A stretch of DNA of 64,000 nucleotides from Elmis aenea (taxonomy: Eukaryota > Arthropoda > Insecta > Coleoptera > Elmidae). This document shows, in pieces, positions 1 to 64,000 of the stretch; the first letter of the stretch is position 1; every line of letters starts with the position of its first letter. The notes beneath the pieces are model-generated. The model saw only the letters and a list, made by a program, of their open reading frames with translations. It was not told the DNA's origin and searched no databases. Both the position numbers and the translations under genes were made by a program. Location: contig OX393580.1 in NCBI GenBank assembly GCA_947652605.1, forward strand, positions 17,938,159 through 18,002,158, given 5' to 3'.

Positions 1-23
1 AACCATGAATCTAATAAACATAT

Positions 24-583
24 CTGTGGTCAGCGGGAAAAAGCACTGAAGTCAAAAAGTGCAATTTTTCAGGAGAATTTTTTTTTATTTTACTGATTAT
101 CATGAGTTTAAATTTTACTTGTATGGTATATTTTACTTAAAATTAAGTATTAAATTATCACAATATGTCAACATGATGAAATTTTTTAATAAACAGTAAA
201 TACTTGACTTAAACTGGCATGAAATAAGAATAACTTAAGTAGTTTTTCACAAATGTAAACAAATGGATATATTCAGTTTATTCGTTTATTCTTAAAAAAT
301 ACATTTTTTATGTAGAATTTAAAAAAAAATTAATATAGTAAACATAAATACTCATTTTTAAACATAACTTTTATTATCTTTTGATTAAGTACACAAAATT
401 TCATTGCAATGGAAAAATATTATTAATAAATATACGTGAAATGGAACTAACATTATAAACGGGAAACACAAGTGCCGAAATTGCAAATTACCAGTATAAG
501 AACATAAAAATATGAATGGCATTAGGTTAATAATTTAAAAAAAATAACTTTTTGACTTTAGTGCTTTTTCCTGCCGACCACAG
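24..583. mobile_element. MITE with 37-bp terminal inverted repeats
   Basis: The ends begin CTGTGGTCAGCGGGAAAAAG and the right end is the reverse complement with about three mismatches, through the shared stretch GCACT(G/A)AAGTCAAAAAGT. The 560-bp interior is AT-rich and has no coding potential. TAT lies on both sides and may be the target duplication. The superfamily is not determined. Confidence 0.75.
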
Positions 584-1323
584 TATCTATATAACTCACC
601 AAGATTTTTTTTAAATTGGTCAAGTGAATACCCTTAAAACTTTTGGACAAAACCTTATAATGGCGTTATTGTTTGTAAAGATTTTAATACTCTTTTGTGT
701 GTCAAATATGGTTTAATAAAAAGAAATGTATGCTTCGTACGTGCAGTAATAAACAACTGTTGTGCCCCCTTTTTACTAAAATAAATGTAACTACATGTAT
801 CCCTTGTTGTTGATGAATATGTAACGCGAATTTTGATGTACCTGTGACACAAACAAACAGTGCTTTTATTTTAATAAAGTGTACATTTGCTGAGAGAACT
901 CACAAGAGACAGAGTGTTACTTTTACAGCGGTTTATATGTGTCAACGTGGTTAACTCTTATTATTTGAGGACAACCTGGATACTTTTAAGGTATTTTAAA
1001 TTAAAAAACACACGTTTTTAGTTATTGTAATATTTAAGCAGTAAATTAATGAAAACGTTTGTCAAATTATATAAAAACAACTATTAGAGGGCTCCTTGCA
1101 ATTTACTGTATTTGGGACGATTTTAGTTTAATATCATCCTTTAATACATAAAAATTGGTTGTTTTCGAAAACCATTCTGTTAACATGTTGGCTATCACCA
1201 CATTTAAAAAACAGATTTTTCAAGGGTAGCAATAAAATAGGGTAGAATCAGTTAGTGCAAAAAAAATGCGTTCAGATAGCAGCACAGTTAAACATGCATG
1301 GAGATTTCCAGTGTGCCTTTCTA
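584..1323. other. AT-rich spacer, nothing recognised
   Basis: No convincing ORF, repeat or RNA gene was seen. A 65-codon minus-strand ORF at 655-852 looks like chance. Confidence 0.5.
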
Positions 1324-2267
1324 TACAGGGTCAATTTCAGCATAAAATAGTATGAAATACCGCTTTTATCTTCTAAAATATTGTTTATTAACACAATGTT
1401 GTTTTTAAAATTTGCATCACCATTTTTTTCGCGCCTTATGGTGTACACGATTTTGTGTTGTTAAATACCTGAGCTTTTTGAAAGTGGTACTGTTACCGTG
1501 GCGCTATTGGTCATCCCTACTCCACTCTTCGACCAATAGCGTGCAACGCTCTGGCACGCACCGAGTATATATACTGGTCAAATTGCACGCTCTGGACAAG
1601 TCGCTTCTAGTACTAGAATAAGCTTTATTATTTCAACTGCTAAAGTAAGACTTCGAGGCTCGCACCACAGCGGAGTACGCAATGCAGTGGTGCGCAGCCA
1701 CAACACAGTTCGCCATTACGACGTCACCTACAACCTGTACCGACCCGGCACTTTCACCACGACGAAGCGGACACCGTCGCCTCCACCATCGAAGACAACG
1801 CCGCAGAAGTACTATCGGTGTTAGTACATTGCTCAAAATTTTCAAAAACAAGTGAATTACTCGAAAAAGGTTAATTTTAGGCCTATATTACCTTTCACAT
1901 TTTATAACGTACATTTAAAGAGGAATCCAGAAATGTAATAATATACAAAGTGTTCTATTTAAAATAACTAGGTTGGTTGCCATAGCAAAGAAAACAAAAT
2001 CGAGTAGTATAGGTACCATAAAGAGCAGAAAAGATAACGATGCATCTTTTATAAATAACATTTTGTTGTCAAATCATTATTTTAGAAGATAAAAGCGATA
2101 TTTCATACTTTTTTATGTTGAAATTGAGCTTTTTTTTCATAAACTTTAAAGGTCTATAACTCGATAGCCATCGAGTTTTGGCTGTGGTTTATATAACATT
2201 TTTTCCTTAAACTGACTCAAGGAACATGCACCTTAAGTTTGGCCGTTATGTCATCCAAAACCCTGTA
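1324..2267. mobile_element. TACAGGGT-ended palindromic element with GC-rich loop
   Basis: The ends are TACAGGGT on the left and its complement CCCTGTA on the right, each flanked by TA. Inverted arms run about 1331-1470 and 1990-2135, for example GAAATACCGCTTTTATCTTC against its mirrored copy near 2080-2105. The right arm lies about 130 bp inside the right end, so the element is asymmetric or rearranged. The loop holds the GC-rich patch listed separately. Confidence 0.6.
1485..1850 (+). promoter_or_regulatory. GC-rich CCAAT/TATA patch, candidate solo LTR or promoter
   Basis: This 365-bp island is much richer in G+C than its surroundings. It contains an inverted pair of CCAAT-like boxes (CTATTGGTC near 1505 and GACCAATAGCG near 1530), a repeated GCACGCTCTGG motif, a TATA box at 1566-1573 (TATATATA) and an AATAAG polyadenylation-like motif at about 1617. 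The order promoter, start region, poly(A) signal is what a solo LTR would show. A TG start near 1488 is plausible, but no clean TG...CA ends or target duplication are seen. A captured host promoter is the alternative. Confidence 0.3.
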
Positions 2268-3518
2268 TAACTTAAACCCTTATTTACAAGCTACGTAATA
2301 GAAAACATTGATATTTATACTGCAGTTGAGTAACAAACGGAATATTCACGGCACAGCAGTAAACTTTTCTGAGGATCGCCGGCGATCCTTACGGCTTCCA
2401 AGGTGTTAACTGATAAAGCAACGAACTTTTTGGTACAATTGCAAGTGGATACTAAGATATGTATACAAATTTTAGCACGCACTCTGACTTTAAAGCTGTC
2501 AAGAGTACATGCTTTCAAATTTTAAAGTAACATCGTATTCTGTGCTTTAATTTAAACTCGAAATACCCAACCTGCTCCTGTTTCACAAGGTGTCACCCTA
2601 GATTTATGCATACATTATGCAATTAATTTTAACCTCGTTTCTTATAAAATGTACTTATGGCATGTTTCATAAAGATAAAGAACGTGTGACACACAATTTT
2701 CGGTATAAAAATAAAATTGATTCTGACGTGCTACTAGTGTGTATTTTCTTTGTTAATTTGCAAAAATACAAGTGTTCTTAGCATGTAAACAACGGAATAT
2801 TAATTTTTAAATAGTAAAAAAGTTTGTCTGGTATTATAAAATTAAAAATGTATGCAGATTTCACTGGTAATAAAGCGGCGCTTTCCTAAATCTTTATTAA
2901 AACGTGAAAAATTGCACCATTCTTTGTCTCTTTGAGCTTGTCACCGCCATTTATAATCGCACGTATTAAAAAATGTTAGCTGCGTAGGTTGACGGTTGAA
3001 AAAGCATTTTAAATGGGTTTTTTTTTCGTAATTACCGTGTTGCGTGAAAATGTTGGGTTTTGCAAAGTCGGCTTAGAACATTATCATCGGTAATATGTTT
3101 CGGCGTAAACCGGGGCCCGTCCGCTATCAAATTAATCTCGTCTGCGCTCCAAATTTCACTGTACCACGGCGTACGCCCTTCTTCATCTTATGGTTGGTTA
3201 ATGAAAATGCTCGCCCGGCCACTTAAGTTGTCCGCTTAAGATAAAGATCGGATGGAATGATCTAAACAAGGAGATTAACTAACGAAAGCTGGAAATCGAG
3301 TTTCTTTACAGATACTTCCACTATTCAAGGACGTTTGTATAGTGCAAATCGATTCGTTGCGGTGGTGATTCTTGATAAAGCTATTTTTGTGGATGTTTTC
3401 TACTCTAATTCAATATTTGTCTACCGACTGTCAACACTTGGAGCGAACGAGTGTCCACTTAACGCGTGCTGCCCGCTGTGGCATCTTAGGGGGATGAAGC
3501 GAACGTTGAATAGAAATA
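2268..3518. other. Spacer, partly GC-richer near 3090-3330
   Basis: No convincing ORF or repeat was found. The part from about 3090 to 3330 has balanced composition and no obvious internal repeats, so it may be single-copy or conserved non-coding DNA (inference from composition only). Confidence 0.4.
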
Positions 3519-4506
3519 TACAGGGTGTTTCTTAAATATTGTAAAAACATTCGGGTGGTAATTCCTTATCGAAAATTAAGAGGGGTCTTTCATATAATTT
3601 TTTTCCTTAGACGTCTCCTTTTGGAGTTACACTCCCCTAAAGGGGAGCGGTAAAATAAGGTTTTTATTTTATTTCTCAAATTTGGATAAATGTAGGAGAA
3701 TGATATTTGGTATATGTCTTATACTTATTAAAAGGTTTCCCATAGTAATATTTTTAATCATCTCCCACCTTCCACAAAGAGCTGATAAGTGCGACTCCTG
3801 TTGGTTTTTTTATCAGAACTTTATGGTGGGTTAAAATTTTGCAAATAAAAAGTTTTTGTTTGAAAGCTTGCTTTATTTAGAAACTTTTTTTATTCCTTAG
3901 TTTTTCTCGTAAAACTTGCAGTTTTTGAGTGAAAAAAAAAATAAGTAAACATGAACCATCAAATATTCCAATATAAAACGATTCATTTGGGTTGTTGCCA
4001 TGGTTTGTTTATGTTTATATTGGGTAAAACAACAAAAACAAATTTTATGATCATTTGATTTTAAAATGCACAAAATGAGTTTTTCTCAAATTTCTGTGGT
4101 AAAAGTCATTTTAGATATTAAGTGTCATATATTAATATCATTGAAATCAGAAGACAAAATGCTATCCGACTGTGAGATTAAATTTTTTTCGCCGTATTTA
4201 AAAAAATTAAGTTGATTTTTCTGAAGAGACGAAACGTTGTTGGCAATTTTATGTTATCCCAAAAGAAGTTGCCACGGAGAAGTGCTTCCAGATTGTCGAT
4301 ATCTTAAAAAATGTAGGAAATAGAGCAAAAAAACGAAAATCCATTTTTTCAGTTTTTCTTGAATAACTTTTGAACTAAGACAGCTATGAAAATTTTCTTT
4401 GCAGATATCTGATGAGCATCTAATTTCACAACTTTGCCTTAATTTAACCGACCTCTTAGCTCAAGCGAGATCCCCATGCATTTACTCGAATTTGGGACAC
4501 CCTGTA
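3519..4506. mobile_element. TACAGGGTGT-ended element, 988 bp
   Basis: It starts TACAGGGTGTTTC and ends GGGACACCCTGTA, with TA on both sides. The right end carries GCGAGATCCCCATGC, which resembles the end of the palindromes at 6556 and 49004, so it is probably related. There are no coding regions. Confidence 0.6.
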
Positions 4507-6113
4507 TACGAGATCAGATTATAAAGTAATGTAATTAACCATGAACGAAACAATCATCAAAATTGTATTTAGTAACGTAGTATCTTCGGCTTCTACACTA
4601 TTAATCCAGAATTTTTTTCAATAATCTTGTGTCTTTTTAAAGTGGTAAGCCACTGTATGGACTCCAGCTTTATAGAATGGTCCCAGTAAAATACCTAGAG
4701 CCTTCGTAGCTACAAATAAACATGTTAATTTAATTTTAGGATGTATTACACAACAAAAATTAAGCCCCGCCTACAATTTACATCAAAATAATATACATTA
4801 CAATGCAAAGCATTGAAATGTACAATAACATACAGCGTTTTTAATGATATTGTTTTAATCTGTAGCATTTTAAGCCTCTGGCAATAATTATTTAACGTTG
4901 GTGTGTTTTTGAATCATATGTAATGTTAATAAATAAACATTTATGTAATTGGAATAAACAAAACGTGAATAATTTTCATTTGCAATCAACAGACGTCCTT
5001 AAATTGCTTGATTTACAATATTATTCTTAAGATTATTATATAAACTGCGTTTTGAAAGCGACTGGCTAAAATGTTGTTGATGTTTTAATAAAGATCGCTC
5101 GTCGGTTGTAACTTCTACATCCGTTTTTGCTTTCAAGTAACGTTTCGAATAAGTTGGAAGTGATTGATAGCTGCGCAGGTGGTCTGGCAAATTTAATAAA
5201 ACATCAATGCGGTCTCTAAATTTGCTGTGTATTTTTTTCTGATACGAAGACATATCAAAGTGTCATTTTATGTCTGATAGCTTCAGTTCCAAACGCAAGT
5301 TTGTAACATCTTGAATGAAAAGATAATTTGAACGGATTTGAACGGATTTAATAAATGTCCTGGTCTTGCTCAAATAATACGTCAGCGAATGATTAATTTT
5401 TTGTTTTTGAAATTAATAAGTGAAAGAAAAAAGTATTATACAGACTTAGCAGCTACATTAAAGGAGATCATGCCCATCACCATAAACATATAGGCTGTTA
5501 AAAGTGGTAAATATCAGAAAATAATTATTAATAGAGAGCATCCTGACACCACACCTAATTTATTGGTGTTTTACAACAAATTGGCAAAACGTCCAATTTT
5601 TGACTTAAAATATACACAAGGAACAACTACTCTACGTTAAAAATGTCCACCAATTTATGTAAACCCTGTATAGATACACAATATTGTCTTAAATGTGAAC
5701 AAATTTGTCCCGAAAACACGTTCATGCAATGAAATAAACCAAGATTGTTAAATTGTCTTAAAAAACTTTCGTTTTAACAGGCAGCGGTAATGCTATATTT
5801 AGAAGGCAACACTGAAGCTCTTTTAACTTCACAAGACGATAACTTAAAAAGTTTTCTGAGGCAGTAATTCAAAATTATCTCCAGTTATCTGTGTCCATGA
5901 CCGCTTAGACAATTTTTAATCTTAAATACTCAACGCAGTTTAAAACACCACCAAAAGGAAGTGAAGAACATAACATTTTAGCTACAGTATCTCTTAATTG
6001 CGGTGACGCTTAAATATTTCTTAACGTCAATGAGTACTTTTAAAGCAATTTTGTATATTTATTGTGTTTGTTATTGACTCAATTGCGCTAAAAGATTTTT
6101 TGTCGTTTTAAAG
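4507..6113. other. Spacer with one candidate small ORF
   Basis: AT-rich. Apart from the ORF at 4999-5253 there is a small duplication of TTTGAACGGA near 5327-5345. No other feature is supported. Confidence 0.4.
4999..5253 (-). CDS. Hypothetical small hydrophilic ORF, 84 aa
   Basis: An uninterrupted minus-strand ORF starts MSSYQKKIHSKFRDRI and is rich in Lys, Arg, Ser and Gln. It has no membrane segment or signal peptide and I recognise no domain. It lies in otherwise non-repetitive sequence and does not overlap a palindrome, unlike most short ORFs in this window. No obvious promoter, splice site or AATAAA accompanies it. It could be a chance ORF or an exon of an unseen gene; I lean to chance. 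Confidence 0.2.
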   Translation of the reverse strand: MSSYQKKIHSKFRDRIDVLLNLPDHLRSYQSLPTYSKRYLKAKTDVEVTTDERSLLKHQQHFSQSLSKRSLYNNLKNNIVNQAI

Positions 6114-6516
6114 CAGGTGTTTGGAGTAGTCCAATTTTTTAATTGCTCCGCTCCAGCTCCGCTCCGGCATCAAAACGCCTGCTCCAGCTCCGCTCCATGC
6201 TCCAGATATTGTTAACATTTTTAAAAAAAATTGATTTTAAAAACAAAGTTTTAATTTTATGGGATATGTAGAAGTTAGTCAAAAATGACAATATTTGGCC
6301 CTAACCAACAAGTGAAGTTAAATAAATGTTTGAAAAAACAGATTATTGATCTTTAAACGTTAAAAAAAAGGGAAAGAAAGTGTTTTTTTATTTTATTTTA
6401 CATAATAAACTGGAGCAGTAGAGCAATCAAAATGATTTGCTCCGGGCTCCGCTCGTGCTCCGGGCAAAAACCATTGCTCCACTGCTCCGTGCTCCGAGCT
6501 CCGCTCCATACCCTTG
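6114..6516. mobile_element. hAT-type MITE, GCTCC-rich family, copy 1
   Basis: A perfect 8-bp target duplication TTTTAAAG (6106-6113 and 6517-6524) flanks a 403-bp element starting CAGGTGTTTGGAGTAG. The ends carry clusters of GCTCC repeats in opposite orientation; the middle is AT-rich and non-coding. The 8-bp duplication and CA(G)-type ends are hAT hallmarks. A second copy lies at 52783-53201. Confidence 0.88.
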
Positions 6517-6555
6517 TTTTAAAGTGCGAACGATGTTGAAAGTCTTGCTGTGGTA

Positions 6556-8079
6556 TACAGAAAGTTCATAACATTTCCAGCATGGGGATCTCGCTTATTA
6601 TAGGAGATACAGGTTTGCTTAAACTAGATAAATTATTCCTTAGTATGAAAAGAGCTACAATCAATTTTTTAAATTACAAAATGTTTCGTACCTCAGATGT
6701 TATAACAAAAAAAGTTGAATTTCTTTTTTCTTTCGTAACTTTTTTGTCTCAATCATTAGATCAATTTTATGAGTACTTTCTCGGGGTACTTTTTAATGTA
6801 GAATGTAACTGTTATATTAGATTTTTTTATCGATTAATATTTGAGATAGCTATTACTACTAATTTTGTTTTTTCTTAAGAGCCGCGAAGTTGGCTATGGA
6901 ATAATTAAATGAGTTTTTGTTTTCCTCTTTTTAATGAGATATTACTAACCATATCTATTTTTAAAAATAAGTCACAAAATTGACAAAATCTAGAAAAATC
7001 TTATTTTACCAATCATTTATTAACCTATCTATGATAATAGGGCTCTCAGAGCGACATATGCAGAGGATATGGTGGATTCACACCCTATCTGCGAACACTT
7101 CTAGGGATGGATGAAGCCAACCAAGAAGAGTTAAGAAAACACCCTTAAAGAAAATCCTGTAGTTTTTCAAAAACACAGGACTCCTTTAAGGGGCTATCGC
7201 CAGAGGGGGTCAAAGGTCACGTGTTTTTTCAGCTCGTGCGGAGACTGCTATGGGGGGGTTGACCCCCTCTTCAGTCGTAAGAGGTACAAGGATAATGGGT
7301 AGAGATGTGGATGGGCAAGGATAGGTGGAAGTACTGCCACAGCATTTGCCTTAACCATAGAGGAAACCACCTGAAACCTCTACAATGACAGTCGGCCCTG
7401 GGAATCGAACCCAGTACCTCCCGATTACAAGTTACGTTGTTTTACCAACCAGCCACCAAGCTCGGTTGCCAGAGGGTACCATAGACCAATAGGTCGCAGT
7501 ACAGCAACCCGAAAGGGAACCACCTCGAATTACATAGCAATAATGTGAAATTCTAATAAATGATACCGCAGACAATTGATACTATCATTTGACATATAGT
7601 TAGTTGTTTTTTGTTTTTATTTTCGTAGATAGCTTCTTGATCAGTGATTGGTAAAATACTCTTTTTCTTGATTTTGTGCCTTATTTATAAAAATAGATGT
7701 AGCAAGTAATATCCCATTAAAAAGAGAGGAAACAAGCACATTTAACTATTCAATAGCCAATTTCGCTGACCATAAGCAAAAATGAAGTTAGGAGTAACTC
7801 AAAAATGGTGTTTAAAAAATACAAAAAACAGTTACATTCTGCATTAAAAGGTACCCCAAGAAAGTAGTCATAAGAATGATTTAATGATTAGGACGAAAAA
7901 GTTATGAGAGAAAAAAAACATTTTCATCTTTTTTGCTGTAACATCTGAAGTACGAGGAATTTTGTACTTTTAAAAATTGATTGCAGCTCCTCTCATACTT
8001 GGGAATTATTCATCTAATTCAAACACTTCTTGCATCTCTTATATTAAGCGAAATCCCCATGCTGGGTATGTAACAATAT
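6556..8079. mobile_element. Long palindromic element (CATGGGGATC family), copy A
   Basis: The left arm, from TACAG through TTTCCAGCATGGGGATCTCG, is mirrored at the right end (near 8040-8070). The arms are several hundred bp and match both arms of the copy at 49004-50507. The centre differs from copy B because a SINE-like sequence lies at about 7040-7526. The ORF 6582-6878 lies wholly within the left arm and has no protein-like features. Confidence 0.75.
7040..7526 (-). mobile_element. tRNA-derived SINE inside palindrome
   Basis: On the minus strand a pol III B box (GGGTTCGATTCCC, 7398-7410) follows an A-box-like TGGCTGGTTGG (about 7443-7453), spaced as in a tRNA. The tRNA-like part has a CTTGTAA anticodon-type loop. 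About 60 bp precede it and a GC-richer body follows, including GGTTAAGGCAAATGCTG, on minus-strand positions going down to about 7040. It interrupts the centre of copy A of the palindrome. No target duplication or clear tail was found, so exact ends are uncertain. Confidence 0.65.
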
Positions 8080-10959
8080 ACAATTTAAATCACATATTCT
8101 TACAACTTATTCCTTCAAAAGTTTCTACATAACTTTATCGTATTGAAATGTCTTACGTGGAGTAAAAAAATTCAACAGAAAAAAATGTCGCTGCCTTTGA
8201 AGTACAAAATACATTGTAATGAAATTTGCATTCATTTTCGAGCTGATGCAAAATATAGATACATGGCTACGTATATTTTAAAAATTCTGATGGATGTACG
8301 AAAGCTAAGCTTAATTTATGGAAAACCATCAAAAAGGCTAGAACCTCGTAATATACCAAATCCACATCTTCATTTTATAGAGTTAATTACTTGTCGATCA
8401 ATTCATTTACAAGTGTTCTAAATAAAGATTGGTTGGGAAATTATAAGCATGAAAAGTAATATTGGTAAAGTGTACTATTGCTTAAGAAAATTACTTAGAA
8501 TATTTTCAAAATAAAATCCTACAAAATATAAGCCGTGCTTTTCATGCTCAACAAATTCTGTTTGACCCTCGTAGGCACATTTACTTGCAAATAATTTAAT
8601 AACCAAACCACAATTAAGCCAATTTACATACGGTCATATTTAAAATCAAACAACACGTCACGTTGGCTGTTACACATCTAGAAAATGTTACAGTAAAATA
8701 ACATGAAAGTTGTTGCCTTCCGGAGGCTCAACCAATTTTATTATTCGAAACTCGTACATGTTAAGTCGATATATAAAAGTTTAGTGCATTGGAAAAGCTT
8801 TACAACAAAGTTTTTATTTGATAACTTAACCATTTTTATAGCTACGATTTTTATATTTATCGTTATTTACAGAAAACCCAAAAATTTCCCTATACGTTTA
8901 ACTTTTAATGTAACGCATAATTTTGTACGATTTAAACCCGATGCTAAAACAAATTTAAGTGAATAAAATTGTGAACAATTTAAAAAAGGATTATTAGAAC
9001 GATCACACTTTAAACTTAATTTTATTACAATTCATCTTGCAACAACGATTACAATAGTGACATTACGTTCAAAAATCAACATCGCGTTTATAAATAAGCT
9101 CGTATACTTTTTCTCGTCATCAAAGAAGAGTTTTAATGTAATTTAATCATTATTTTCCTGCCGTTTGATGAGCAATTTTACTTTTACTTTAATTTATGCT
9201 ATGAACAAACGTGCTACTAACATGTTTTCGTGAAAATCTAACACCTTTGCCTTCGTTCATGCTCATATAACCTCTTACATCAAAGAAACTTATTATTAAA
9301 GCTTAACCTTTCATTATAAATCAAAATTCGTTACCTGTGCTAAAAATTATGCAAAATTATGCTTGTGTAAACAAACACGATCAAAAAGGGTCGTGCAGAC
9401 TTTACAAAACGCTTCTAATTAAATTTTTATCAACTCGAATGGCTATGACATGAAACATTTACATTACACATTACACATTAAGTCCATCTATTTTTAATTA
9501 AGCAAATGAAATAATTATGCTTCAATTTATTGTATAAAATGAAGATGTGCCTACTTGTGACTTGACGTAGCCCAGTAAGCATACGAAGCGATCGTTGCAT
9601 GGCTGTATATACGTGCAATCGTTATTTCCAAACATCTTTATTATAAAACAACCTTTTAAGAAGCGAATATAATTTTTTTGTAATAACTTTGACTTATATG
9701 GCGTATGTACTGTCGTTCTCAACAGATTCCGCAGTATAGTTGACGTCTTGTGACTAATTTGCTCATGTGTATGCTTACACTTGAATTTTACATGAAATAA
9801 AATTGTTTGTATATCGTGAACTTAGCGCTGTAGTTGGTGGCTTAAAAATGAATACCTAAGTCAGTTGATGATCAAAAAGCGGTGCTTTTAAGTAGTTATA
9901 CAGGAAAATTTGCACAAAATAAACGGCGGTATTTTATTCTATTTAGGATTAGAGCGAAATTACTTATAATATTAGAGAATATACCGCGAAATTGCTATAA
10001 GAGGTACTTATAGCCGAACACTGCACTAGAAACGATATTGAGCGTTCTTTGGAGCAATGCAAATTTTAGTTTAAGAGAAATTATATGAAAATTACTTGAA
10101 GCGGTTAAATGGAGAACTGAGCTTTTCATTATGAAACGTTAATGTTGCCCTCAAATATTTAAACCTCCGTGCAGTGGTTTTTAATAAAAATTCTTGCAAG
10201 TTTCTCAGATGCAAATAAAACTATTAGAGTGTACGTTAACCGAGGTTTTAGCAAAGAACAAAAAAAGTATGATTGAAACTTTGAATACAGCATTTTATAA
10301 CGAAATGCAGAGTTCAATACACTATCTATTAATTTCTTAGCAGTTATGCAGAAATGGCTTTATCATTTAATGAAAGCTTTACTTACATATTTTTTAAAGA
10401 GGTGTTTTGGTAATTTTTTTTGTTTACATAGCTAAAATTTATTCTTTGGTGATGAAAAAAAGCGATACTTTTTAACTTATCAAAACCTATTTTTTATTGG
10501 ATTATACCACGCTCCCAACAAACGACGCATTTATAACGATTGAATTACTATATTAATTTTGTATATAACTGAAATGTTAGTAATGCCAAAACACTCTCTT
10601 GCAATGAAACTTTAAGAGGGTGTATTTCAACTATAACAAACTTGGTATAACATGCATCATGAAAAAAATCTGAATTGGATTTGTGTAAAGACCTAAAAAA
10701 AGAATATATTTCTTTTTAAAGCAATTTTACGACACTCGTAATAAAATCGTGTGTGAAGTATCTAAGCGTAATTCAACTTGTGCCTTATGTTGCCGTAAAC
10801 ATCCATAGGAGACCCTAAAATGTACGTTTGTCGGACATAAAAAAAAATCACTTCGTTATAACCTGTTTTTATATGTTTCTGTCCATATTGCGTAAAAAAC
10901 TGCTCTTAAAAAAACGCATATTGTATGTGGCTAATAAAAGCATTTTTTTCTATGCAAGC
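8080..10959. other. AT-rich spacer without recognised genes
   Basis: Several 60-90 codon ORFs occur (for example 8143-8421 and 8703-8966 plus, 9522-9722 minus), but none shows a recognisable domain or biased composition. No inverted repeat or RNA gene was noticed. Confidence 0.4.
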
Positions 10960-12026
10960 AATTGAAGGGCTTGGGGCAAGAAGGCTACAAGCCACACTTT
11001 CATGAAAATAGAGATTTTGTTTTTATGAGGTTTGTTGATAATGGTACAAGCCATACACGAAATATTTTGGCTATCGGATGATAGATAGAGCCACCAGATC
11101 ACTGTATCGTTTTAAATTTTTAAAAATTTTAAAATATATTTGCAAAAAAACTGTTCAAGCCACACGTAATTGCCAAGATGGCGTGGTGCAACTCAAGTGC
11201 AATAAAAAGAAAATTAAACTTTGAGAGTGAAAGTGAGAGGGAAAATGTTCAGGACTTCGACTCCGACGATAGTGTAAAGGATCAGAACTATGTAGAAGAA
11301 AGCAGTTCCGGAGAATCTTCATCAGAATCTTCTGTAGAGGTAAAAATTAATAATAATGTGGCATGTATCGTTTTTCTCAAAAAATTTATGGTTTGAGACA
11401 TAACATATTTTCAATAACATATACTTGGCATAGAACTAGTGGGCGCTTCCCGACCGGGAAATCCCGGGAAGTTTGCTGTTTTTTTATAATCCCGATTTGC
11501 AACTAAGAGTTTGGTAGAAAAATAAACGGCCTTGCCAATGTTTTTAAGAAATGGTCAAATTTTATTACGAAAAGGAAGTTTGTTTGCGCGCCTAAAGTAG
11601 TGAAGAATGCACACGTGTTGCAAAGTAATTTTTATTGATGGTCAAAGATTTTATGAGGGGTTGGCTTTGAGTCGGCACGAATTAAACGGGCTCTATTGCT
11701 CTATAACACAAACTTGGACGAGTTCTCCGATGAAGATATGTAATTACTTTACTTTTTCATCAATATTAATTGGAATAATTTTTGTTTGTATAGTGGTACA
11801 AGCCACAATTTTCATTTAAATTTGTTGAAAAAAAACAGAATTGTTATATATTTTTTGTATTTTAATATATGTTTTGATTAAATATACCTAGTACAATCAT
11901 TTGATACCAATAGTGTTTAAATCCAATTTTATTTGTGATTTAGGGATTATTTTAAAACTTAAAATAGTCATATCTCAAAACTAACTTCATGTGGCATCTA
12001 GCCTTCTTGCCCCAAGCCCTTCAATT
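10960..12026. mobile_element. 1.07-kb TIR DNA transposon carrying an exon-like ORF
   Basis: Near-exact 27-bp inverted ends: the left runs AATTGAAGGGCTTGGGGCAA then GAAGGCT (10960-10986), mirrored at 12000-12026. Similarity continues inward for about 15 bp (GCTACAAGCCACAC). The motif TACAAGCCACA recurs near 10987, 11044, 11154 and 11797. AATT at both outer ends may be target duplication or part of the TIR. No transposase core is present, so it is non-autonomous. The superfamily is unknown. Confidence 0.7.
11178..11396 (+). pseudogene. Acidic N-terminal exon-like ORF in TIR element
   Basis: The 72-codon ORF starts MAWCNSSAIKRKLNF and then becomes strongly acidic and serine-rich (runs such as SSSGESSSESS), as in the N-termini of many insect transposases (piggyBac and similar families). 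After about residue 56 the sequence reads GAG|GTAAAA, a plausible splice donor, and the residues beyond it look intronic. It lies inside the element at 10960-12026, so I take it as the leftover first exon of a deleted transposase gene rather than a host gene. The assignment to a transposase family is inference. Confidence 0.4.
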
Positions 12027-12664
12027 CTTAATTTGCAAATTGGTTTTAGCTTGGTCAAAACTCTAAACTGCTGCTTAAAATGCGAGTACATAGCCACAAA
12101 AACAGCTTCTGATGTAAAACTCTTAGGTAATAGATATTCATGTATTTACACTGTTTGGCTTTTAAAAACAATTAATAGATCTCAAACAGTGCCGTATTTG
12201 TTTTCAAAGTTGAAAAATTGCGACACGCAGTTCCCCGAAAGCAAGTCAGGAAATCAACTGTCGAGGATATTGTTTTAAAACTGTCGCCGTCAATGTCCGT
12301 GTGAAAATATCATTATAGAAATTGTAACTGTCGGATCTGATGTGAGCCAAGAGAACTTATAATCTGAAGGGCGCTTCCGGTTCCGGACAATCTATATATT
12401 ATTGACAAGACGCTTAACCTCTGTCAGTGTCGACAGTTGCTAAACTGTTATGCGAATTTAATGGATTCTCGAAATTAACTGCATTATACCAATTAAACCT
12501 GATAATTGAAATTGTAGCTGTACAATACGGGCTCATCAAATCGAAAATTGCTACTAAGTAATTTAGAAATCAAGCTGCTGGGATTATATCTGAAGAGAAA
12601 TAACCGATGACGTGCAGAAATACCAAATAAATCGGCAAATAATCACTAATAATAAAATTGTATG

Positions 12665-13475
12665 ACAATGGAATAGAATTTTATTAGGCCAAAATTCAAA
12701 AATTTTGCAGTTGGCTTTATTATGTGTAGAAATGTTAATACACATTCATACAATGCATAAGAATTATCAATTTGTTTAGAAACCCATTAAAAATATTTTA
12801 TTTAGTTTTTCAAAATTTTGAAAAATTTGTCACGAATTACACCCTTGCAGTATTTTCTCTCAAAATTCAAAAATTTTGCGATGAGCTTTATTGGCAATAA
12901 ATAACGACCACGAATTTATTTAGAAATTAATTAAAAAAACTTTACTTCAAAGTTCCCAAAAATGTATCAAGGGTACCTATCTACAACTGACATTTTTAGT
13001 GAAAAAAAAAATATTTTTGCCTTTGGCTTTATTGTTTTCAGAAATGTTAAACCACAGTTATGCAATGCATTACAACAACCTACTGTTTTAGAAACCGATT
13101 AAAAACATTTTTTATAGATCTTCGCAGTTATTTTCAAAAATTTGGCAAGTGTATATTTTTGGTTTTTACTTGAACAAAAATTTTAAAATTTTGTAATCGG
13201 CTTTATTGATTGTAAAAATGTTTAAAACATTTAATTAATGCAAAATAACCAATGGTGCATTTTAAAAATATTAAAAATATTTTCTTAATGTATCAAGTGT
13301 ATAACTTTGAAATTTTTATGCTCAAAAATGCGTTTGACTTATTTCTCTGTAGAAATCCTAATCGACTTTAGAGGATCGATCATCATTTCATTTAGAAAGC
13401 TATTAAAAATATTTTTTAGCCTTCTCAAAGTTTTCAAAATATTGTTTGATGGCGTATTGGATTGCAAATCAGTTC
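12665..13475. repeat. Old tandem satellite, about 165-bp units
   Basis: About five diverged units share GGCTTTATT followed by GAAATGTTA, then a variable CAATGCATAA-type stretch and GTTTAGAAAC-ATTAAAAATATTTT. Unit anchors GGCTTTATT (or close variants) fall near 12714, 12888, 13024, 13198 and 13340. The ORFs here are chance products of the repeats. Confidence 0.6.
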
Positions 13476-14049
13476 AAGTTGAAACCATACCATATAGTAG
13501 TAGAAAATATCTTACCCTTTAGAAATTTCTTTTCGGTAAAACTGTACATTGCAATATTTATTTACCTGAAACAAATAAAATATATTAGCAAACATAATTC
13601 TTGGACTTTCTTTATAATTAAATGTAATAATATATCGAGACACTTCTTTTAAAATATGTCCCGCTTATACACATTATAGTCTAGATTTTCCGACAGCATA
13701 CGACATCTAAATAAAAACTGTAGTTTCTGCTGACAGCGACTAGAAAACTTTGGCGACCCAAATCACCAGCTCCCATAAATCCCCACAAAAAAAAATTGGA
13801 ATACTGCCATTGAGTTTCATATGCGACTTCGGAGTAATTAAACAGAACTAGGACTTTTTCCATTGACACCCATCATGTAAGAATCTAATCAAAGTTAAAA
13901 CCATGAAACGATAAAATGTCTCGAGGTCAAATCCTTTTAAAGCCAACTAATATTGAAACATAGTTCTTTATGGAACCACCAATGCCATCAAGACTAGTGT
14001 TTTCTATAATAGTGAGATGTTTGGTATAAAAAAGTTATTTTTATGAATT

Positions 14050-15470
14050 TCTGTTGAAAGTTGAGCAAGAAAATTTCCGATTTGGGAAAGATTATATCAT
14101 AATAGTTTATGAAATTTGCAGGGGATATGTAAAATACATTTATCTAAGGAGTGGTACACACCAAAGTCATTGCCTGCCCTTTAGAGACCTGTCCAACGCA
14201 TGGTACCATATGTTACATGCATTATAAGTAAACAAGTAAAATTAAGTAACTATTTTCCCGAAAACTAAGGGAGATTCTCTCATGAAATTTGCAGGGGATA
14301 TGTAAAGTACTTTTATCTAAGGGGTGGTACATATCAAAGTCATTGCCAGCCCTTTAGAGACCCATCCCACGCATATAACCATATGTTATATACATTATTA
14401 GTAAAAAAGTAAATATAATTAATTATTTTCTCGTTTACGGAAAAAGATATAATAATATGCGTTGGACGGGTCCCTGAAGGGCGGGCAATGACTTTGGTAT
14501 GTAGCATCCCTTAGACAAAAGTACTTTACATATCCCCTGCGAATTTCATGAAAGAATCTTTTTCCGTTACCGAGGAAATAAATAATTATTTTTACTTTTT
14601 TACTGTTAATGGATATAACCAGTGGTGAGCTGTAGGGGGCTCGCGGGGGCTCGCGAGAGCCCTTTGTTAAATTATTCCTTAATTTGCGAGCCCCTTGTTC
14701 TTCTTGTTAACCATTTTCTCAAGAAAAAATGTATCTTAAAATCATTTTCATTACATACATTTGTAAAGCGACGAAGTCATGCCTATCAAGCAATGACGAT
14801 TAAATTTAGAATAACCAGTCGCACAATAGAATTTTTTGAATTATGTACAATCACTCGATTATTCACGTTTGAATTTAAAATGACATTTTTTTTCCAACAT
14901 ATAATTAACATTATTTTTTTTGTTTTTATTTAACTATGAGCGAGCCCTTTGTTAAAAATTTCATAGCTCACCACTGGATATAACATATGGTTATATGCGT
15001 GGGATGGGTCTCTAAAGGGCAGGCAATGACTTTGGTATGTACCACCCCTTAGATAAAAGTATTTTACATATCCCCTGCAAATTTCATGAAAGAATCTTTT
15101 TCCGTAAACGAGAAAATAATTAATTATATTTACTTTTTTACTGATAATGGATATAACATATGGTTATATGCGTGGGATGGGTCTCTAAAGGGCAGGCAAT
15201 GACTTTGGTATGAACCACCCCTTAGATAAATGTATTTTACATATCCCCTGCAGATTTCATGAAAGAATCTTTTTCCATAAGCTAGAAATTTTTTTTTTAC
15301 TAATAATGTATATAACATTTTTTATTCCGCCAAAGACGGGCAGGCAATAGCTTTTGCATAAACTACCCTCTAGATAAAGATATTGTACATATCCCCTGCA
15401 AATATCATAAACAAATCTCTTTTTGTTATCGACGAAACGATAAATAACTTTCCATTTAACTTATTTGCCG
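14050..15470. repeat. Satellite array with a head-to-head orientation switch
   Basis: Units of about 165-180 bp share GCAGGGGATATGTAAA, AAAGTCATTGCC and CCCTTTAGAGAC. Two units (about 14107-14270 and 14283-14440) read in one direction. At least four (starting near 14460, 14985, 15160 and 15330) read in the other. The switch lies near 14445, so the array is also a large palindrome. A hAT MITE (14620-14976) splits one inverted unit. Confidence 0.8.
14620..14976. mobile_element. hAT-type MITE in the satellite
   Basis: A perfect 8-bp target duplication GATATAAC (14612-14619, 14977-14984) flanks a 357-bp element with ends CAGTGGTGAGCT and AGCTCACCACTG. Next to the ends are repeated GCTCGC/GCGAGCCCTTTGTTA motifs. 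The satellite continues on both sides, so it inserted after the array formed. The 104-codon ORF inside has no recognisable domain. Confidence 0.92.
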
Positions 15471-15652
15471 GGCCGTGCATACACTTAGCAAAGACACAAA
15501 CCGAGGCTAGGAACCACGGGCTATCTTCACACAAATGGTACATTATGTAACTACATGCAGAACCGGGAGAGTGGTACTTCTGGTTCTTCTATATATATAT
15601 ATATATAATCTGTTACCCTTGTTACCCTAAGGTGTCGGGTATTTGTAATTAT

Positions 15653-18600
15653 TCATGTTAAACTTATGTGAACGAATTTTGTCCATTCCTTTTTGTTCTT
15701 CGCCATTCTTGTTGCTTCTGTCCAATTCTTATTTCGATTCTTTAAAATTAATGCCACTTCATCGTTCCATGTCTTCCTCGGTCTCCCCTTTCCTCGTTTA
15801 TTTCCATCCCTTGCCTCCCATATCCGTTTCACTTGTCTTCCTTCCCCCATTCTGTTGAGGTGTCCGAACCATCTCAGTTGGTTTCTCTCGATCACACTAT
15901 GTATCGACTCCACCTCCAGTTCTTCTCTGATCTGTTCGTTTCTTATCCTGTCTCTACGTGTGACACCCTTTACTGCTCTTAAGTATTTCATCTGCATCGC
16001 TTGTAATCTACTTCTCTGCGACTGATTTAGTACCCAACTCTCACTTCCATACACCAGGGTTGGTATGAATACTGTTTTGTAAATAGTCATTTTTGTTTTC
16101 CTGCTTATTTCTCTTTTTCTTATTATCGATCTATTCATACTGTGATACAATTTAGCTGCACTGCTTATTCTTTCTTTTATCTCGTTTTCTATGTTACCTT
16201 CTCTCTCTATCCAAATTCCCAGATATTTATATTCTTCCACCTGTTCTATTTTTTCCTGATTCAGTTCTATGTTGAGTTGCTTTTGATCTTTACCTATCAT
16301 CATAACCTTTGTTTTATTCGTGTTAATCTTTAATTTCTTTTTCTTTAATTCTTCTTCCCATACCAATAGGTTTTCTTGTAGGGCTTTTTCCGTTGGTGCA
16401 CAAATCAGCATGTCATCAGCAAAGGCACATTCTGACAGGTACACTGGCATTAACTTATTGAAACCTATATGTACCTTTCTAGTCTTGGTTTCTACAGCTT
16501 TAATGACGTCATCCATGGCTAATACGAATAGTGTCGGGCTTAGTACACCTCCTTGCCTTAGTCCGTCATTTAAGTCAAAGGTCTTTGATTCTAGATTATC
16601 TTTTCTTACGTAACTTTTGTTGTTAGTGTATAGGCTTTGTATACTCTTTAATAGTTTGTGGTTAATATTTCTGCGTTTTAATCCTTCCCAGATTGTCTTT
16701 TGTGACACTCTGTCAAAAGCCTTCTCTAAGTCCAAAAATGCCAGGTATACTGCCTCTTTTGTTTTCTTTTTTCCCATTAGTTGTTTCACGGTGAAGATAT
16801 GGTCGTGTGTGCTTCTTCCTTTCCTAAATCCGCTTTGTGTTTCGGCTAATTGTTTCTCGGTTATTTTCTTCAGTTTCCTCTCTAGTATGAACTCGTAGGC
16901 TTTGGATATAATGCTTAATAGTGTGATCCCTCTGTAGTTTGTGCAGTGTCGGTTGTCTCCTTTCTTAAATATTGGTATTATTATTCCGATTTTCCATTCG
17001 TTAGGCACTTCTCCTTGGGTCCATGCTTTGTTAAATAAGTGTGTAACTATGTCTATTCCTTCATTTCCTAAATTCTTTACCATTTCTGGCGTGATACCAT
17101 CATGTCCAGCCGATTTCCCTTGCTTTAGGTGTTTTAATGCTTCTGCAACTTCTATTCTATTTATGTTTGCTTCTTCTTCCATGTTATCCGGCATATAATC
17201 ATCCTCTTCTACTTCTTCTTCTGTTGTGGTTAAGAGCTCTTGAAAGTATTCTCTCCATCTATCCATTATCTCTGCGTCGTTTGTTAGTAATTGATTGTTT
17301 TTTGCTTTCACGTGTTTTATTACTTGTTGTTTGCCTTTTTTTAATTTTCGTAGTACTTTGTAAAAAAGTTTTTGATTTGTTCTGCTATTCATTTCCATTC
17401 TTCTGCCAAATTCTTCCCATGATTTGTTCTTTTCTATTTTGATCAGTTCTTTAACTTTTGTTCTTTGATGTTTATATTTTTCATATTCTTCATTTGACTT
17501 ACTGCCCAGGTATTGCTTCCACAGTTTTTTCTTTATTCCGACTTCATATTTAATGTCCTGATTCCACCAACTCGTCTGTTTTTTTCTTTTGTTTATTCTT
17601 GTTATTCCGCATGTTTTTTCTGCTGTTTTCAGGATAATTTGTTTTAGCATATTCCACATTTGTTCTAATTCCATAGTTTCCCAGTCTTTTATTGATTTTA
17701 TCTTTAGTTCCACTTCCTCTCGGTATTTGCCTGCTATTTCTGGCTCTTGTAACTTATACGACCTGATTACCTCTTTTATATTTTTTGTCTGCATTTCATT
17801 CCTTTTGTTTTCTTGATTCTCTACTTGTATTTTTATTTTTGCCACCAACATGTAGTGGTCACTGTAGATTTCTGCACTTCTTTTAACTTTAACGTCTAGC
17901 ACTTCTCTTCTAAATTCTCTATTCACTAATACATAATCTATTATGGATTTTTCATTTCTGCTTCTAGATTCTCTAGTATACTTGTGTATATTTTTGTGCA
18001 TAAAGAAAGTGTTTGTTATGATAAAATTATTTTCCATACAGAAATTTATCATCCTATCTCCATTGTTGTTTTTGTGTTTCTCGCCATACTGACCTAATAC
18101 ATCAACTGTTTCATTTTTCCTTATTCCCACTCGACTATTAAAGTCTCCTAGTATTATAATTCTATCTTTTCCTGTTTCGGCGGTGACCGTTAGTTTTTCC
18201 CAGAATTCTTCTTTTTCTTTGGCTGTATCATCTTCATTTGGGCCATACACTATTATTATTGTCGTGTCCTTACTTTTATCTAATTGCATTTGTATTTTAA
18301 GTATTCTAGGTGATATAAATTCCCAATTTGTTAGTGCGTGTGCATGTTTGTCTCTAATAATGCAACCTACCCCTTCCGCTGCTCTACCTTGCTGTTCAAC
18401 TCCGCAATAAAGTATCATGTGTTCATCAATTTTAAATATTCCTTGTCCTTTTTTTTTCGTTTCCGTGATTGCCAGTAGATCGAGTTGTGCTTTTTCAAAT
18501 TCATCTATTAATTCGTTCTCTTTTCCATTTATACTCCTGATGTTCCATGTGGCTATTCGTAATGTATTTTCTTTTTTCCGGTTTAAATCGTTTATTATTT

Positions 18601-18826
18601 TTATTTCGTTTTCCCTATTCTTCTCCTTTGTCGTTGTTCTTTTTTGTACTTCTTCCTTCCCTTTTAAGCTCCTCACTTTCCCTATTCCTATGTTTGTAAT
18701 TTTGTTTCTTTCCTCATGTAAGTCCTTGTCCTTTGCCTGTGTCATCATCTGTTTGCCTTTTTCTTTATTCTTTGTTAGTTTTTTGCTCTCTTGTCCTGGC
18801 TTGTGTTTACCATTTCTGGAGACCAT
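15653..18826 (-). CDS. LINE ORF2: AP endonuclease and reverse transcriptase
   Basis: The 1057-aa ORF has all expected parts. An AP-type endonuclease is at about residues 88-330: ATWNIRS near 92, LAITET near 118, YGPNEDD near 194, LGDFNSRVG near 226, SIIDYVLVN near 294, and SDH near 322. Reverse transcriptase is at about 610-850: PIFKKGDNRHCTNYRGITLL, QSGFRKGRSTHD, motif A FLDLEKAFD near 697-705, GLRQGGVLSPTLF near 755, catalytic FADD at 802-805, KYLG further on. The C-terminus carries LRWFGHLNRM and GRPRKTWNDEV. The N-terminal 85 residues are very basic. No stop or frameshift is seen. It would nick target DNA and copy its own RNA there. Minus strand relative to the window. Confidence 0.93.
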   Translation of the reverse strand: MVSRNGKHKPGQESKKLTKNKEKGKQMMTQAKDKDLHEERNKITNIGIGKVRSLKGKEEVQKRTTTKEKNRENEIKIINDLNRKKENTLRIATWNIRSINGKENELIDEFEKAQLDLLAITETKKKGQGIFKIDEHMILYCGVEQQGRAAEGVGCIIRDKHAHALTNWEFISPRILKIQMQLDKSKDTTIIIVYGPNEDDTAKEKEEFWEKLTVTAETGKDRIIILGDFNSRVGIRKNETVDVLGQYGEKHKNNNGDRMINFCMENNFIITNTFFMHKNIHKYTRESRSRNEKSIIDYVLVNREFRREVLDVKVKRSAEIYSDHYMLVAKIKIQVENQENKRNEMQTKNIKEVIRSYKLQEPEIAGKYREEVELKIKSIKDWETMELEQMWNMLKQIILKTAEKTCGITRINKRKKQTSWWNQDIKYEVGIKKKLWKQYLGSKSNEEYEKYKHQRTKVKELIKIEKNKSWEEFGRRMEMNSRTNQKLFYKVLRKLKKGKQQVIKHVKAKNNQLLTNDAEIMDRWREYFQELLTTTEEEVEEDDYMPDNMEEEANINRIEVAEALKHLKQGKSAGHDGITPEMVKNLGNEGIDIVTHLFNKAWTQGEVPNEWKIGIIIPIFKKGDNRHCTNYRGITLLSIISKAYEFILERKLKKITEKQLAETQSGFRKGRSTHDHIFTVKQLMGKKKTKEAVYLAFLDLEKAFDRVSQKTIWEGLKRRNINHKLLKSIQSLYTNNKSYVRKDNLESKTFDLNDGLRQGGVLSPTLFVLAMDDVIKAVETKTRKVHIGFNKLMPVYLSECAFADDMLICAPTEKALQENLLVWEEELKKKKLKINTNKTKVMMIGKDQKQLNIELNQEKIEQVEEYKYLGIWIEREGNIENEIKERISSAAKLYHSMNRSIIRKREISRKTKMTIYKTVFIPTLVYGSESWVLNQSQRSRLQAMQMKYLRAVKGVTRRDRIRNEQIREELEVESIHSVIERNQLRWFGHLNRMGEGRQVKRIWEARDGNKRGKGRPRKTWNDEVALILKNRNKNWTEATRMAKNKKEWTKFVHISLT

Positions 18827-19476
18827 TGGCTGTATGATCTCGCGCTTGATTTTGGGTGCTCTGTTACCACTGCCTTTTCTCTAACCGGTTTCGTTTCACC
18901 CTTCAGGTCCTGAATTGTGTAGCTCTTACCATTTATTATCAGTTTGTTGTAGTTAATGAATGCTTTGTTTCCTTTTTCCCTTTCTCCCCTCATATATTCT
19001 GCCAATTGTTTCCTTTGCTGACGTATTTGTTCTGGTAAGTCTTCTACTATCCATACGTCTTTTCCTTTCAGTTGTTTTTTCTCCTTTAGTATTCTTATTT
19101 TTATTTCTATTGTTGCTACTTCCAATAATATTGGCCTCGTTTTGCCACTTTCCTGCCTTCCAATTCTTCTTGCTGTAATATCTTTATCCTTACTAATCTC
19201 AATTCCCATGCCATTCACCATCTTTACTACTTCCTCTTTCAGTGACACCTGATTTTCATTTGCTACCTCATTTATACCATGAATTATTAAGTTCTTTTCT
19301 CTACTTTTCCTTTCCAGGGCCTCTATTCTTTCTTCCTGATTTTCTACTTGTTTTGTTAGTTTCTTGTTTTCCTTTGTTAGTCTTTCTATTTCTTTGAGGC
19401 TTGTATCCAGTCTTATATTTATGCTATCTAGCTTACAATTTATTTCCGCTAGCGCCTTTAGTATTCCTTCTTCCAT
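18775..19476 (-). CDS. LINE ORF1: coiled-coil RNA-binding protein
   Basis: The 233-aa protein has a coiled coil at about residues 1-65 (leucine/isoleucine heptads with Lys/Glu, ending near EALERKSREKN). It is followed by an RRM-like region starting LIIHGINE (about 62-69), then ITARRIGRQESGKTRPILLE and KDVWIVEDLPEQIRQQRK. The last 30 residues are Ser/Lys-rich. This order (coiled coil, RRM-like, basic C-terminus) is known for ORF1 proteins of several LINE clades, which trimerise and bind the element RNA. The ORF overlaps ORF2 by 52 bp, so ORF2 may need reinitiation or an unconventional start. Confidence 0.8.
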   Translation of the reverse strand: MEEGILKALAEINCKLDSINIRLDTSLKEIERLTKENKKLTKQVENQEERIEALERKSREKNLIIHGINEVANENQVSLKEEVVKMVNGMGIEISKDKDITARRIGRQESGKTRPILLEVATIEIKIRILKEKKQLKGKDVWIVEDLPEQIRQQRKQLAEYMRGEREKGNKAFINYNKLIINGKSYTIQDLKGETKPVREKAVVTEHPKSSARSYSQWSPEMVNTSQDKRAKN

Positions 19477-19765
19477 TCTTGACTGGTTGTATAACGTGTT
19501 GTCTAGTTAGAGGTTGCGTTAAGAGGTCACGCGCTTCGACAGCTCGGACGTTCGCTCTTATCTACCTAACCTATTTCTCAATTCTCCTTTGTTTAATACC
19601 TAATTTTCTTATCTTACGTCTTATCTTGGCTCTTATTCTTTAATTATTGTAATAATAAATATGTATCTTATACCTGTTTGCTCCGTCTGTGCACAGCACT
19701 CGTGATACCACTCGAAAATCGAAAAGCTATCGCCGTCAACCGTGCACACTTGCAGTTCTTCTATA

Positions 19766-22143
19766 ACTACAAGAAAATCTTCAATATCATTCTACCGCAC
19801 GGAATACTTGCATGTACGGAATGTAATGTAGGGTTGTGTACAATGATTTGAGCCTTTCCATGTTAAATAATGAATAAATAATATAAATATACAGTGTGGT
19901 CCTTATTGAAGCCACCAAATAATTTTGTTTAATTTACATATCAAATGCTAGGTGGTCCCCATCAAAATCGCCGGCCACCGCCTTACTGCCAAAAAATATT
20001 TACAAAAGTAATTTTAAAACAATAATCTAAACCCTAACGTCATTTATGTCCCAATAAAAATTGAAAGTAATCATAAAAAAGTACTGCACCTTAAAGGGAT
20101 AAGTGCAAATTTGGCCCAGAAGGCTCTTAAATGTCTTTGGAATAAGTGTAGCAAATTAGAAGGAGGCAATGGCAAATAATATAATCATTTTGCTACCAAT
20201 TTATTATTGTTTTTGTTCCTAGGCCGGAAATTGTTCATTCCATCCTTGTATAATTGTATGTAGTTGCAATATTTGTAATAATAATAAAATATCTGGCTGT
20301 TAGTTTGTAAAACATTCTGTGATGTGACGATGAAAAAAATATTTCAGAGTTTCGTTGACTTGAAAAATCACCACTTTCCTTAGACTTCATCCTGGCGATA
20401 ATGTAAAATAGTCTTTCAAGGCTAACGATATCACTAAAAGTAGACTAATCTCCATTCGCAGCAGGCTCTGACGTTAATGTTCGTACAGAATGGGGAAAGA
20501 AACTTTCACCGACTAACTCTCAATACAATAATTTATCTTAATGTTTCATATCGTGAAAGTGAATGATCAGACGCGTACGCTATGTTGTAGTCAGATAGTG
20601 GTAGATTTTTAGATGGACAAAGGTAGTCTGGCGATATCCCGAACAGTCAGCGAAAAGATTACTTACATGTAACGGCCAGAAAGTGATAAATGTTTTGTTC
20701 GGGCCTAACCTGAAAGTATTTTATATTAAATTGGAGTGGAAAGGCCGAGAATAGATTTCTCCTAATGTAATTTAGCCCAAGCGAATTTTTATTTCATCTG
20801 CATTGCCGATCGACAAATGTATTACGTTAGGACCAAAGCAATTTCTACATAACTCTGCATCGGGTTAATTAATGTTTGTAATTTTATTAGGTCGTTAAAT
20901 GTAAAATTTAGCGTCATCCTTTGACTGAGATTTATTTTCGAAAAATATTGAATTACTTAAACCATTTCGCACCCACTTTGACCAAAAAAATATTGCTTGC
21001 AATTTCTCGCGTTCCATTATTCTAAATCCGTATCAGGTGTTCTCGGAATATGGAAGCCGTCTCCAAAATCTCGAGGGAATTTTGAAGAATTCGTTGCAAT
21101 ATTTTACTTGTTCTGGAGTTTGACCTCGTTTTTTGAACCATAGAATTGAATATTTCGTTATTGTGTCAAGATTTAGAGGAACTTTCAAATTTTTGAAAAT
21201 TAATACCGTTGTATAAAAAACTATTTTGAGTTTTTGGTAAGAGTTTCATTCTTAAAAGTAGAACAGACTATTATTTTGTTCATTTCTACTGTAAAAATTC
21301 GGAAAAAGTATGTTTACGAGAAATTTTGTGTTAGCTAGTGTTGTGGGGTTTTCAATCACCATAAAAATTAAGAATTGCTTCTGTAGACGTATTATCGGGT
21401 TAAAAAAAACTTTCTCACTATCTCGACCGTATTTTAATCAAAACTCTTGGAGAAATTTATTAGTAGCATCCACGAACAGACTTCCAAAAATGATTCAAAT
21501 TGTTGAGAATAAGAATCTTTGCCTATCTCGAACGATATTGTATGACATTTGTTATTTTCACAAACGATATTAAAACTTTTCGTACCTGAAAAGAATTGCT
21601 ACGTTCTACGTTATTACAGAGCGAACTGTGTTCATAAGTTTTTATTTCTGTACCTGTTCTGCCTTCGAACGGCCCGATAACAACGCCTTTATTATTACAT
21701 AAGCTCTCCAGTTCTGTTTGTTAGACGGAACTGTTGATTTTAAAAGTTTTTGACGTGTGTTTTAAAGTCTCATAACTGTTTTTGTAGTGATAAACGAAAC
21801 CATTGGAACATAACAAAACTGCTATGGACTAATATTTATTGCTTATTATTCTAGCGATAAGTCTTGTATTGCTCGATGGATTGGCTTTAAAAGTAACGTT
21901 ATTAAAAAAGGGTTTTATAAATCTTAAAGAGTAATTAAGCTAGTTGAGTATTTTTGACCATTTAGGAAGCAAATAAATTCAATTTTGTTTCAATAGTTTA
22001 AGCTAAGCTGTATTTTAAAATCAAACGCTGGACGTTCCAAAAAGGTTTAACACACTTTAGGCTATTATTTATAGAGTATTTGTGCAATTTGTTATACCGC
22101 AAAACCTTTAAAAAACTGTCCCAGAAAGCATTAAAAAAATTAG
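19766..22143. other. AT-rich spacer, probably single-copy
   Basis: No recognised gene or TIR element. The 88-codon ORF at 21310-21573 lies in low-complexity sequence with recurring TCTCGA motifs and looks like chance. Confidence 0.4.
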
Positions 22144-22427
22144 TTTTTCTTCAAGCGTCTTATAATGTCTATATTATTCTACTGAACGCCTCATGTAAAA
22201 ATAAGTCATTATTTTACTAGTACAATAATATCTCATTATATCACTAGGACTATAATGGTCGCTAAGCAACCGTAAAATGCGCTACGCTCATTGGTTGAAT
22301 TTAGTAAAAGTGGGCGTGATTTTGTTCAATACATGTTTGACAGGAGAATGAGAATCTGACAGATGAAGTAGGTAAAACTTTATGTATTTGCTTGATTTTC
22401 GCTATTTCTTTGACGCTTGAAGAAAAA
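22144..22427. mobile_element. MITE with TTTTTCTTCAAGCGTC ends
   Basis: Perfect 16-bp inverted ends TTTTTCTTCAAGCGTC (22144-22159) and GACGCTTGAAGAAAAA (22412-22427) enclose 284 bp. A TTA on each side is a possible target duplication if the TIR is shifted by one base. There is no coding sequence. Confidence 0.7.
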
Positions 22428-22433
22428 ATTTAA

Positions 22434-22553
22434 TATGCACCTCGACAGGAAAGTTCTTTTTTATCACTCGTGTGGTTATTTGCCTCGACTTCGTCTCGGC
22501 AAATAATATCCACACTCGTGATAAAAAGTGGAACTTTACTGCCTTGGTACATA
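22434..22553. mobile_element. Short hairpin MITE (TATGCACC...GGTACATA), copy 1
   Basis: The 120-bp element folds on itself: arms AAAGTTC-TTTTTTATCACTCG and GTGTGGTTATTTGCC face GGCAAATAATATCCACAC and CTCGTGATAAAAAG. It is nearly all stem with a 12-base loop. Related mini-hairpins are at 23591 and 32188. Confidence 0.7.
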
Positions 22554-23030
22554 AATAACTATTTTTAGACGTAGTACTTTGTTACAACCCAAACAATTGC
22601 TTGAATTATTTGAGTAAATCATTTTTGTAACTTACAAGGGCATGTCACGATACGTTGTCGCTAGAATTTGATCAAGGCTGTGTTTATTGCATCAAGAACA
22701 TCAAAACTAAATGTTTTTCAGAGTTATACGTGCCACTGGCCATTTCCTTCTGAAAAATAGGGGGAAAAAACTGAAAAACTGGTATAAAAAGGTGATTTTT
22801 GCAATCGCGTTGGCCAAGAAACCGTCAGAGATAAAATCAAAATTACCAATGCGCGCATACTTTGCAAGTAAAATGGTGCAAAGTTTTTGTAAAAATCTTG
22901 AACGGTTCCGGGAAAAACGTTAAAAACGCAACCGCTGTCTAAGCGCTATGATTTGAGAAGTTGTGGTATATCTCTATAACTACGATCTATGCGACGCATA
23001 GGCGTTCAACATAGGGAAAACCGTTTTTTT

Positions 23031-23578
23031 CACTACTAGTAATATAGCGTAGCATTATGACGTATATTAGAATGCCGTGAAATTCAATTTCTCTACCTAT
23101 GCATGGTTACAGGTAAACAATTTTTCATTATTAACCACTGGTGAATAATGAACAAATTTATATTTTTTGATAATGCTGTTGTAGTTTTAAAGAAAAAAAA
23201 ATTATAGGACGATTTAGTATGATGGAGAAAATCTCTTTATTGGTATTTTAGCATTTAAAACGTTGTTTAAATAAATTAATTTAATTTTAAAAACTTTGGT
23301 GTATTTAAATAACACGACTTTCGCGCCGTAATAAATGACGGTTGTCAATATCCACACCGTCGATTGACACAACGTAAAAAAGAGAAAAGTTTTAATTATG
23401 TCAGTATTTTAGATGAAACCATCGCTTAAAAACAATGTTTTTTAATAACAATAGTGATTTAGCAAGATGAGTAACACGCAGATTCAATATTTCTATAGAA
23501 TAGATAGGTACTTAACTTTTTATATTTTAGGTTAGAAAGTGCGTACCTAACATAAATGGGTTTGTCTTACTAGTAGTG
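23031..23578. mobile_element. MITE with CACTACTAGTAA ends
   Basis: CACTACTAGTAA (23031-23042) is mirrored by TTACTAGTAGTG (23567-23578), with T7 outside the left end and A7 outside the right. The CACTA start recalls EnSpm/CACTA elements, but no matching 3-bp target duplication is seen. It lies in the loop of the surrounding palindrome, which continues on both sides. Confidence 0.65.
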
Positions 23579-23590
23579 AAAAAAATAGTA

Positions 23591-23711
23591 TATACACCAC
23601 GGTAGAGAAGTCTTATAGCCTTCGGGCCCTTACATCCCTCGGCGCTTCGCGCATCGTGATCTAATCTGAGCCCTCAGGCTATAATAGTTGACTTCTCTAC
23701 CTTGGTATATA
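23591..23711. mobile_element. Short hairpin MITE, copy 2
   Basis: TATACACCACGGTAGAGAAG and its mirrored end ACTTCTCTACCTTGGTATAT form a 121-bp hairpin with a GC-richer loop (GGGCCC, GGCGCTTCGCGC). The termini match the style of the element at 22434. Confidence 0.65.
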
Positions 23712-24031
23712 ATATACTATTTACAAAGGCCTCGTTTTTCGCCTTTTTCTCCGGAACCGATTTTTTCAAAAACTTTACAACATTTTACTGGAAAAGTATG
23801 CGCGCATTGGTAAATAGAAGAATTTTGATTTTGTCTCTGACCGTTTCATGGTCAACGCGATCGCAAAAATAACTTTTATTATTCAACTTTTCAGTTTCCT
23901 CCCTATTTTTCCGAAGGAAAGGGCCATCGTCACGTATAACTCTGCAAAACATTTAGTTTTGATGTTCTTGATGCAATAAAAACAGCCTTAATCAAATTCT
24001 AGCGACGACGTATCGTGACCTTCCCTGGTTA

Positions 24032-24508
24032 AATAAGTTTATTCATAGTTTTTTTTTATTAACTTTCTCCTGTATTAATGCTAAACTAGTGTTAGAACTA
24101 TCATTTCTCCATCTTAATGTCTCGAAAATTATTCAGCAATTCTACATTACATTTTTGACAAAAAGTTAAGTGGCTTTATCTAAACTTATAACATTAAAGC
24201 TCAAAATGTATTGATAGATAACCTTTGGAGTTATTCTTTTTTAATTGACGAAAACAAATGATAAATTAAAGTAAAAATTGTCAACTAAACCTTATTGTAT
24301 TGTATCTAAGATAATGTATATTTGAATTCATTTCTTGCGTGTCAAAGAAACCAAAGCAATTTTTACCTTAAAGCGAATTTAATATTACATAATAAAAAGC
24401 CCTTGGTTTTTGTTGTCATAGCATTAATCTGACGCAATCAACAAATTTTTTGTTTTATTTTTCGCAGCGTATCTTAGAGAAAATTCAATTCTTCTGGAAC
24501 ACTAATTA
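24032..24508. other. AT-rich spacer
   Basis: Nothing recognised between the palindrome and the truncated LINE. Confidence 0.4.
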
Positions 24509-26601
24509 TTAGCCTCACTAAGAACCTATCGTATGTGCGACTGCTGTCATTTTCAGTATTTAATTTCAGCCATTAAAGCTGAAAAAAAAGCATACATTCA
24601 ACATAAAATGAAAAATAGTGCTAATAATATGTGGAATGTTTTAAGATCGTCCAGCATACTAAGAAATAATATAACAACTTTGCCACATGAATTAAAAAAT
24701 ATTAATGAAATCAACTCTCATTTTTTGAGTAGCAAATCAAACTTACAGCAAGACGTCACTGAAATGTTAGATTACTATAACTCTAACAAATTAGTTGATA
24801 CAACTTTCTCCTTTTTATTAATTGATGAGGAAACTGTGTTTGATATAATCAATTCTATATCCTCAAAAGCTGAAGGTTATGTTGGAATTAATATATATCT
24901 CCTTAAGTTAACATGTCCTGTAATTCTACCATATCTAACCAACATTATCAATACTTGTTTATTGGAGGGTAAATATCCAACGTTATGGAAACATGCAATT
25001 GTTAAACCTCTGCCTAAAGTTAAAAATCTAATAGATTATAAGTCGCTTCGCCCAGTTAGTATTTTACCAACAGTATCAAAAATCTTGGAAAAAATTGTTA
25101 ATACTCAATTACGTGAGTATTTAAACTTGTACAGTGTAATACCATCTACACAGTCAGGGTTTAGGAGAGGTTATAGCTGTGAAACGGCTCACACATATTA
25201 TTGATGACATTGTTAAAGCCACAGATCAAAATAAACACAGTACTAGCTCTTATTGACTTCTCTAAAGCATTTGATACAATAAATCATGATTTACTAATTT
25301 CAATATTAAAACATATTGGTCTTGACCAACTATCGTGTAATTTTTTCATAAACTATCTGCAAGGGAGAGTACAATATGTAAAAATTGATAATGACATATC
25401 AAATCCCATACAATTAAAAAGTGGTGTCCCCCAAGGATCTATACTTGGACCATTGCTGTATAGCATTTATACGTTCAACCTAAAGCAATCTGTGTTACAC
25501 TCTGCAACACACTTCTACGCAGACGACACTCAGTTATACCTTTCGTTTACAAAGGAAGAGTTTTTAAACGCCTTATTAAATTTCAATGCAGATTTAGATA
25601 ATTTAGTTAAATATGCAGCTAAACACAGCTTAAATATTAACACCGACAAAACAGAATTATTACTATTTGGCCCTAAAAAGCTTAGAGAAATATATTTAGA
25701 AAATCCCCTTCCAATAAAAATTTGCTCCAACATAATCAAATTCACTGCTAAAGCAAAAAATTTAGGTGTCATTATAGATCACCAATTAAAATTTAATTTT
25801 CATATTAACAAATGTTTACAAATGGCCTACATCTCTTTAACAACAATATATGCTAACAGATACCTCTTAACTAGAGGCCAAAAAAAGATATTGTGTAATT
25901 CATTGGTACTGTTTCATTTTAATTTTTGTGATAGTGTGTATGGTTCATTTATTGATAGCACCAATAAACAAAAAATTCAAAAAATTCAAAACTCGTGCAT
26001 GAGATTAATCTTTGGCATTAAGAAATATAGTCCCATATCGCATACGTTGAAAGACTTGAGATGGCTTAATATGTTTAATCGTCGTCTGCTACATGCAGCA
26101 TGTTTTTATCACAAGTTGATTATTTCCCATACGCCTCCTTATCTTTATAGTAAAATTAAATATCGTGAAGATGTGCATACTTTAAATATTAGGTTCAAAG
26201 GTACACTAACCCCTCCTCACCATAAAACAGAATTCTTCAAAAAGTGTTTTTCATATACAATTACCAAAATTTATAACAGTATAGACCCTTTATTTAAAGG
26301 TTTACCTTTGAACTTATTTAAAATTAAATTTCATAAACACCTACTGCTATCGTCATTCAACTAGTTTCTTGCTGGTAAGTGTCGGGCCACGTCGGTTCAG
26401 TGCTGCAACACGTCAATATGTTTATGTGCTTGTTGTATTCAGCTTCAAGGTTGGGTGGCAGAACAGCTGTCTTGTGGACAACGCTGAACCCCGCCTTGCG
26501 ATTTTCCCCAAAAAAAATTCTTTTTTAATTGTTGTATTTTGTTTATTTAAAAATGTGGAAATAAAGCCGTATATTATTATTATTATTATTATTATTATTT
26601 A
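24509..26601 (+). mobile_element. 5'-truncated LINE (Jockey/CR1/L2-like) with (ATT)n tail
   Basis: Reverse transcriptase coding sequence begins abruptly at about 24509, with no endonuclease upstream. It runs to a stop at 26364, a 3' UTR, AATAAA at about 26559 and an (ATT)n tract at 26573-26600. A simple-repeat tail and 5' truncation are typical of CR1/L2-type elements. No target duplication could be found. Confidence 0.85.
24533..26364 (+). pseudogene. Reverse transcriptase pseudogene, one frameshift
   Basis: Two ORFs in different frames (24533-25204, 25201-26364) together cover an RT domain. The first has LRPVSILPTVSKILEKIV and TQSGFRRGYSCETA. The second has motif A ALIDFSKAFDTINHDLL, SGVPQGSILGPLLYSIYT and the catalytic FYADDTQLYLSFT, then the thumb and C-terminal region (ILCNSLVLFHFNFCDSVYG, MRLIFGIKKYSPIS). 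The frame break is at about 25187-25193, where a net loss of two bases (or gain of one) breaks the domain just after QSGF...ETA. Endonuclease and ORF1 are absent. It is inactive but little decayed otherwise. Family resemblance is to Jockey/CR1/L2 rather than to the LINE at 15594. Confidence 0.88.
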
Positions 26602-27974
26602 TTTTATTGTTTAAATACTCAGTTTTGCTTTTGATTTCCAATTTTCTCAGCGCACCCCCCCCCCCCTTAGACATTTTATGTCCCTCTAGGAGGCGCACGT
26701 TACAGGTTGAGAATCACTGCAGTACACTTTTTCTTTTTATAACTTTTGCTGCTTTTATTTGTGGTTGCTTGTTAATGCGTAAATTATTAATTCGTGTGGG
26801 CGTCCTGCCTTGCTCTCCAACGTCAATTTACCTGGTCTTAAATTATTTCAATGGCAGGCACTTTTTGTACCGCTCCGTTTGATTAGATTTCGCGGTCTTC
26901 GTAATTACGCTAACAAGTCACCTCATCTCATTTTCCAAACGTCGCCTTATTTAAGGGCCGCCCCGCTTGTGAGTATCACGACTTCTGCAAGCCGAATGTA
27001 TCTGCGTGTTTTATTCGTTGTTTCAGCCGTGCAATCGTAATTTTAGACAGCCACGACATTCAGTGCCTACATAATTATCGGGCAAACGGCAACATCCCGT
27101 GCATGATAATTACATTTACACTTGGGAGTCCGTATAAATTTGTAAATTGTGTACTAGCTCGGAGCAAAGCTGACCCTATGACCTTTTCCCTTTAAATCCA
27201 GCACCACAGATATTAAATGACACGGGTGTAATACAATGAACTAATAAAATATATTAGAAGGAAAAGTATATATTGCTAACCATAAATAAATAAAAATTTC
27301 ACGCAAATTAAAGATGACTTAAACAACTTTTTTTGAAAACTTTTGGAACAGTTAAAAATCAAATAATAAATTATTTTACTAAAATTTACAAAAAGCTCGC
27401 CCTCTTTCAGCTGCAGATATTGTTGTGTTCTTCTCTCAAAGATTGTTTTCTCAAACAGGTTGATTTACAATACAATTTAGAATAAAGGGTAAAGCAAAGC
27501 TAAAAGTTAATCAGAAAAATTCCCTTAAGGTCAAAGAATGTAGTATATCTTTCTACATATTTAAATTAAATTAAATTGAAAAACAAAAAAGAATGTAAAT
27601 TTTTGTATTATTTACGAAGCTAAAAATTAGATTGGTATAAGTTACGTAGCAGCACTGCTTGGGCCTCTGCTGCCCACGCTGAAAATAATGCTTTGGCTCT
27701 GTAAATAAAATTGCTATATAATGTTTATTGAAAGTAATAAATGAATATGGGTACATTACATATATTTGAAACATATTTGTAAATTTAAAATTATAACAAT
27801 AAATCAGTAAGGTATTTATAAAATAAATTAGCGATGTTAATATTAAACAAAACGACTTATTTGCAATAACACAATTAATTTACATATTTATAAAATAAAA
27901 TGGTGATGCCAGTAATAAACTAAACGAAATATTTATTTATAAAGTCATGATAAACAATTTATTCTTATATACGA
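26602..27974. other. Spacer; 12-base poly-C and possible hAT end near 26640-26722
   Basis: A run of C at about 26655-26666 is followed by GTTGAGAATCACTG, which on the minus strand reads CAGTGATTCTCAAC, a hAT-like terminus without a partner. The part 26820-27130 is GC-richer and non-repetitive. At 27650-27681, TGGGCCTCTGCTGCCCA resembles subterminal repeats of the neighbouring piggyBac. Confidence 0.4.
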
Positions 27975-29085
27975 TTATTGTACACAATTATGGCACACTA
28001 TTTTCGAATGTTCTTTGCAAACATTTTTTTTACACAATTCGCAAATTTGAAATATTTTTCTTCTTTTTTCACAAAGATAACAAGCTGATCGTTTTACTTT
28101 TGTAGGTGGCTCAAAAGACATGCTAGGTGCATCATATATCTTTGCCTAAATATGGCAAGCCATTTAGAGGATAACCCGTTGCATAGTCGCTGGCCCAAAA
28201 CATTTTCATGCCATATTTAGCTGGTTTAGACGGGATATATTGTTTAAAGGGACAACGTCCTCTAAAGCCCACAAGTTGCTCATCAACAGTTATGGTTGCT
28301 CCAGGCATGTAATATTTTTTCAAATTTATATTTACCATATCCCATATTTCTCGGATTGGTGCAAGCTTATCATTTTCTCTCCTAGTTCGTCTAGATGATC
28401 TATCATCAAATCTAATGAAGCGTAGAATTTCTTTGAAGCGGTTGTAAGACATTGTTGCGCGAAAGATAACTGGTCCGTACAATTTAGTCCAAAGTCGCTT
28501 GGAACTTAGATGTGATAATTGCATGTGCCCTGCTGTCAATAAAATTCCAATAAATGCATCTATTTCTATGGAATCAACATCTTTCCACTTTTTTACTAAT
28601 ACTTTTTCTCTATGTACTCGCTCAGCTTCAATATTTGTATATGTAACAATTTTATGCATAATTTCGTCCGTTATATACAAGCGAAATGCATCAATTGGTT
28701 CCTCTATTATACGGTCTGGAGGAAGAATGACCTTATCAACAGATCCCTTTATAATGTTGTGTGTAGGAGTTCGACCAAATAGTTGTGGATTACAATATCA
28801 TTTAGTATTATCTTTTGGCAACTCATGAAAATCATTATTTGGCAAAATATTCGTATTTGGTTCTTCTTCAGGTGTAGTTTCATCGGTTTCTTGAAATTCA
28901 CATGTATCGTCAACATCCGAATTTTCGCTTATATGATCTTCTTCATTATCATCGTTATCATCATCGTAATTATCATTCTCCTCGTCACTAGAAATTTCAT
29001 TATGAAAAGTTGTTTCATCATCCGGTTCATCGTCGAAATCAAGGGCTAAACGAAGTTCTTCATCGGTTAGACCGCGTCGAGACAT
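27975..29085 (-). pseudogene. piggyBac transposase pseudogene, stop codon and internal deletion
   Basis: The N-terminal part (28798-29085) starts MSRRGLTDEELRLAL and is highly acidic. The same frame continues after one TGA at 28798-28800 into PQLFGRTP and then the DDE_Tnp_1_7 region (28132-28680): DAFIGILLTAGHMQLS, ILRFIRFDD, and ITVDEQLVGFRGRCPF with the first catalytic Asp. The frame ends at GLPYLGKD. The C-terminal zinc-binding cysteine domain reappears in another frame at 27975-28125 (CYLCEKRR, ICELCKKNVCKEH, CHNC). The middle of the gene with catalytic Asp 2 and 3 is missing, so no active enzyme is possible. Confidence 0.88.
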
Positions 29086-29615
29086 TTTATCTAGTAATTG
29101 TATGAATGAGAGGGGAGTGTTAAAAGAAAAGGCTTTATTGAATAAACTGATGGCAGCTATTTATAAGCTACTTGACAGCTGGTGACCTATGTTGTGGCAG
29201 TTGGTGATTAGTCGAATGACAGTATAGTTGACGGTCATCACCCAACAGTAATAAATAGGTTGCTGAAAAAACAAGAAGTAATAAGCTAATGGTAACAACT
29301 GACATTTTAGTGTACAATCAAAAACTGTTTTTTTTTTGTGAAACTGATAATATAAAATGAGTGATACCTATTGAATGAAGTTATAAAACGTTATAAAAGT
29401 ATTACACCATTAGATATAGGTAAATTTTATGTTTACGTATATGATAATAATACATATCCAATGTAGATAGATATTTATATAAATTAATACTTTTATATGA
29501 TACTTACTTGTTAAATTTGCACAAAAGAACACTCTGAATAAATTATTACCACAGTCTACTAGCTACGTTTAGTGCGGACACGTTAGATCTAAGCATGACA
29601 TCATGCATTGATAAG

Positions 29616-29840
29616 GTGGGCCGCAGCGGCACCATGAAGGCATCTAGCGTGCAGAATTATTCAAATATTTTTTATAATTGATGTATACGAGCAATACATT
29701 TTCTTGTCACAAAATCTCAATAAGAATGATGAGAAGAAGGATTACTTAAAATATGAATATATGAAATTAAACTATAGAGTCGTTATTAACAATTAAAATC
29801 GAAGTGGGCCGTGGCGGCCCCATGAATGCAGACTATAGGG
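29616..29840. repeat. piggyBac subterminal repeat pair
   Basis: GTGGGCCGCAGCGGCACCAT (29616-29635) and GTGGGCCGTGGCGGCCCCAT (from about 29804) are direct copies, each followed by GAAGGCAT or GAATGCA. The second abuts the terminus. They may be transposase-binding subterminal repeats, as known for other piggyBac elements. Confidence 0.6.
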
Positions 29841-29844
29841 TTAA

Positions 29845-30158
29845 TAACTTTTATTTGTAAATAATATTTATAATTCACTACGATGACTATATTACCTATA
29901 CCAAACCACGTCGGATACATCCGTTTAAAAAAAATATACTAATCCACCTTTTTCAAATGGTTTTAGGGACACAAAATCATAAACGTTTACACAGTTCATA
30001 TAATAATAGAAGTATTATATTTGGTACAATTGCAAGCTTCTAGTGTTTCGAATTTCAGTTGAGATTTTTTTTTCTTGATCCAAAAATATCACTGATAAAA
30101 AAAAAACTCTTAGTAGAAGCATTTGAAAAGTTTTTAAAAGTACTCAATTTTCAGAAAA
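29845..30158. other. AT-rich spacer
   Basis: Nothing recognised between the piggyBac terminus and the hAT element. Confidence 0.4.
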
Positions 30159-30166
30159 GTGTTGAC

Positions 30167-31050
30167 TAGGGATTCTGTCCCGGGAATTTCCCGAGACGTA
30201 AGTCCCGGGAATTCCCGGGACTTTCTTAGTCTCGAGTCCCGGGACATTTAGTTCGAGACTCGAGACGAGACTAAATGTTACAAAACACTGAAATTAATTT
30301 TTTATACTTTATTTTAACCAATTTTACTGCCACGAGTTCAGCAAAAATATTTTGTTTCATAATTTTTTATGTTTATAGTTTATATTTATACTAACAATCA
30401 GTATTTACTTAACTTTATTTAAATTTTTTGCCTGCCATATTTAATTATTTATGTTTATTTCTCGTCTGCTTTAAAGCTAAAGCATAATTGTTAAGTTTAT
30501 TAGTAAAAATATATTTTACTTATGCTTGTTATGTTTTAAAGTTTAATGAAAATTGTTAAGTTTATTTAAAATAGGCATTTACTTGGAAATATATACTTTA
30601 TTTACTGTAGAATGTAGACTTAATTAAAAATAATAATACTACTCCTACTACTATACTTTATTTATAAAATAAATGCTTCAAAAACAAAATCCGTGAATTT
30701 GGTTTAATTAAAAAAAAAAAACTGTTTATTGTCACGACCGATTCACGATCACGATACGTGCAAAGAAGCAATATTAAATATGTAGCGGGTGCTTTCAGAA
30801 ACAATGTCACTGTCAAGAAAAATTATTTTTTACAGTAAAAATAGCCGATGAATTTTCAGTATATGAATATTTCACCACATTTCTTGCAATATATGAAATC
30901 TTCCGGCATTTTTGACGGGTTATACCACCATTTTCTAGTATGTAAATAAAATTCACAAAAGTCTCGAAGTCCCAGGAATTCCCGGGACTTTGATAAAAAA
31001 AAAGTCTCGAGTCCCGGGACTTTAAAAATTGTCGAGACTCAGAATCCCTA
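30167..31050 (-). mobile_element. hAT element, 884 bp, with CCCGGGAATTCC ends
   Basis: A perfect 8-bp target duplication GTGTTGAC (30159-30166, 31051-31058) flanks ends TAGGGATTCTG and CAGAATCCCTA. Subterminal regions are packed with GTCCCGGGAATTCCCGGGAC-type palindromes and CTCGAG motifs. Part of a transposase N-terminus survives inside. Confidence 0.93.
30857..30930 (-). pseudogene. BED-type zinc finger remnant of hAT transposase
   Basis: The minus strand reads WWYNPSKMP, then FIYCKKCGE, then a stop. The aromatic pair followed by C-x2-C is how BED fingers begin in hAT transposases. The rest of the gene is deleted. Short match, so tentative. Confidence 0.4.
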
Positions 31051-31058
31051 GTGTTGAC

Positions 31059-31899
31059 ATATTAAAACCCATTTTATTCAAGCTTATTGAATTTTGCTGC
31101 CATTGGTGTAATTTTTCTCAAGGTGCAAAATTTTTGAGAAACAAATTTTATCCAATTAATCAACCACTTTTACTGTTTATATTGGAAACGAAAGTTACAA
31201 TTTTGTTTACTTTGGACAAAACAGCCTTTAAAATAAAAGAATGACGTTATGTTCAGTAATTTCTTAAAAACAATTGATTTAAATAAATTTCAATCAATAC
31301 GTTTGAATAAACGATTGCACAAATTCTTTAAATGATTTTGTATTCTGATAGTGATCTTTTTCCAATTGTAAAATAAGTTTTTTACATTCATTAGTAAAAC
31401 CTTTAATTTTTTTACTTTCAGATAATTGTAGTTTAAATTCTTTTAAAGTATCTAAAGTTTCGCATATTGAAATGTTATGAGCTCAGAGATACAGTTGTTA
31501 AAATGTGTTTATCAAACGTTAAAGCTTGACAATTGAGAAGAAACCATGTTTCAGCGAAAGAATAATTGACAAAACGTTTTGAGAATTGTAGTACATTTTT
31601 ACTGCCCAAAAAAGTATGTTTTAAGAGCAGTTGTAAAATCATTTCCAAAGCACGTAATAGTCAACCACCTTATTATTATTGTACCCTAGTAGTTTTTGTT
31701 ACTGAACATCTTAGTCATCACAAATTTCTGTAAAAATTTTAACTCGTAGGTATCTAATAGATATAAAAGTATGAAACTTTTTTACTGTTATAACTTCGAT
31801 ATCAACTGGACTGAAAGTAATTTTACACCATTACTAATACAATTGTTTAATATGTGGCCGGCACAATAAACACCAATTATATTATTGCTTAAATATTTT
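31059..31899. other. AT-rich spacer
   Basis: Nothing recognised; the short ORF at 31029-31244 partly overlaps the hAT end and looks like chance. Confidence 0.4.
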
Positions 31900-32179
31900 T
31901 TTGTGCGATCGTACTAGAAACAGCTGTTTGACGGACGCGTTAGCAACCATAAAGTATGCATTACCGGCCCTATCCTTAGCAACGGCCGTAAAAGTTACTT
32001 TTCAGGCCGTTACCCTTAGCAACGGCAGAAAAAGTAACTTTTACGGCCGTTGCTAAGGAGAGGGCCGGTAATGCAGTACATACGCCGTCATCTGTCAGTG
32101 ACAGAATGTCACGTAGTTTCTAACCTATAATTTTGAAAATTACTAAAAATTTAAATTGTTTTTAATTCGATCGCACAAA
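31900..32179. mobile_element. MITE with GTGCGATCG ends and GC-rich hairpin
   Basis: TTGTGCGATCG and CGATCGCACAA bound about 280 bp. Inside, ATTACCGGCCCTATCCTTAG and CAACGGCCGTAAAAGTTACT (31961-32000) face their mirrored copies at about 32033-32072, and a third, partial copy of CCGTTACCCTTAGCAACGGC forms the loop. Confidence 0.75.
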
Positions 32180-32187
32180 AAATGTAG

Positions 32188-32229
32188 TATGCACCTCGGC
32201 CAAAACGTACTTTTTGGACTTGATACATA
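32188..32229. mobile_element. Mini-hairpin (TATGCACCTCGG...TACATA), copy 3
   Basis: A 42-bp unit with the same termini as the elements at 22434 and 23591: TATGCACCTCGGCCAAAACG and CTTGATACATA. Probably a deletion derivative. Confidence 0.5.
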
Positions 32230-33872
32230 AATAACTATTAAAATATAGGACAAAATTGAGTTTTCAAAAAATAAATAAATCTAAAAGACATCGCTGTCAA
32301 ATTAGGGACTGTCCTTTATAATAAAAGACGTATGGTCACCGTAACTATAACTTAAAAAAAATAAGATTGGAGTATTTTTAAGAGTCGCAAAAATTTGTTG
32401 TGGACCATTTTTGCTTAATATATTTAATAATATATTATTGTTTGATGATTTCTTGTTAATTTTTGAATCAATTATGCAATGTCTTTTACCTGATTACGCT
32501 TTGAAATGTTCTCAAATGTTGTTTTGTTTGGGTACACTGGAAAAGGTACATTTTCAGGAAATAATAAATAAATACCCTGTCATGCGTCGAGCAATATTTT
32601 AGTTATATGGTAATCGTGGTAATCGGAGATGAAAGATGGGTTTATTGCTTTACTGCAACCCCAAACGTTTCAGTTGAATAGTAGACAATAGCCAACTATA
32701 AATAATGATTTGTAAATGATGGTATGTACTGCAGTCTGAGAACAAACAGATATTTCAGCTTATATAAACAAGTTTAATTAAAAATTACTCTGTTTAAAAA
32801 ATATGTAGCCGAAATAAAATACCAATTTAAAGACCCATCTTTTCATTAGTTGCAGATTTAATTGATATTCGGGCAAAAAACACTTAAATTCAAACGTTTT
32901 ATTAGCTCGCTCTTTTAAAAAATAACCAAGGTACTACATTAGCTAGAATCATGTAACTTTCTTTTTAAAATTAGACATAATGAGAACTTATAGAATTGCA
33001 TTGCTTAAAAGCAGGGACTAAAAACGAAAAAAATGTCGTTCCCTTGTGATCGGAATGAAAACGAAATATTTCGTTTTCCTTCTTTACGTTCCCACCTACA
33101 AAATTTCGTTTTCGTTGTCGTGATCCAAAATTAAATTATAGTTAAAACCGGTTTCACAGTTTTTTTAAGTCACCAAGTCGAAGACCTATTTTTTCTTAGT
33201 CACAATCGTCTGTTTATAAAATCCATAGTAGAGAACTTTCTAAAGAACGATCGCCAAATGTTAAAAGGACAGGGTTGGCAACCCTATTAATACGATTAAA
33301 CCCCAATTATTCGAATAATATTCAGATTATAAATACTTCGTATGTATTAATATGCAAAAAAAAAAAAGGAATTTGGTAATAAATGTGAGATATAAAATGT
33401 TTGTAATGAATTTTAAAGTCCATCTACATTTTTGTTTCTGTTTCTTAGCAATTGTTGGCCCCCGCTAAATTGTAAACGGCGATATTTTCGGTTTTGGTCA
33501 TTATGGACGGCATAATTCAGACTAGCGAATCGCCATATCAAATTTACCAAATCGTTAAACGCATTTAACATATAACCAAATAAAATTTGTGCATTTTATT
33601 TAGTATAACACCCGTCAGGTGCAAAAACACAACTAGTTTGTTAAACCATAGATCATCAACGTCAAATGTCATATTTTTAAATTGCTAAAAATGGGGTGAT
33701 TATTATGCGCTCTTTTGTTGTCCAATCAAGTGCATATTATTGATTGATGATTCAATCAACAAATTAGAAAGAGAGAATAGGTATCTGTACCGTTACTTGT
33801 GTTGTACGAGATTGCAAGTATTGGCAATAAAGTTGTTAATACGTAATGTATATGGAAAAAAAGGGGTGCGAA
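32230..33872. other. Spacer with possible hAT end at 33014
   Basis: CAGGGACTAAAAACGAAAA (33014 on), followed by GAAAACGAAATATTTCGTTT, looks like a hAT left end but no right end was found. AGGGTTGGCAACCCT near 33273 is another hAT-like palindromic terminus. No genes were recognised. Confidence 0.35.
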
Positions 33873-34014
33873 AAATTGCTCGAAGGAAAATTGCTCGAAT
33901 ACAATTGCTCGAAAAACAATTGCTCGAATGGAAAATTGCTCGAATGAAAAATTGCTTGAAAGGAAAATTACTCGAATAACAATTTCTCGAAAGGAAAATT
34001 GCTTGAAAAAATTA
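33873..34014 (+). repeat. Minisatellite, GGAAAATTGCTCGAA units
   Basis: About nine imperfect units of 13-16 bp with core ATTGCTCGAA. The ORF at 33740-33979 is the translation of this repeat. No inverted partner was found nearby, unlike the foldback arms at 54234. Confidence 0.85.
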
Positions 34015-34175
34015 AAAAATTTTAAAATTTTATAAATACAAAATAAGTAGGTAATTAAATGTACTAGAAAAGTTGTTTACACTTAGAAAAATGTATTTAA
34101 ATTTATTTACAAATACATGTACACTTATTCAATTTGTTGTTAAGATAAACACTTTAAATATTTGAAAATAATATA

Positions 34176-34614
34176 CCGGGTGTAAATGTGTGGTACACCC
34201 CCTTTTTTTCTTTAGTTTTGATTTTAAATAAATGAAATTTTAGACATATGATATGTGCAAAAAACCGGGCTTTTTGAGCCCTTGCACACATTTGTTTCAC
34301 TTCCGGTTTCGCCGGAAATGACCCCAACGTTGTTATTTTAAATGGAACACCCTGTATATTTTTATATTTTTGGAAAGAGGAAGTGATTTTTGATACAACT
34401 GCATTATTTTCGTTAATTTTTATAACCTCAACATTTTTTTAAAACAAAATTTAGTTTTTTATTAAGAGTGCCGTGACCGAAACCGGAAGTGAAACAAATG
34501 TGTGCAACGGCTCAAAAAGCCCGGTTTTTTGCACATATCATATGTCAATTTTCATTTACCTCAAATCAAAACTAAAGAAAAAAAGGGGGTGTACCACACT
34601 TCATTTACACCCGG
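34176..34614. mobile_element. Palindromic element (CCGGGTGTAAATG family), copy 1
   Basis: TA-flanked ends CCGGGTGTAAATG and CATTTACACCCGG. Arms of about 150 bp share GGTACACCCCC, GACATATGATATGTGCAAAA and CACTTCCGGTTTC, with CACCCTGTATA in the interior. Copy 2 is at 51089-52332. The ORF at 34473-34697 lies partly in the right arm and is not a gene. Confidence 0.85.
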
Positions 34615-36205
34615 TATACTACATAACTGCTGATTCTGACTATATTGTTGTTATCTTATGTTCAAATATTCATAATGCTTATCTCAACAGCAAATAAGAA
34701 ACCTTCGTAACAAGTGAGTTTTAAAAGGTTTAACACCGTGTTTTTTGTTTTGTTTTTACAGCCTACTATGTTTATTTTTTTTAAAAACTTTTGTAACTTG
34801 CGCAATATTGAAAATAACTACAACAGCTCTTATATATTTAAAATAAGAAATACAGAACGAATTTAAATAGGTCATAGCCGACTATAGCTTCCATTTAAAA
34901 AAAAGTAAGTTTATGTCATAACTTTTTAACGGCGAGCGTAAAATATTTTTTTTTAGTATAATCAAATTAAACATAAAAATATCCAAAAATAATCTTAATA
35001 AATGTTTTTGATATTTACAACAATAACGGAGATATGACACATTATAATCATGACAAAAAAACACTTTTTTTCCGATAACTAAAAAAACAAAAATGATAGA
35101 ATATTTTTGAAAACGGTTCCGAGTTCTTCTCAATAAATGCACATTTTTGGCAATTTAACCGTTTCTCTATCTTGAATATTAAGTGGCATACCCCATGAAA
35201 TTCCATCGAATTTGGACCAATCTGTACAATTAAATCTATATTATCGTCAAATAATCTTCTCATTACCTTCCTTGCTAATAGTATTTTACTGGGCATCTCG
35301 AACTGCAGCAATTTTAATCACTGGTACTTTAGTACCACTCCAAATGCAGAAAGTAATTGAGCATAAGAGCTAAGCGGATACACTAACTTCAGAAATTCTT
35401 TAATTATACCTCTCCTGGAATTTCGTATTCAGGTAAGCGGTAAGAAATGGTTGGAGTAAATATTCACCACTGAATTGAATTAACTTAAAAAAATAAATAA
35501 AATATTTTATTTGTCAATAATATGTACATAACATTTACAACAATACGAAATGAGAACGATAACAGAACGGCTGATATTTACAAAGTTGCTGAAGTTTGAT
35601 CAACTGTACAAAATTTGTAAGATAGTAAACGTCAAAAAACAAAGTTTACGGATGTAAGAATTTCTAGGGAGTCATTTGACTTTCTGCTCGGGTAGATCTC
35701 TCCAATATGCAAATTCTAATCAATAGACTTATCGAAGCGATAGAAACAATATTTGCTTAACATAAATTTTTCAAGTAGAAAAACAATTCCAACGGCACAA
35801 AATTACCTGTAACTAACCCACGCGTAATGCGGAAATGCGTAATAATACTTCTTAAAATCAGTGACTAGGTTTCTTTATCACAGCATTTTTTTAGGAAACC
35901 AAAGGGTCATTCGTGATTCTAAAAAAAGTGGCAAAATTTTTAAGTCTTGGACATAAATTAAATTCGGCAACGTCCGAAACTTACCCGTTATGCATCTTTT
36001 ATTTTTGATAAGGCGAGTATAATTTACGATCAATGAGCGCCGAACACTAAAGAGGAATAAAAGATGTTAATCTGATACCCTCGATCGAACACGCTAAATT
36101 TGACAAATAGGCCGTGATTTGCAGAACAATGTTGAGTAAAAATTTTAGTATTGCTTTTGAACATCGTACACTTTAGCGTTTTACACTCGAGCTCAAATTA
36201 TTTTA
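34615..36205. other. AT-rich spacer
   Basis: Two overlapping minus ORFs at 34882-35311 have no recognised domain. No RNA gene or clear TIR pair was seen. Confidence 0.4.
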
Positions 36206-37727
36206 TACAGGGTGGGCCACTTTTTCGTAGCAGGACTTTAACAGTCGGGACAAAAACTTATTTGAAACGAATATTCCATATCAACATTGGTCCATAAACG
36301 CTCCATTTTAAAGATACGTGGTGATGAAATTTTCGAAAAAATGTCGATAAATTTTAACCGTTTCCCAACCAGTAGATACATTTAAACCAAATTTGGTATA
36401 CAGCACCACCTTACAGGTTACCACATTCAGTGAGAATGTCAAGCACCACAAGCAACCAGTGGCGGAGTTGTGGGGGTTCAGTTTCAATAAATTTTATAAA
36501 AAACTAATACGGCCCTGTTTAAAATCAAACTTGAACTTGTTTTTAGATAGATCATTTTATTCTAAACGGAAAGTGTCTCTTAACTTTTTTTCGTATCTGC
36601 CACTGTTTGGCGGGGAATTTGATTTATTTTACTATTCTTGCGAAAAATTAGCTCATAAATTCGATTTAAAAATATCGCTAATATTCGAAATAAAGAAGCA
36701 AATTGCCGATTTTCGCAGTTTTTAATAACAGAACATACTAATAATGAAAGGGATCCGCTAAATTAACGATTAATGATCCACATTTTAAGCATTTACTCTG
36801 CAATTTTCTGTTTTTCGCGATATTTTAGATCGAATTCTTCCCGGTGGCTGATACGAAAAAAAGTCAAGAGACATTTTTGGTTTAGAATAAAATGCTCAAC
36901 CCAAAAACAAGTTTGATTTTGAACAGGCCCGTATACTAGTTTTTTATAAAATTTATTGAAACTGAATCCCCACAACTCAGCCACTGGTTGCTTGTGGGGT
37001 TTGACATTCTTACCGAATGTGGTAACCTGTAAGTTGGGGTGTATACCAAATTTGTTCTAAATGTATCTACTGGTAGGGAAACGGTTAAAAATTATCGATA
37101 TTTTTTCGAAAATTTTAACACCCTGTATCTTTATAATGGTTAGGGGTTCGAAGGCTTTTCGAGAAATAATACTTAACCAGACTATTAACTTTTGTATTCT
37201 ATTAAAAGAAATCAAACTACAAACTACAATATCTACAACCATCTACAAACTTGATAAAAAAATCTACTTCAACTAACTGCAACTGATTTACAATACCCAA
37301 AAAATATTTATATGTAACCCCATGTCACATGAAATATCATGCTATTTTTGAACCAATGAAAGTTATGCAAAGAAATGAACCAATGAAATAAAAGGGTAAT
37401 TTCTACCGTGAGACGTTAAACGAAAAGTGTAAATATCTGCAGAAGTTTCAGGTGACATTAAGTTTTCCCACAAGCAACCTGGGAACGAAACTATAAGCAC
37501 AATTTGATGCTAGTGATTTAAATGGTAGATAGTAACATGACTACCTTGCAACAATGTAACATTTTAAATATTTGAAAAATTGAATTATAATAAGTAAATG
37601 AAAAATAGTACTACTTTACAACAAAATTAAGCGTTTATGGACCCATGTTGATATGGAATATTCACATCAAAATAAGTTTTTGTACCGACAGTTAAAGTCC
37701 TGTTACATAAAAGTGGACTACCCTGTA
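36206..37727. mobile_element. Long palindrome with TACAGGGT ends, 1.5 kb
   Basis: TA-flanked ends TACAGGGTGGGCCACTTTTTC and its diverged mirror, then matching arms (TAGCAGGACTTTAACAGTC, CATTGGTCCATAAACGC, CCACAAGCAACCAGTGGC). About 480 bp (37131-37620) is present only in the right arm, probably an insertion. Plus ORF 36393-36725 and minus ORF 36793-36984 encode similar peptides because they are the two arms; neither looks like a real gene. Confidence 0.85.
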
Positions 37728-38760
37728 TACAAATTGTGTGTATAAATTGGTTAGCCTAGTTTCTTGCATAATTTCCAGTCAAGAGTTTTATTCCAACATT
37801 ATTTACCGAAGTATACTTGCCTTTTTACTTTATCAGTACTCATCTACGACAAAAAAAAACATTACAATTTGATGTACATTTATAAAGCAGACGGAAGAAC
37901 AAACTATATTTTTGCGTCAACGAAATTCCTTATAGGCAATTAACAAAAAAAACTGTACAAAAAGTTTCTCAGGATTCAAAATAATGTGGTAATTCAAAGT
38001 CAGCCACTAGAATATGGAATTCTTAGATCGTTAAAGCAGGACGTTAACATGTCTGGCGCACAAACTCGAAGCTCCTCACAATACATAAAAACTTTTTTCA
38101 GCAATATCATTTGCATTATTAACAAGTTACATAATCACCTTGTCTCGAATAAAAATGCTACACATTCTAGATTTCCTTTCTGTATTTCGCTAGACGCATT
38201 TACTTACATCTTGCGTGGCACATTGAGAAATCGTTGCCATTTTCCAGGGCTAGAAGTAATCTTGCAGAGTGTGAAAAACTTTAACTGTGTTTAATACGGC
38301 ATCATGTAACCAGAACTTTTAAATGTTGCATGAGACAACGATGTCTCGGTTTAGAATTCATGGTGATTCCGAATTCGGCTCATAGGAATATATTGAATAC
38401 CGCGCAGACATATCGTCGCTTTTAGCAGCGAACGTTTATGCAATAGAATTTAAATCGATTGTTACGGATGCCCGTTGCATTTCATGAGCTGAATTTATAC
38501 GGTAGGGTGCTCTTCAAGGTTAATCTTATGGAATTTTTGCGCGAAACTTCTTACGAGAAACGACGATAAAAAAGGGTAACAAATTTAAATGTAAAATGGC
38601 TTTTTTACGTAAAATAAAATACAAATGCTTTCTTAAAAAGATTCTCAAAGTTTGAAATAAAGTTATAAGCATCGTATGCAACAACTTTCATAAAATATGC
38701 AAAGAAATCACTTTTAAATTCCTCACGCCCTTCATACCATGCATAATTTTAAGCTAAACA
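37728..38760. other. AT-rich spacer
   Basis: Nothing recognised. The 103-codon ORF at 37986-38294 has no domain I know. Confidence 0.4.
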
Positions 38761-39520
38761 CTCGGTATATAACCAAATTTTTTAAATAGCTCAGAATGTA
38801 GCCCAGATAAAGGCTTTGTTAAGGCCGTATAGCTAATTATTCTATCCGTATTAAAATTGGTGATAATATGTTTTTAAATAAACTTTTATTTGCAAAATAC
38901 AAAATTTGATAAGGGTCAATATACAGTGTTTTAAATAAATGCAAATAATTCGAAAACTATGCACCTGAGCTATCATATTTTTTTATAAAAAGTATTTAAA
39001 TTATATTGAGTATATCAAAAATGTAATAACATACAGGGGTTGTATTTAAAAATCCAAATTTGTATTAATTTTAAACACGCTGTATATGACAAAAATTATG
39101 TTAACACCGCTTAAAGGTAGTCTAAATAAAGCCCCTTGCATAACCGTTTAGTATATAATTTTATCAGAACCAGAATTGGTGGTATTAATAATGATTTTTT
39201 TAACATACAAAAACTTTGGTGGAGGTGCTGGATATTAAATGTTGTGGTTTAAATAAATGCAATTAACTTGAAAACTATGCAATTTGGGCATCACCCACCT
39301 TTCAATAAAGTAATCGCAAACGAACTGAAATTTCTAAATATGTAATAATATACAAGGTGCTTATTTAAAAATCCATAGCTGGTGTCACGTTTGAACACCC
39401 TGCATATGATAAAAACATTCCGGAACTTCTTAGGAAACCTAGTTAAAGCCATTTCTATAGCGGTTTTGTTTATAACTGTATCTGAGTTACAATTGAAGAT
39501 AGTATTTATTTAATAATTTT
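38761..39520. repeat. Degenerate tandem repeat, about 310-bp units
   Basis: Two and a half diverged units share TTAAATAAATGCAA, GAAAACTATGCA, a small TACAGGGTG-type palindrome with ATTTAAAAATCCA, and CTGTATATGA. A further palindrome of the same sort is at about 41741-41810. Confidence 0.6.
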
Positions 39521-39771
39521 TTTATACAGGGTGATTGATTGGGACCGGTACTTAAAAAGATATGAAGAATGAAAAAGGGTATGGATCTGAAATTTTGGTT
39601 CTGATCATAATGGCAACTGATCTGTTTATTGAAAATATTTTCAAGATGGCGACACTTCCGGATATACCGGAAATTGACGTCTACTTCCTTATTTCAAATA
39701 CAATGTTCTATTTTATTGCATTTTTGGATTGAACACGTTAATTTAGAGGGACTTTTAAATACATTCCCTAT

Positions 39772-40654
39772 TAGGGTTTATACAAAAACCGACTTTTGAA
39801 AAACCGGTTTTCGAATACCAGTTTTTCCAAAAAACCGGTTAAAACCGGTTTTGAATAGTTTTAAAAAAACAATTAAAACGTAATGAAATAATTTATATTT
39901 CATAATTTTATAAAATATAAAATATAAAACAAATTTCAAATAAAACCAAATAATAAGATAACAAATAAAAATTAAATTCTAAACTTTCAACAAACCATAA
40001 TTAGCTTCTTTTTTAAATTTGCTTTTTTCTTTAGAAAACCTGATTTTAAAAACACAAAACATTTACGGAATCATGACTTAATCTGGTTCGTATTTGAGAT
40101 ACAAAATTACCAGATACAGAAAACACTGGTTCGCTGACTATTGAGCTGGGTCTTACTGTTTTTAAAGCTTCAAACAGTGTGCCCAAATTTTTTATTCTTT
40201 TATTAGTTGATTCAAATACTGCAAATTCTGCCTTTAATGAAAACAACAATGTCTTGAAAGAAGAGATGGAGAAATCAATTCTTAGATTTATCGAGGAACC
40301 TTTAACAAAAACAGCAAATCCAAAAACCCTTAATAATATCTTCATCTTCATCGAAATTTGTTTCCAATTCTATAGCAGAATTTGGATATATTCTAGATAA
40401 TATTTTTTCCGAAAACTTGACTATATCGGTTCTTGAAGCCAGCGGAAATACGTTTGATTTTTTTGTAACAATGTTTTTTGGATTTTGCAAATGAAGCAGA
40501 AGTGTACAGATTTTTATGTAGATATTTATTTTTTCCGTGTCTAATCTAGGCTTAAAACCGGTTTTTTAGTTTAAAAAACCGGTTTTTCGAATACATAATT
40601 TTTTTCAAAAAAACCGGTTTTTCAAAACCGATTTTTAAAAACCGACAAACCCTA
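39772..40654 (-). mobile_element. hAT element, 883 bp, AAACCGGTTTT-rich ends
   Basis: A perfect 8-bp target duplication TTCCCTAT (39764-39771, 40655-40662) flanks ends TAGGGTTTATAC and, mirrored, TAGGGTTTGTCGG. Subterminal regions have many AAAACCGGTTTT palindromes. The interior keeps parts of a transposase gene on the minus strand. Confidence 0.94.
40046..40490 (-). pseudogene. hAT transposase remnant with dimerisation motif
   Basis: The minus ORF 40046-40351 contains KTVRPSSIVSEPVFSVSGN and QIRTRLSHDSVNVLCF, the hAT C-terminal dimerisation signature, then a stop. The overlapping frame 40302-40490 (SRTDIVKFSEKILSRIYP, acidic stretch, then a stop) is probably an earlier part of the same gene. 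Catalytic domain residues are missing, so it cannot encode a working enzyme. Confidence 0.7.
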
Positions 40655-41010
40655 TTCCCTATACCTTAGTGCAGTCGTTGTTTAGATTTTTAGACTTTTT
40701 TGAAAATCTTTCGATTTTCATTGTGATGCTTAATATTATCAACCGCCATTTTTAAAGAGAAAACCCTCAAATTTGGACTATGCATAGAAGAAACCTTGCA
40801 GTTCATGCTGGAATTTTTTCAATCGCTGCTTTACTTACAGGGTGACCAAAATTTAATTTTCTTTTAATACAACTTCAGACCACTAAAACTCGTTTATTTC
40901 AAATACAATGCCCAATATTTTTTTTTTTCATTTTATAATGCAAAATTAAATTCTGCATCAATCTGTATTAGCGTTTCCTATACATACCTATCTGCAATAA
41001 TTTTCGAGTT

Positions 41011-41587
41011 ATTAAGGATTCTAGATAAATTTGAGAGAAACTGCAACATTTTTAAATAGCAGACCTTGGAAATGACAACAAAAGCCAATAATAATAACTG
41101 TCAACCACTTTCATGACGTTTGTCTGCAGTGTTCATGAAAATTTAAAGTCAAGAGTATTCAAACACGGATATTTTTAATTTATAGAATATATAGATCAGT
41201 GCCTAATTGATGCAACTTTGTTAATTTAATATAAAAAACGTTAAATTCAAAATTTTTCAAACTTTTAAATTATTCATCATTTCAACAATCTACATAGTTT
41301 CCAAGAATTACGCCAATGCGTAGTATGCAACATGTCAACCTGTATCTTTATTTTTAAACACCGTTTTTAATGTAAGTATCAATATAAATTACATATTGTA
41401 TGTTCATTTCAAGGTCATTATTTTTTTCAAAATGCTGTAATTGTATTACCATGTTATTTATATAGATAATTGTATTATTAAAATTTAATAGGTGTTGTGT
41501 TCAATTTTACGATATTAATAAGTTTTAAATTTTTAAATATTGAGAAAAAAAGACTAGTATATTAATTGTTGATAAAAAATTTTAGCC
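41011..41587. other. AT-rich spacer
   Basis: Nothing recognised. Confidence 0.4.
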
Positions 41588-41640
41588 CTGAGGATGCTCA
41601 AAAAACTAGTGAGCGAAACGTAGGATCAATAGACGTAAAA
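41588..41640 (+). ncRNA. Hammerhead-like core motif, candidate
   Basis: CTGAGGA (41588-41594), stem GCTC...GAGC, then CGAAACGT and a possible third stem ACGT...ACGT. The CUGANGA and GAAA boxes match the hammerhead consensus, but an extra T between box 1 and the stem and a weak stem I argue against activity. Such motifs are known in retroelement-derived repeats. Confidence 0.3.
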
Positions 41641-41740
41641 AAAAAATAAAGTATACCGTCCAGTAATTCCAGAGTTTTATTTCTTCGTATTTCAACTAAT
41701 AAACAAAAATCTCAAATAAATTAAAGATTTTAAAAATAAA

Positions 41741-41810
41741 ATAATATACAGGGTGTTTTATTGAAAAATCCAAAGATGGAACCAATTTTGGACACACCGT
41801 ATATGATAAA
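41741..41810. repeat. TACAGGGTG micro-palindrome
   Basis: A unit of about 60 bp: TACAGGGTGTTTTATTG ... GGACACACCGTA, with TA on both sides, like those inside the 38761-39520 satellite. Confidence 0.5.
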
Positions 41811-43362
41811 AATATTTTAAAAGGTTTTGAATAATGCCTAAATAATCTTCCTTCAAACTCTATATTGTTTATACATATATATTTTATCTTAATTACTCCT
41901 ACAAGTTATAATTTTTACAAGATTTTTCTTATACACATTCCTTTCCTTAAAACTGAATTTCAAAAAGCGCTACAAAAAAAGCAGAAAATATATCATTTTT
42001 TATTAACCGCTTGACTGTGCTCTACGAACTGGGTTCGGGCGTTCTTTTCGCGCTAATGCCGAGGCTCTACGATTTAAATTTGGGCATTTTTACCGCTTTT
42101 GCACCGTTGACCTTGTTCTACAAACTGTTTTCGAGCGGTTTTATAACGTTTGTGCCGTGCTGTACGATTAGAGGCCTTGTACACGCGAAAGCAGATAACT
42201 TCGGTTGATCGCGCGTTAGAGCCGGTTTTATGCACGCGACAGTATCAAGGCGGCGTAGGCAGATTTTTTTTAAACGTGCATTCTGTGTTGAAGCTATAAG
42301 TTGGAAAAAGACAAAAAGTAGGTTGGTCTTTGTCACCGACGCCAAAAGTCTTCTTTTTTCTTGACCCAAAAATCTTATGCAGGTAGATTTGGGTAAGTTG
42401 GGTTGGCGTGGTTTTTGCGTGTGATTTTTGTAACAAAAAATTTAATTTTTTTGCGGAGCTGATAGAGAACAGCCTAATTGTTGTATTTTTCAACTCACAG
42501 CTTCATTACAGAAGCAACATAAAAAAAGGTTAGCTTCTGCCGCCGCGACATTGTCAAATGCATAAACCCAGGAATTTAATGTAACGTTCAAGGGGTTAAG
42601 GATATTTTTTCACACAAAGAGGTCCTTTTAAAAACACATTAACTCAGTATTTCATCTATGAAAAGGGTAAAATTCCATATTATAGCAGCCTTGAGGTTAA
42701 ATACACGAAGATCATAAGTTACATAGACAACCACAACAGTAATGTGGCCAACCTACAACAATGGTCCGAGCAAGATTGAATACCGTAGACTCTTGGTCCT
42801 GTATACATTATAAACCAGCTCCGACGTACACATTGTTACCGGTAATAGATGAAGCTCGATCTGTTAACCAGGGATTAGAAATTGCCTCATGCAACTTTCA
42901 TGCAATACTGCATTAAATATACCCTCCCTGTTAAGATGCCTACATCGAATATAAATCGTCCTTAAACTGAAAAAATTGGGTTATACATATTTCTATCAGG
43001 ATATAAATAGGAGCTATGATGTCTCCACACTTTCAGTGTTGGTCGTAACAGTGCGTTTATGTGGGTCTTTTTAGAACTAAATTCGTATCAATGCAGGACT
43101 GAATGATAACATAAAAAAGATATAGAATATCAAAAACATTGTCGAAGCGAAGAAGTCCTTGCTAAAATATTAATAATCTCAGAGATACAGAAAAAATAAA
43201 AGAGTGACCAACTTTTTCCCATTGTTACATTATAAGCGTTTTGTAATCTGTTTAAAACTTTTTTAATGCCGACTTATGCTAAAGTTTTAAAGCAAAAATT
43301 TACTGTGTTTTGAAATATAAAAGTTTTGGCGATACAAATATTTTGATAACCATTTATATTTA
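41811..43362. other. Spacer with GC-richer island 42000-42260
   Basis: Positions 42000-42260 are richer in G+C and contain TACGAACTGGGTTCGGGCG and CGCGAAAGCAG. Overlapping ORFs occur on both strands, but no family is recognised. It may be single-copy or an unknown element. Confidence 0.35.
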
Positions 43363-43957
43363 CAAGAAAGGGTCACGATACTTTATCGCTAGAATTTGAT
43401 TAAGGCTGTGTTTATTGCACCAAGGACATCAAAACTAAATGTTTTCCAGAGTTATACGTGCCACTAACCATTTCCTTCTGAAAAATAGGGAAAAAACTGA
43501 AAAATTGGTATTAAATGGTTATTTTTCCGATCGCGTTGGCCATGAAACTGTCAGAGACAAAATCTAAATTCTCCTATTTACAAATGCGCGCATTCTTTGC
43601 AAGTAAGATGGTGCAAAGTTTGAAAAAATCTTCCTGTTCCGGAGAAAAACGTCAAAAACGAAACCCCTGCATAAGTGCTATGATTTGAGAAGTTGTGGTC
43701 TATCTGTATATCTATATCTATGCGACTTGCATGGGCGTTTAACAGGGAAAACCGTTTTTACAAAGGCCTCATTTTTCGGGTTTTTCTCCGGAACCGTTTA
43801 AGATTTTTTCAAAAACTTTGCACCATTTTACTTGCAAAGGATGCGCGGATCGGTAAATAGAAGAATTTCGATTTTGTCTTTGACGGTTTCATGTTCTTGA
43901 TGCAATAAACACAGCCTAAATCAAATTTTAGCGAAAACGTATCGTGACCTTCCCTGG
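43363..43957. mobile_element. Long-TIR Harbinger-like MITE, copy 2
   Basis: 595 bp, flanked by TTA (43360-43362, 43958-43960), with ends CAAGAAAGGGTCACGATAC and CGTATCGTGACCTTCCCTGG. The right arm has lost about 100 bp relative to copies 1 and 3, where the sequence jumps from GACGGTTTCATG to TTCTTGATGC. Confidence 0.85.
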
Positions 43958-43960
43958 TTA

Positions 43961-45866
43961 GTCCTACACATAACAGTAAAATGACTTAAAACTAAATTAT
44001 TATTAAAAATTAATATACTTTACAGATTATTCCCCATTTACTTTAAGGCTCTGAAACTCTGAAACTAATATATTAACATAGGTTAGGAATACTTTGGGGG
44101 GCAAATTTCACACAGTGTAGCATAAATTTTATTCAAAAATGTTGGCGGAAGTAACTTGGGCCATCAGAAGTCCAATTAAGCATTAAATAATGTATTTTTC
44201 ACAGACACGAAGAAGCAAGGAACAACCCTTTATCCAAATAGGTCACTAATTTATTCACTCTTGTACTTTAAAACTAATTTCCTTCAATTAATATTTTCAA
44301 AATACCTGCAAAAATCATTTCCAGAAATAAACCTATTCAAGAAGTGGATTTAAAAAATGTTTATTTGTTTAGATAATTACTCATCGCAAAGTTTTAACAT
44401 GTGCTAAGAACAAAAAGGAAAAATGTGTGATTAACTGCAAAAAAAAATATGTTCTTTGACTTTAAAAATAGTTTTTTTCTTGTGAATACTCCTATTGTAA
44501 CTGAATCAATTTTTGTTTCCAACAAATAGGGGACTAATAATAGTCCGCGTTTTATAGATTTCAAATAAAGAGTGGTTAAAACGAAACTCGAGATTTAAAA
44601 ACCTTTTAGCTCCTTCAACAAGTAAAACTTTAGCAATTATTGATAAAGAAAACGAACAAAAAAGCTTAGTTCAAGGCTAAATCTAGTTAGATGTCGTAAA
44701 TATGTCTTCGGTTGCTTCCAAACAAACAAAACCGAATCAATTTTTTTGTTCGTTTTTCTTACTGGCACCTTCCTTTTAGCAGGTATCCCTCGCACACAAA
44801 AAAAGGGACAAAAAGTTGTTAATCAAGAGAGATTCATTAGCCTCTAAGTTTAATTAAATATTAAGTTACGATCCAAAAGTCTTTCGTGAACTAATTATAC
44901 TCACGAAGTATTTGTTTGATTTAGAGCAGGTCTGCGGTCATTAATTCGCAAAAAAATTAACCTAGTAGTCCTCAGTAATGCTGAAAGGTTGTTTTAAAAC
45001 CCAAATATAATTGTCGTTAGATTTCTGTAAATATTCGAATGGCTAAGTGACAACATTTTGAAAATAGCAAGTTTACGTGTGATGATAAACAGAAAATACA
45101 ATACAAGTTTAGCTAACCGGGAAACAGTCTATAATGAAACCTCGATTTTATTCAGTAAAGCTCAAGAATCGATTCGATAATTGTAACAAATCCATTCGCA
45201 ACGTTAAAGCGCATTCAAGGTACAAATAAAAAGGCATTTGTGCACAATTCTCCGTGAAAACACATTACGATGCAAATTTATTTGCCCTATACTGTTCCAA
45301 TAACAATTAGCTACTAAAACAATTGTTTAAAAAAACTATAGTTACTTCTTGAATGATTTTTATTGGATAATCTGTTTAATTGTCCTTGCAAGGTAATGGT
45401 AGCGCCGTTTGTAACATATAACTGAAAACTATAAGTAGAAAAACCTACCACATATACTGCGAAAATGTTGCAGTTGTTTATTACAACATCGTTCGGTTGT
45501 TCACAGGCATTTTATTAATTAACATAAATGTTTTGTCGACATTTTTATCTCTTAGCTACTTGCATTTTAACTTTTAAATTAAGATTAATGGTTGCAGATT
45601 CGCGGATTTGATAATTTTTAATTTAATCATTTATTATTATTCTAAACAAAAGCTTTGCCCTAAATAAAGCAAATAGATTCGTTTAAAAGAAGCAAAGGAA
45701 GAGAGTCATTAGCATTAGTGAATCGAGATTGGCTGGGCGCGATTTTAACTGGAAAATTTTCATTAGCAAAGTGTACAGGACGTAATGAAATTAGTGCGAT
45801 TTTTCCAAACAAAAAATAATTGGCAGCAGTAACTTGAAGTGACACAACAATTTTCATTAGTTATAT
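43961..45866. other. AT-rich spacer
   Basis: No recognised gene or repeat; the minus ORF 45660-45857 has no known domain. Confidence 0.4.
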
Positions 45867-46908
45867 TTATATAACAAGTGAATTAAAAATTATCGATAAT
45901 TTTTGGTAAATATGCCCGAATGCAAGTTGAGCTGAAAAAACACGAGTGCACGAAGTGCACGAGTGATTTTTTCTGATTCAACTTGCATGAGTAAAGATTT
46001 GTCAAAAGTTATAGATTATTTGCAATGCACGAGTTATATTTTGTCAGAAAATTTCCTTTCCTAACCTACCTGGCAAATTAATGTATGTTATGTCAAATTT
46101 TATAAGTACTGTCAGAGTGGTGCGTCAGGTGTGTGGTTTAATCTATATTAAAGTAACGCTACTGGTCGCCGAAATTCGTCAAATATTTATCAAGACCAAA
46201 ATATTTAATTCCCTCTCCAAATTTATATTTTCAACCAAACACAAACTCAGATTTCTTACAAACGACCAATAAACGCATGAAAATCTGTTAATTGCGAAAA
46301 GGATATTATCAGTAGTAATATAACAAGTGCATTGAAAATTATCGATAATTTTTGGTAAATATGCCCGAATGCAAGTTGAGCTGAAAAAATCACTAGTGAA
46401 CGAAGTGCACGAGTGATTTTTTCTGATTCAACTTGCATGAGTGAAGATTTATCAAAAATTATAGATTATTTGCAATGCACGAGTTACATTTTGTCAGAAA
46501 ATTTCCTTCACCTAACCTATCTGTCAAATTAAAATGTTGTTTAATTTAGATAAATTAAAGTATACGTACTACTTACTGCGATTGTTATTATTAATAGATC
46601 ATTTATAACTAATTTTTAATTCAAGAATTATATTTTAATAAAAATTAATGAACCAAATAGTATTTAGGTACATACATAATCTGTTATGTCAAATTTTACA
46701 AGTACTGTCAGAGTGGTGTGCCCAGGGGTGTGGTTTAATCTATATTAAAGTAACGTTATTGGTCGACGACATCTGTCAAAAAATTATCAAGACCAAAATA
46801 CCTTATTCCCTCTCCAAATTTATATTTTCCACCAATCAAAAACTTAGATTTCTTAGAAACGACCAATAAACGCATGAAAATCTGTTAATTGCGAAAAGTA
46901 AATTATCA
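45867..46908 (+). repeat. Two tandem units of 440-590 bp with internal hairpins
   Basis: Each unit has ATAACAAGTG, ATTATCGATAATTTTTGG, ATGCCCGAATGCAAGTTGAG with a hairpin partner TTCAACTTGCAT, CACGAAGTGCACGAGTGATT, TATTAAAGTAACG and AACGACCAATAAACGCATG. Unit 2 has about 150 extra bp. The two similar ORFs (46081-46272, 46648-46869) are repeat sequence. Confidence 0.8.
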
Positions 46909-47775
46909 GTGTATGATTATGTTTATTGGCCGTTTAAAGGAAATCTGAGTTTGTTATTGGTCGAAAACGCAAATTTGACAGAAGGATCAACATATGACAG
47001 GGGAATGTAAAATTATTACCATGTAATAATGCTCCTATTGGTAGTCTCTAGAAGATTTAAGATTAGTGATTGGTTGAAAACGCAAATTTGACAGGCGAAG
47101 GAAATTTTCTGTGGCAATATTTAGTTAGATTTTGATAAGAAAACTTAACATGCTTGTGTAACAATTTTTAATTCTAATAAAGGATAATAGCCTGAGTTAA
47201 CATAGAATTCATAATATTTTATAAAAAAAGTTTTTTTATTGCAATTCAATGTAACAACCGAGATACCTGCTTTCTAAACTAATTTTCTTATCAATAACTA
47301 ACGACTTTATCGAAAGTTTTGATTTTGTATTTCAACATTCCAAAAATTCCGCCTTAAAAAAGTTTCAACAAAATTTGTACAATCAATTTACATGATATCA
47401 TTCTGTTGAATCAAACTTTTGGATGTAGCTTAAGCAATTTGTTTCTTAGAAAACAAAATAAACTGAGTGCTGAGAAGTTCAAAAACTTCCAAACTCTTAA
47501 TCCCTACGAATTTAAGAAGTTTCGAAACTCGTACAACTTTTGCGAAAGTTGTTTGCACATAATGCAATTTATTTATAAAGTGCTATGTGCAGTGAAATAA
47601 AAAATTAAAGCGACTTCGGGCGAACCCCTCTACCTGTCGTTATAAAACGTATATAAGTAGCTTTTTGATTTATTTTTGGGTAAGAAGAACGATAGCGGTT
47701 GAACAAGATTGGAAAATATAGGGTCAGTTTGCTTTGAATTATTGTTTACATAAAGTCAATTCTTAAACACTATTA
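46909..47775. other. Spacer with a small direct repeat
   Basis: AAAACGCAAATTTGACAG occurs twice about 120 bp apart (near 46966 and 47079). A TATA-like CGTATATAAG lies at about 47649-47658. No gene was recognised. Confidence 0.4.
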
Positions 47776-48030
47776 ATGGAGCAGATATTAAACGGCTTAG
47801 AACCAGATTTATCTAGCGATGTTCAACGATTTGTTCAAATAAAAACGGCAATACTTGAGTGTTGAAGATTGCAAGAAAATAAACCCTGTTAAATACAAAT
47901 TTAAATGGTTAAGGCATGAAATTTGTGGTTTAAGGTCAAAAATAGTGCATTGCAGTGAATTACAAAAAAAAAAGTCAATTTCAAAACGCAACTTGCATTG
48001 ATAGCGCAAGAATTACCCTATTCAAATGTA
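47776..48030 (+). pseudogene. Candidate exon or broken small gene ending in a splice donor
   Basis: An ATG at 47776 opens a 29-codon frame starting MEQILNGLEPDLSSD, closed by TGA at 47865. A second frame, shifted by one, is open from about 47841 to 48028 and reads protein-like (VEDCKKINPVKYKFKWL, ICGLRSKIVHCSELQ, LALIAQELPYSN). It then meets AAT|GTAAGT, a perfect donor. It may be one exon with a frameshift or two unrelated ORFs. I recognise no family. A minus-strand ORF here is probably a shadow. Confidence 0.3.
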
Positions 48031-49003
48031 AGTATTGTAATTTATAGCCTAATATACAATTCCACAGCATGTAGTTGTGTATTATAACCTAAATTGTATC
48101 TCCAAGCTTTATCAATAGCAAGCAAACGTAGTGTTAAATTAAACTGCATTGTTTATCGCTCTGTAGACATATATTAAGAGCTATACCGTGTAATGCCTTG
48201 ATTGCAAAACATAAATACAGTAATCCAAGCTCTATATTCAATAATATGCTTGTTTTGTGTTTGAAGTCACTGAGAATTTCAATAGGTAACTTCAATTTTT
48301 GTTCAGTAAGGTACCACTTACTTTCAAGTGTGTGCTGAAAAGTTTATTTTCAAAGCTACTTAATTAAGTGTTAAATATTCAAGCTGATTTAATCGTACAA
48401 AATATTTCTTTAAACCAGCTACAATCTAACAAATTTGGCTGATAGATAAAAAAGCCTTCCTCTCATTTAAGACTGAAACTGTGCACAAACACATTAAAAT
48501 GCAATATAGAAGAATGCCCTGGAGATAACTTAATTAAGGAAAGTGAAGTTTTGGTTGTTTTCCAGTTTGGTTGCGTCCGAGACTGCCAATTCTGTCCTAA
48601 GAGAGTAATGCCGTCATCCCTACCAGTCCGTTTGTCCTTAACTAACCCAGAAACTTCGATAAATCTAAAACCTGAGCGAATAAATAATTAAGGAAAGTTC
48701 TGTAATAAAATTAACCGGATTTAAAAATGATGAAATTGGTTTTACACCACTAATCACAGAATTTAATTTTTAAAGGCTAAATAATTTTCATTTTTACACA
48801 AAAAAAATCAATATGCATTCTCCACTTTACCACAATCTTGCATTTAAGATGTAAATAAATCAAAACGCTAACACTATACCAAGTTACCAAGAGTTATCTT
48901 TGATTTCACTATTGGTTATTATATATGTATGCAAGGGTAACTTGTCATTAGGAGCCCTAGGGACCGAGCCCTACCTGTATTTGTGTAACAAGCCAAATAA
49001 ATA
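48031..49003. other. AT-rich spacer
   Basis: Nothing recognised. Confidence 0.4.
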
Positions 49004-50507
49004 TACAGGGTGTCCCAGATTACATTTCCAGCATGGGGATCTCGCTTATTATAAGAGATACAGGTTTGTTTAAATTAGATGAATTATTCCTTGGTATGAG
49101 AGGAGCCACAATCAATTTTTAAAAGTACTAAATTCCTCGTGCTTCAGATGTTATAGCAAAAAATATGAAAATGTCCAATTTCTTTTTTCTCTCATAACTT
49201 TTTTGTCTTAATCATTAGAATAATTTTATTTGTACTTTCTTAAGGCACTTTTTAATGAAGAATGTAACTGTTATTTTTCACACCTACCATTTTCGAGATA
49301 TTACCCCTAACTTCATTTTTTCTTATGAGCCGCGAAGTTGGCTATGGAACAGTTGAATGTGCTTTTTTTTCCTCTTTAAAATGAGATAGTACTTGCTATG
49401 TGTATTTTTTAAATAAGTCACAAAATCAAGAAAAATCATATTTTACCCAACACTTATTAAGTTATCTATGAAAATAAAAAGAAAAAATAACTAATGATGT
49501 GTCAAATGACAGTTACCATTTGTCTGCGGTGTCATTTATTAGAGTTTTATAGTATTGTTGTGTAATTCGATAGTCTTTGTAGCAAATCTGTTATCATATA
49601 ATTATGGGCACATTTACAACTAATTAAAAATTTATATGTTGAAATGCCACATTATTTACAATAGAAACTGTGTAAAATAAATAATTCTAATTAATTATTG
49701 ATTTGTTTTGGATTTTTGGTTGGTTTGTCGAACAAACCATATACTTTTAAATTTATTTCCAGATTTTTGTAATTACGCATCCTTCGTTGCCTTTTCTCGG
49801 AATATAGCTCTTATTATATTCGCTCAGCTTCTTTACAGTTTTTATGGCAAAGAATGTAGCATCTCAACATGTCAAATTAATCGCTATTTTTAAATGTTGC
49901 CATCATTATAACAATTACTACAAAGACTATCGAATTACACAACAATAATGTGAAATTCAAATAAATTTTAGCGCAGACAAACGGTAAATGTCATTTGACA
50001 TTTAATTAGTTGTTTTTTGTTTTTATTTTCATAGATAACTTGATAAGTGTTGGGTAAAATATGATTTTTCTTGATTTTGTGACTTATTTATAAAAATAAA
50101 TGTAGCAAGTAATATCTCATTTTAAAGAGGAAAACAAAGCACATTCAACTATTCCATAGCCAACTTCGCGGCCTATAAGAAAAAATGAAATTAGGGGTAA
50201 TATCTCGAAAATGGTAGGTGTCAAAAATAATCTAAAATAACAGTTACATTCTTCATTAAAAAGTGCCTTAAGAAAGTACAAATAAAATTGTTCTAATGAT
50301 TAAGACAAAAAAGTTATGAGAGAAAAAAGAAATTGGAAATATTCATATTTTTTGCTATAACATCTGAAGCACGAGGAATTGTGTACTTTTAAAAATTGAT
50401 TGTTGCTCCTCTCATACCAAGGAACAATTCATCACATTTAAACAAACCTGTATCTCTTATAATAAGCAAGATCCCCATGCTGGAAATGTTATCTGGGACA
50501 CCCTGTA
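49004..50507. mobile_element. Long palindromic element (CATGGGGATC family), copy B
   Basis: TA-flanked ends TACAGGGTGTCCCAGAT and ATCTGGGACACCCTGTA, then CATTTCCAGCATGGGGATC mirrored at 50470-50490. The arms extend about 600 bp each, through GAGCCGCGAAGTTGGCTATG and GTGTAATTCGATAGTCTTTG. The central loop is about 340 bp and includes an ORF with no known domain. Confidence 0.9.
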
Positions 50508-50753
50508 TATTTATAGTAATTAATAATTTTTTATTTATTTCCAACACGTTTTATTTTCTGATTAAAAAAATTACTGTAGTATTTTATGGCAATATTGTAT
50601 AATGCGACTTAGTACGGACTCTGTTTTATACAAGTAGAGCACGGGGTATGTGTAGGGTTGCCAATTGTACGCTTTTGGAGCGTACATACGCATGCCTTTG
50701 AAGAAACTCATAGAAATGTGCGCGTTTTGGTCATGAAAACTTAAGAGCTATTT

Positions 50754-50926
50754 CATGGGCGTCCGCAGGGGGGCAAATGGGGCACTTGACCCCCCCCGGG
50801 ATCGAGTAAAAAATTTTTCAAATTATAATCGCAAAATTAAAACTTTAGGTAATCTTTAGAAAGGTCGGATTTTTATGACTGCAACATAAATTGCCCCCCC
50901 TGGAAAATTTTCTGCGGACGCCCATG
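50754..50926. mobile_element. hAT-like MITE with CATGGGCGTCCGCAG ends
   Basis: Ends CATGGGCGTCCGCAGGGGGG and CTGCGGACGCCCATG bound 173 bp, with a 7-of-8 target duplication AGCTATTT / CGCTATTT. Poly-C stretches lie inside both ends. Confidence 0.8.
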
Positions 50927-51088
50927 CGCTATTTGAACAAGCTACAAAAATATAAATTAAATGTATGAACTGATGTATTTTGGTTTATTTTTAAATTTTT
51001 GGATGGAATAGTGTGTTACTTTTTTAAAATTAATATTAATTGTATGTTTATATTTACATGATTACTTTTTGTAATTTTGCTCAATTTA

Positions 51089-52332
51089 CCGGGTGTAGTT
51101 AAAATCAGGCTCACCCATTTGTTTTCTTTTTAATTGCAATATTAGACAATTATAATTTTAAACATGTGCAAAAAAACGGATTTTCTGAACATATGTACAC
51201 AATTGTTTCACGCCGGAAATGACCCTAACTTTGTTAATTCAAATGGAACACTCTATATATTATTACATTTTTGGAAAGAGGAAGCAATTTTGAATAAAAA
51301 TGCTTTATTTTAGTTAATTTTTATAACCTTAAATAATTTTAAGACAAAAATTAATTTTGTTTATAAGTGTGACCTGCATAAATTGAATTTAATTATGTCA
51401 ACAAGGGTCCGAAAACCGTTTTTGTTAATTTTAATTAACGTTTGGGTTGCTTTAAAGATTGCGAAATTGTTTTTTTTACTGGAACGATAGTAGCACATGC
51501 TGTTATTTAAATTGAGTATTTTCTGACGAATTTAACAAAACCAATAACTTGGGATTTTTATTGGGAGCAGGCATTAAAATTTGAAATTATTGTAAAATTT
51601 TGGTAAGATACCGTAATAATCATAGTTGACTATACTCAATAGCAACAAAACAAATGCTTTTTTTGTGTTGACTCTTTTTACAATGATCATTAACAACTAA
51701 AAATTAATTAAACCTCTTAGGAACAATAGCAAAAAAGAAATTAACACATTCTAAGTATTTTTAAATAAACAGTCAAAATTGTTTGCAGTTTTATAAATAA
51801 ATTTTGACAAAAATACCTAGTTAATGGTATTGTTAAATTCGTCAGGAAACACTCTATTTAAATAACCACATGAGGCCACTATCGCCCATTAAAAAAAAAT
51901 TACTTTGTCATTAAACCAATTTTGCTATCTTTAAAGTCTATTAAAGTAACCCAAATGTCAATTAAAATTAACAAAAACTGTTTTCGGACTCTTGTTGACA
52001 TAAAAATTCAATTAATCTATTTATGCAGGTCACAGCACACTTAAAAAAATTTACTTTTTGTCCCAAAATTATTTGAGGTCTTAAAAATTAACTAAAATAA
52101 TGCATTTGTATTCAAAATTGCTGTATCGTTCCAAAAATGTAAAAATATACAGGGTGTTCCATTTGAAATAACAAAGCTAGGGTCATTTCCGGCGAAATCG
52201 GAGAAGAAACAAAAGTGCACATATGTTCAGAAAATCCGGTTTTTTCCACATATCACATGTTTGATATTTCAATTGTCTAAAATTAAAACTAAAGAAAAAT
52301 AAGGGGGTGAGCCTGATTTCATTCGCTCCCGG
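51089..52332. mobile_element. Palindromic element (CCGGGTGTAAATG family), copy 2
   Basis: TA-flanked, with ends CCGGGTGTAGTTAAAATCAG and a diverged mirror. The arms are about 450 bp and continue well past those of copy 1: CATATGTTCAGAAAATCC, ACAAGGGTCCGAAAACCG and others. The loop is short. Confidence 0.8.
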
Positions 52333-52774
52333 TATATATCGGGTATGGGTTCGTTTAGTTTAATGAAGATTATTAGTAGATAAAAGTTTTTACCCTTTAT
52401 TAAAATAATTTCGTTTTTAGTGGTGGGCGATCTGATTTTGAAGAAATCAGATAAGGTTCTGTCATAAAACTGTAATTTTGGATGATGGTGATGCATGATA
52501 TAAATTTGCACTAAAACACATTCAAGCTTATGAATTAAAAAAAAAATAATTTTAACCGTTTTTCGTAAACGGTTCTTTTGACTTCCTTACCATAAAGCTT
52601 AGATCTTCCTCATCTTGTGCAATTACCACCACTGGTCGTCCGCAAAACTTAAAGGTGTTTATTTCTGATCAGGACTCGCATACATTCACTCTCTTCTAGG
52701 ATCTCAGCGCTTGCTCCAAAAAGAATTTAAGTAGTATCGGTGACGTGGAGCACTCTTGTAGGAGTTCTTTTGTT
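52333..52774. other. Spacer
   Basis: Nothing recognised. Confidence 0.4.
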
Positions 52775-52782
52775 GTTATGAA

Positions 52783-53201
52783 CAGGGGTTTGGAGCAGTT
52801 CTATTTTTTAATTATTCCGCTCCAGCTTCGCAAAATGCCTGCTCCAGCTCCGCTCCATGCTCCAAATATTGTTAACATTTTTTTAAATAGTTTTTTGGTT
52901 ATAAAAATTGGTTTTAAAAACAAAGTTTTAATTTTATCGGATATGTAGAAGTTGGTCAAAAATAACAATATTTGACCCTGACAAACAAGTGAAGTTAAAT
53001 AAATGTTTGAAAAAAACAAATTATTGATATCGAAACGTTGAAAAAAAGAAAAACAAAGTAGTTGTTCTTTAAATTGTACATAATAAACTGGAGCAGTGGA
53101 GCAATCAAAATTATTTGCTCCGGACTCCGCTCCTGCTCCGGGCAAAAACCCTTTACTCCACTGCTCCGTGCTCCAGCTCCGTGCTCCGCTCCAAACCTCT
53201 G
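52783..53201. mobile_element. hAT-type MITE, GCTCC-rich family, copy 2
   Basis: A perfect 8-bp duplication GTTATGAA (52775-52782, 53202-53209) flanks a 419-bp element starting CAGGGGTTTGGAGCAG and ending CTCCGCTCCAAACCTCTG. The interior (ACAAGTGAAGTTAAATAAAT and others) matches the copy at 6114. ORFs inside are GCTCC-repeat translations. Confidence 0.93.
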
Positions 53202-53209
53202 GTTATGAA

Positions 53210-54039
53210 GATTTTTGTGAGTTTGTTTCATACTCAAACCCTTAATGTTATCATGCACTAAGTTCTTATACCAAAACTACATTTAATATTACCACTAGCT
53301 TTGTTTATTGTAATCATTCGTCATTTAATGTTATCGACTTCCAATTTTTGATACCAATAAGCGAATAAGCAAATCCTACCTTAAATTAGTCTGTTTATGA
53401 GGGTTTATAATCTTAACAATAATACTCACGTAAATATAACCGTAGATTCCTGACGTATAAAAGCTGTCAACAATTACCAGGCGCTCAAATTCCACATTTC
53501 GTTCATTATAATTTATATAAGCAATATAATAGGTGGGATTACTTCAAAAGCCTTGCCTATGATGGATGTGAGCTTCAAGAAGACGCAACCTACACGTCTT
53601 TGTGGGACTGTACGAGTAAGCAGTAGATAACAAATCATCTGACAGTGCTAACTTTATCATACGTTATGGTGCCACACCAGAAACAGTAAATAAAGTAGAT
53701 ATCAAAAGCCTATTCGATGTTTGTCACATACAATTTTCGTAATATATTTTGCTCGCAAAATATACTTTCCCGAATCTTGAAACAAAAAACTCGTGGAAAA
53801 TATGCAAGTCGTATATGAAATACGTACAGTTTTAACAAAATGCTTGGCGAAACGAGACGGAAATTGGGCTCACGAGTCGTTTCCTGCTCATAGACGAACT
53901 TACCTAATTACGAAAGATTAATGAAGTTTAAATTAGTTAATTTATGTAGGAGGGATGTGTAATTTCTCCCTGGTTATTTAATACACACCTAGTATGAAAT
54001 TTCGTGCTACCCTCCCCACATTTTAGCCAGTTATACGTA
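53210..54039. other. Spacer, probably single-copy
   Basis: Mixed composition with no recognised repeat or gene. Confidence 0.4.
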
Positions 54040-54233
54040 TACAGTGTGTCCAAAAGAATATGCTATATATCTCAGTAAATATCCACTTAAGGGAAAAATA
54101 AAAGTTGTTTGGCACTTAGTTTTCCACCATAAGAGCATAAGACAAAATTTAAATGTTTTTTTTTTCGAATAACAAAAGCGCAATGAAAAACAATTGAATG
54201 TTTTTAAATGGCAAGGTACCCCTATATTATACT

Positions 54234-54988
54234 CGGTATCCGGAAGATTCACCAAAAAGCAATTCACCGACAGAAATTCACCGACAGCAATTCACCGAAT
54301 ATCAATTCACCGCATAAGCAATTCACCGCATACGCAATTCACCGCATCATCGAAAAATGAATAAATTTAAATTACAGGAAATATATTAATCAAAGATCAG
54401 AAAATAATATCTTGTGAATGACCATCCTATCCTGTACATGGGCTGCACTTTTTGAGGTTAAGTACTTATTATTCATATTTTTATCGTTTTTAATTATGGC
54501 TTTATAAGGTTGTTGGACTCTCCTCAAACGTTGATTTACGTATTAATATCCACAGGTCTCAATCAGTTATTACACAGTAAGAAACAAATAAAACTTGATA
54601 GACAACCCAAATAGGGTAAATACTCGATAAAAGCAACTTTTCTGAGTCGATTTTGGTTGTAAGTTGTAATAGTTGCTTTTTTCGAATATTGTTACTTTTG
54701 TCAAACTAGGTGCACTATTTTAAAATAATTTGAATTAAAATTCATTCATATTCAGATATTAAGAAAAAAATCAAGATTTATTGTTGCTATAGGTATTATA
54801 ATTGTTTGACAATATTTTTTCAATCAATATATTACTTTCTGATCTTTGATTAATATATTTCATGTAATTTATATCCATTTATTTTTCGACGATGCAGTGA
54901 ATTGCTTATGCGGTGAATTCATATTCGGTGAATTGTTGTTGGTGAATTGCTGTCGGTGAATTGATCTTCGGTTAATCTTCCTAGACCC
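54234..54988. mobile_element. Foldback element with tandem-repeat arms
   Basis: An 8-bp target duplication ATTATACT (54226-54233, 54989-54996) flanks inverted arms made of about six 11-16 bp units with core CAATTCACCG. The ends are CGGTATCCGGAAGATT and AATCTTCCTAGACCC. Inner arms (ATATTAATCAAAGATCAGAA, mirrored) surround a loop of about 420 bp. This is the architecture of Drosophila Foldback/Galileo elements. There is no coding sequence. Confidence 0.88.
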
Positions 54989-55060
54989 ATTATACTAATT
55001 TGATAGAATATTCCACTCATAACATAAGTAACCAATCAAAACATACTATTCAGCCAATAA

Positions 55061-55200
55061 TGGTGCCTTTCCACGTGAGAGTAAACTACTCTCGATAGCA
55101 GCGTCGCCAAGGATACAGCCCCTGAGAGTAACTCGCGATTGGCTGTATCCTTGGCGACGCTGCTATCGAGAGTAGTTTACTCTCACGTGAACACGCACCA
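55061..55200. repeat. Perfect 49-bp-arm hairpin
   Basis: The 49-bp arms 55072-55120 and 55141-55189 are exact reverse complements, separated by a 20-bp loop. With mismatches the stem reaches TGGTGC/GCACCA at 55061 and 55200. It begins CACGTGAGAGTAAACTACTC. Confidence 0.95.
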
Positions 55201-55314
55201 TAAGACACGACTCTCGCTGAAAACACCGCAAGTTGAGGTTTCTCAGCGAAAACACCATGACTAGGTCTATTTTTCACAGTAGGCCTCCTTAGTTACGCTT
55301 AGTTACACATAAAC

Positions 55315-55611
55315 ATGTCAATTAAATTTGTCAAAATGACTACAAGCAGTCGTTTTTCTTCGTTTAATATACGAGGTATTGAAAAAAATATATATCCAAA
55401 TGTGCCCCAAAATACTTTAAAAAGCAATAAATACGTTTGGAACCAATTCCACGAGTTTTGTGGTGATAGAAAATTTAAATTAGAAAAAACGACATCCGAA
55501 GAGCAATTGGGTGAAATTATGATGGATTGGGCGTTCAATTCGCGGAATATTCATTCGAATACCACTCGTGGTAAAGATTTTTTTAAGAAAATACTTCCGT
55601 TTTCCATGTAA
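55315..55611 (+). CDS. Hypothetical ORF, possible recombinase N-terminus
   Basis: The 98-aa ORF contains NVPQNTLKSNKYVWNQF, CGDRKFKLEK and EIMMDWAFNSRN. The pattern of an aromatic-rich helix after NT-K-S, followed by an acidic turn and a second helix, resembles the N-terminal SAM-like domain of Crypton or related tyrosine recombinases; this is a weak, unaided resemblance. The last 20 codons lie in the left arm of a palindrome (55549-55758), which truncates the frame. A complete recombinase is not present. Confidence 0.3.
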   Translation: MSIKFVKMTTSSRFSSFNIRGIEKNIYPNVPQNTLKSNKYVWNQFHEFCGDRKFKLEKTTSEEQLGEIMMDWAFNSRNIHSNTTRGKDFFKKILPFSM

Positions 55612-55758
55612 ACTTGTTCCAAAATATCACTCGAGCAAATTTCATCTAAAAATGCAATTTGCTTTCGTGATATTTCAACTGGAACAAGTTTCCATGGAAA
55701 CCCAAAAGTATTTTCAAAAAAATCTTCACCACTAGTGGTGTTACATACGAGAATTTTT
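55549..55758. repeat. Palindrome overlapping the ORF end
   Basis: Arms of about 90 bp: CCACTCGTGGTAAAGATTTT and CATGTAAACTTGTTCCAAAA mirrored by TGGAACAAGTTTCCATGG and CTTCACCACTAGTGG. The loop is about 30 bp. Confidence 0.75.
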
Positions 55759-56237
55759 TTCTCTTTTCAATGATGCAAAACTTTTGTACCGTTGCTAAGC
55801 AACTTTTTGAGAAAAACGCAAAATATGTTTTAATTGATTTGTTTTAATTGATTTATTTCTAACGAATTTTTGACGAAATCTACAATAAGTGTTCAAACTG
55901 TAAACCATTTACAGCTTGGCAATGATAAATTCGGTTTTTAAACCCTTCTAACATTCCCAACCATTTCAGGTGTAATTTCTCTAATACGACCTTTTAAATT
56001 TTCGATATTCTCCGGCCTTTTCACATAAACTTAATTTTTAAGGTGACTCCATCATTGAAAATTTAAAAAAAATCCATCAAATGAGTATAATATAGGAGTA
56101 CCTTGCCATTTTAAACCATTCAATTGCTTTTCATTGCGCTTTTGTTATTCAAAAAAAAAAACATTTAAATTTTGTCTTATGGAGGAAAACTAAGTACTAA
56201 ACAACCTTCATTTTTCCCTAAAGTGGATATCTACTAA

Positions 56238-56952
56238 CAAGGGAAGGTCACGATACGTTGTCGCTAGAATTTGATTCCGGCTGTGTTTATTACATCAAGG
56301 GCATCAAAACTAAATATTTTCCAGAGTTATACGTGCCACTGGCCATTAACTTCGGAAAAATAGGGGAAAAACTGAATAGCTGATTAATAAAAGTAATATT
56401 TGCGATCGCGTTGGCCATGAAACCGTAAAAGACAAAATCGAAATTCTTCTATTTACCAATGCGCGCATCCTTTCCAAGTAAAATGGTGCAAAGTTTTTGA
56501 AAAAATCTTAAACGGTTCCGAAGAAAAACGCAAAAAACGAGGCCTTTGTAAAAACGGTTTTCCCTATGTTAAACGCCTATGCAAGTCGCATAGATATAGT
56601 AATACAGATATGCGACAACTACTCAATACATAGCGCTTATACAGGGGTTTGGTTTTTGACGTTTTTCTCCGGAACCGTTCAAGATTTTTTCAAAAACTTT
56701 GCACTATTTTACTTGCAAAGGATGCGCCTATTGGTAAATAGAAGAATTTCTATTTTATCTCTGACGGTTTCATGGCCAACGCGATCGCAAAAATGACCTT
56801 TTTGTACCAATTTTTTAGTTTTTTTCCTATTTTTTCGAAGTTAATGGCCAGTGGCACGTATAACTCTGGAAAACATTTAGTTTTGATGCCCTTGATGTAA
56901 TAAACACAGCCGGAATCAAATTCTAGCGACAACGTATCGTGACCTTCCCTTG
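56238..56952. mobile_element. Long-TIR Harbinger-like MITE, copy 3
   Basis: 715 bp flanked by TAA (56235-56237, 56953-56955), with ends CAAGGGAAGGTCACGATACG and CGTATCGTGACCTTCCCTTG. Arms of over 300 bp are nearly identical. The other palindrome arm (54050-54080) shows the unoccupied site with a single TGA/TAA, which supports the 3-bp duplication. Confidence 0.9.
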
Positions 56953-56995
56953 TAAGATATATAGCATATTTCATACATTTTGGACACACTGTATA

Positions 56996-57799
56996 ATTGT
57001 AAAGAAGGTACGCAAAAAGCAAAATATAGCTAATTGTAAGTTTAATTCGTTAGGCATTGTGAACCGTTTATTATGAGAAGGTGCAATGCCCAAACTTCAA
57101 ATAGTAAAATGTTCTAGCTAATTTTCTTGCGATGGCAATTTTTTATTCAATTTTATTTTAAGTAAAACGGAATTTTTCGCAATTATTTTTAATGTAACTA
57201 ATTTTTAACCAGAAAATTTTGACGACTGAAGATCTCTTGTATTTCAAATGCTCGACTGAAAATTTTTGTGAGCATACATATAAAGATATGCTCTCTGTAT
57301 TGCGAACTGAGTAGGGTTTCTAACCTTTCCTATTGCCCAGGAAAACCCGTATTCAAAGGTCCTGTCCCTTTTCCCGTATTTACCATGCACGGTGAACGTG
57401 ACTTCCCCTTGTTTCTGCATAATGCCAACACAGGACAACATTAATGCTTTAAATACCACCTAAAATTCGTTCTGTAGACCTCCCACAACTGCGTGTAAAT
57501 GGAAATTCTTTAAAGCAAGGGACAGAAAGTTAAGACGCCTACGTTCGTTACTTTCTCTACTCTGCTTTTAAGTTTTAAACAGAAACTGGCTATTCTTAGT
57601 TAATTTTACAAAATTATTCATCATTTTTAATAAATGCAACATATCTTCAATTAATTAACTGCTAATGCTTGTTTATTTATTAATTAATGTATTTACGAGG
57701 GCGTATTTTTATATAATCTATCTTGCCATGAAAGAAAGCAGGAGACCAAAGTAGGAGACCAAAAACATTTTTTTCTCCATAACTATTTCTAAAGCCCGT
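56996..57799. other. Spacer with possible hAT end near 57312
   Basis: TAGGGTTTCTAACCTTTCC at 57312 resembles a hAT left end; no partner was found. Confidence 0.35.
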
Positions 57800-59655
57800 G
57801 TGAAACAGTGCAAATTTCTGTATAAAATTTAATACAAAATATCTTGTATTATTTTTCTTGTACAGATTTCAGTACAGAATTCCATTCATTTGAAACTGTG
57901 TATGACACTGATACAATTTTATGTACAAGTTACTGCCCATGCCCATGCGCCTAAACAGTAGGGGAGACCGGGGATAAAAGTAACATTTTTTTGTTTTTAT
58001 TTAATTTCTCATAGATTATTACAAATTTTTTACATCCAAATTGGTTTAATGATAGATTGGACATTTGTCTTGCTTCCAAGATATTTATTTCGTGTGTTTC
58101 GTAAAGCAACTGTTACAAAAAAATTTTTTTCTTTAGTAAGACAGCTGTTACTTTCAACCTCAACGTTGGGGCTAAAAGTAACAATGATTGGGGTAAGTTG
58201 TAACGGCAAAATAATTTACACAGCTCATAAGTAGTGGGTAAATATATTAGTATTCATCAACAAAATTAAAATTTTATTCAAAAATACACATTAGCAAAAT
58301 GAAAAAATAAAAAAAAATATCTTTGGTACAATACAAAATGATAAGTGAACAGTATGGCATACCAGGTAAGGGCGGTCCCAAATTATTAAATTTATACTGG
58401 ATCATAATAACTGTTTGTTTTATTTTTAAAAAATCTAACCGCCCTTAAACTGACCGTCATTCATTAAATCAGTAAAAGAGGGTCAGGTTAAGTTGGATTG
58501 GTTAAAGCTTTGTTTATATTAAGTTATAAATATTAGGGTAATAGAATAAAAACAATGGCGGCTGGTAGGTAAACCAAAAGTACCAGATCTTACCAATTTA
58601 CATAGGTTTTATAATTTAAAATGGTTTTTAAGAAATGATTTAGCTTTACATACATTTCCATCATTAAACCGATATTATATACTGAGTTTTATAATTTAAT
58701 AATTTGGGACTGCAGCTACCAGGTTTGCCAAGATTATAAGTACTTACATATTTAAAAATGTGAATCAAAAAGATACAACAAACTGGAAAATTATTCCGAC
58801 AAGTCTTGTATATTCTCATCTACGAAGAAAGCCACCAATTATGTGCTAAGAGTGAACATTTGCAAGTGAAAACATTAATTGGGGTTGGTTGTAACACTTT
58901 ATTACTTTTGACCCCAAGTGTACACAAAAAAAAATTCAGGGAATCCACAATTAACCACGATTTTAACGTCAAATTGTATTGCATCCACCAATAGCCAACT
59001 AAATATAAAACAAAATATTATAGGTACTTTTTTGTTCCTATTTTAGAGATCGCCTAAAAGTTACTCGACGGATGAGACAACGCAGTAACTTTTAGGCGGA
59101 AAATAGTGACTCTGGCTGGCAAACAGTTAACCTCTATGACAGATGAAAACTAGCAATGTAGGTAGGGTGCTGGATGTAACTTAACATTGCAAAAGCGTTT
59201 AGGGCGATATAAAACAAAAATTAAAGAAACTATAGGCACTGTTACAACCTACCCGTGTTACTTTTATCCCCGGTCTCCCCTATAAACACGGATATGCACT
59301 CCCTCTTAAAACAAGGTATCCCTTGTAATTGCCATTTTAAACAATAGCAACATCCTGCTTCAGATTACCAAGAATTAACCGTTAACAGGAATTTCTATTG
59401 CTTATATTTCATTTAGCTGCAGATATTGAAAATCTGGTGTTAGTCGCCATTATTCACGAACTGAATGCGCATCTGTAGCACTGTAGCACGCAGTTTCTGT
59501 ATCAAAACTTGCTTGCAAATAGAATACGCTGTATTGTATTTTCTGTACTAGAAACTGCATGGAACACTTGTACATGCAAGATACTATACAGAATTTTGTA
59601 TGACACGATATAAGATTTTCTGTATAATATTTGGTACAAATTTCTGTACAAAATC
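57800..59655. repeat. Diverged inverted repeat around a TA-flanked element
   Basis: Sequences rich in TTTCTGTACA(A) and TTGTACAG occur at 57800-57958 and in mirrored order at 59480-59655. They probably represent an older MITE split by the 57961-59280 insertion. Confidence 0.5.
57961..59280. mobile_element. TA-flanked element with GGGGAGACCGGGG ends
   Basis: A 25-bp inverted end begins GGGGAGACCGGGGATAAAAG, with exact mirror at 59256-59280; TA on each side (57959-57960, 59281-59282). Inside, AAGTTGTAAC/AAAAGTAAC motifs recur with GGGG runs. There is no transposase ORF. The TA target suggests Tc1/mariner/pogo affinity (inference). Confidence 0.85.
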
Positions 59656-59916
59656 TTAACACTTAATGCAACGCTTCTCTAGTTGCCGCATCTCTTTAAA
59701 AAAAGATTGTTTCGAAAGCACCGCAAAATAGGCTTTGACAGCTATCTTTAGATCATTATTGGCGGTAAATTTTCTGCCCCTAAAGTTTTTGCGAGATTTC
59801 TGAACAAAAAGAAGTCGCAGGGTGCTAATTCAGGGCTGCAAGGTGAATGACGCAGCTCAGTAAATCCACATTCTTGAATTACAACCTGAACATTGTGTGC
59901 TTTACAGACGCTCCAA
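59656..59916 (-). pseudogene. mariner transposase C-terminal fragment
   Basis: The minus strand encodes KAHNVQVVIQECGFTELRH, then SPELAPCDFFLF, the Tc1/mariner signature around the third catalytic Asp. A frame change follows near 59748, then AVKAYFAVLSKQSFFKEM and LEKRCIKC with the natural stop at 59656. The rest of the gene is missing; the fragment ends exactly where a hAT element begins at 59917. Non-functional. Confidence 0.82.
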
Positions 59917-60163
59917 CAGTGGCGGATCAAGCACTTGGGAGTGCCCAAAGCGCAACCTAGTTTTTTATATGCTAAGTAATGCTATCACATCAAATAATTA
60001 CTTTGTTAAAAATTAATTACTAATCAATCAATCGTGCCCTTAAAAATATCTATTTTTAGCCTTTTTATTCACCGGTATAATCATCATAATTTTGAGTTTG
60101 TATTAAAATGCAGAACAATCATTTACTATTTATTAATTTAAAAAAAAGATTAGGAAAAATTAA

Positions 60164-60960
60164 TTAAAGATTATAAAACAATATTAGAACATTAGAACAA
60201 TTATAAACAAACATTAGCTTTGTAAAAATAATAAACTGAATTGGAATATTTCTTACTTTATGTTTACGGAATATATCAAAATACATATATTCATAATCTA
60301 ACGACTGAACTAAATCGTTTTCTATAAACATCATTGACAAATTAGTTGTAACTGAATTTCGTAAGTAATGTTTAACAAGTTTTAAAACCGAAAACAAACG
60401 TTCACCACTGGCGTTACAAATGGGTATTGTCAAAAATATTTTAAGAATTGCTTTTACATTTGGAAATGTAGAACGCAAATCCCCAATTAATAACTTGTAC
60501 ATTTGGTGATATTTTCTTTTTTTTTATGAATGCAATAAAATTAAGAATTTCATCTTTTATTTAACGTCAATATCTTTGTGAAAATTTTTTGGTTATTCTG
60601 TCCATATATTCATTAAATTTAACATCAGTCATTTTAAAATCGAAAAATAACTGAAAATCTTTTAGTACCTACTTTAGTACAACTGGGGGATTTTCTGGAC
60701 ATTTTTGAAATGAGAACGTCACAAATAGTCTTATGTACATTAAATAGGAAATTTTGTTTTACAGTAATGTGTTTCTCATTATGTTGTTTCTTTACATTTC
60801 AATTTTTTTTAAATTTAGCCACCTTGTAGTTGCGTCTGTTGGCATCGTTTTCCATTTCATCCAATTTATTTCTTACATCCATGATAAATTCGGCAAGTGA
60901 TTTTAAAACATTTGTCCCTAACAATAAATTGTACTGCATGTGTTGCAATAATTTGCTGGT
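60164..60960 (-). pseudogene. hAT transposase pseudogene (ZMYM1-like)
   Basis: The ORF 60164-60502 carries FPNVKAILKIFLTIP, then NASGERLFSVLKLVKHYLRN and FIENDLVQSLDYEYMYFDIF, the hAT dimerisation domain as in ZMYM1-like transposases. Upstream, in other frames, are short matches (MTDVKFNEYMDRI near 60640; SLAEFIMDVRNKLDEMEND near 60860). The N-terminal part is not visible. Frame breaks show it is dead. Confidence 0.78.
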
Positions 60961-61244
60961 ACTCTTTATTTATTGCTACAACCGACCTTTTTTTGAGGAA
61001 AGTTTAGTTTATTATAAAGTAAAATTTGAGAGAAACATTTTTACATTCCTGGATTTTTTAATTAATTTCGTGAATATAAAATTTACAAAAAAAAGTTGTA
61101 GACCTTAACATAGACAGAATATTTAATATTTTATTATTTACCTTATATTATAACTTTAAAAACCTGTACATTAGTTATTACTGGAAAAATCAACTAAATG
61201 CACGGACTTTGTAATATACTCGTACTTTTTAAGGCTCTATGTAT

Positions 61245-61563
61245 TGTAAGAAAACTACTTATAGTTGGTTGTTATGGCAACTTTTATTAGTTTTCTTTAT
61301 ATTTAACAGTTCTCTAAAATATATTTCATTTTAACATCATGAACATTTTTGCAACAAAATCCGTAATTGTACGGTAAATTGATATTATGACTACTAACCT
61401 GTCCCAGGTAAACGCACCTCTCGGTGACAGATACAGTTAAATAATGACGTACGATTTAAAGACATGAGGCTGCGGGCCGGTATAAAATTACCAAACGAAT
61501 ACCAGCGGTACCAAGTAAACATCATGATTCGAATTAAACTGTATTAATTAAAATACTGTTACA
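61245..61563 (-). repeat. 3' LTR
   Basis: 319 bp, starting TGTAACAG on the minus strand and ending CTTACA. An AATAAA lies about 40 bp before the end, a likely polyadenylation signal. Confidence 0.95.
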
Positions 61564-61576
61564 ACTGTCCCCCACA
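61564..61576 (-). promoter_or_regulatory. Polypurine tract
   Basis: The minus strand reads TGTGGGGGACAGT directly before the 3' LTR, the expected place for plus-strand priming. Confidence 0.75.
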
Positions 61577-62405
61577 TTCGCGAGTAGGTCAAGACAAGGA
61601 GCCAGGCTTTTAGGAATTCCTAAGTAAAAGAATAAATAACAACCAAATAGGTTACCATGGATTAGCCACGAGCGAAAGTACCATGAAACTGTTTTAAATG
61701 AGAGGCATAAAAAACCCCCCTTTCAGTTCCGTTAGCTTTTCCCAGCACATAAGTATAGGTTCCGACTTGTTTTTACATTGTATTATTTAAATGAATTAAC
61801 AAATACAAACCTAGTTTAAAAAATTAGAAACTTTTTTTTAAATAAATCCATATTGCACATAAAAAAGTTATATCACTGTATGGTCTTTATGAATAAAATA
61901 CAAATGAATTGATAATTTTGTTTAATTAAAGCTCACTTGAACAGTTCCACAGAAGGAAAACTCTTTTTCTGTGTCTTTTAATTAAGCACATTCACACACA
62001 TACAACATAAATTACTAGTGAATTTGTATCAATATTACAAAATAGGCCACATTGCATAGTCTACAGTATCAAAATGATTGAGAAACACTGTGCCACAGCA
62101 TGCTTCATTACTATCAGAAATGGCATTAGTGAAAATTAAAAAACAAAAAATAGAAAAACACACAACAACCTAATACTAATGATCGCAACATAATGTTAGT
62201 CTAAAACCATTTCAAAATAAAATATTTGAAAAATGTCAGCACCATTCAAACTAGAGTATAATTACCACTTATGCTAATAAATTTATAGAGGTAGTTGAAT
62301 AGGATAAAACTTAACAATATGAAAATAAATCATAGATAGCATTGTTGGCAAGACTGTACAACACTAAATTATTTTGTACAAAAAAATCAATTGTTATTCG
62401 AAACG
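61577..62405. other. Non-coding interior of LTR element
   Basis: No ORF of any length on the element's strand and no RT or integrase motifs. Confidence 0.6.
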
Positions 62406-63125
62406 CTAACATCCCTTGTTTATTTTCGCTTGCTGAAAATCGTGATTAAAATAATCAGCTATGCGTAGAAACTTTAGAGCATCAGGTATGTTTTGGCAAT
62501 CGCTAAGGGAATATGATAGTTGTGGGGGAAAGTGTTTTGCAATTTTTTCAATAAGCTGTTGTACAGGGTGAAACCCATTTACATCTGAAAATGTCGGTGA
62601 CATTTTCATAATCTCGGAATTAACACCGCTGGATTTTGTTGCATTACACACACAATTATTACAATCATTTGTGGCAAACATATTTTCCGATGGTAGGCTA
62701 TAAATTGAATTATTAATTTGGTTCACCTTGTTAAGGTTAGATTCGTCAATATTAACGGACGTTTCCTTGTTGAACTTATCTCCTTCGAAAAATATCTCTG
62801 GGTTGTGATACGCAGCGAGGTCAAGAGATGTTCGATTTTCGCCTTTACGCGTGGACGGTTCCGTGACTGCTTTTGCAGCATTAAAGAAATCAAAAACGGT
62901 ACCTTTATTTGTAGTACTTGCCGCCACTAGCTTTGAAGGTGACATCGTGTTTTTTCCGTTTTCCTGTCCCCCAGCTTCCGTACGTATCAAACGGCTGCCA
63001 TCGTCCAGATCTTCGTTACGATGGTTTTGCTGTTTTGATTTGTTTCTAGTCCAATACTGGTTGGATTTTGGAATCGATCCCTTATTTGTCGAGCCAAATT
63101 GCGTGGGCGAATGTTGGATCGCCAT
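62406..63125 (-). CDS. Unique 239-aa ORF in LTR element, unknown function
   Basis: The ORF begins 12 nt after the primer site. The N-terminal 60 residues are polar and basic, followed by KGTVFDFFNAAKAV near 74 and LDLAAYHNPEIFFEGDKF. A cysteine cluster CNNCVCNATK is in the middle. A more ordered-looking end has VQQLIEKIAKHFPPQLSY and ALKFLRIADYFNHDF. There is no capsid major homology region, CCHC knuckle, protease or RT. It could be a rapidly evolved gag or a captured host coding sequence; I do not recognise it. Its frame is open despite 720 bp, consistent with recent insertion. Confidence 0.7.
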   Translation of the reverse strand: MAIQHSPTQFGSTNKGSIPKSNQYWTRNKSKQQNHRNEDLDDGSRLIRTEAGGQENGKNTMSPSKLVAASTTNKGTVFDFFNAAKAVTEPSTRKGENRTSLDLAAYHNPEIFFEGDKFNKETSVNIDESNLNKVNQINNSIYSLPSENMFATNDCNNCVCNATKSSGVNSEIMKMSPTFSDVNGFHPVQQLIEKIAKHFPPQLSYSLSDCQNIPDALKFLRIADYFNHDFQQAKINKGC

Positions 63126-63136
63126 AATCAGAAGTT

Positions 63137-63154
63137 GGTTTACGTTGAGCGCCA
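63137..63154 (-). promoter_or_regulatory. Primer binding site
   Basis: Two bases after the 5' LTR the minus strand reads TGGCGCTCAACGTAAACC. It begins with the complement of a tRNA 3' CCA end (GCGCCA). The matching tRNA is not determined. Confidence 0.7.
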
Positions 63155-63156
63155 GT

Positions 63157-63475
63157 TGTAAGAAAACTACTTATAGTTGGTTGTTATGGCAACTTTTATT
63201 AGTTTTCTTTATATTTAACAGTTCTCTAAAATATATTTCATTTTAACATCATGAACATTTTTGCAACAAAATCCGTAATTGTACGGTAAATTGATATTAT
63301 GACTACTAACCTGTCCCAGGTAAACGCACCTCTCGGTGACAGATACAGTTAAATAATGACGTACGATTTAAAGACATGAGGCTGCGGGCCGGTATAAAAT
63401 TACCAAACGAATACCAGCGGTACCAAGTAAACATCATGATTCGAATTAAACTGTATTAATTAAAATACTGTTACA
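63157..63475 (-). repeat. 5' LTR
   Basis: Matches the 61245 LTR base for base as far as I can compare by eye. Confidence 0.95.
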
Positions 63476-63612
63476 GTATTTGTCGTTTGACGTACCTACG
63501 GCAAATTGTCCAGATAAAGACCATCTGTGCATGAGATGCGCAATTTTTTTTTATAGCCAACTTTCAGAGGCCCCTGCGAGCGCTTCTTGCGCATGTGCAA
63601 AATCCGCCACCG

Positions 63613-64000
63613 CCGTCAATTAAAAGGTGTTAGGTGAAAACAAGGAATGCCATTTTAACCGATTTGGAGATATTGAACTAATTATTATAGTTTTAATAAA
63701 AATAATGTTTCACATTCATTGATTAATACTCATTTATAATAATATAATCCATAGTTTGGTTGATGCAGCTTTGTGAACAAAAAAATAGTAGACTTTAATA
63801 TTAGGGTGGATCGAATTTTATTTTTTTATTTTTTATTTCTGGCGGGGTGCGGAAAAGATGCTCTAGGGGAATACAATCAGAAGTCATCATGAAGACAATA
63901 TTTTGATATTATTAGTGCAAGTACTGCCCCAAGCCTGCTGAATTTTGAACAAAATTTGCTGAATGTAGGTTATAGTTTATGCCCAATAAAAGTATTCAAG
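63613..64000. other. Window end; possible repeat start near 63803
   Basis: TTAGGGTGGATCGAATTTTA may be the terminus of another element cut by the window edge. Nothing else is seen. Confidence 0.3.

Follow-up and report, generated by a model that had tools for sequence, protein, structure and literature searches.

A young LTR retrotransposon of Elmis aenea with a predicted shortened Gag and a non-coding host segment

The element and its single long reading frame

How does an LTR retrotransposon with two identical LTRs come to carry a single long reading frame in which no retrotransposon domain can be recognized? This question is raised by an element at positions 61245-63475 of the window, the 64,000-nucleotide stretch of Elmis aenea DNA analysed here; its sense strand is the minus strand. 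A first-pass annotation had proposed that the ORF might be a captured host coding sequence, or that the element was small and encoded only an unusual gag. The parts of the element (coordinates, strand, feature) are:

63157..63475, minus: 5′ LTR, matching the other LTR at 319 of 319 positions
61245..61563, minus: 3′ LTR, matching 63157-63475 at 319 of 319 positions
61241..61244, no strand: target-site duplication GTAT, one side, flanking the 3′ LTR
63476..63479, no strand: target-site duplication GTAT, other side, flanking the 5′ LTR
63137..63154, minus: primer binding site TGGCGCTCAACGTAAACC, 2 nt past the 5′ LTR
61564..61576, minus: G-rich tract, a weak polypurine tract, adjoining the 3′ LTR
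62406..63125, minus: ORF of 239 codons, a putative Gag remnant, collinear with the 396-aa Gag of a full-length relative (L012, below)

Most of the architecture described in the first-pass annotation was confirmed. The two 319-bp LTRs (61245-61563 and 63157-63475) are identical throughout and end in TG...CA, the GTAT duplication is present on both sides, and the primer binding site (TGGCGCTCAACGT...), which we take to be tRNA-Lys-like, begins at 63154, 2 nt inside of the 5′ LTR (63475-63157). The polypurine tract is there in the sense that a short G-rich tract ending GGGGGACAGT adjoins the 3′ LTR, but this tract is weak. The annotated ORF (63125-62406, minus) is indeed the sole long ORF on the minus strand of the element, and 2000 dinucleotide-shuffled versions of the internal region contained no ORF as long (longest, 175). 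The copy has no protease, reverse transcriptase or integrase of its own; of pol it keeps the last 36 codons only. Below, s denotes the sense-strand position in the element, such that the window coordinate is 63476 - s.

Database searches said little about the ORF. A Pfam scan of the 239-aa product gave only a sub-threshold match to Metallothio_11 (E 0.0023, below the cut-off of that family), a PDB search gave nothing below E 0.2, and there was no match up to E 10 among 5.8 billion proteins. In IMG/VR neither the ORF nor the LTR, primer-binding-site and polypurine-tract patterns found a match; in GTDB genomes the patterns matched 19 times, none of them a relative, and phage and plasmid records gave no match. 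A single-sequence structure prediction was uninformative (mean pLDDT 34.7). Among candidate identities, a captured C-terminus of the decapping protein Dcp1 received no support from Pfam scans of pieces, and was dropped once the Gag identity was settled. That identity came from other copies in the same genome.

Copies of the family, a full-length relative and a host segment

We searched the element against the assembly (516 Mb, 302 contigs). The whole-element search gave at least 51 matches, of which seven span the full element at 97.8-100% identity to the window copy. These seven copies (L001-L007, 2229-2233 bp) make up the window-type class. A second class of seven (L013-L019) has the same two internal seams, described below, but carries a further 303 bp and encodes a Gag of 340 aa in an open frame; five of them (L013-L017) are 2534 bp long, and L008 is another fetch of the L013 copy. 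Three long copies of 4265-5215 bp, L012 (5215 bp), L010 and L011, share with the short class only sense positions 1-917 and 1702-2231, two of them also 916-1063. L010 is without L012 positions 3653-4364 and L011 without 1166-2107 (the L011 seam has 8 shared bp), so that both derive from the L012 form by a plain internal deletion. Further, L020 is a partial long copy at 95%, L021 and L022 hold three solo LTRs between them (two and one), and diverged LTR relatives lie at two more loci (L023, L024); these classes leave out six minor match places (C1:26314759, C1:39311130, C2:64075778, C3:41114591, C6:12744681 and C9:6560789).

All 17 copies with two LTRs have TG...CA ends and a 4-bp target duplication. 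The LTRs within a copy are free of mismatches in six of the seven short copies (L006 has 6), in four of the five 2534-bp copies (L014 has 1; L018 and L019 fall outside this count) and in two of the three long copies (L010 has 1). From these identical or near-identical LTRs it follows that the family moved recently, and the first-pass claim of recent retrotransposition, made for the window copy, is partly right.

Several individual copies have features of their own. In L011 the 942-bp deletion leaves gag and pol fused in a single continuous frame that has no protease region. L018 and L019 (2364 bp) both lack the same 85 bp in each of their LTRs, which points to a variant LTR that still transposed. 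L021 was considered as a 7.3-kb full-length element and rejected, as it consists of two solo LTRs, each flanked by ATAT; they lie ~7 kb apart on a small contig and are likely a duplicated solo-LTR site. Of ten contig ends read (2 kb each), one carries (CCTAA)n, a repeat of the arthropod type.

L012 has two overlapping frames, one for a 396-aa Gag (positions 351-1541) and one for pol (1502-4795), the latter with matches to RVP (2e-11), RVT_1 (1.2e-27), RT_RNaseH (5e-35), rve (9.3e-15) and SH3_Tf2-1 (4e-7). The domains run RVP, RVT_1, RT_RNaseH, H2C2, rve, SH3_Tf2-1, that is PR-RT-RH-IN, and the RNase H piece (the third of four pol pieces) has Ty3 Gag-Pol as its best match in PDB (E 9.4e-26). 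Domain order, LTR ends and the 4-bp duplication all fit a Ty3/gypsy-type (Metaviridae) LTR retrotransposon, which is what the L012 lineage is on these sequence features. L012 and the window copy have in common the LTRs, primer binding site, leader, 5′ part of gag, pol end and polypurine-tract region, at 97.4-98.7%; unlike L012, the window copy is without the capsid stretch, the gag tail, protease, reverse transcriptase, RNase H and nearly all of the integrase. An autonomous partner sharing LTR, primer binding site and polypurine-tract region, which the first-pass annotation had suggested looking for, thus appears to exist in the form of L012 with its full set of pol domains.

Comparison with these relatives located the internal boundaries of the window copy:

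62559..62560, minus: seam of an in-frame 303-bp deletion, with a 2-nt shared AA, its place ambiguous by 2 nt
62413..62421, minus: gag/host seam of 9 bp, at 8 of which L012 gag and host agree, AAAC[G/A]AGGG
61775..62412, minus: captured host non-coding segment, matching G000:C1:28693697-28694330
61665..61774, minus: 3′ end of the parental pol, holding the final 36 codons for the integrase C-terminus (61772-61665)

Residues 1-189 and 190-236 of the ORF align to residues 1-189 and 291-337 of the L012 Gag, which makes the two collinear; the three C-terminal residues (KGC) and the stop codon fall in the seam or the host part. The 303-bp deletion removes 101 Gag residues (190-290) in frame; the segment was also considered as an intron and rejected, as the seam is not GT-AG and the length is in frame. 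The ORF thus appears to be the Gag of a 5.2-kb Ty3/gypsy-type element of the same genome, internally deleted and with its tail cut by the junction, and because it is collinear with L012 Gag except for the last three residues and the stop, it is not host-derived. This bears on both first-pass proposals: the ORF is no captured host coding sequence, the host part being a non-coding stretch behind it, and an element encoding only an unusual gag is right as to Gag, but this is a deleted remnant in an element that also carries a host segment and a pol end. The absence of gag, protease, reverse transcriptase and integrase motifs, also claimed, is true of the Pfam scan of the ORF, but not of the comparison with relatives, in which the ORF is collinear with Gag and 61772-61665 (minus) corresponds to the C-terminal 36 residues of Pol. 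The protein search that had been recommended gave no significant homologue in Pfam, PDB or the 5.8 billion proteins. Gag homology, which was to make the element a deletion derivative, largely applies: the ORF derives from Gag by deletion.

The full-length Gag is itself poorly connected to known proteins: a Pfam scan of L012 found no gag domain, and of 2342 candidates in a protein search with the 396-aa Gag none matched up to E 10. Residues 187-259 align to the N-lobe of Arc capsid chains at E 0.5 (0.48-1.0), a weak match with unrelated proteins scoring better, the best of them the repeat protein Crov588 (E 4.2e-4), of which no single stretch passes alone. The whole Gag aligns to Arc capsid chains at E 0.9-1.1, again weakly and behind peanut lectin (E 0.15). 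Most of the Arc-aligned stretch falls within the deleted residues 190-290.

Between gag and the last 36 pol codons lies a host segment of ~640 bp. The corresponding s 1063-1702 of the short copies matches none of the three long copies and, among the genome matches listed, has one non-element match, C1:28693697-28694330; that this place is single rests on the whole-element genome search, whose counts are lower bounds. On the same strand, an activin receptor type II gene has its stop codon 5.3 kb upstream of this place. The gene was identified by reading its exons, one kinase exon of which was tested in PDB and matched activin receptor type IIB best (E 8.3e-38), then IIA. The donor stretch is likely the 3′ UTR of this gene. 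L012 found no match at E 1e-8 in the host loci around this place (L009, L025-L027).

Relative to the host place, each of the 14 chimeric copies has 15-21 mismatches over 532-534 aligned bases (2.8-3.9%); among themselves the copies differ by up to 3.15%. In L001, 120 bp are present only in the element (61917-62036 by global alignment) and 100 bp only at the host place; the latter were tried as an intron and rejected, having no GT-AG ends. Because the host place is thus an inexact donor, the capture would be old relative to the insertions, or the donor allele differs. Because the captured stretch has no intron, splicing cannot prove an RNA origin. The host segment is joined to the pol end through a shared AAAAAC (61774-61769), so that the seams share 8 of 9 bp (gag/host) and 6 bp (host/pol), counts given without a chance expectation. 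Template switching leaves shared bases of this sort at its junctions, and the seams fit such an origin here.

Beyond s 1702, as far as the 3′ LTR, the sequence of the short copies is that found at the end of the long copies; this part includes the final 36 pol codons, 30 of which fall in the SH3_Tf2-1 match of L012. Alone, this relic gave nothing in Pfam, no protein match, no match in IMG/VR and only weak unrelated matches in PDB; it could be identified as an integrase end because of the comparison with L011 and L012. The suggestion of a chimeric element with host sequence therefore holds as to the presence of a host segment, but this is non-coding and outside the ORF. We consider it very probable that the window element is a non-autonomous, trans-mobilised chimeric deletion derivative of a Ty3/gypsy-type element of the same genome.

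Mosaic structure and selection on gag

The window copy is a mosaic of the chimeric and the full-length lineages:

62943..63170, minus: tract with full-length-lineage bases, from variable-site tables and the four-gamete test

A four-gamete test over s 1-916 (24 sites, 17 copies) was failed by 65 of the 276 informative pairs of sites. The window copy has bases otherwise found only in L012 at s 344, 358, 399 and 533, and bases found only in the short class at s 685, 686, 730 and 852, with the switch to short-class bases between 62943 and 62791; at s 780 it is without the base common to the other six short copies. In both LTRs its U5 base is of the full-length type (s 306 and 2218), while its U3 (143 and 2055) and 3′ part (such as 1735, 1740 and 1808) are of the chimeric type. 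During reverse transcription, the U5 of both LTRs is copied from the 5′ end of the RNA and the U3 from the 3′ end; this pattern therefore fits a cross between a full-length-type RNA and a short RNA in one particle, and the mosaic points to co-packaging. L012 could itself be a recombinant, with exchange in either direction, and gene conversion among DNA copies could have made part of the mosaic.

If conversion or end joining acted more widely, both the mosaic and the host segment might stem from DNA-level events. The missing intron in the captured stretch agrees with this, as does the fact that the U5 argument rests on a single site; however, DNA-level events do not readily place a full-length U5 base in both LTRs of a copy with chimeric-type U3 and 3′ part, and 14 copies with their own 4-bp duplications show that the chimera transposes, although this does not settle its first origin. 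We regard DNA-level events as an unlikely source, while giving them some weight.

There is no sign of purifying selection on the gag of the family, in a test of low power. Over 17 copies, 21 of 188 codons vary, and 19 of these 21 changes are nonsynonymous (start codon included), against a random expectation of 78%. The test has little power, because in the three long copies too all four differences in gag codons 1-188 are nonsynonymous. The ORF is kept in all seven copies of the 340-aa class, and in the window-type class the frame is open from codon 1 to the stop in 7/7; these open frames say little, because so few changes separate the copies. In three of the seven window-type copies the start codon is changed from ATG to GTG. 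The purifying selection for which the first-pass annotation proposed a test is therefore not visible, and the outcome it set against its own reading, an ORF not conserved among copies, largely applies, with the start lost in three of the seven copies of this class.

This evidence also bears on a possible function of the shortened Gag, which might work in trans as a decoy, entering or disturbing the particles of the full-length element, such that the family regulates its own parent. The Gag fragment p22 of yeast Ty1 is a precedent of this type, and the exactly in-frame deletion and the frame open in all seven short copies would be expected of a decoy; GTG for ATG in three of them and substitutions that look neutral would not, and we think the idea improbable. 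It is more improbable still that the element is a plain internal deletion derivative, in which the AT-rich stretch past the ORF is old element sequence such as a lost env or 3′ region. L010 and L011 show that such derivatives of the L012 form occur, but the stretch between gag and pol end is absent from all three long copies and matches one non-element place, around which L012 finds nothing, and this reading is largely refuted. Virtually no credence is left for an ORF of captured host coding sequence kept for function, as its lack of a significant homologue (Pfam, PDB, 5.8 billion proteins) is outweighed by its collinearity with full-length Gag, which refutes the idea, and by the start lost in 3/7 copies and the absence of visible purifying selection.

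A possible origin and its known counterparts

A trans-mobilised chimeric derivative of the L012 lineage could have arisen in four steps. First, during reverse transcription of a full-length RNA, synthesis would have switched from pol to a host RNA and from there to gag at short shared sequences; the host RNA would have been non-coding, from downstream of the activin receptor type II gene and of the same strand. The gag tail, protease, reverse transcriptase, RNase H and most of the integrase would thereby have been replaced by ~640 bp of host sequence. Second, the resulting 2534-bp chimera would have multiplied. Third, an in-frame loss of 303 bp from the capsid part of gag in one chimera would have given the 2231-bp form, which would likewise have multiplied. 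Fourth, the window copy would have come from a further round of reverse transcription, with a short RNA and a full-length-type RNA both serving as template. Throughout, the chimera would have kept the LTRs, primer binding site, 5′ leader and polypurine-tract region, and would have been moved in trans by the proteins of full-length copies. We infer the order of these steps, RNA rather than DNA as the substrate of capture, and the trans-mobilisation from sequence; movement in trans is suggested because the short class is without enzymes and capsid stretch and has GTG in 3/7 copies, yet numbers at least seven.

The host stretch may also give the chimera an advantage at the RNA level, in stability, export, packaging or escape from small-RNA silencing. 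We hold this to be doubtful; it would explain why 14 chimeric copies were read against three long ones, of which one is full-length. If true, the short class shed capsid code, and in some copies the start codon, while still spreading.

Template switching is known to join LTR elements with host mRNA at short shared sequences in D. melanogaster and Plutella (PMC9674220, PMC5408686). Such LTR-mediated retroposition resembles the window family in that host sequence enters an LTR element at switch points marked by short stretches of shared bases. It differs in that the window family took up only a non-coding stretch, with both seams within its own gag and pol, and in that there are at least 14 chimeric copies, which recombined with the full-length lineage. 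Tan 2016 is said to be the primary study on LTR-mediated retroposition and chimeric LTR retrotransposons. Maize Bs1 is an LTR element with pieces of three host genes inside (PMC13317346). It is like the window family in having host segments within an LTR element; the window family carries a single, non-coding piece.

The TR-GAG elements of plants are non-autonomous, with LTRs, primer binding site, polypurine tract and a gag ORF but no pol enzymes. The window class differs from these in being without the capsid stretch and sometimes without a start codon, and in carrying host sequence; the 340-aa class fits TR-GAG better. TR-GAG elements are defined in part by a Gag kept under selection, whereas here the start is lost in 3/7 copies and 19/21 changes are nonsynonymous, in a comparison of low power.

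Chimeric and gag-only LTR elements were already known, and the window family is a new member of this kind, of moderate interest for the completeness of its history. The titles and abstract openings covered by our literature search, which did not go by species name, contained no such insect element with this history. One animal genome holds the full-length parent, the host place, the first chimera, the deleted form and the recombinants, and most family copies have identical or nearly identical LTRs. The family may thereby lay out the steps by which an LTR retrotransposon acquires host sequence, loses genes and parasitises its parent. For annotation it carries a warning: an ORF standing alone between fresh LTRs can be what a deletion has left of gag, and the host part the silent stretch beside it.

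The window contains other repeats. A non-LTR retrotransposon at 15653-19476 (minus) looks intact and has two long frames, one of 233 aa with weak coiled-coil-like matches and one of 1057 aa with endonuclease and RVT_1 matches. A second non-LTR reverse transcriptase lies at 24533-26364 (plus) over two frames, with RVT_1 in both, and a fragment at 28132-28680 (minus) matches the DDE_Tnp_1_7 transposase family (E 1.3e-39) and is presumably piggyBac-like. Inverted or dispersed repeat families of several hundred bp, ~76-89% alike, occur at 48997-50514, 56234-56956 and related places, at many sites in the window.
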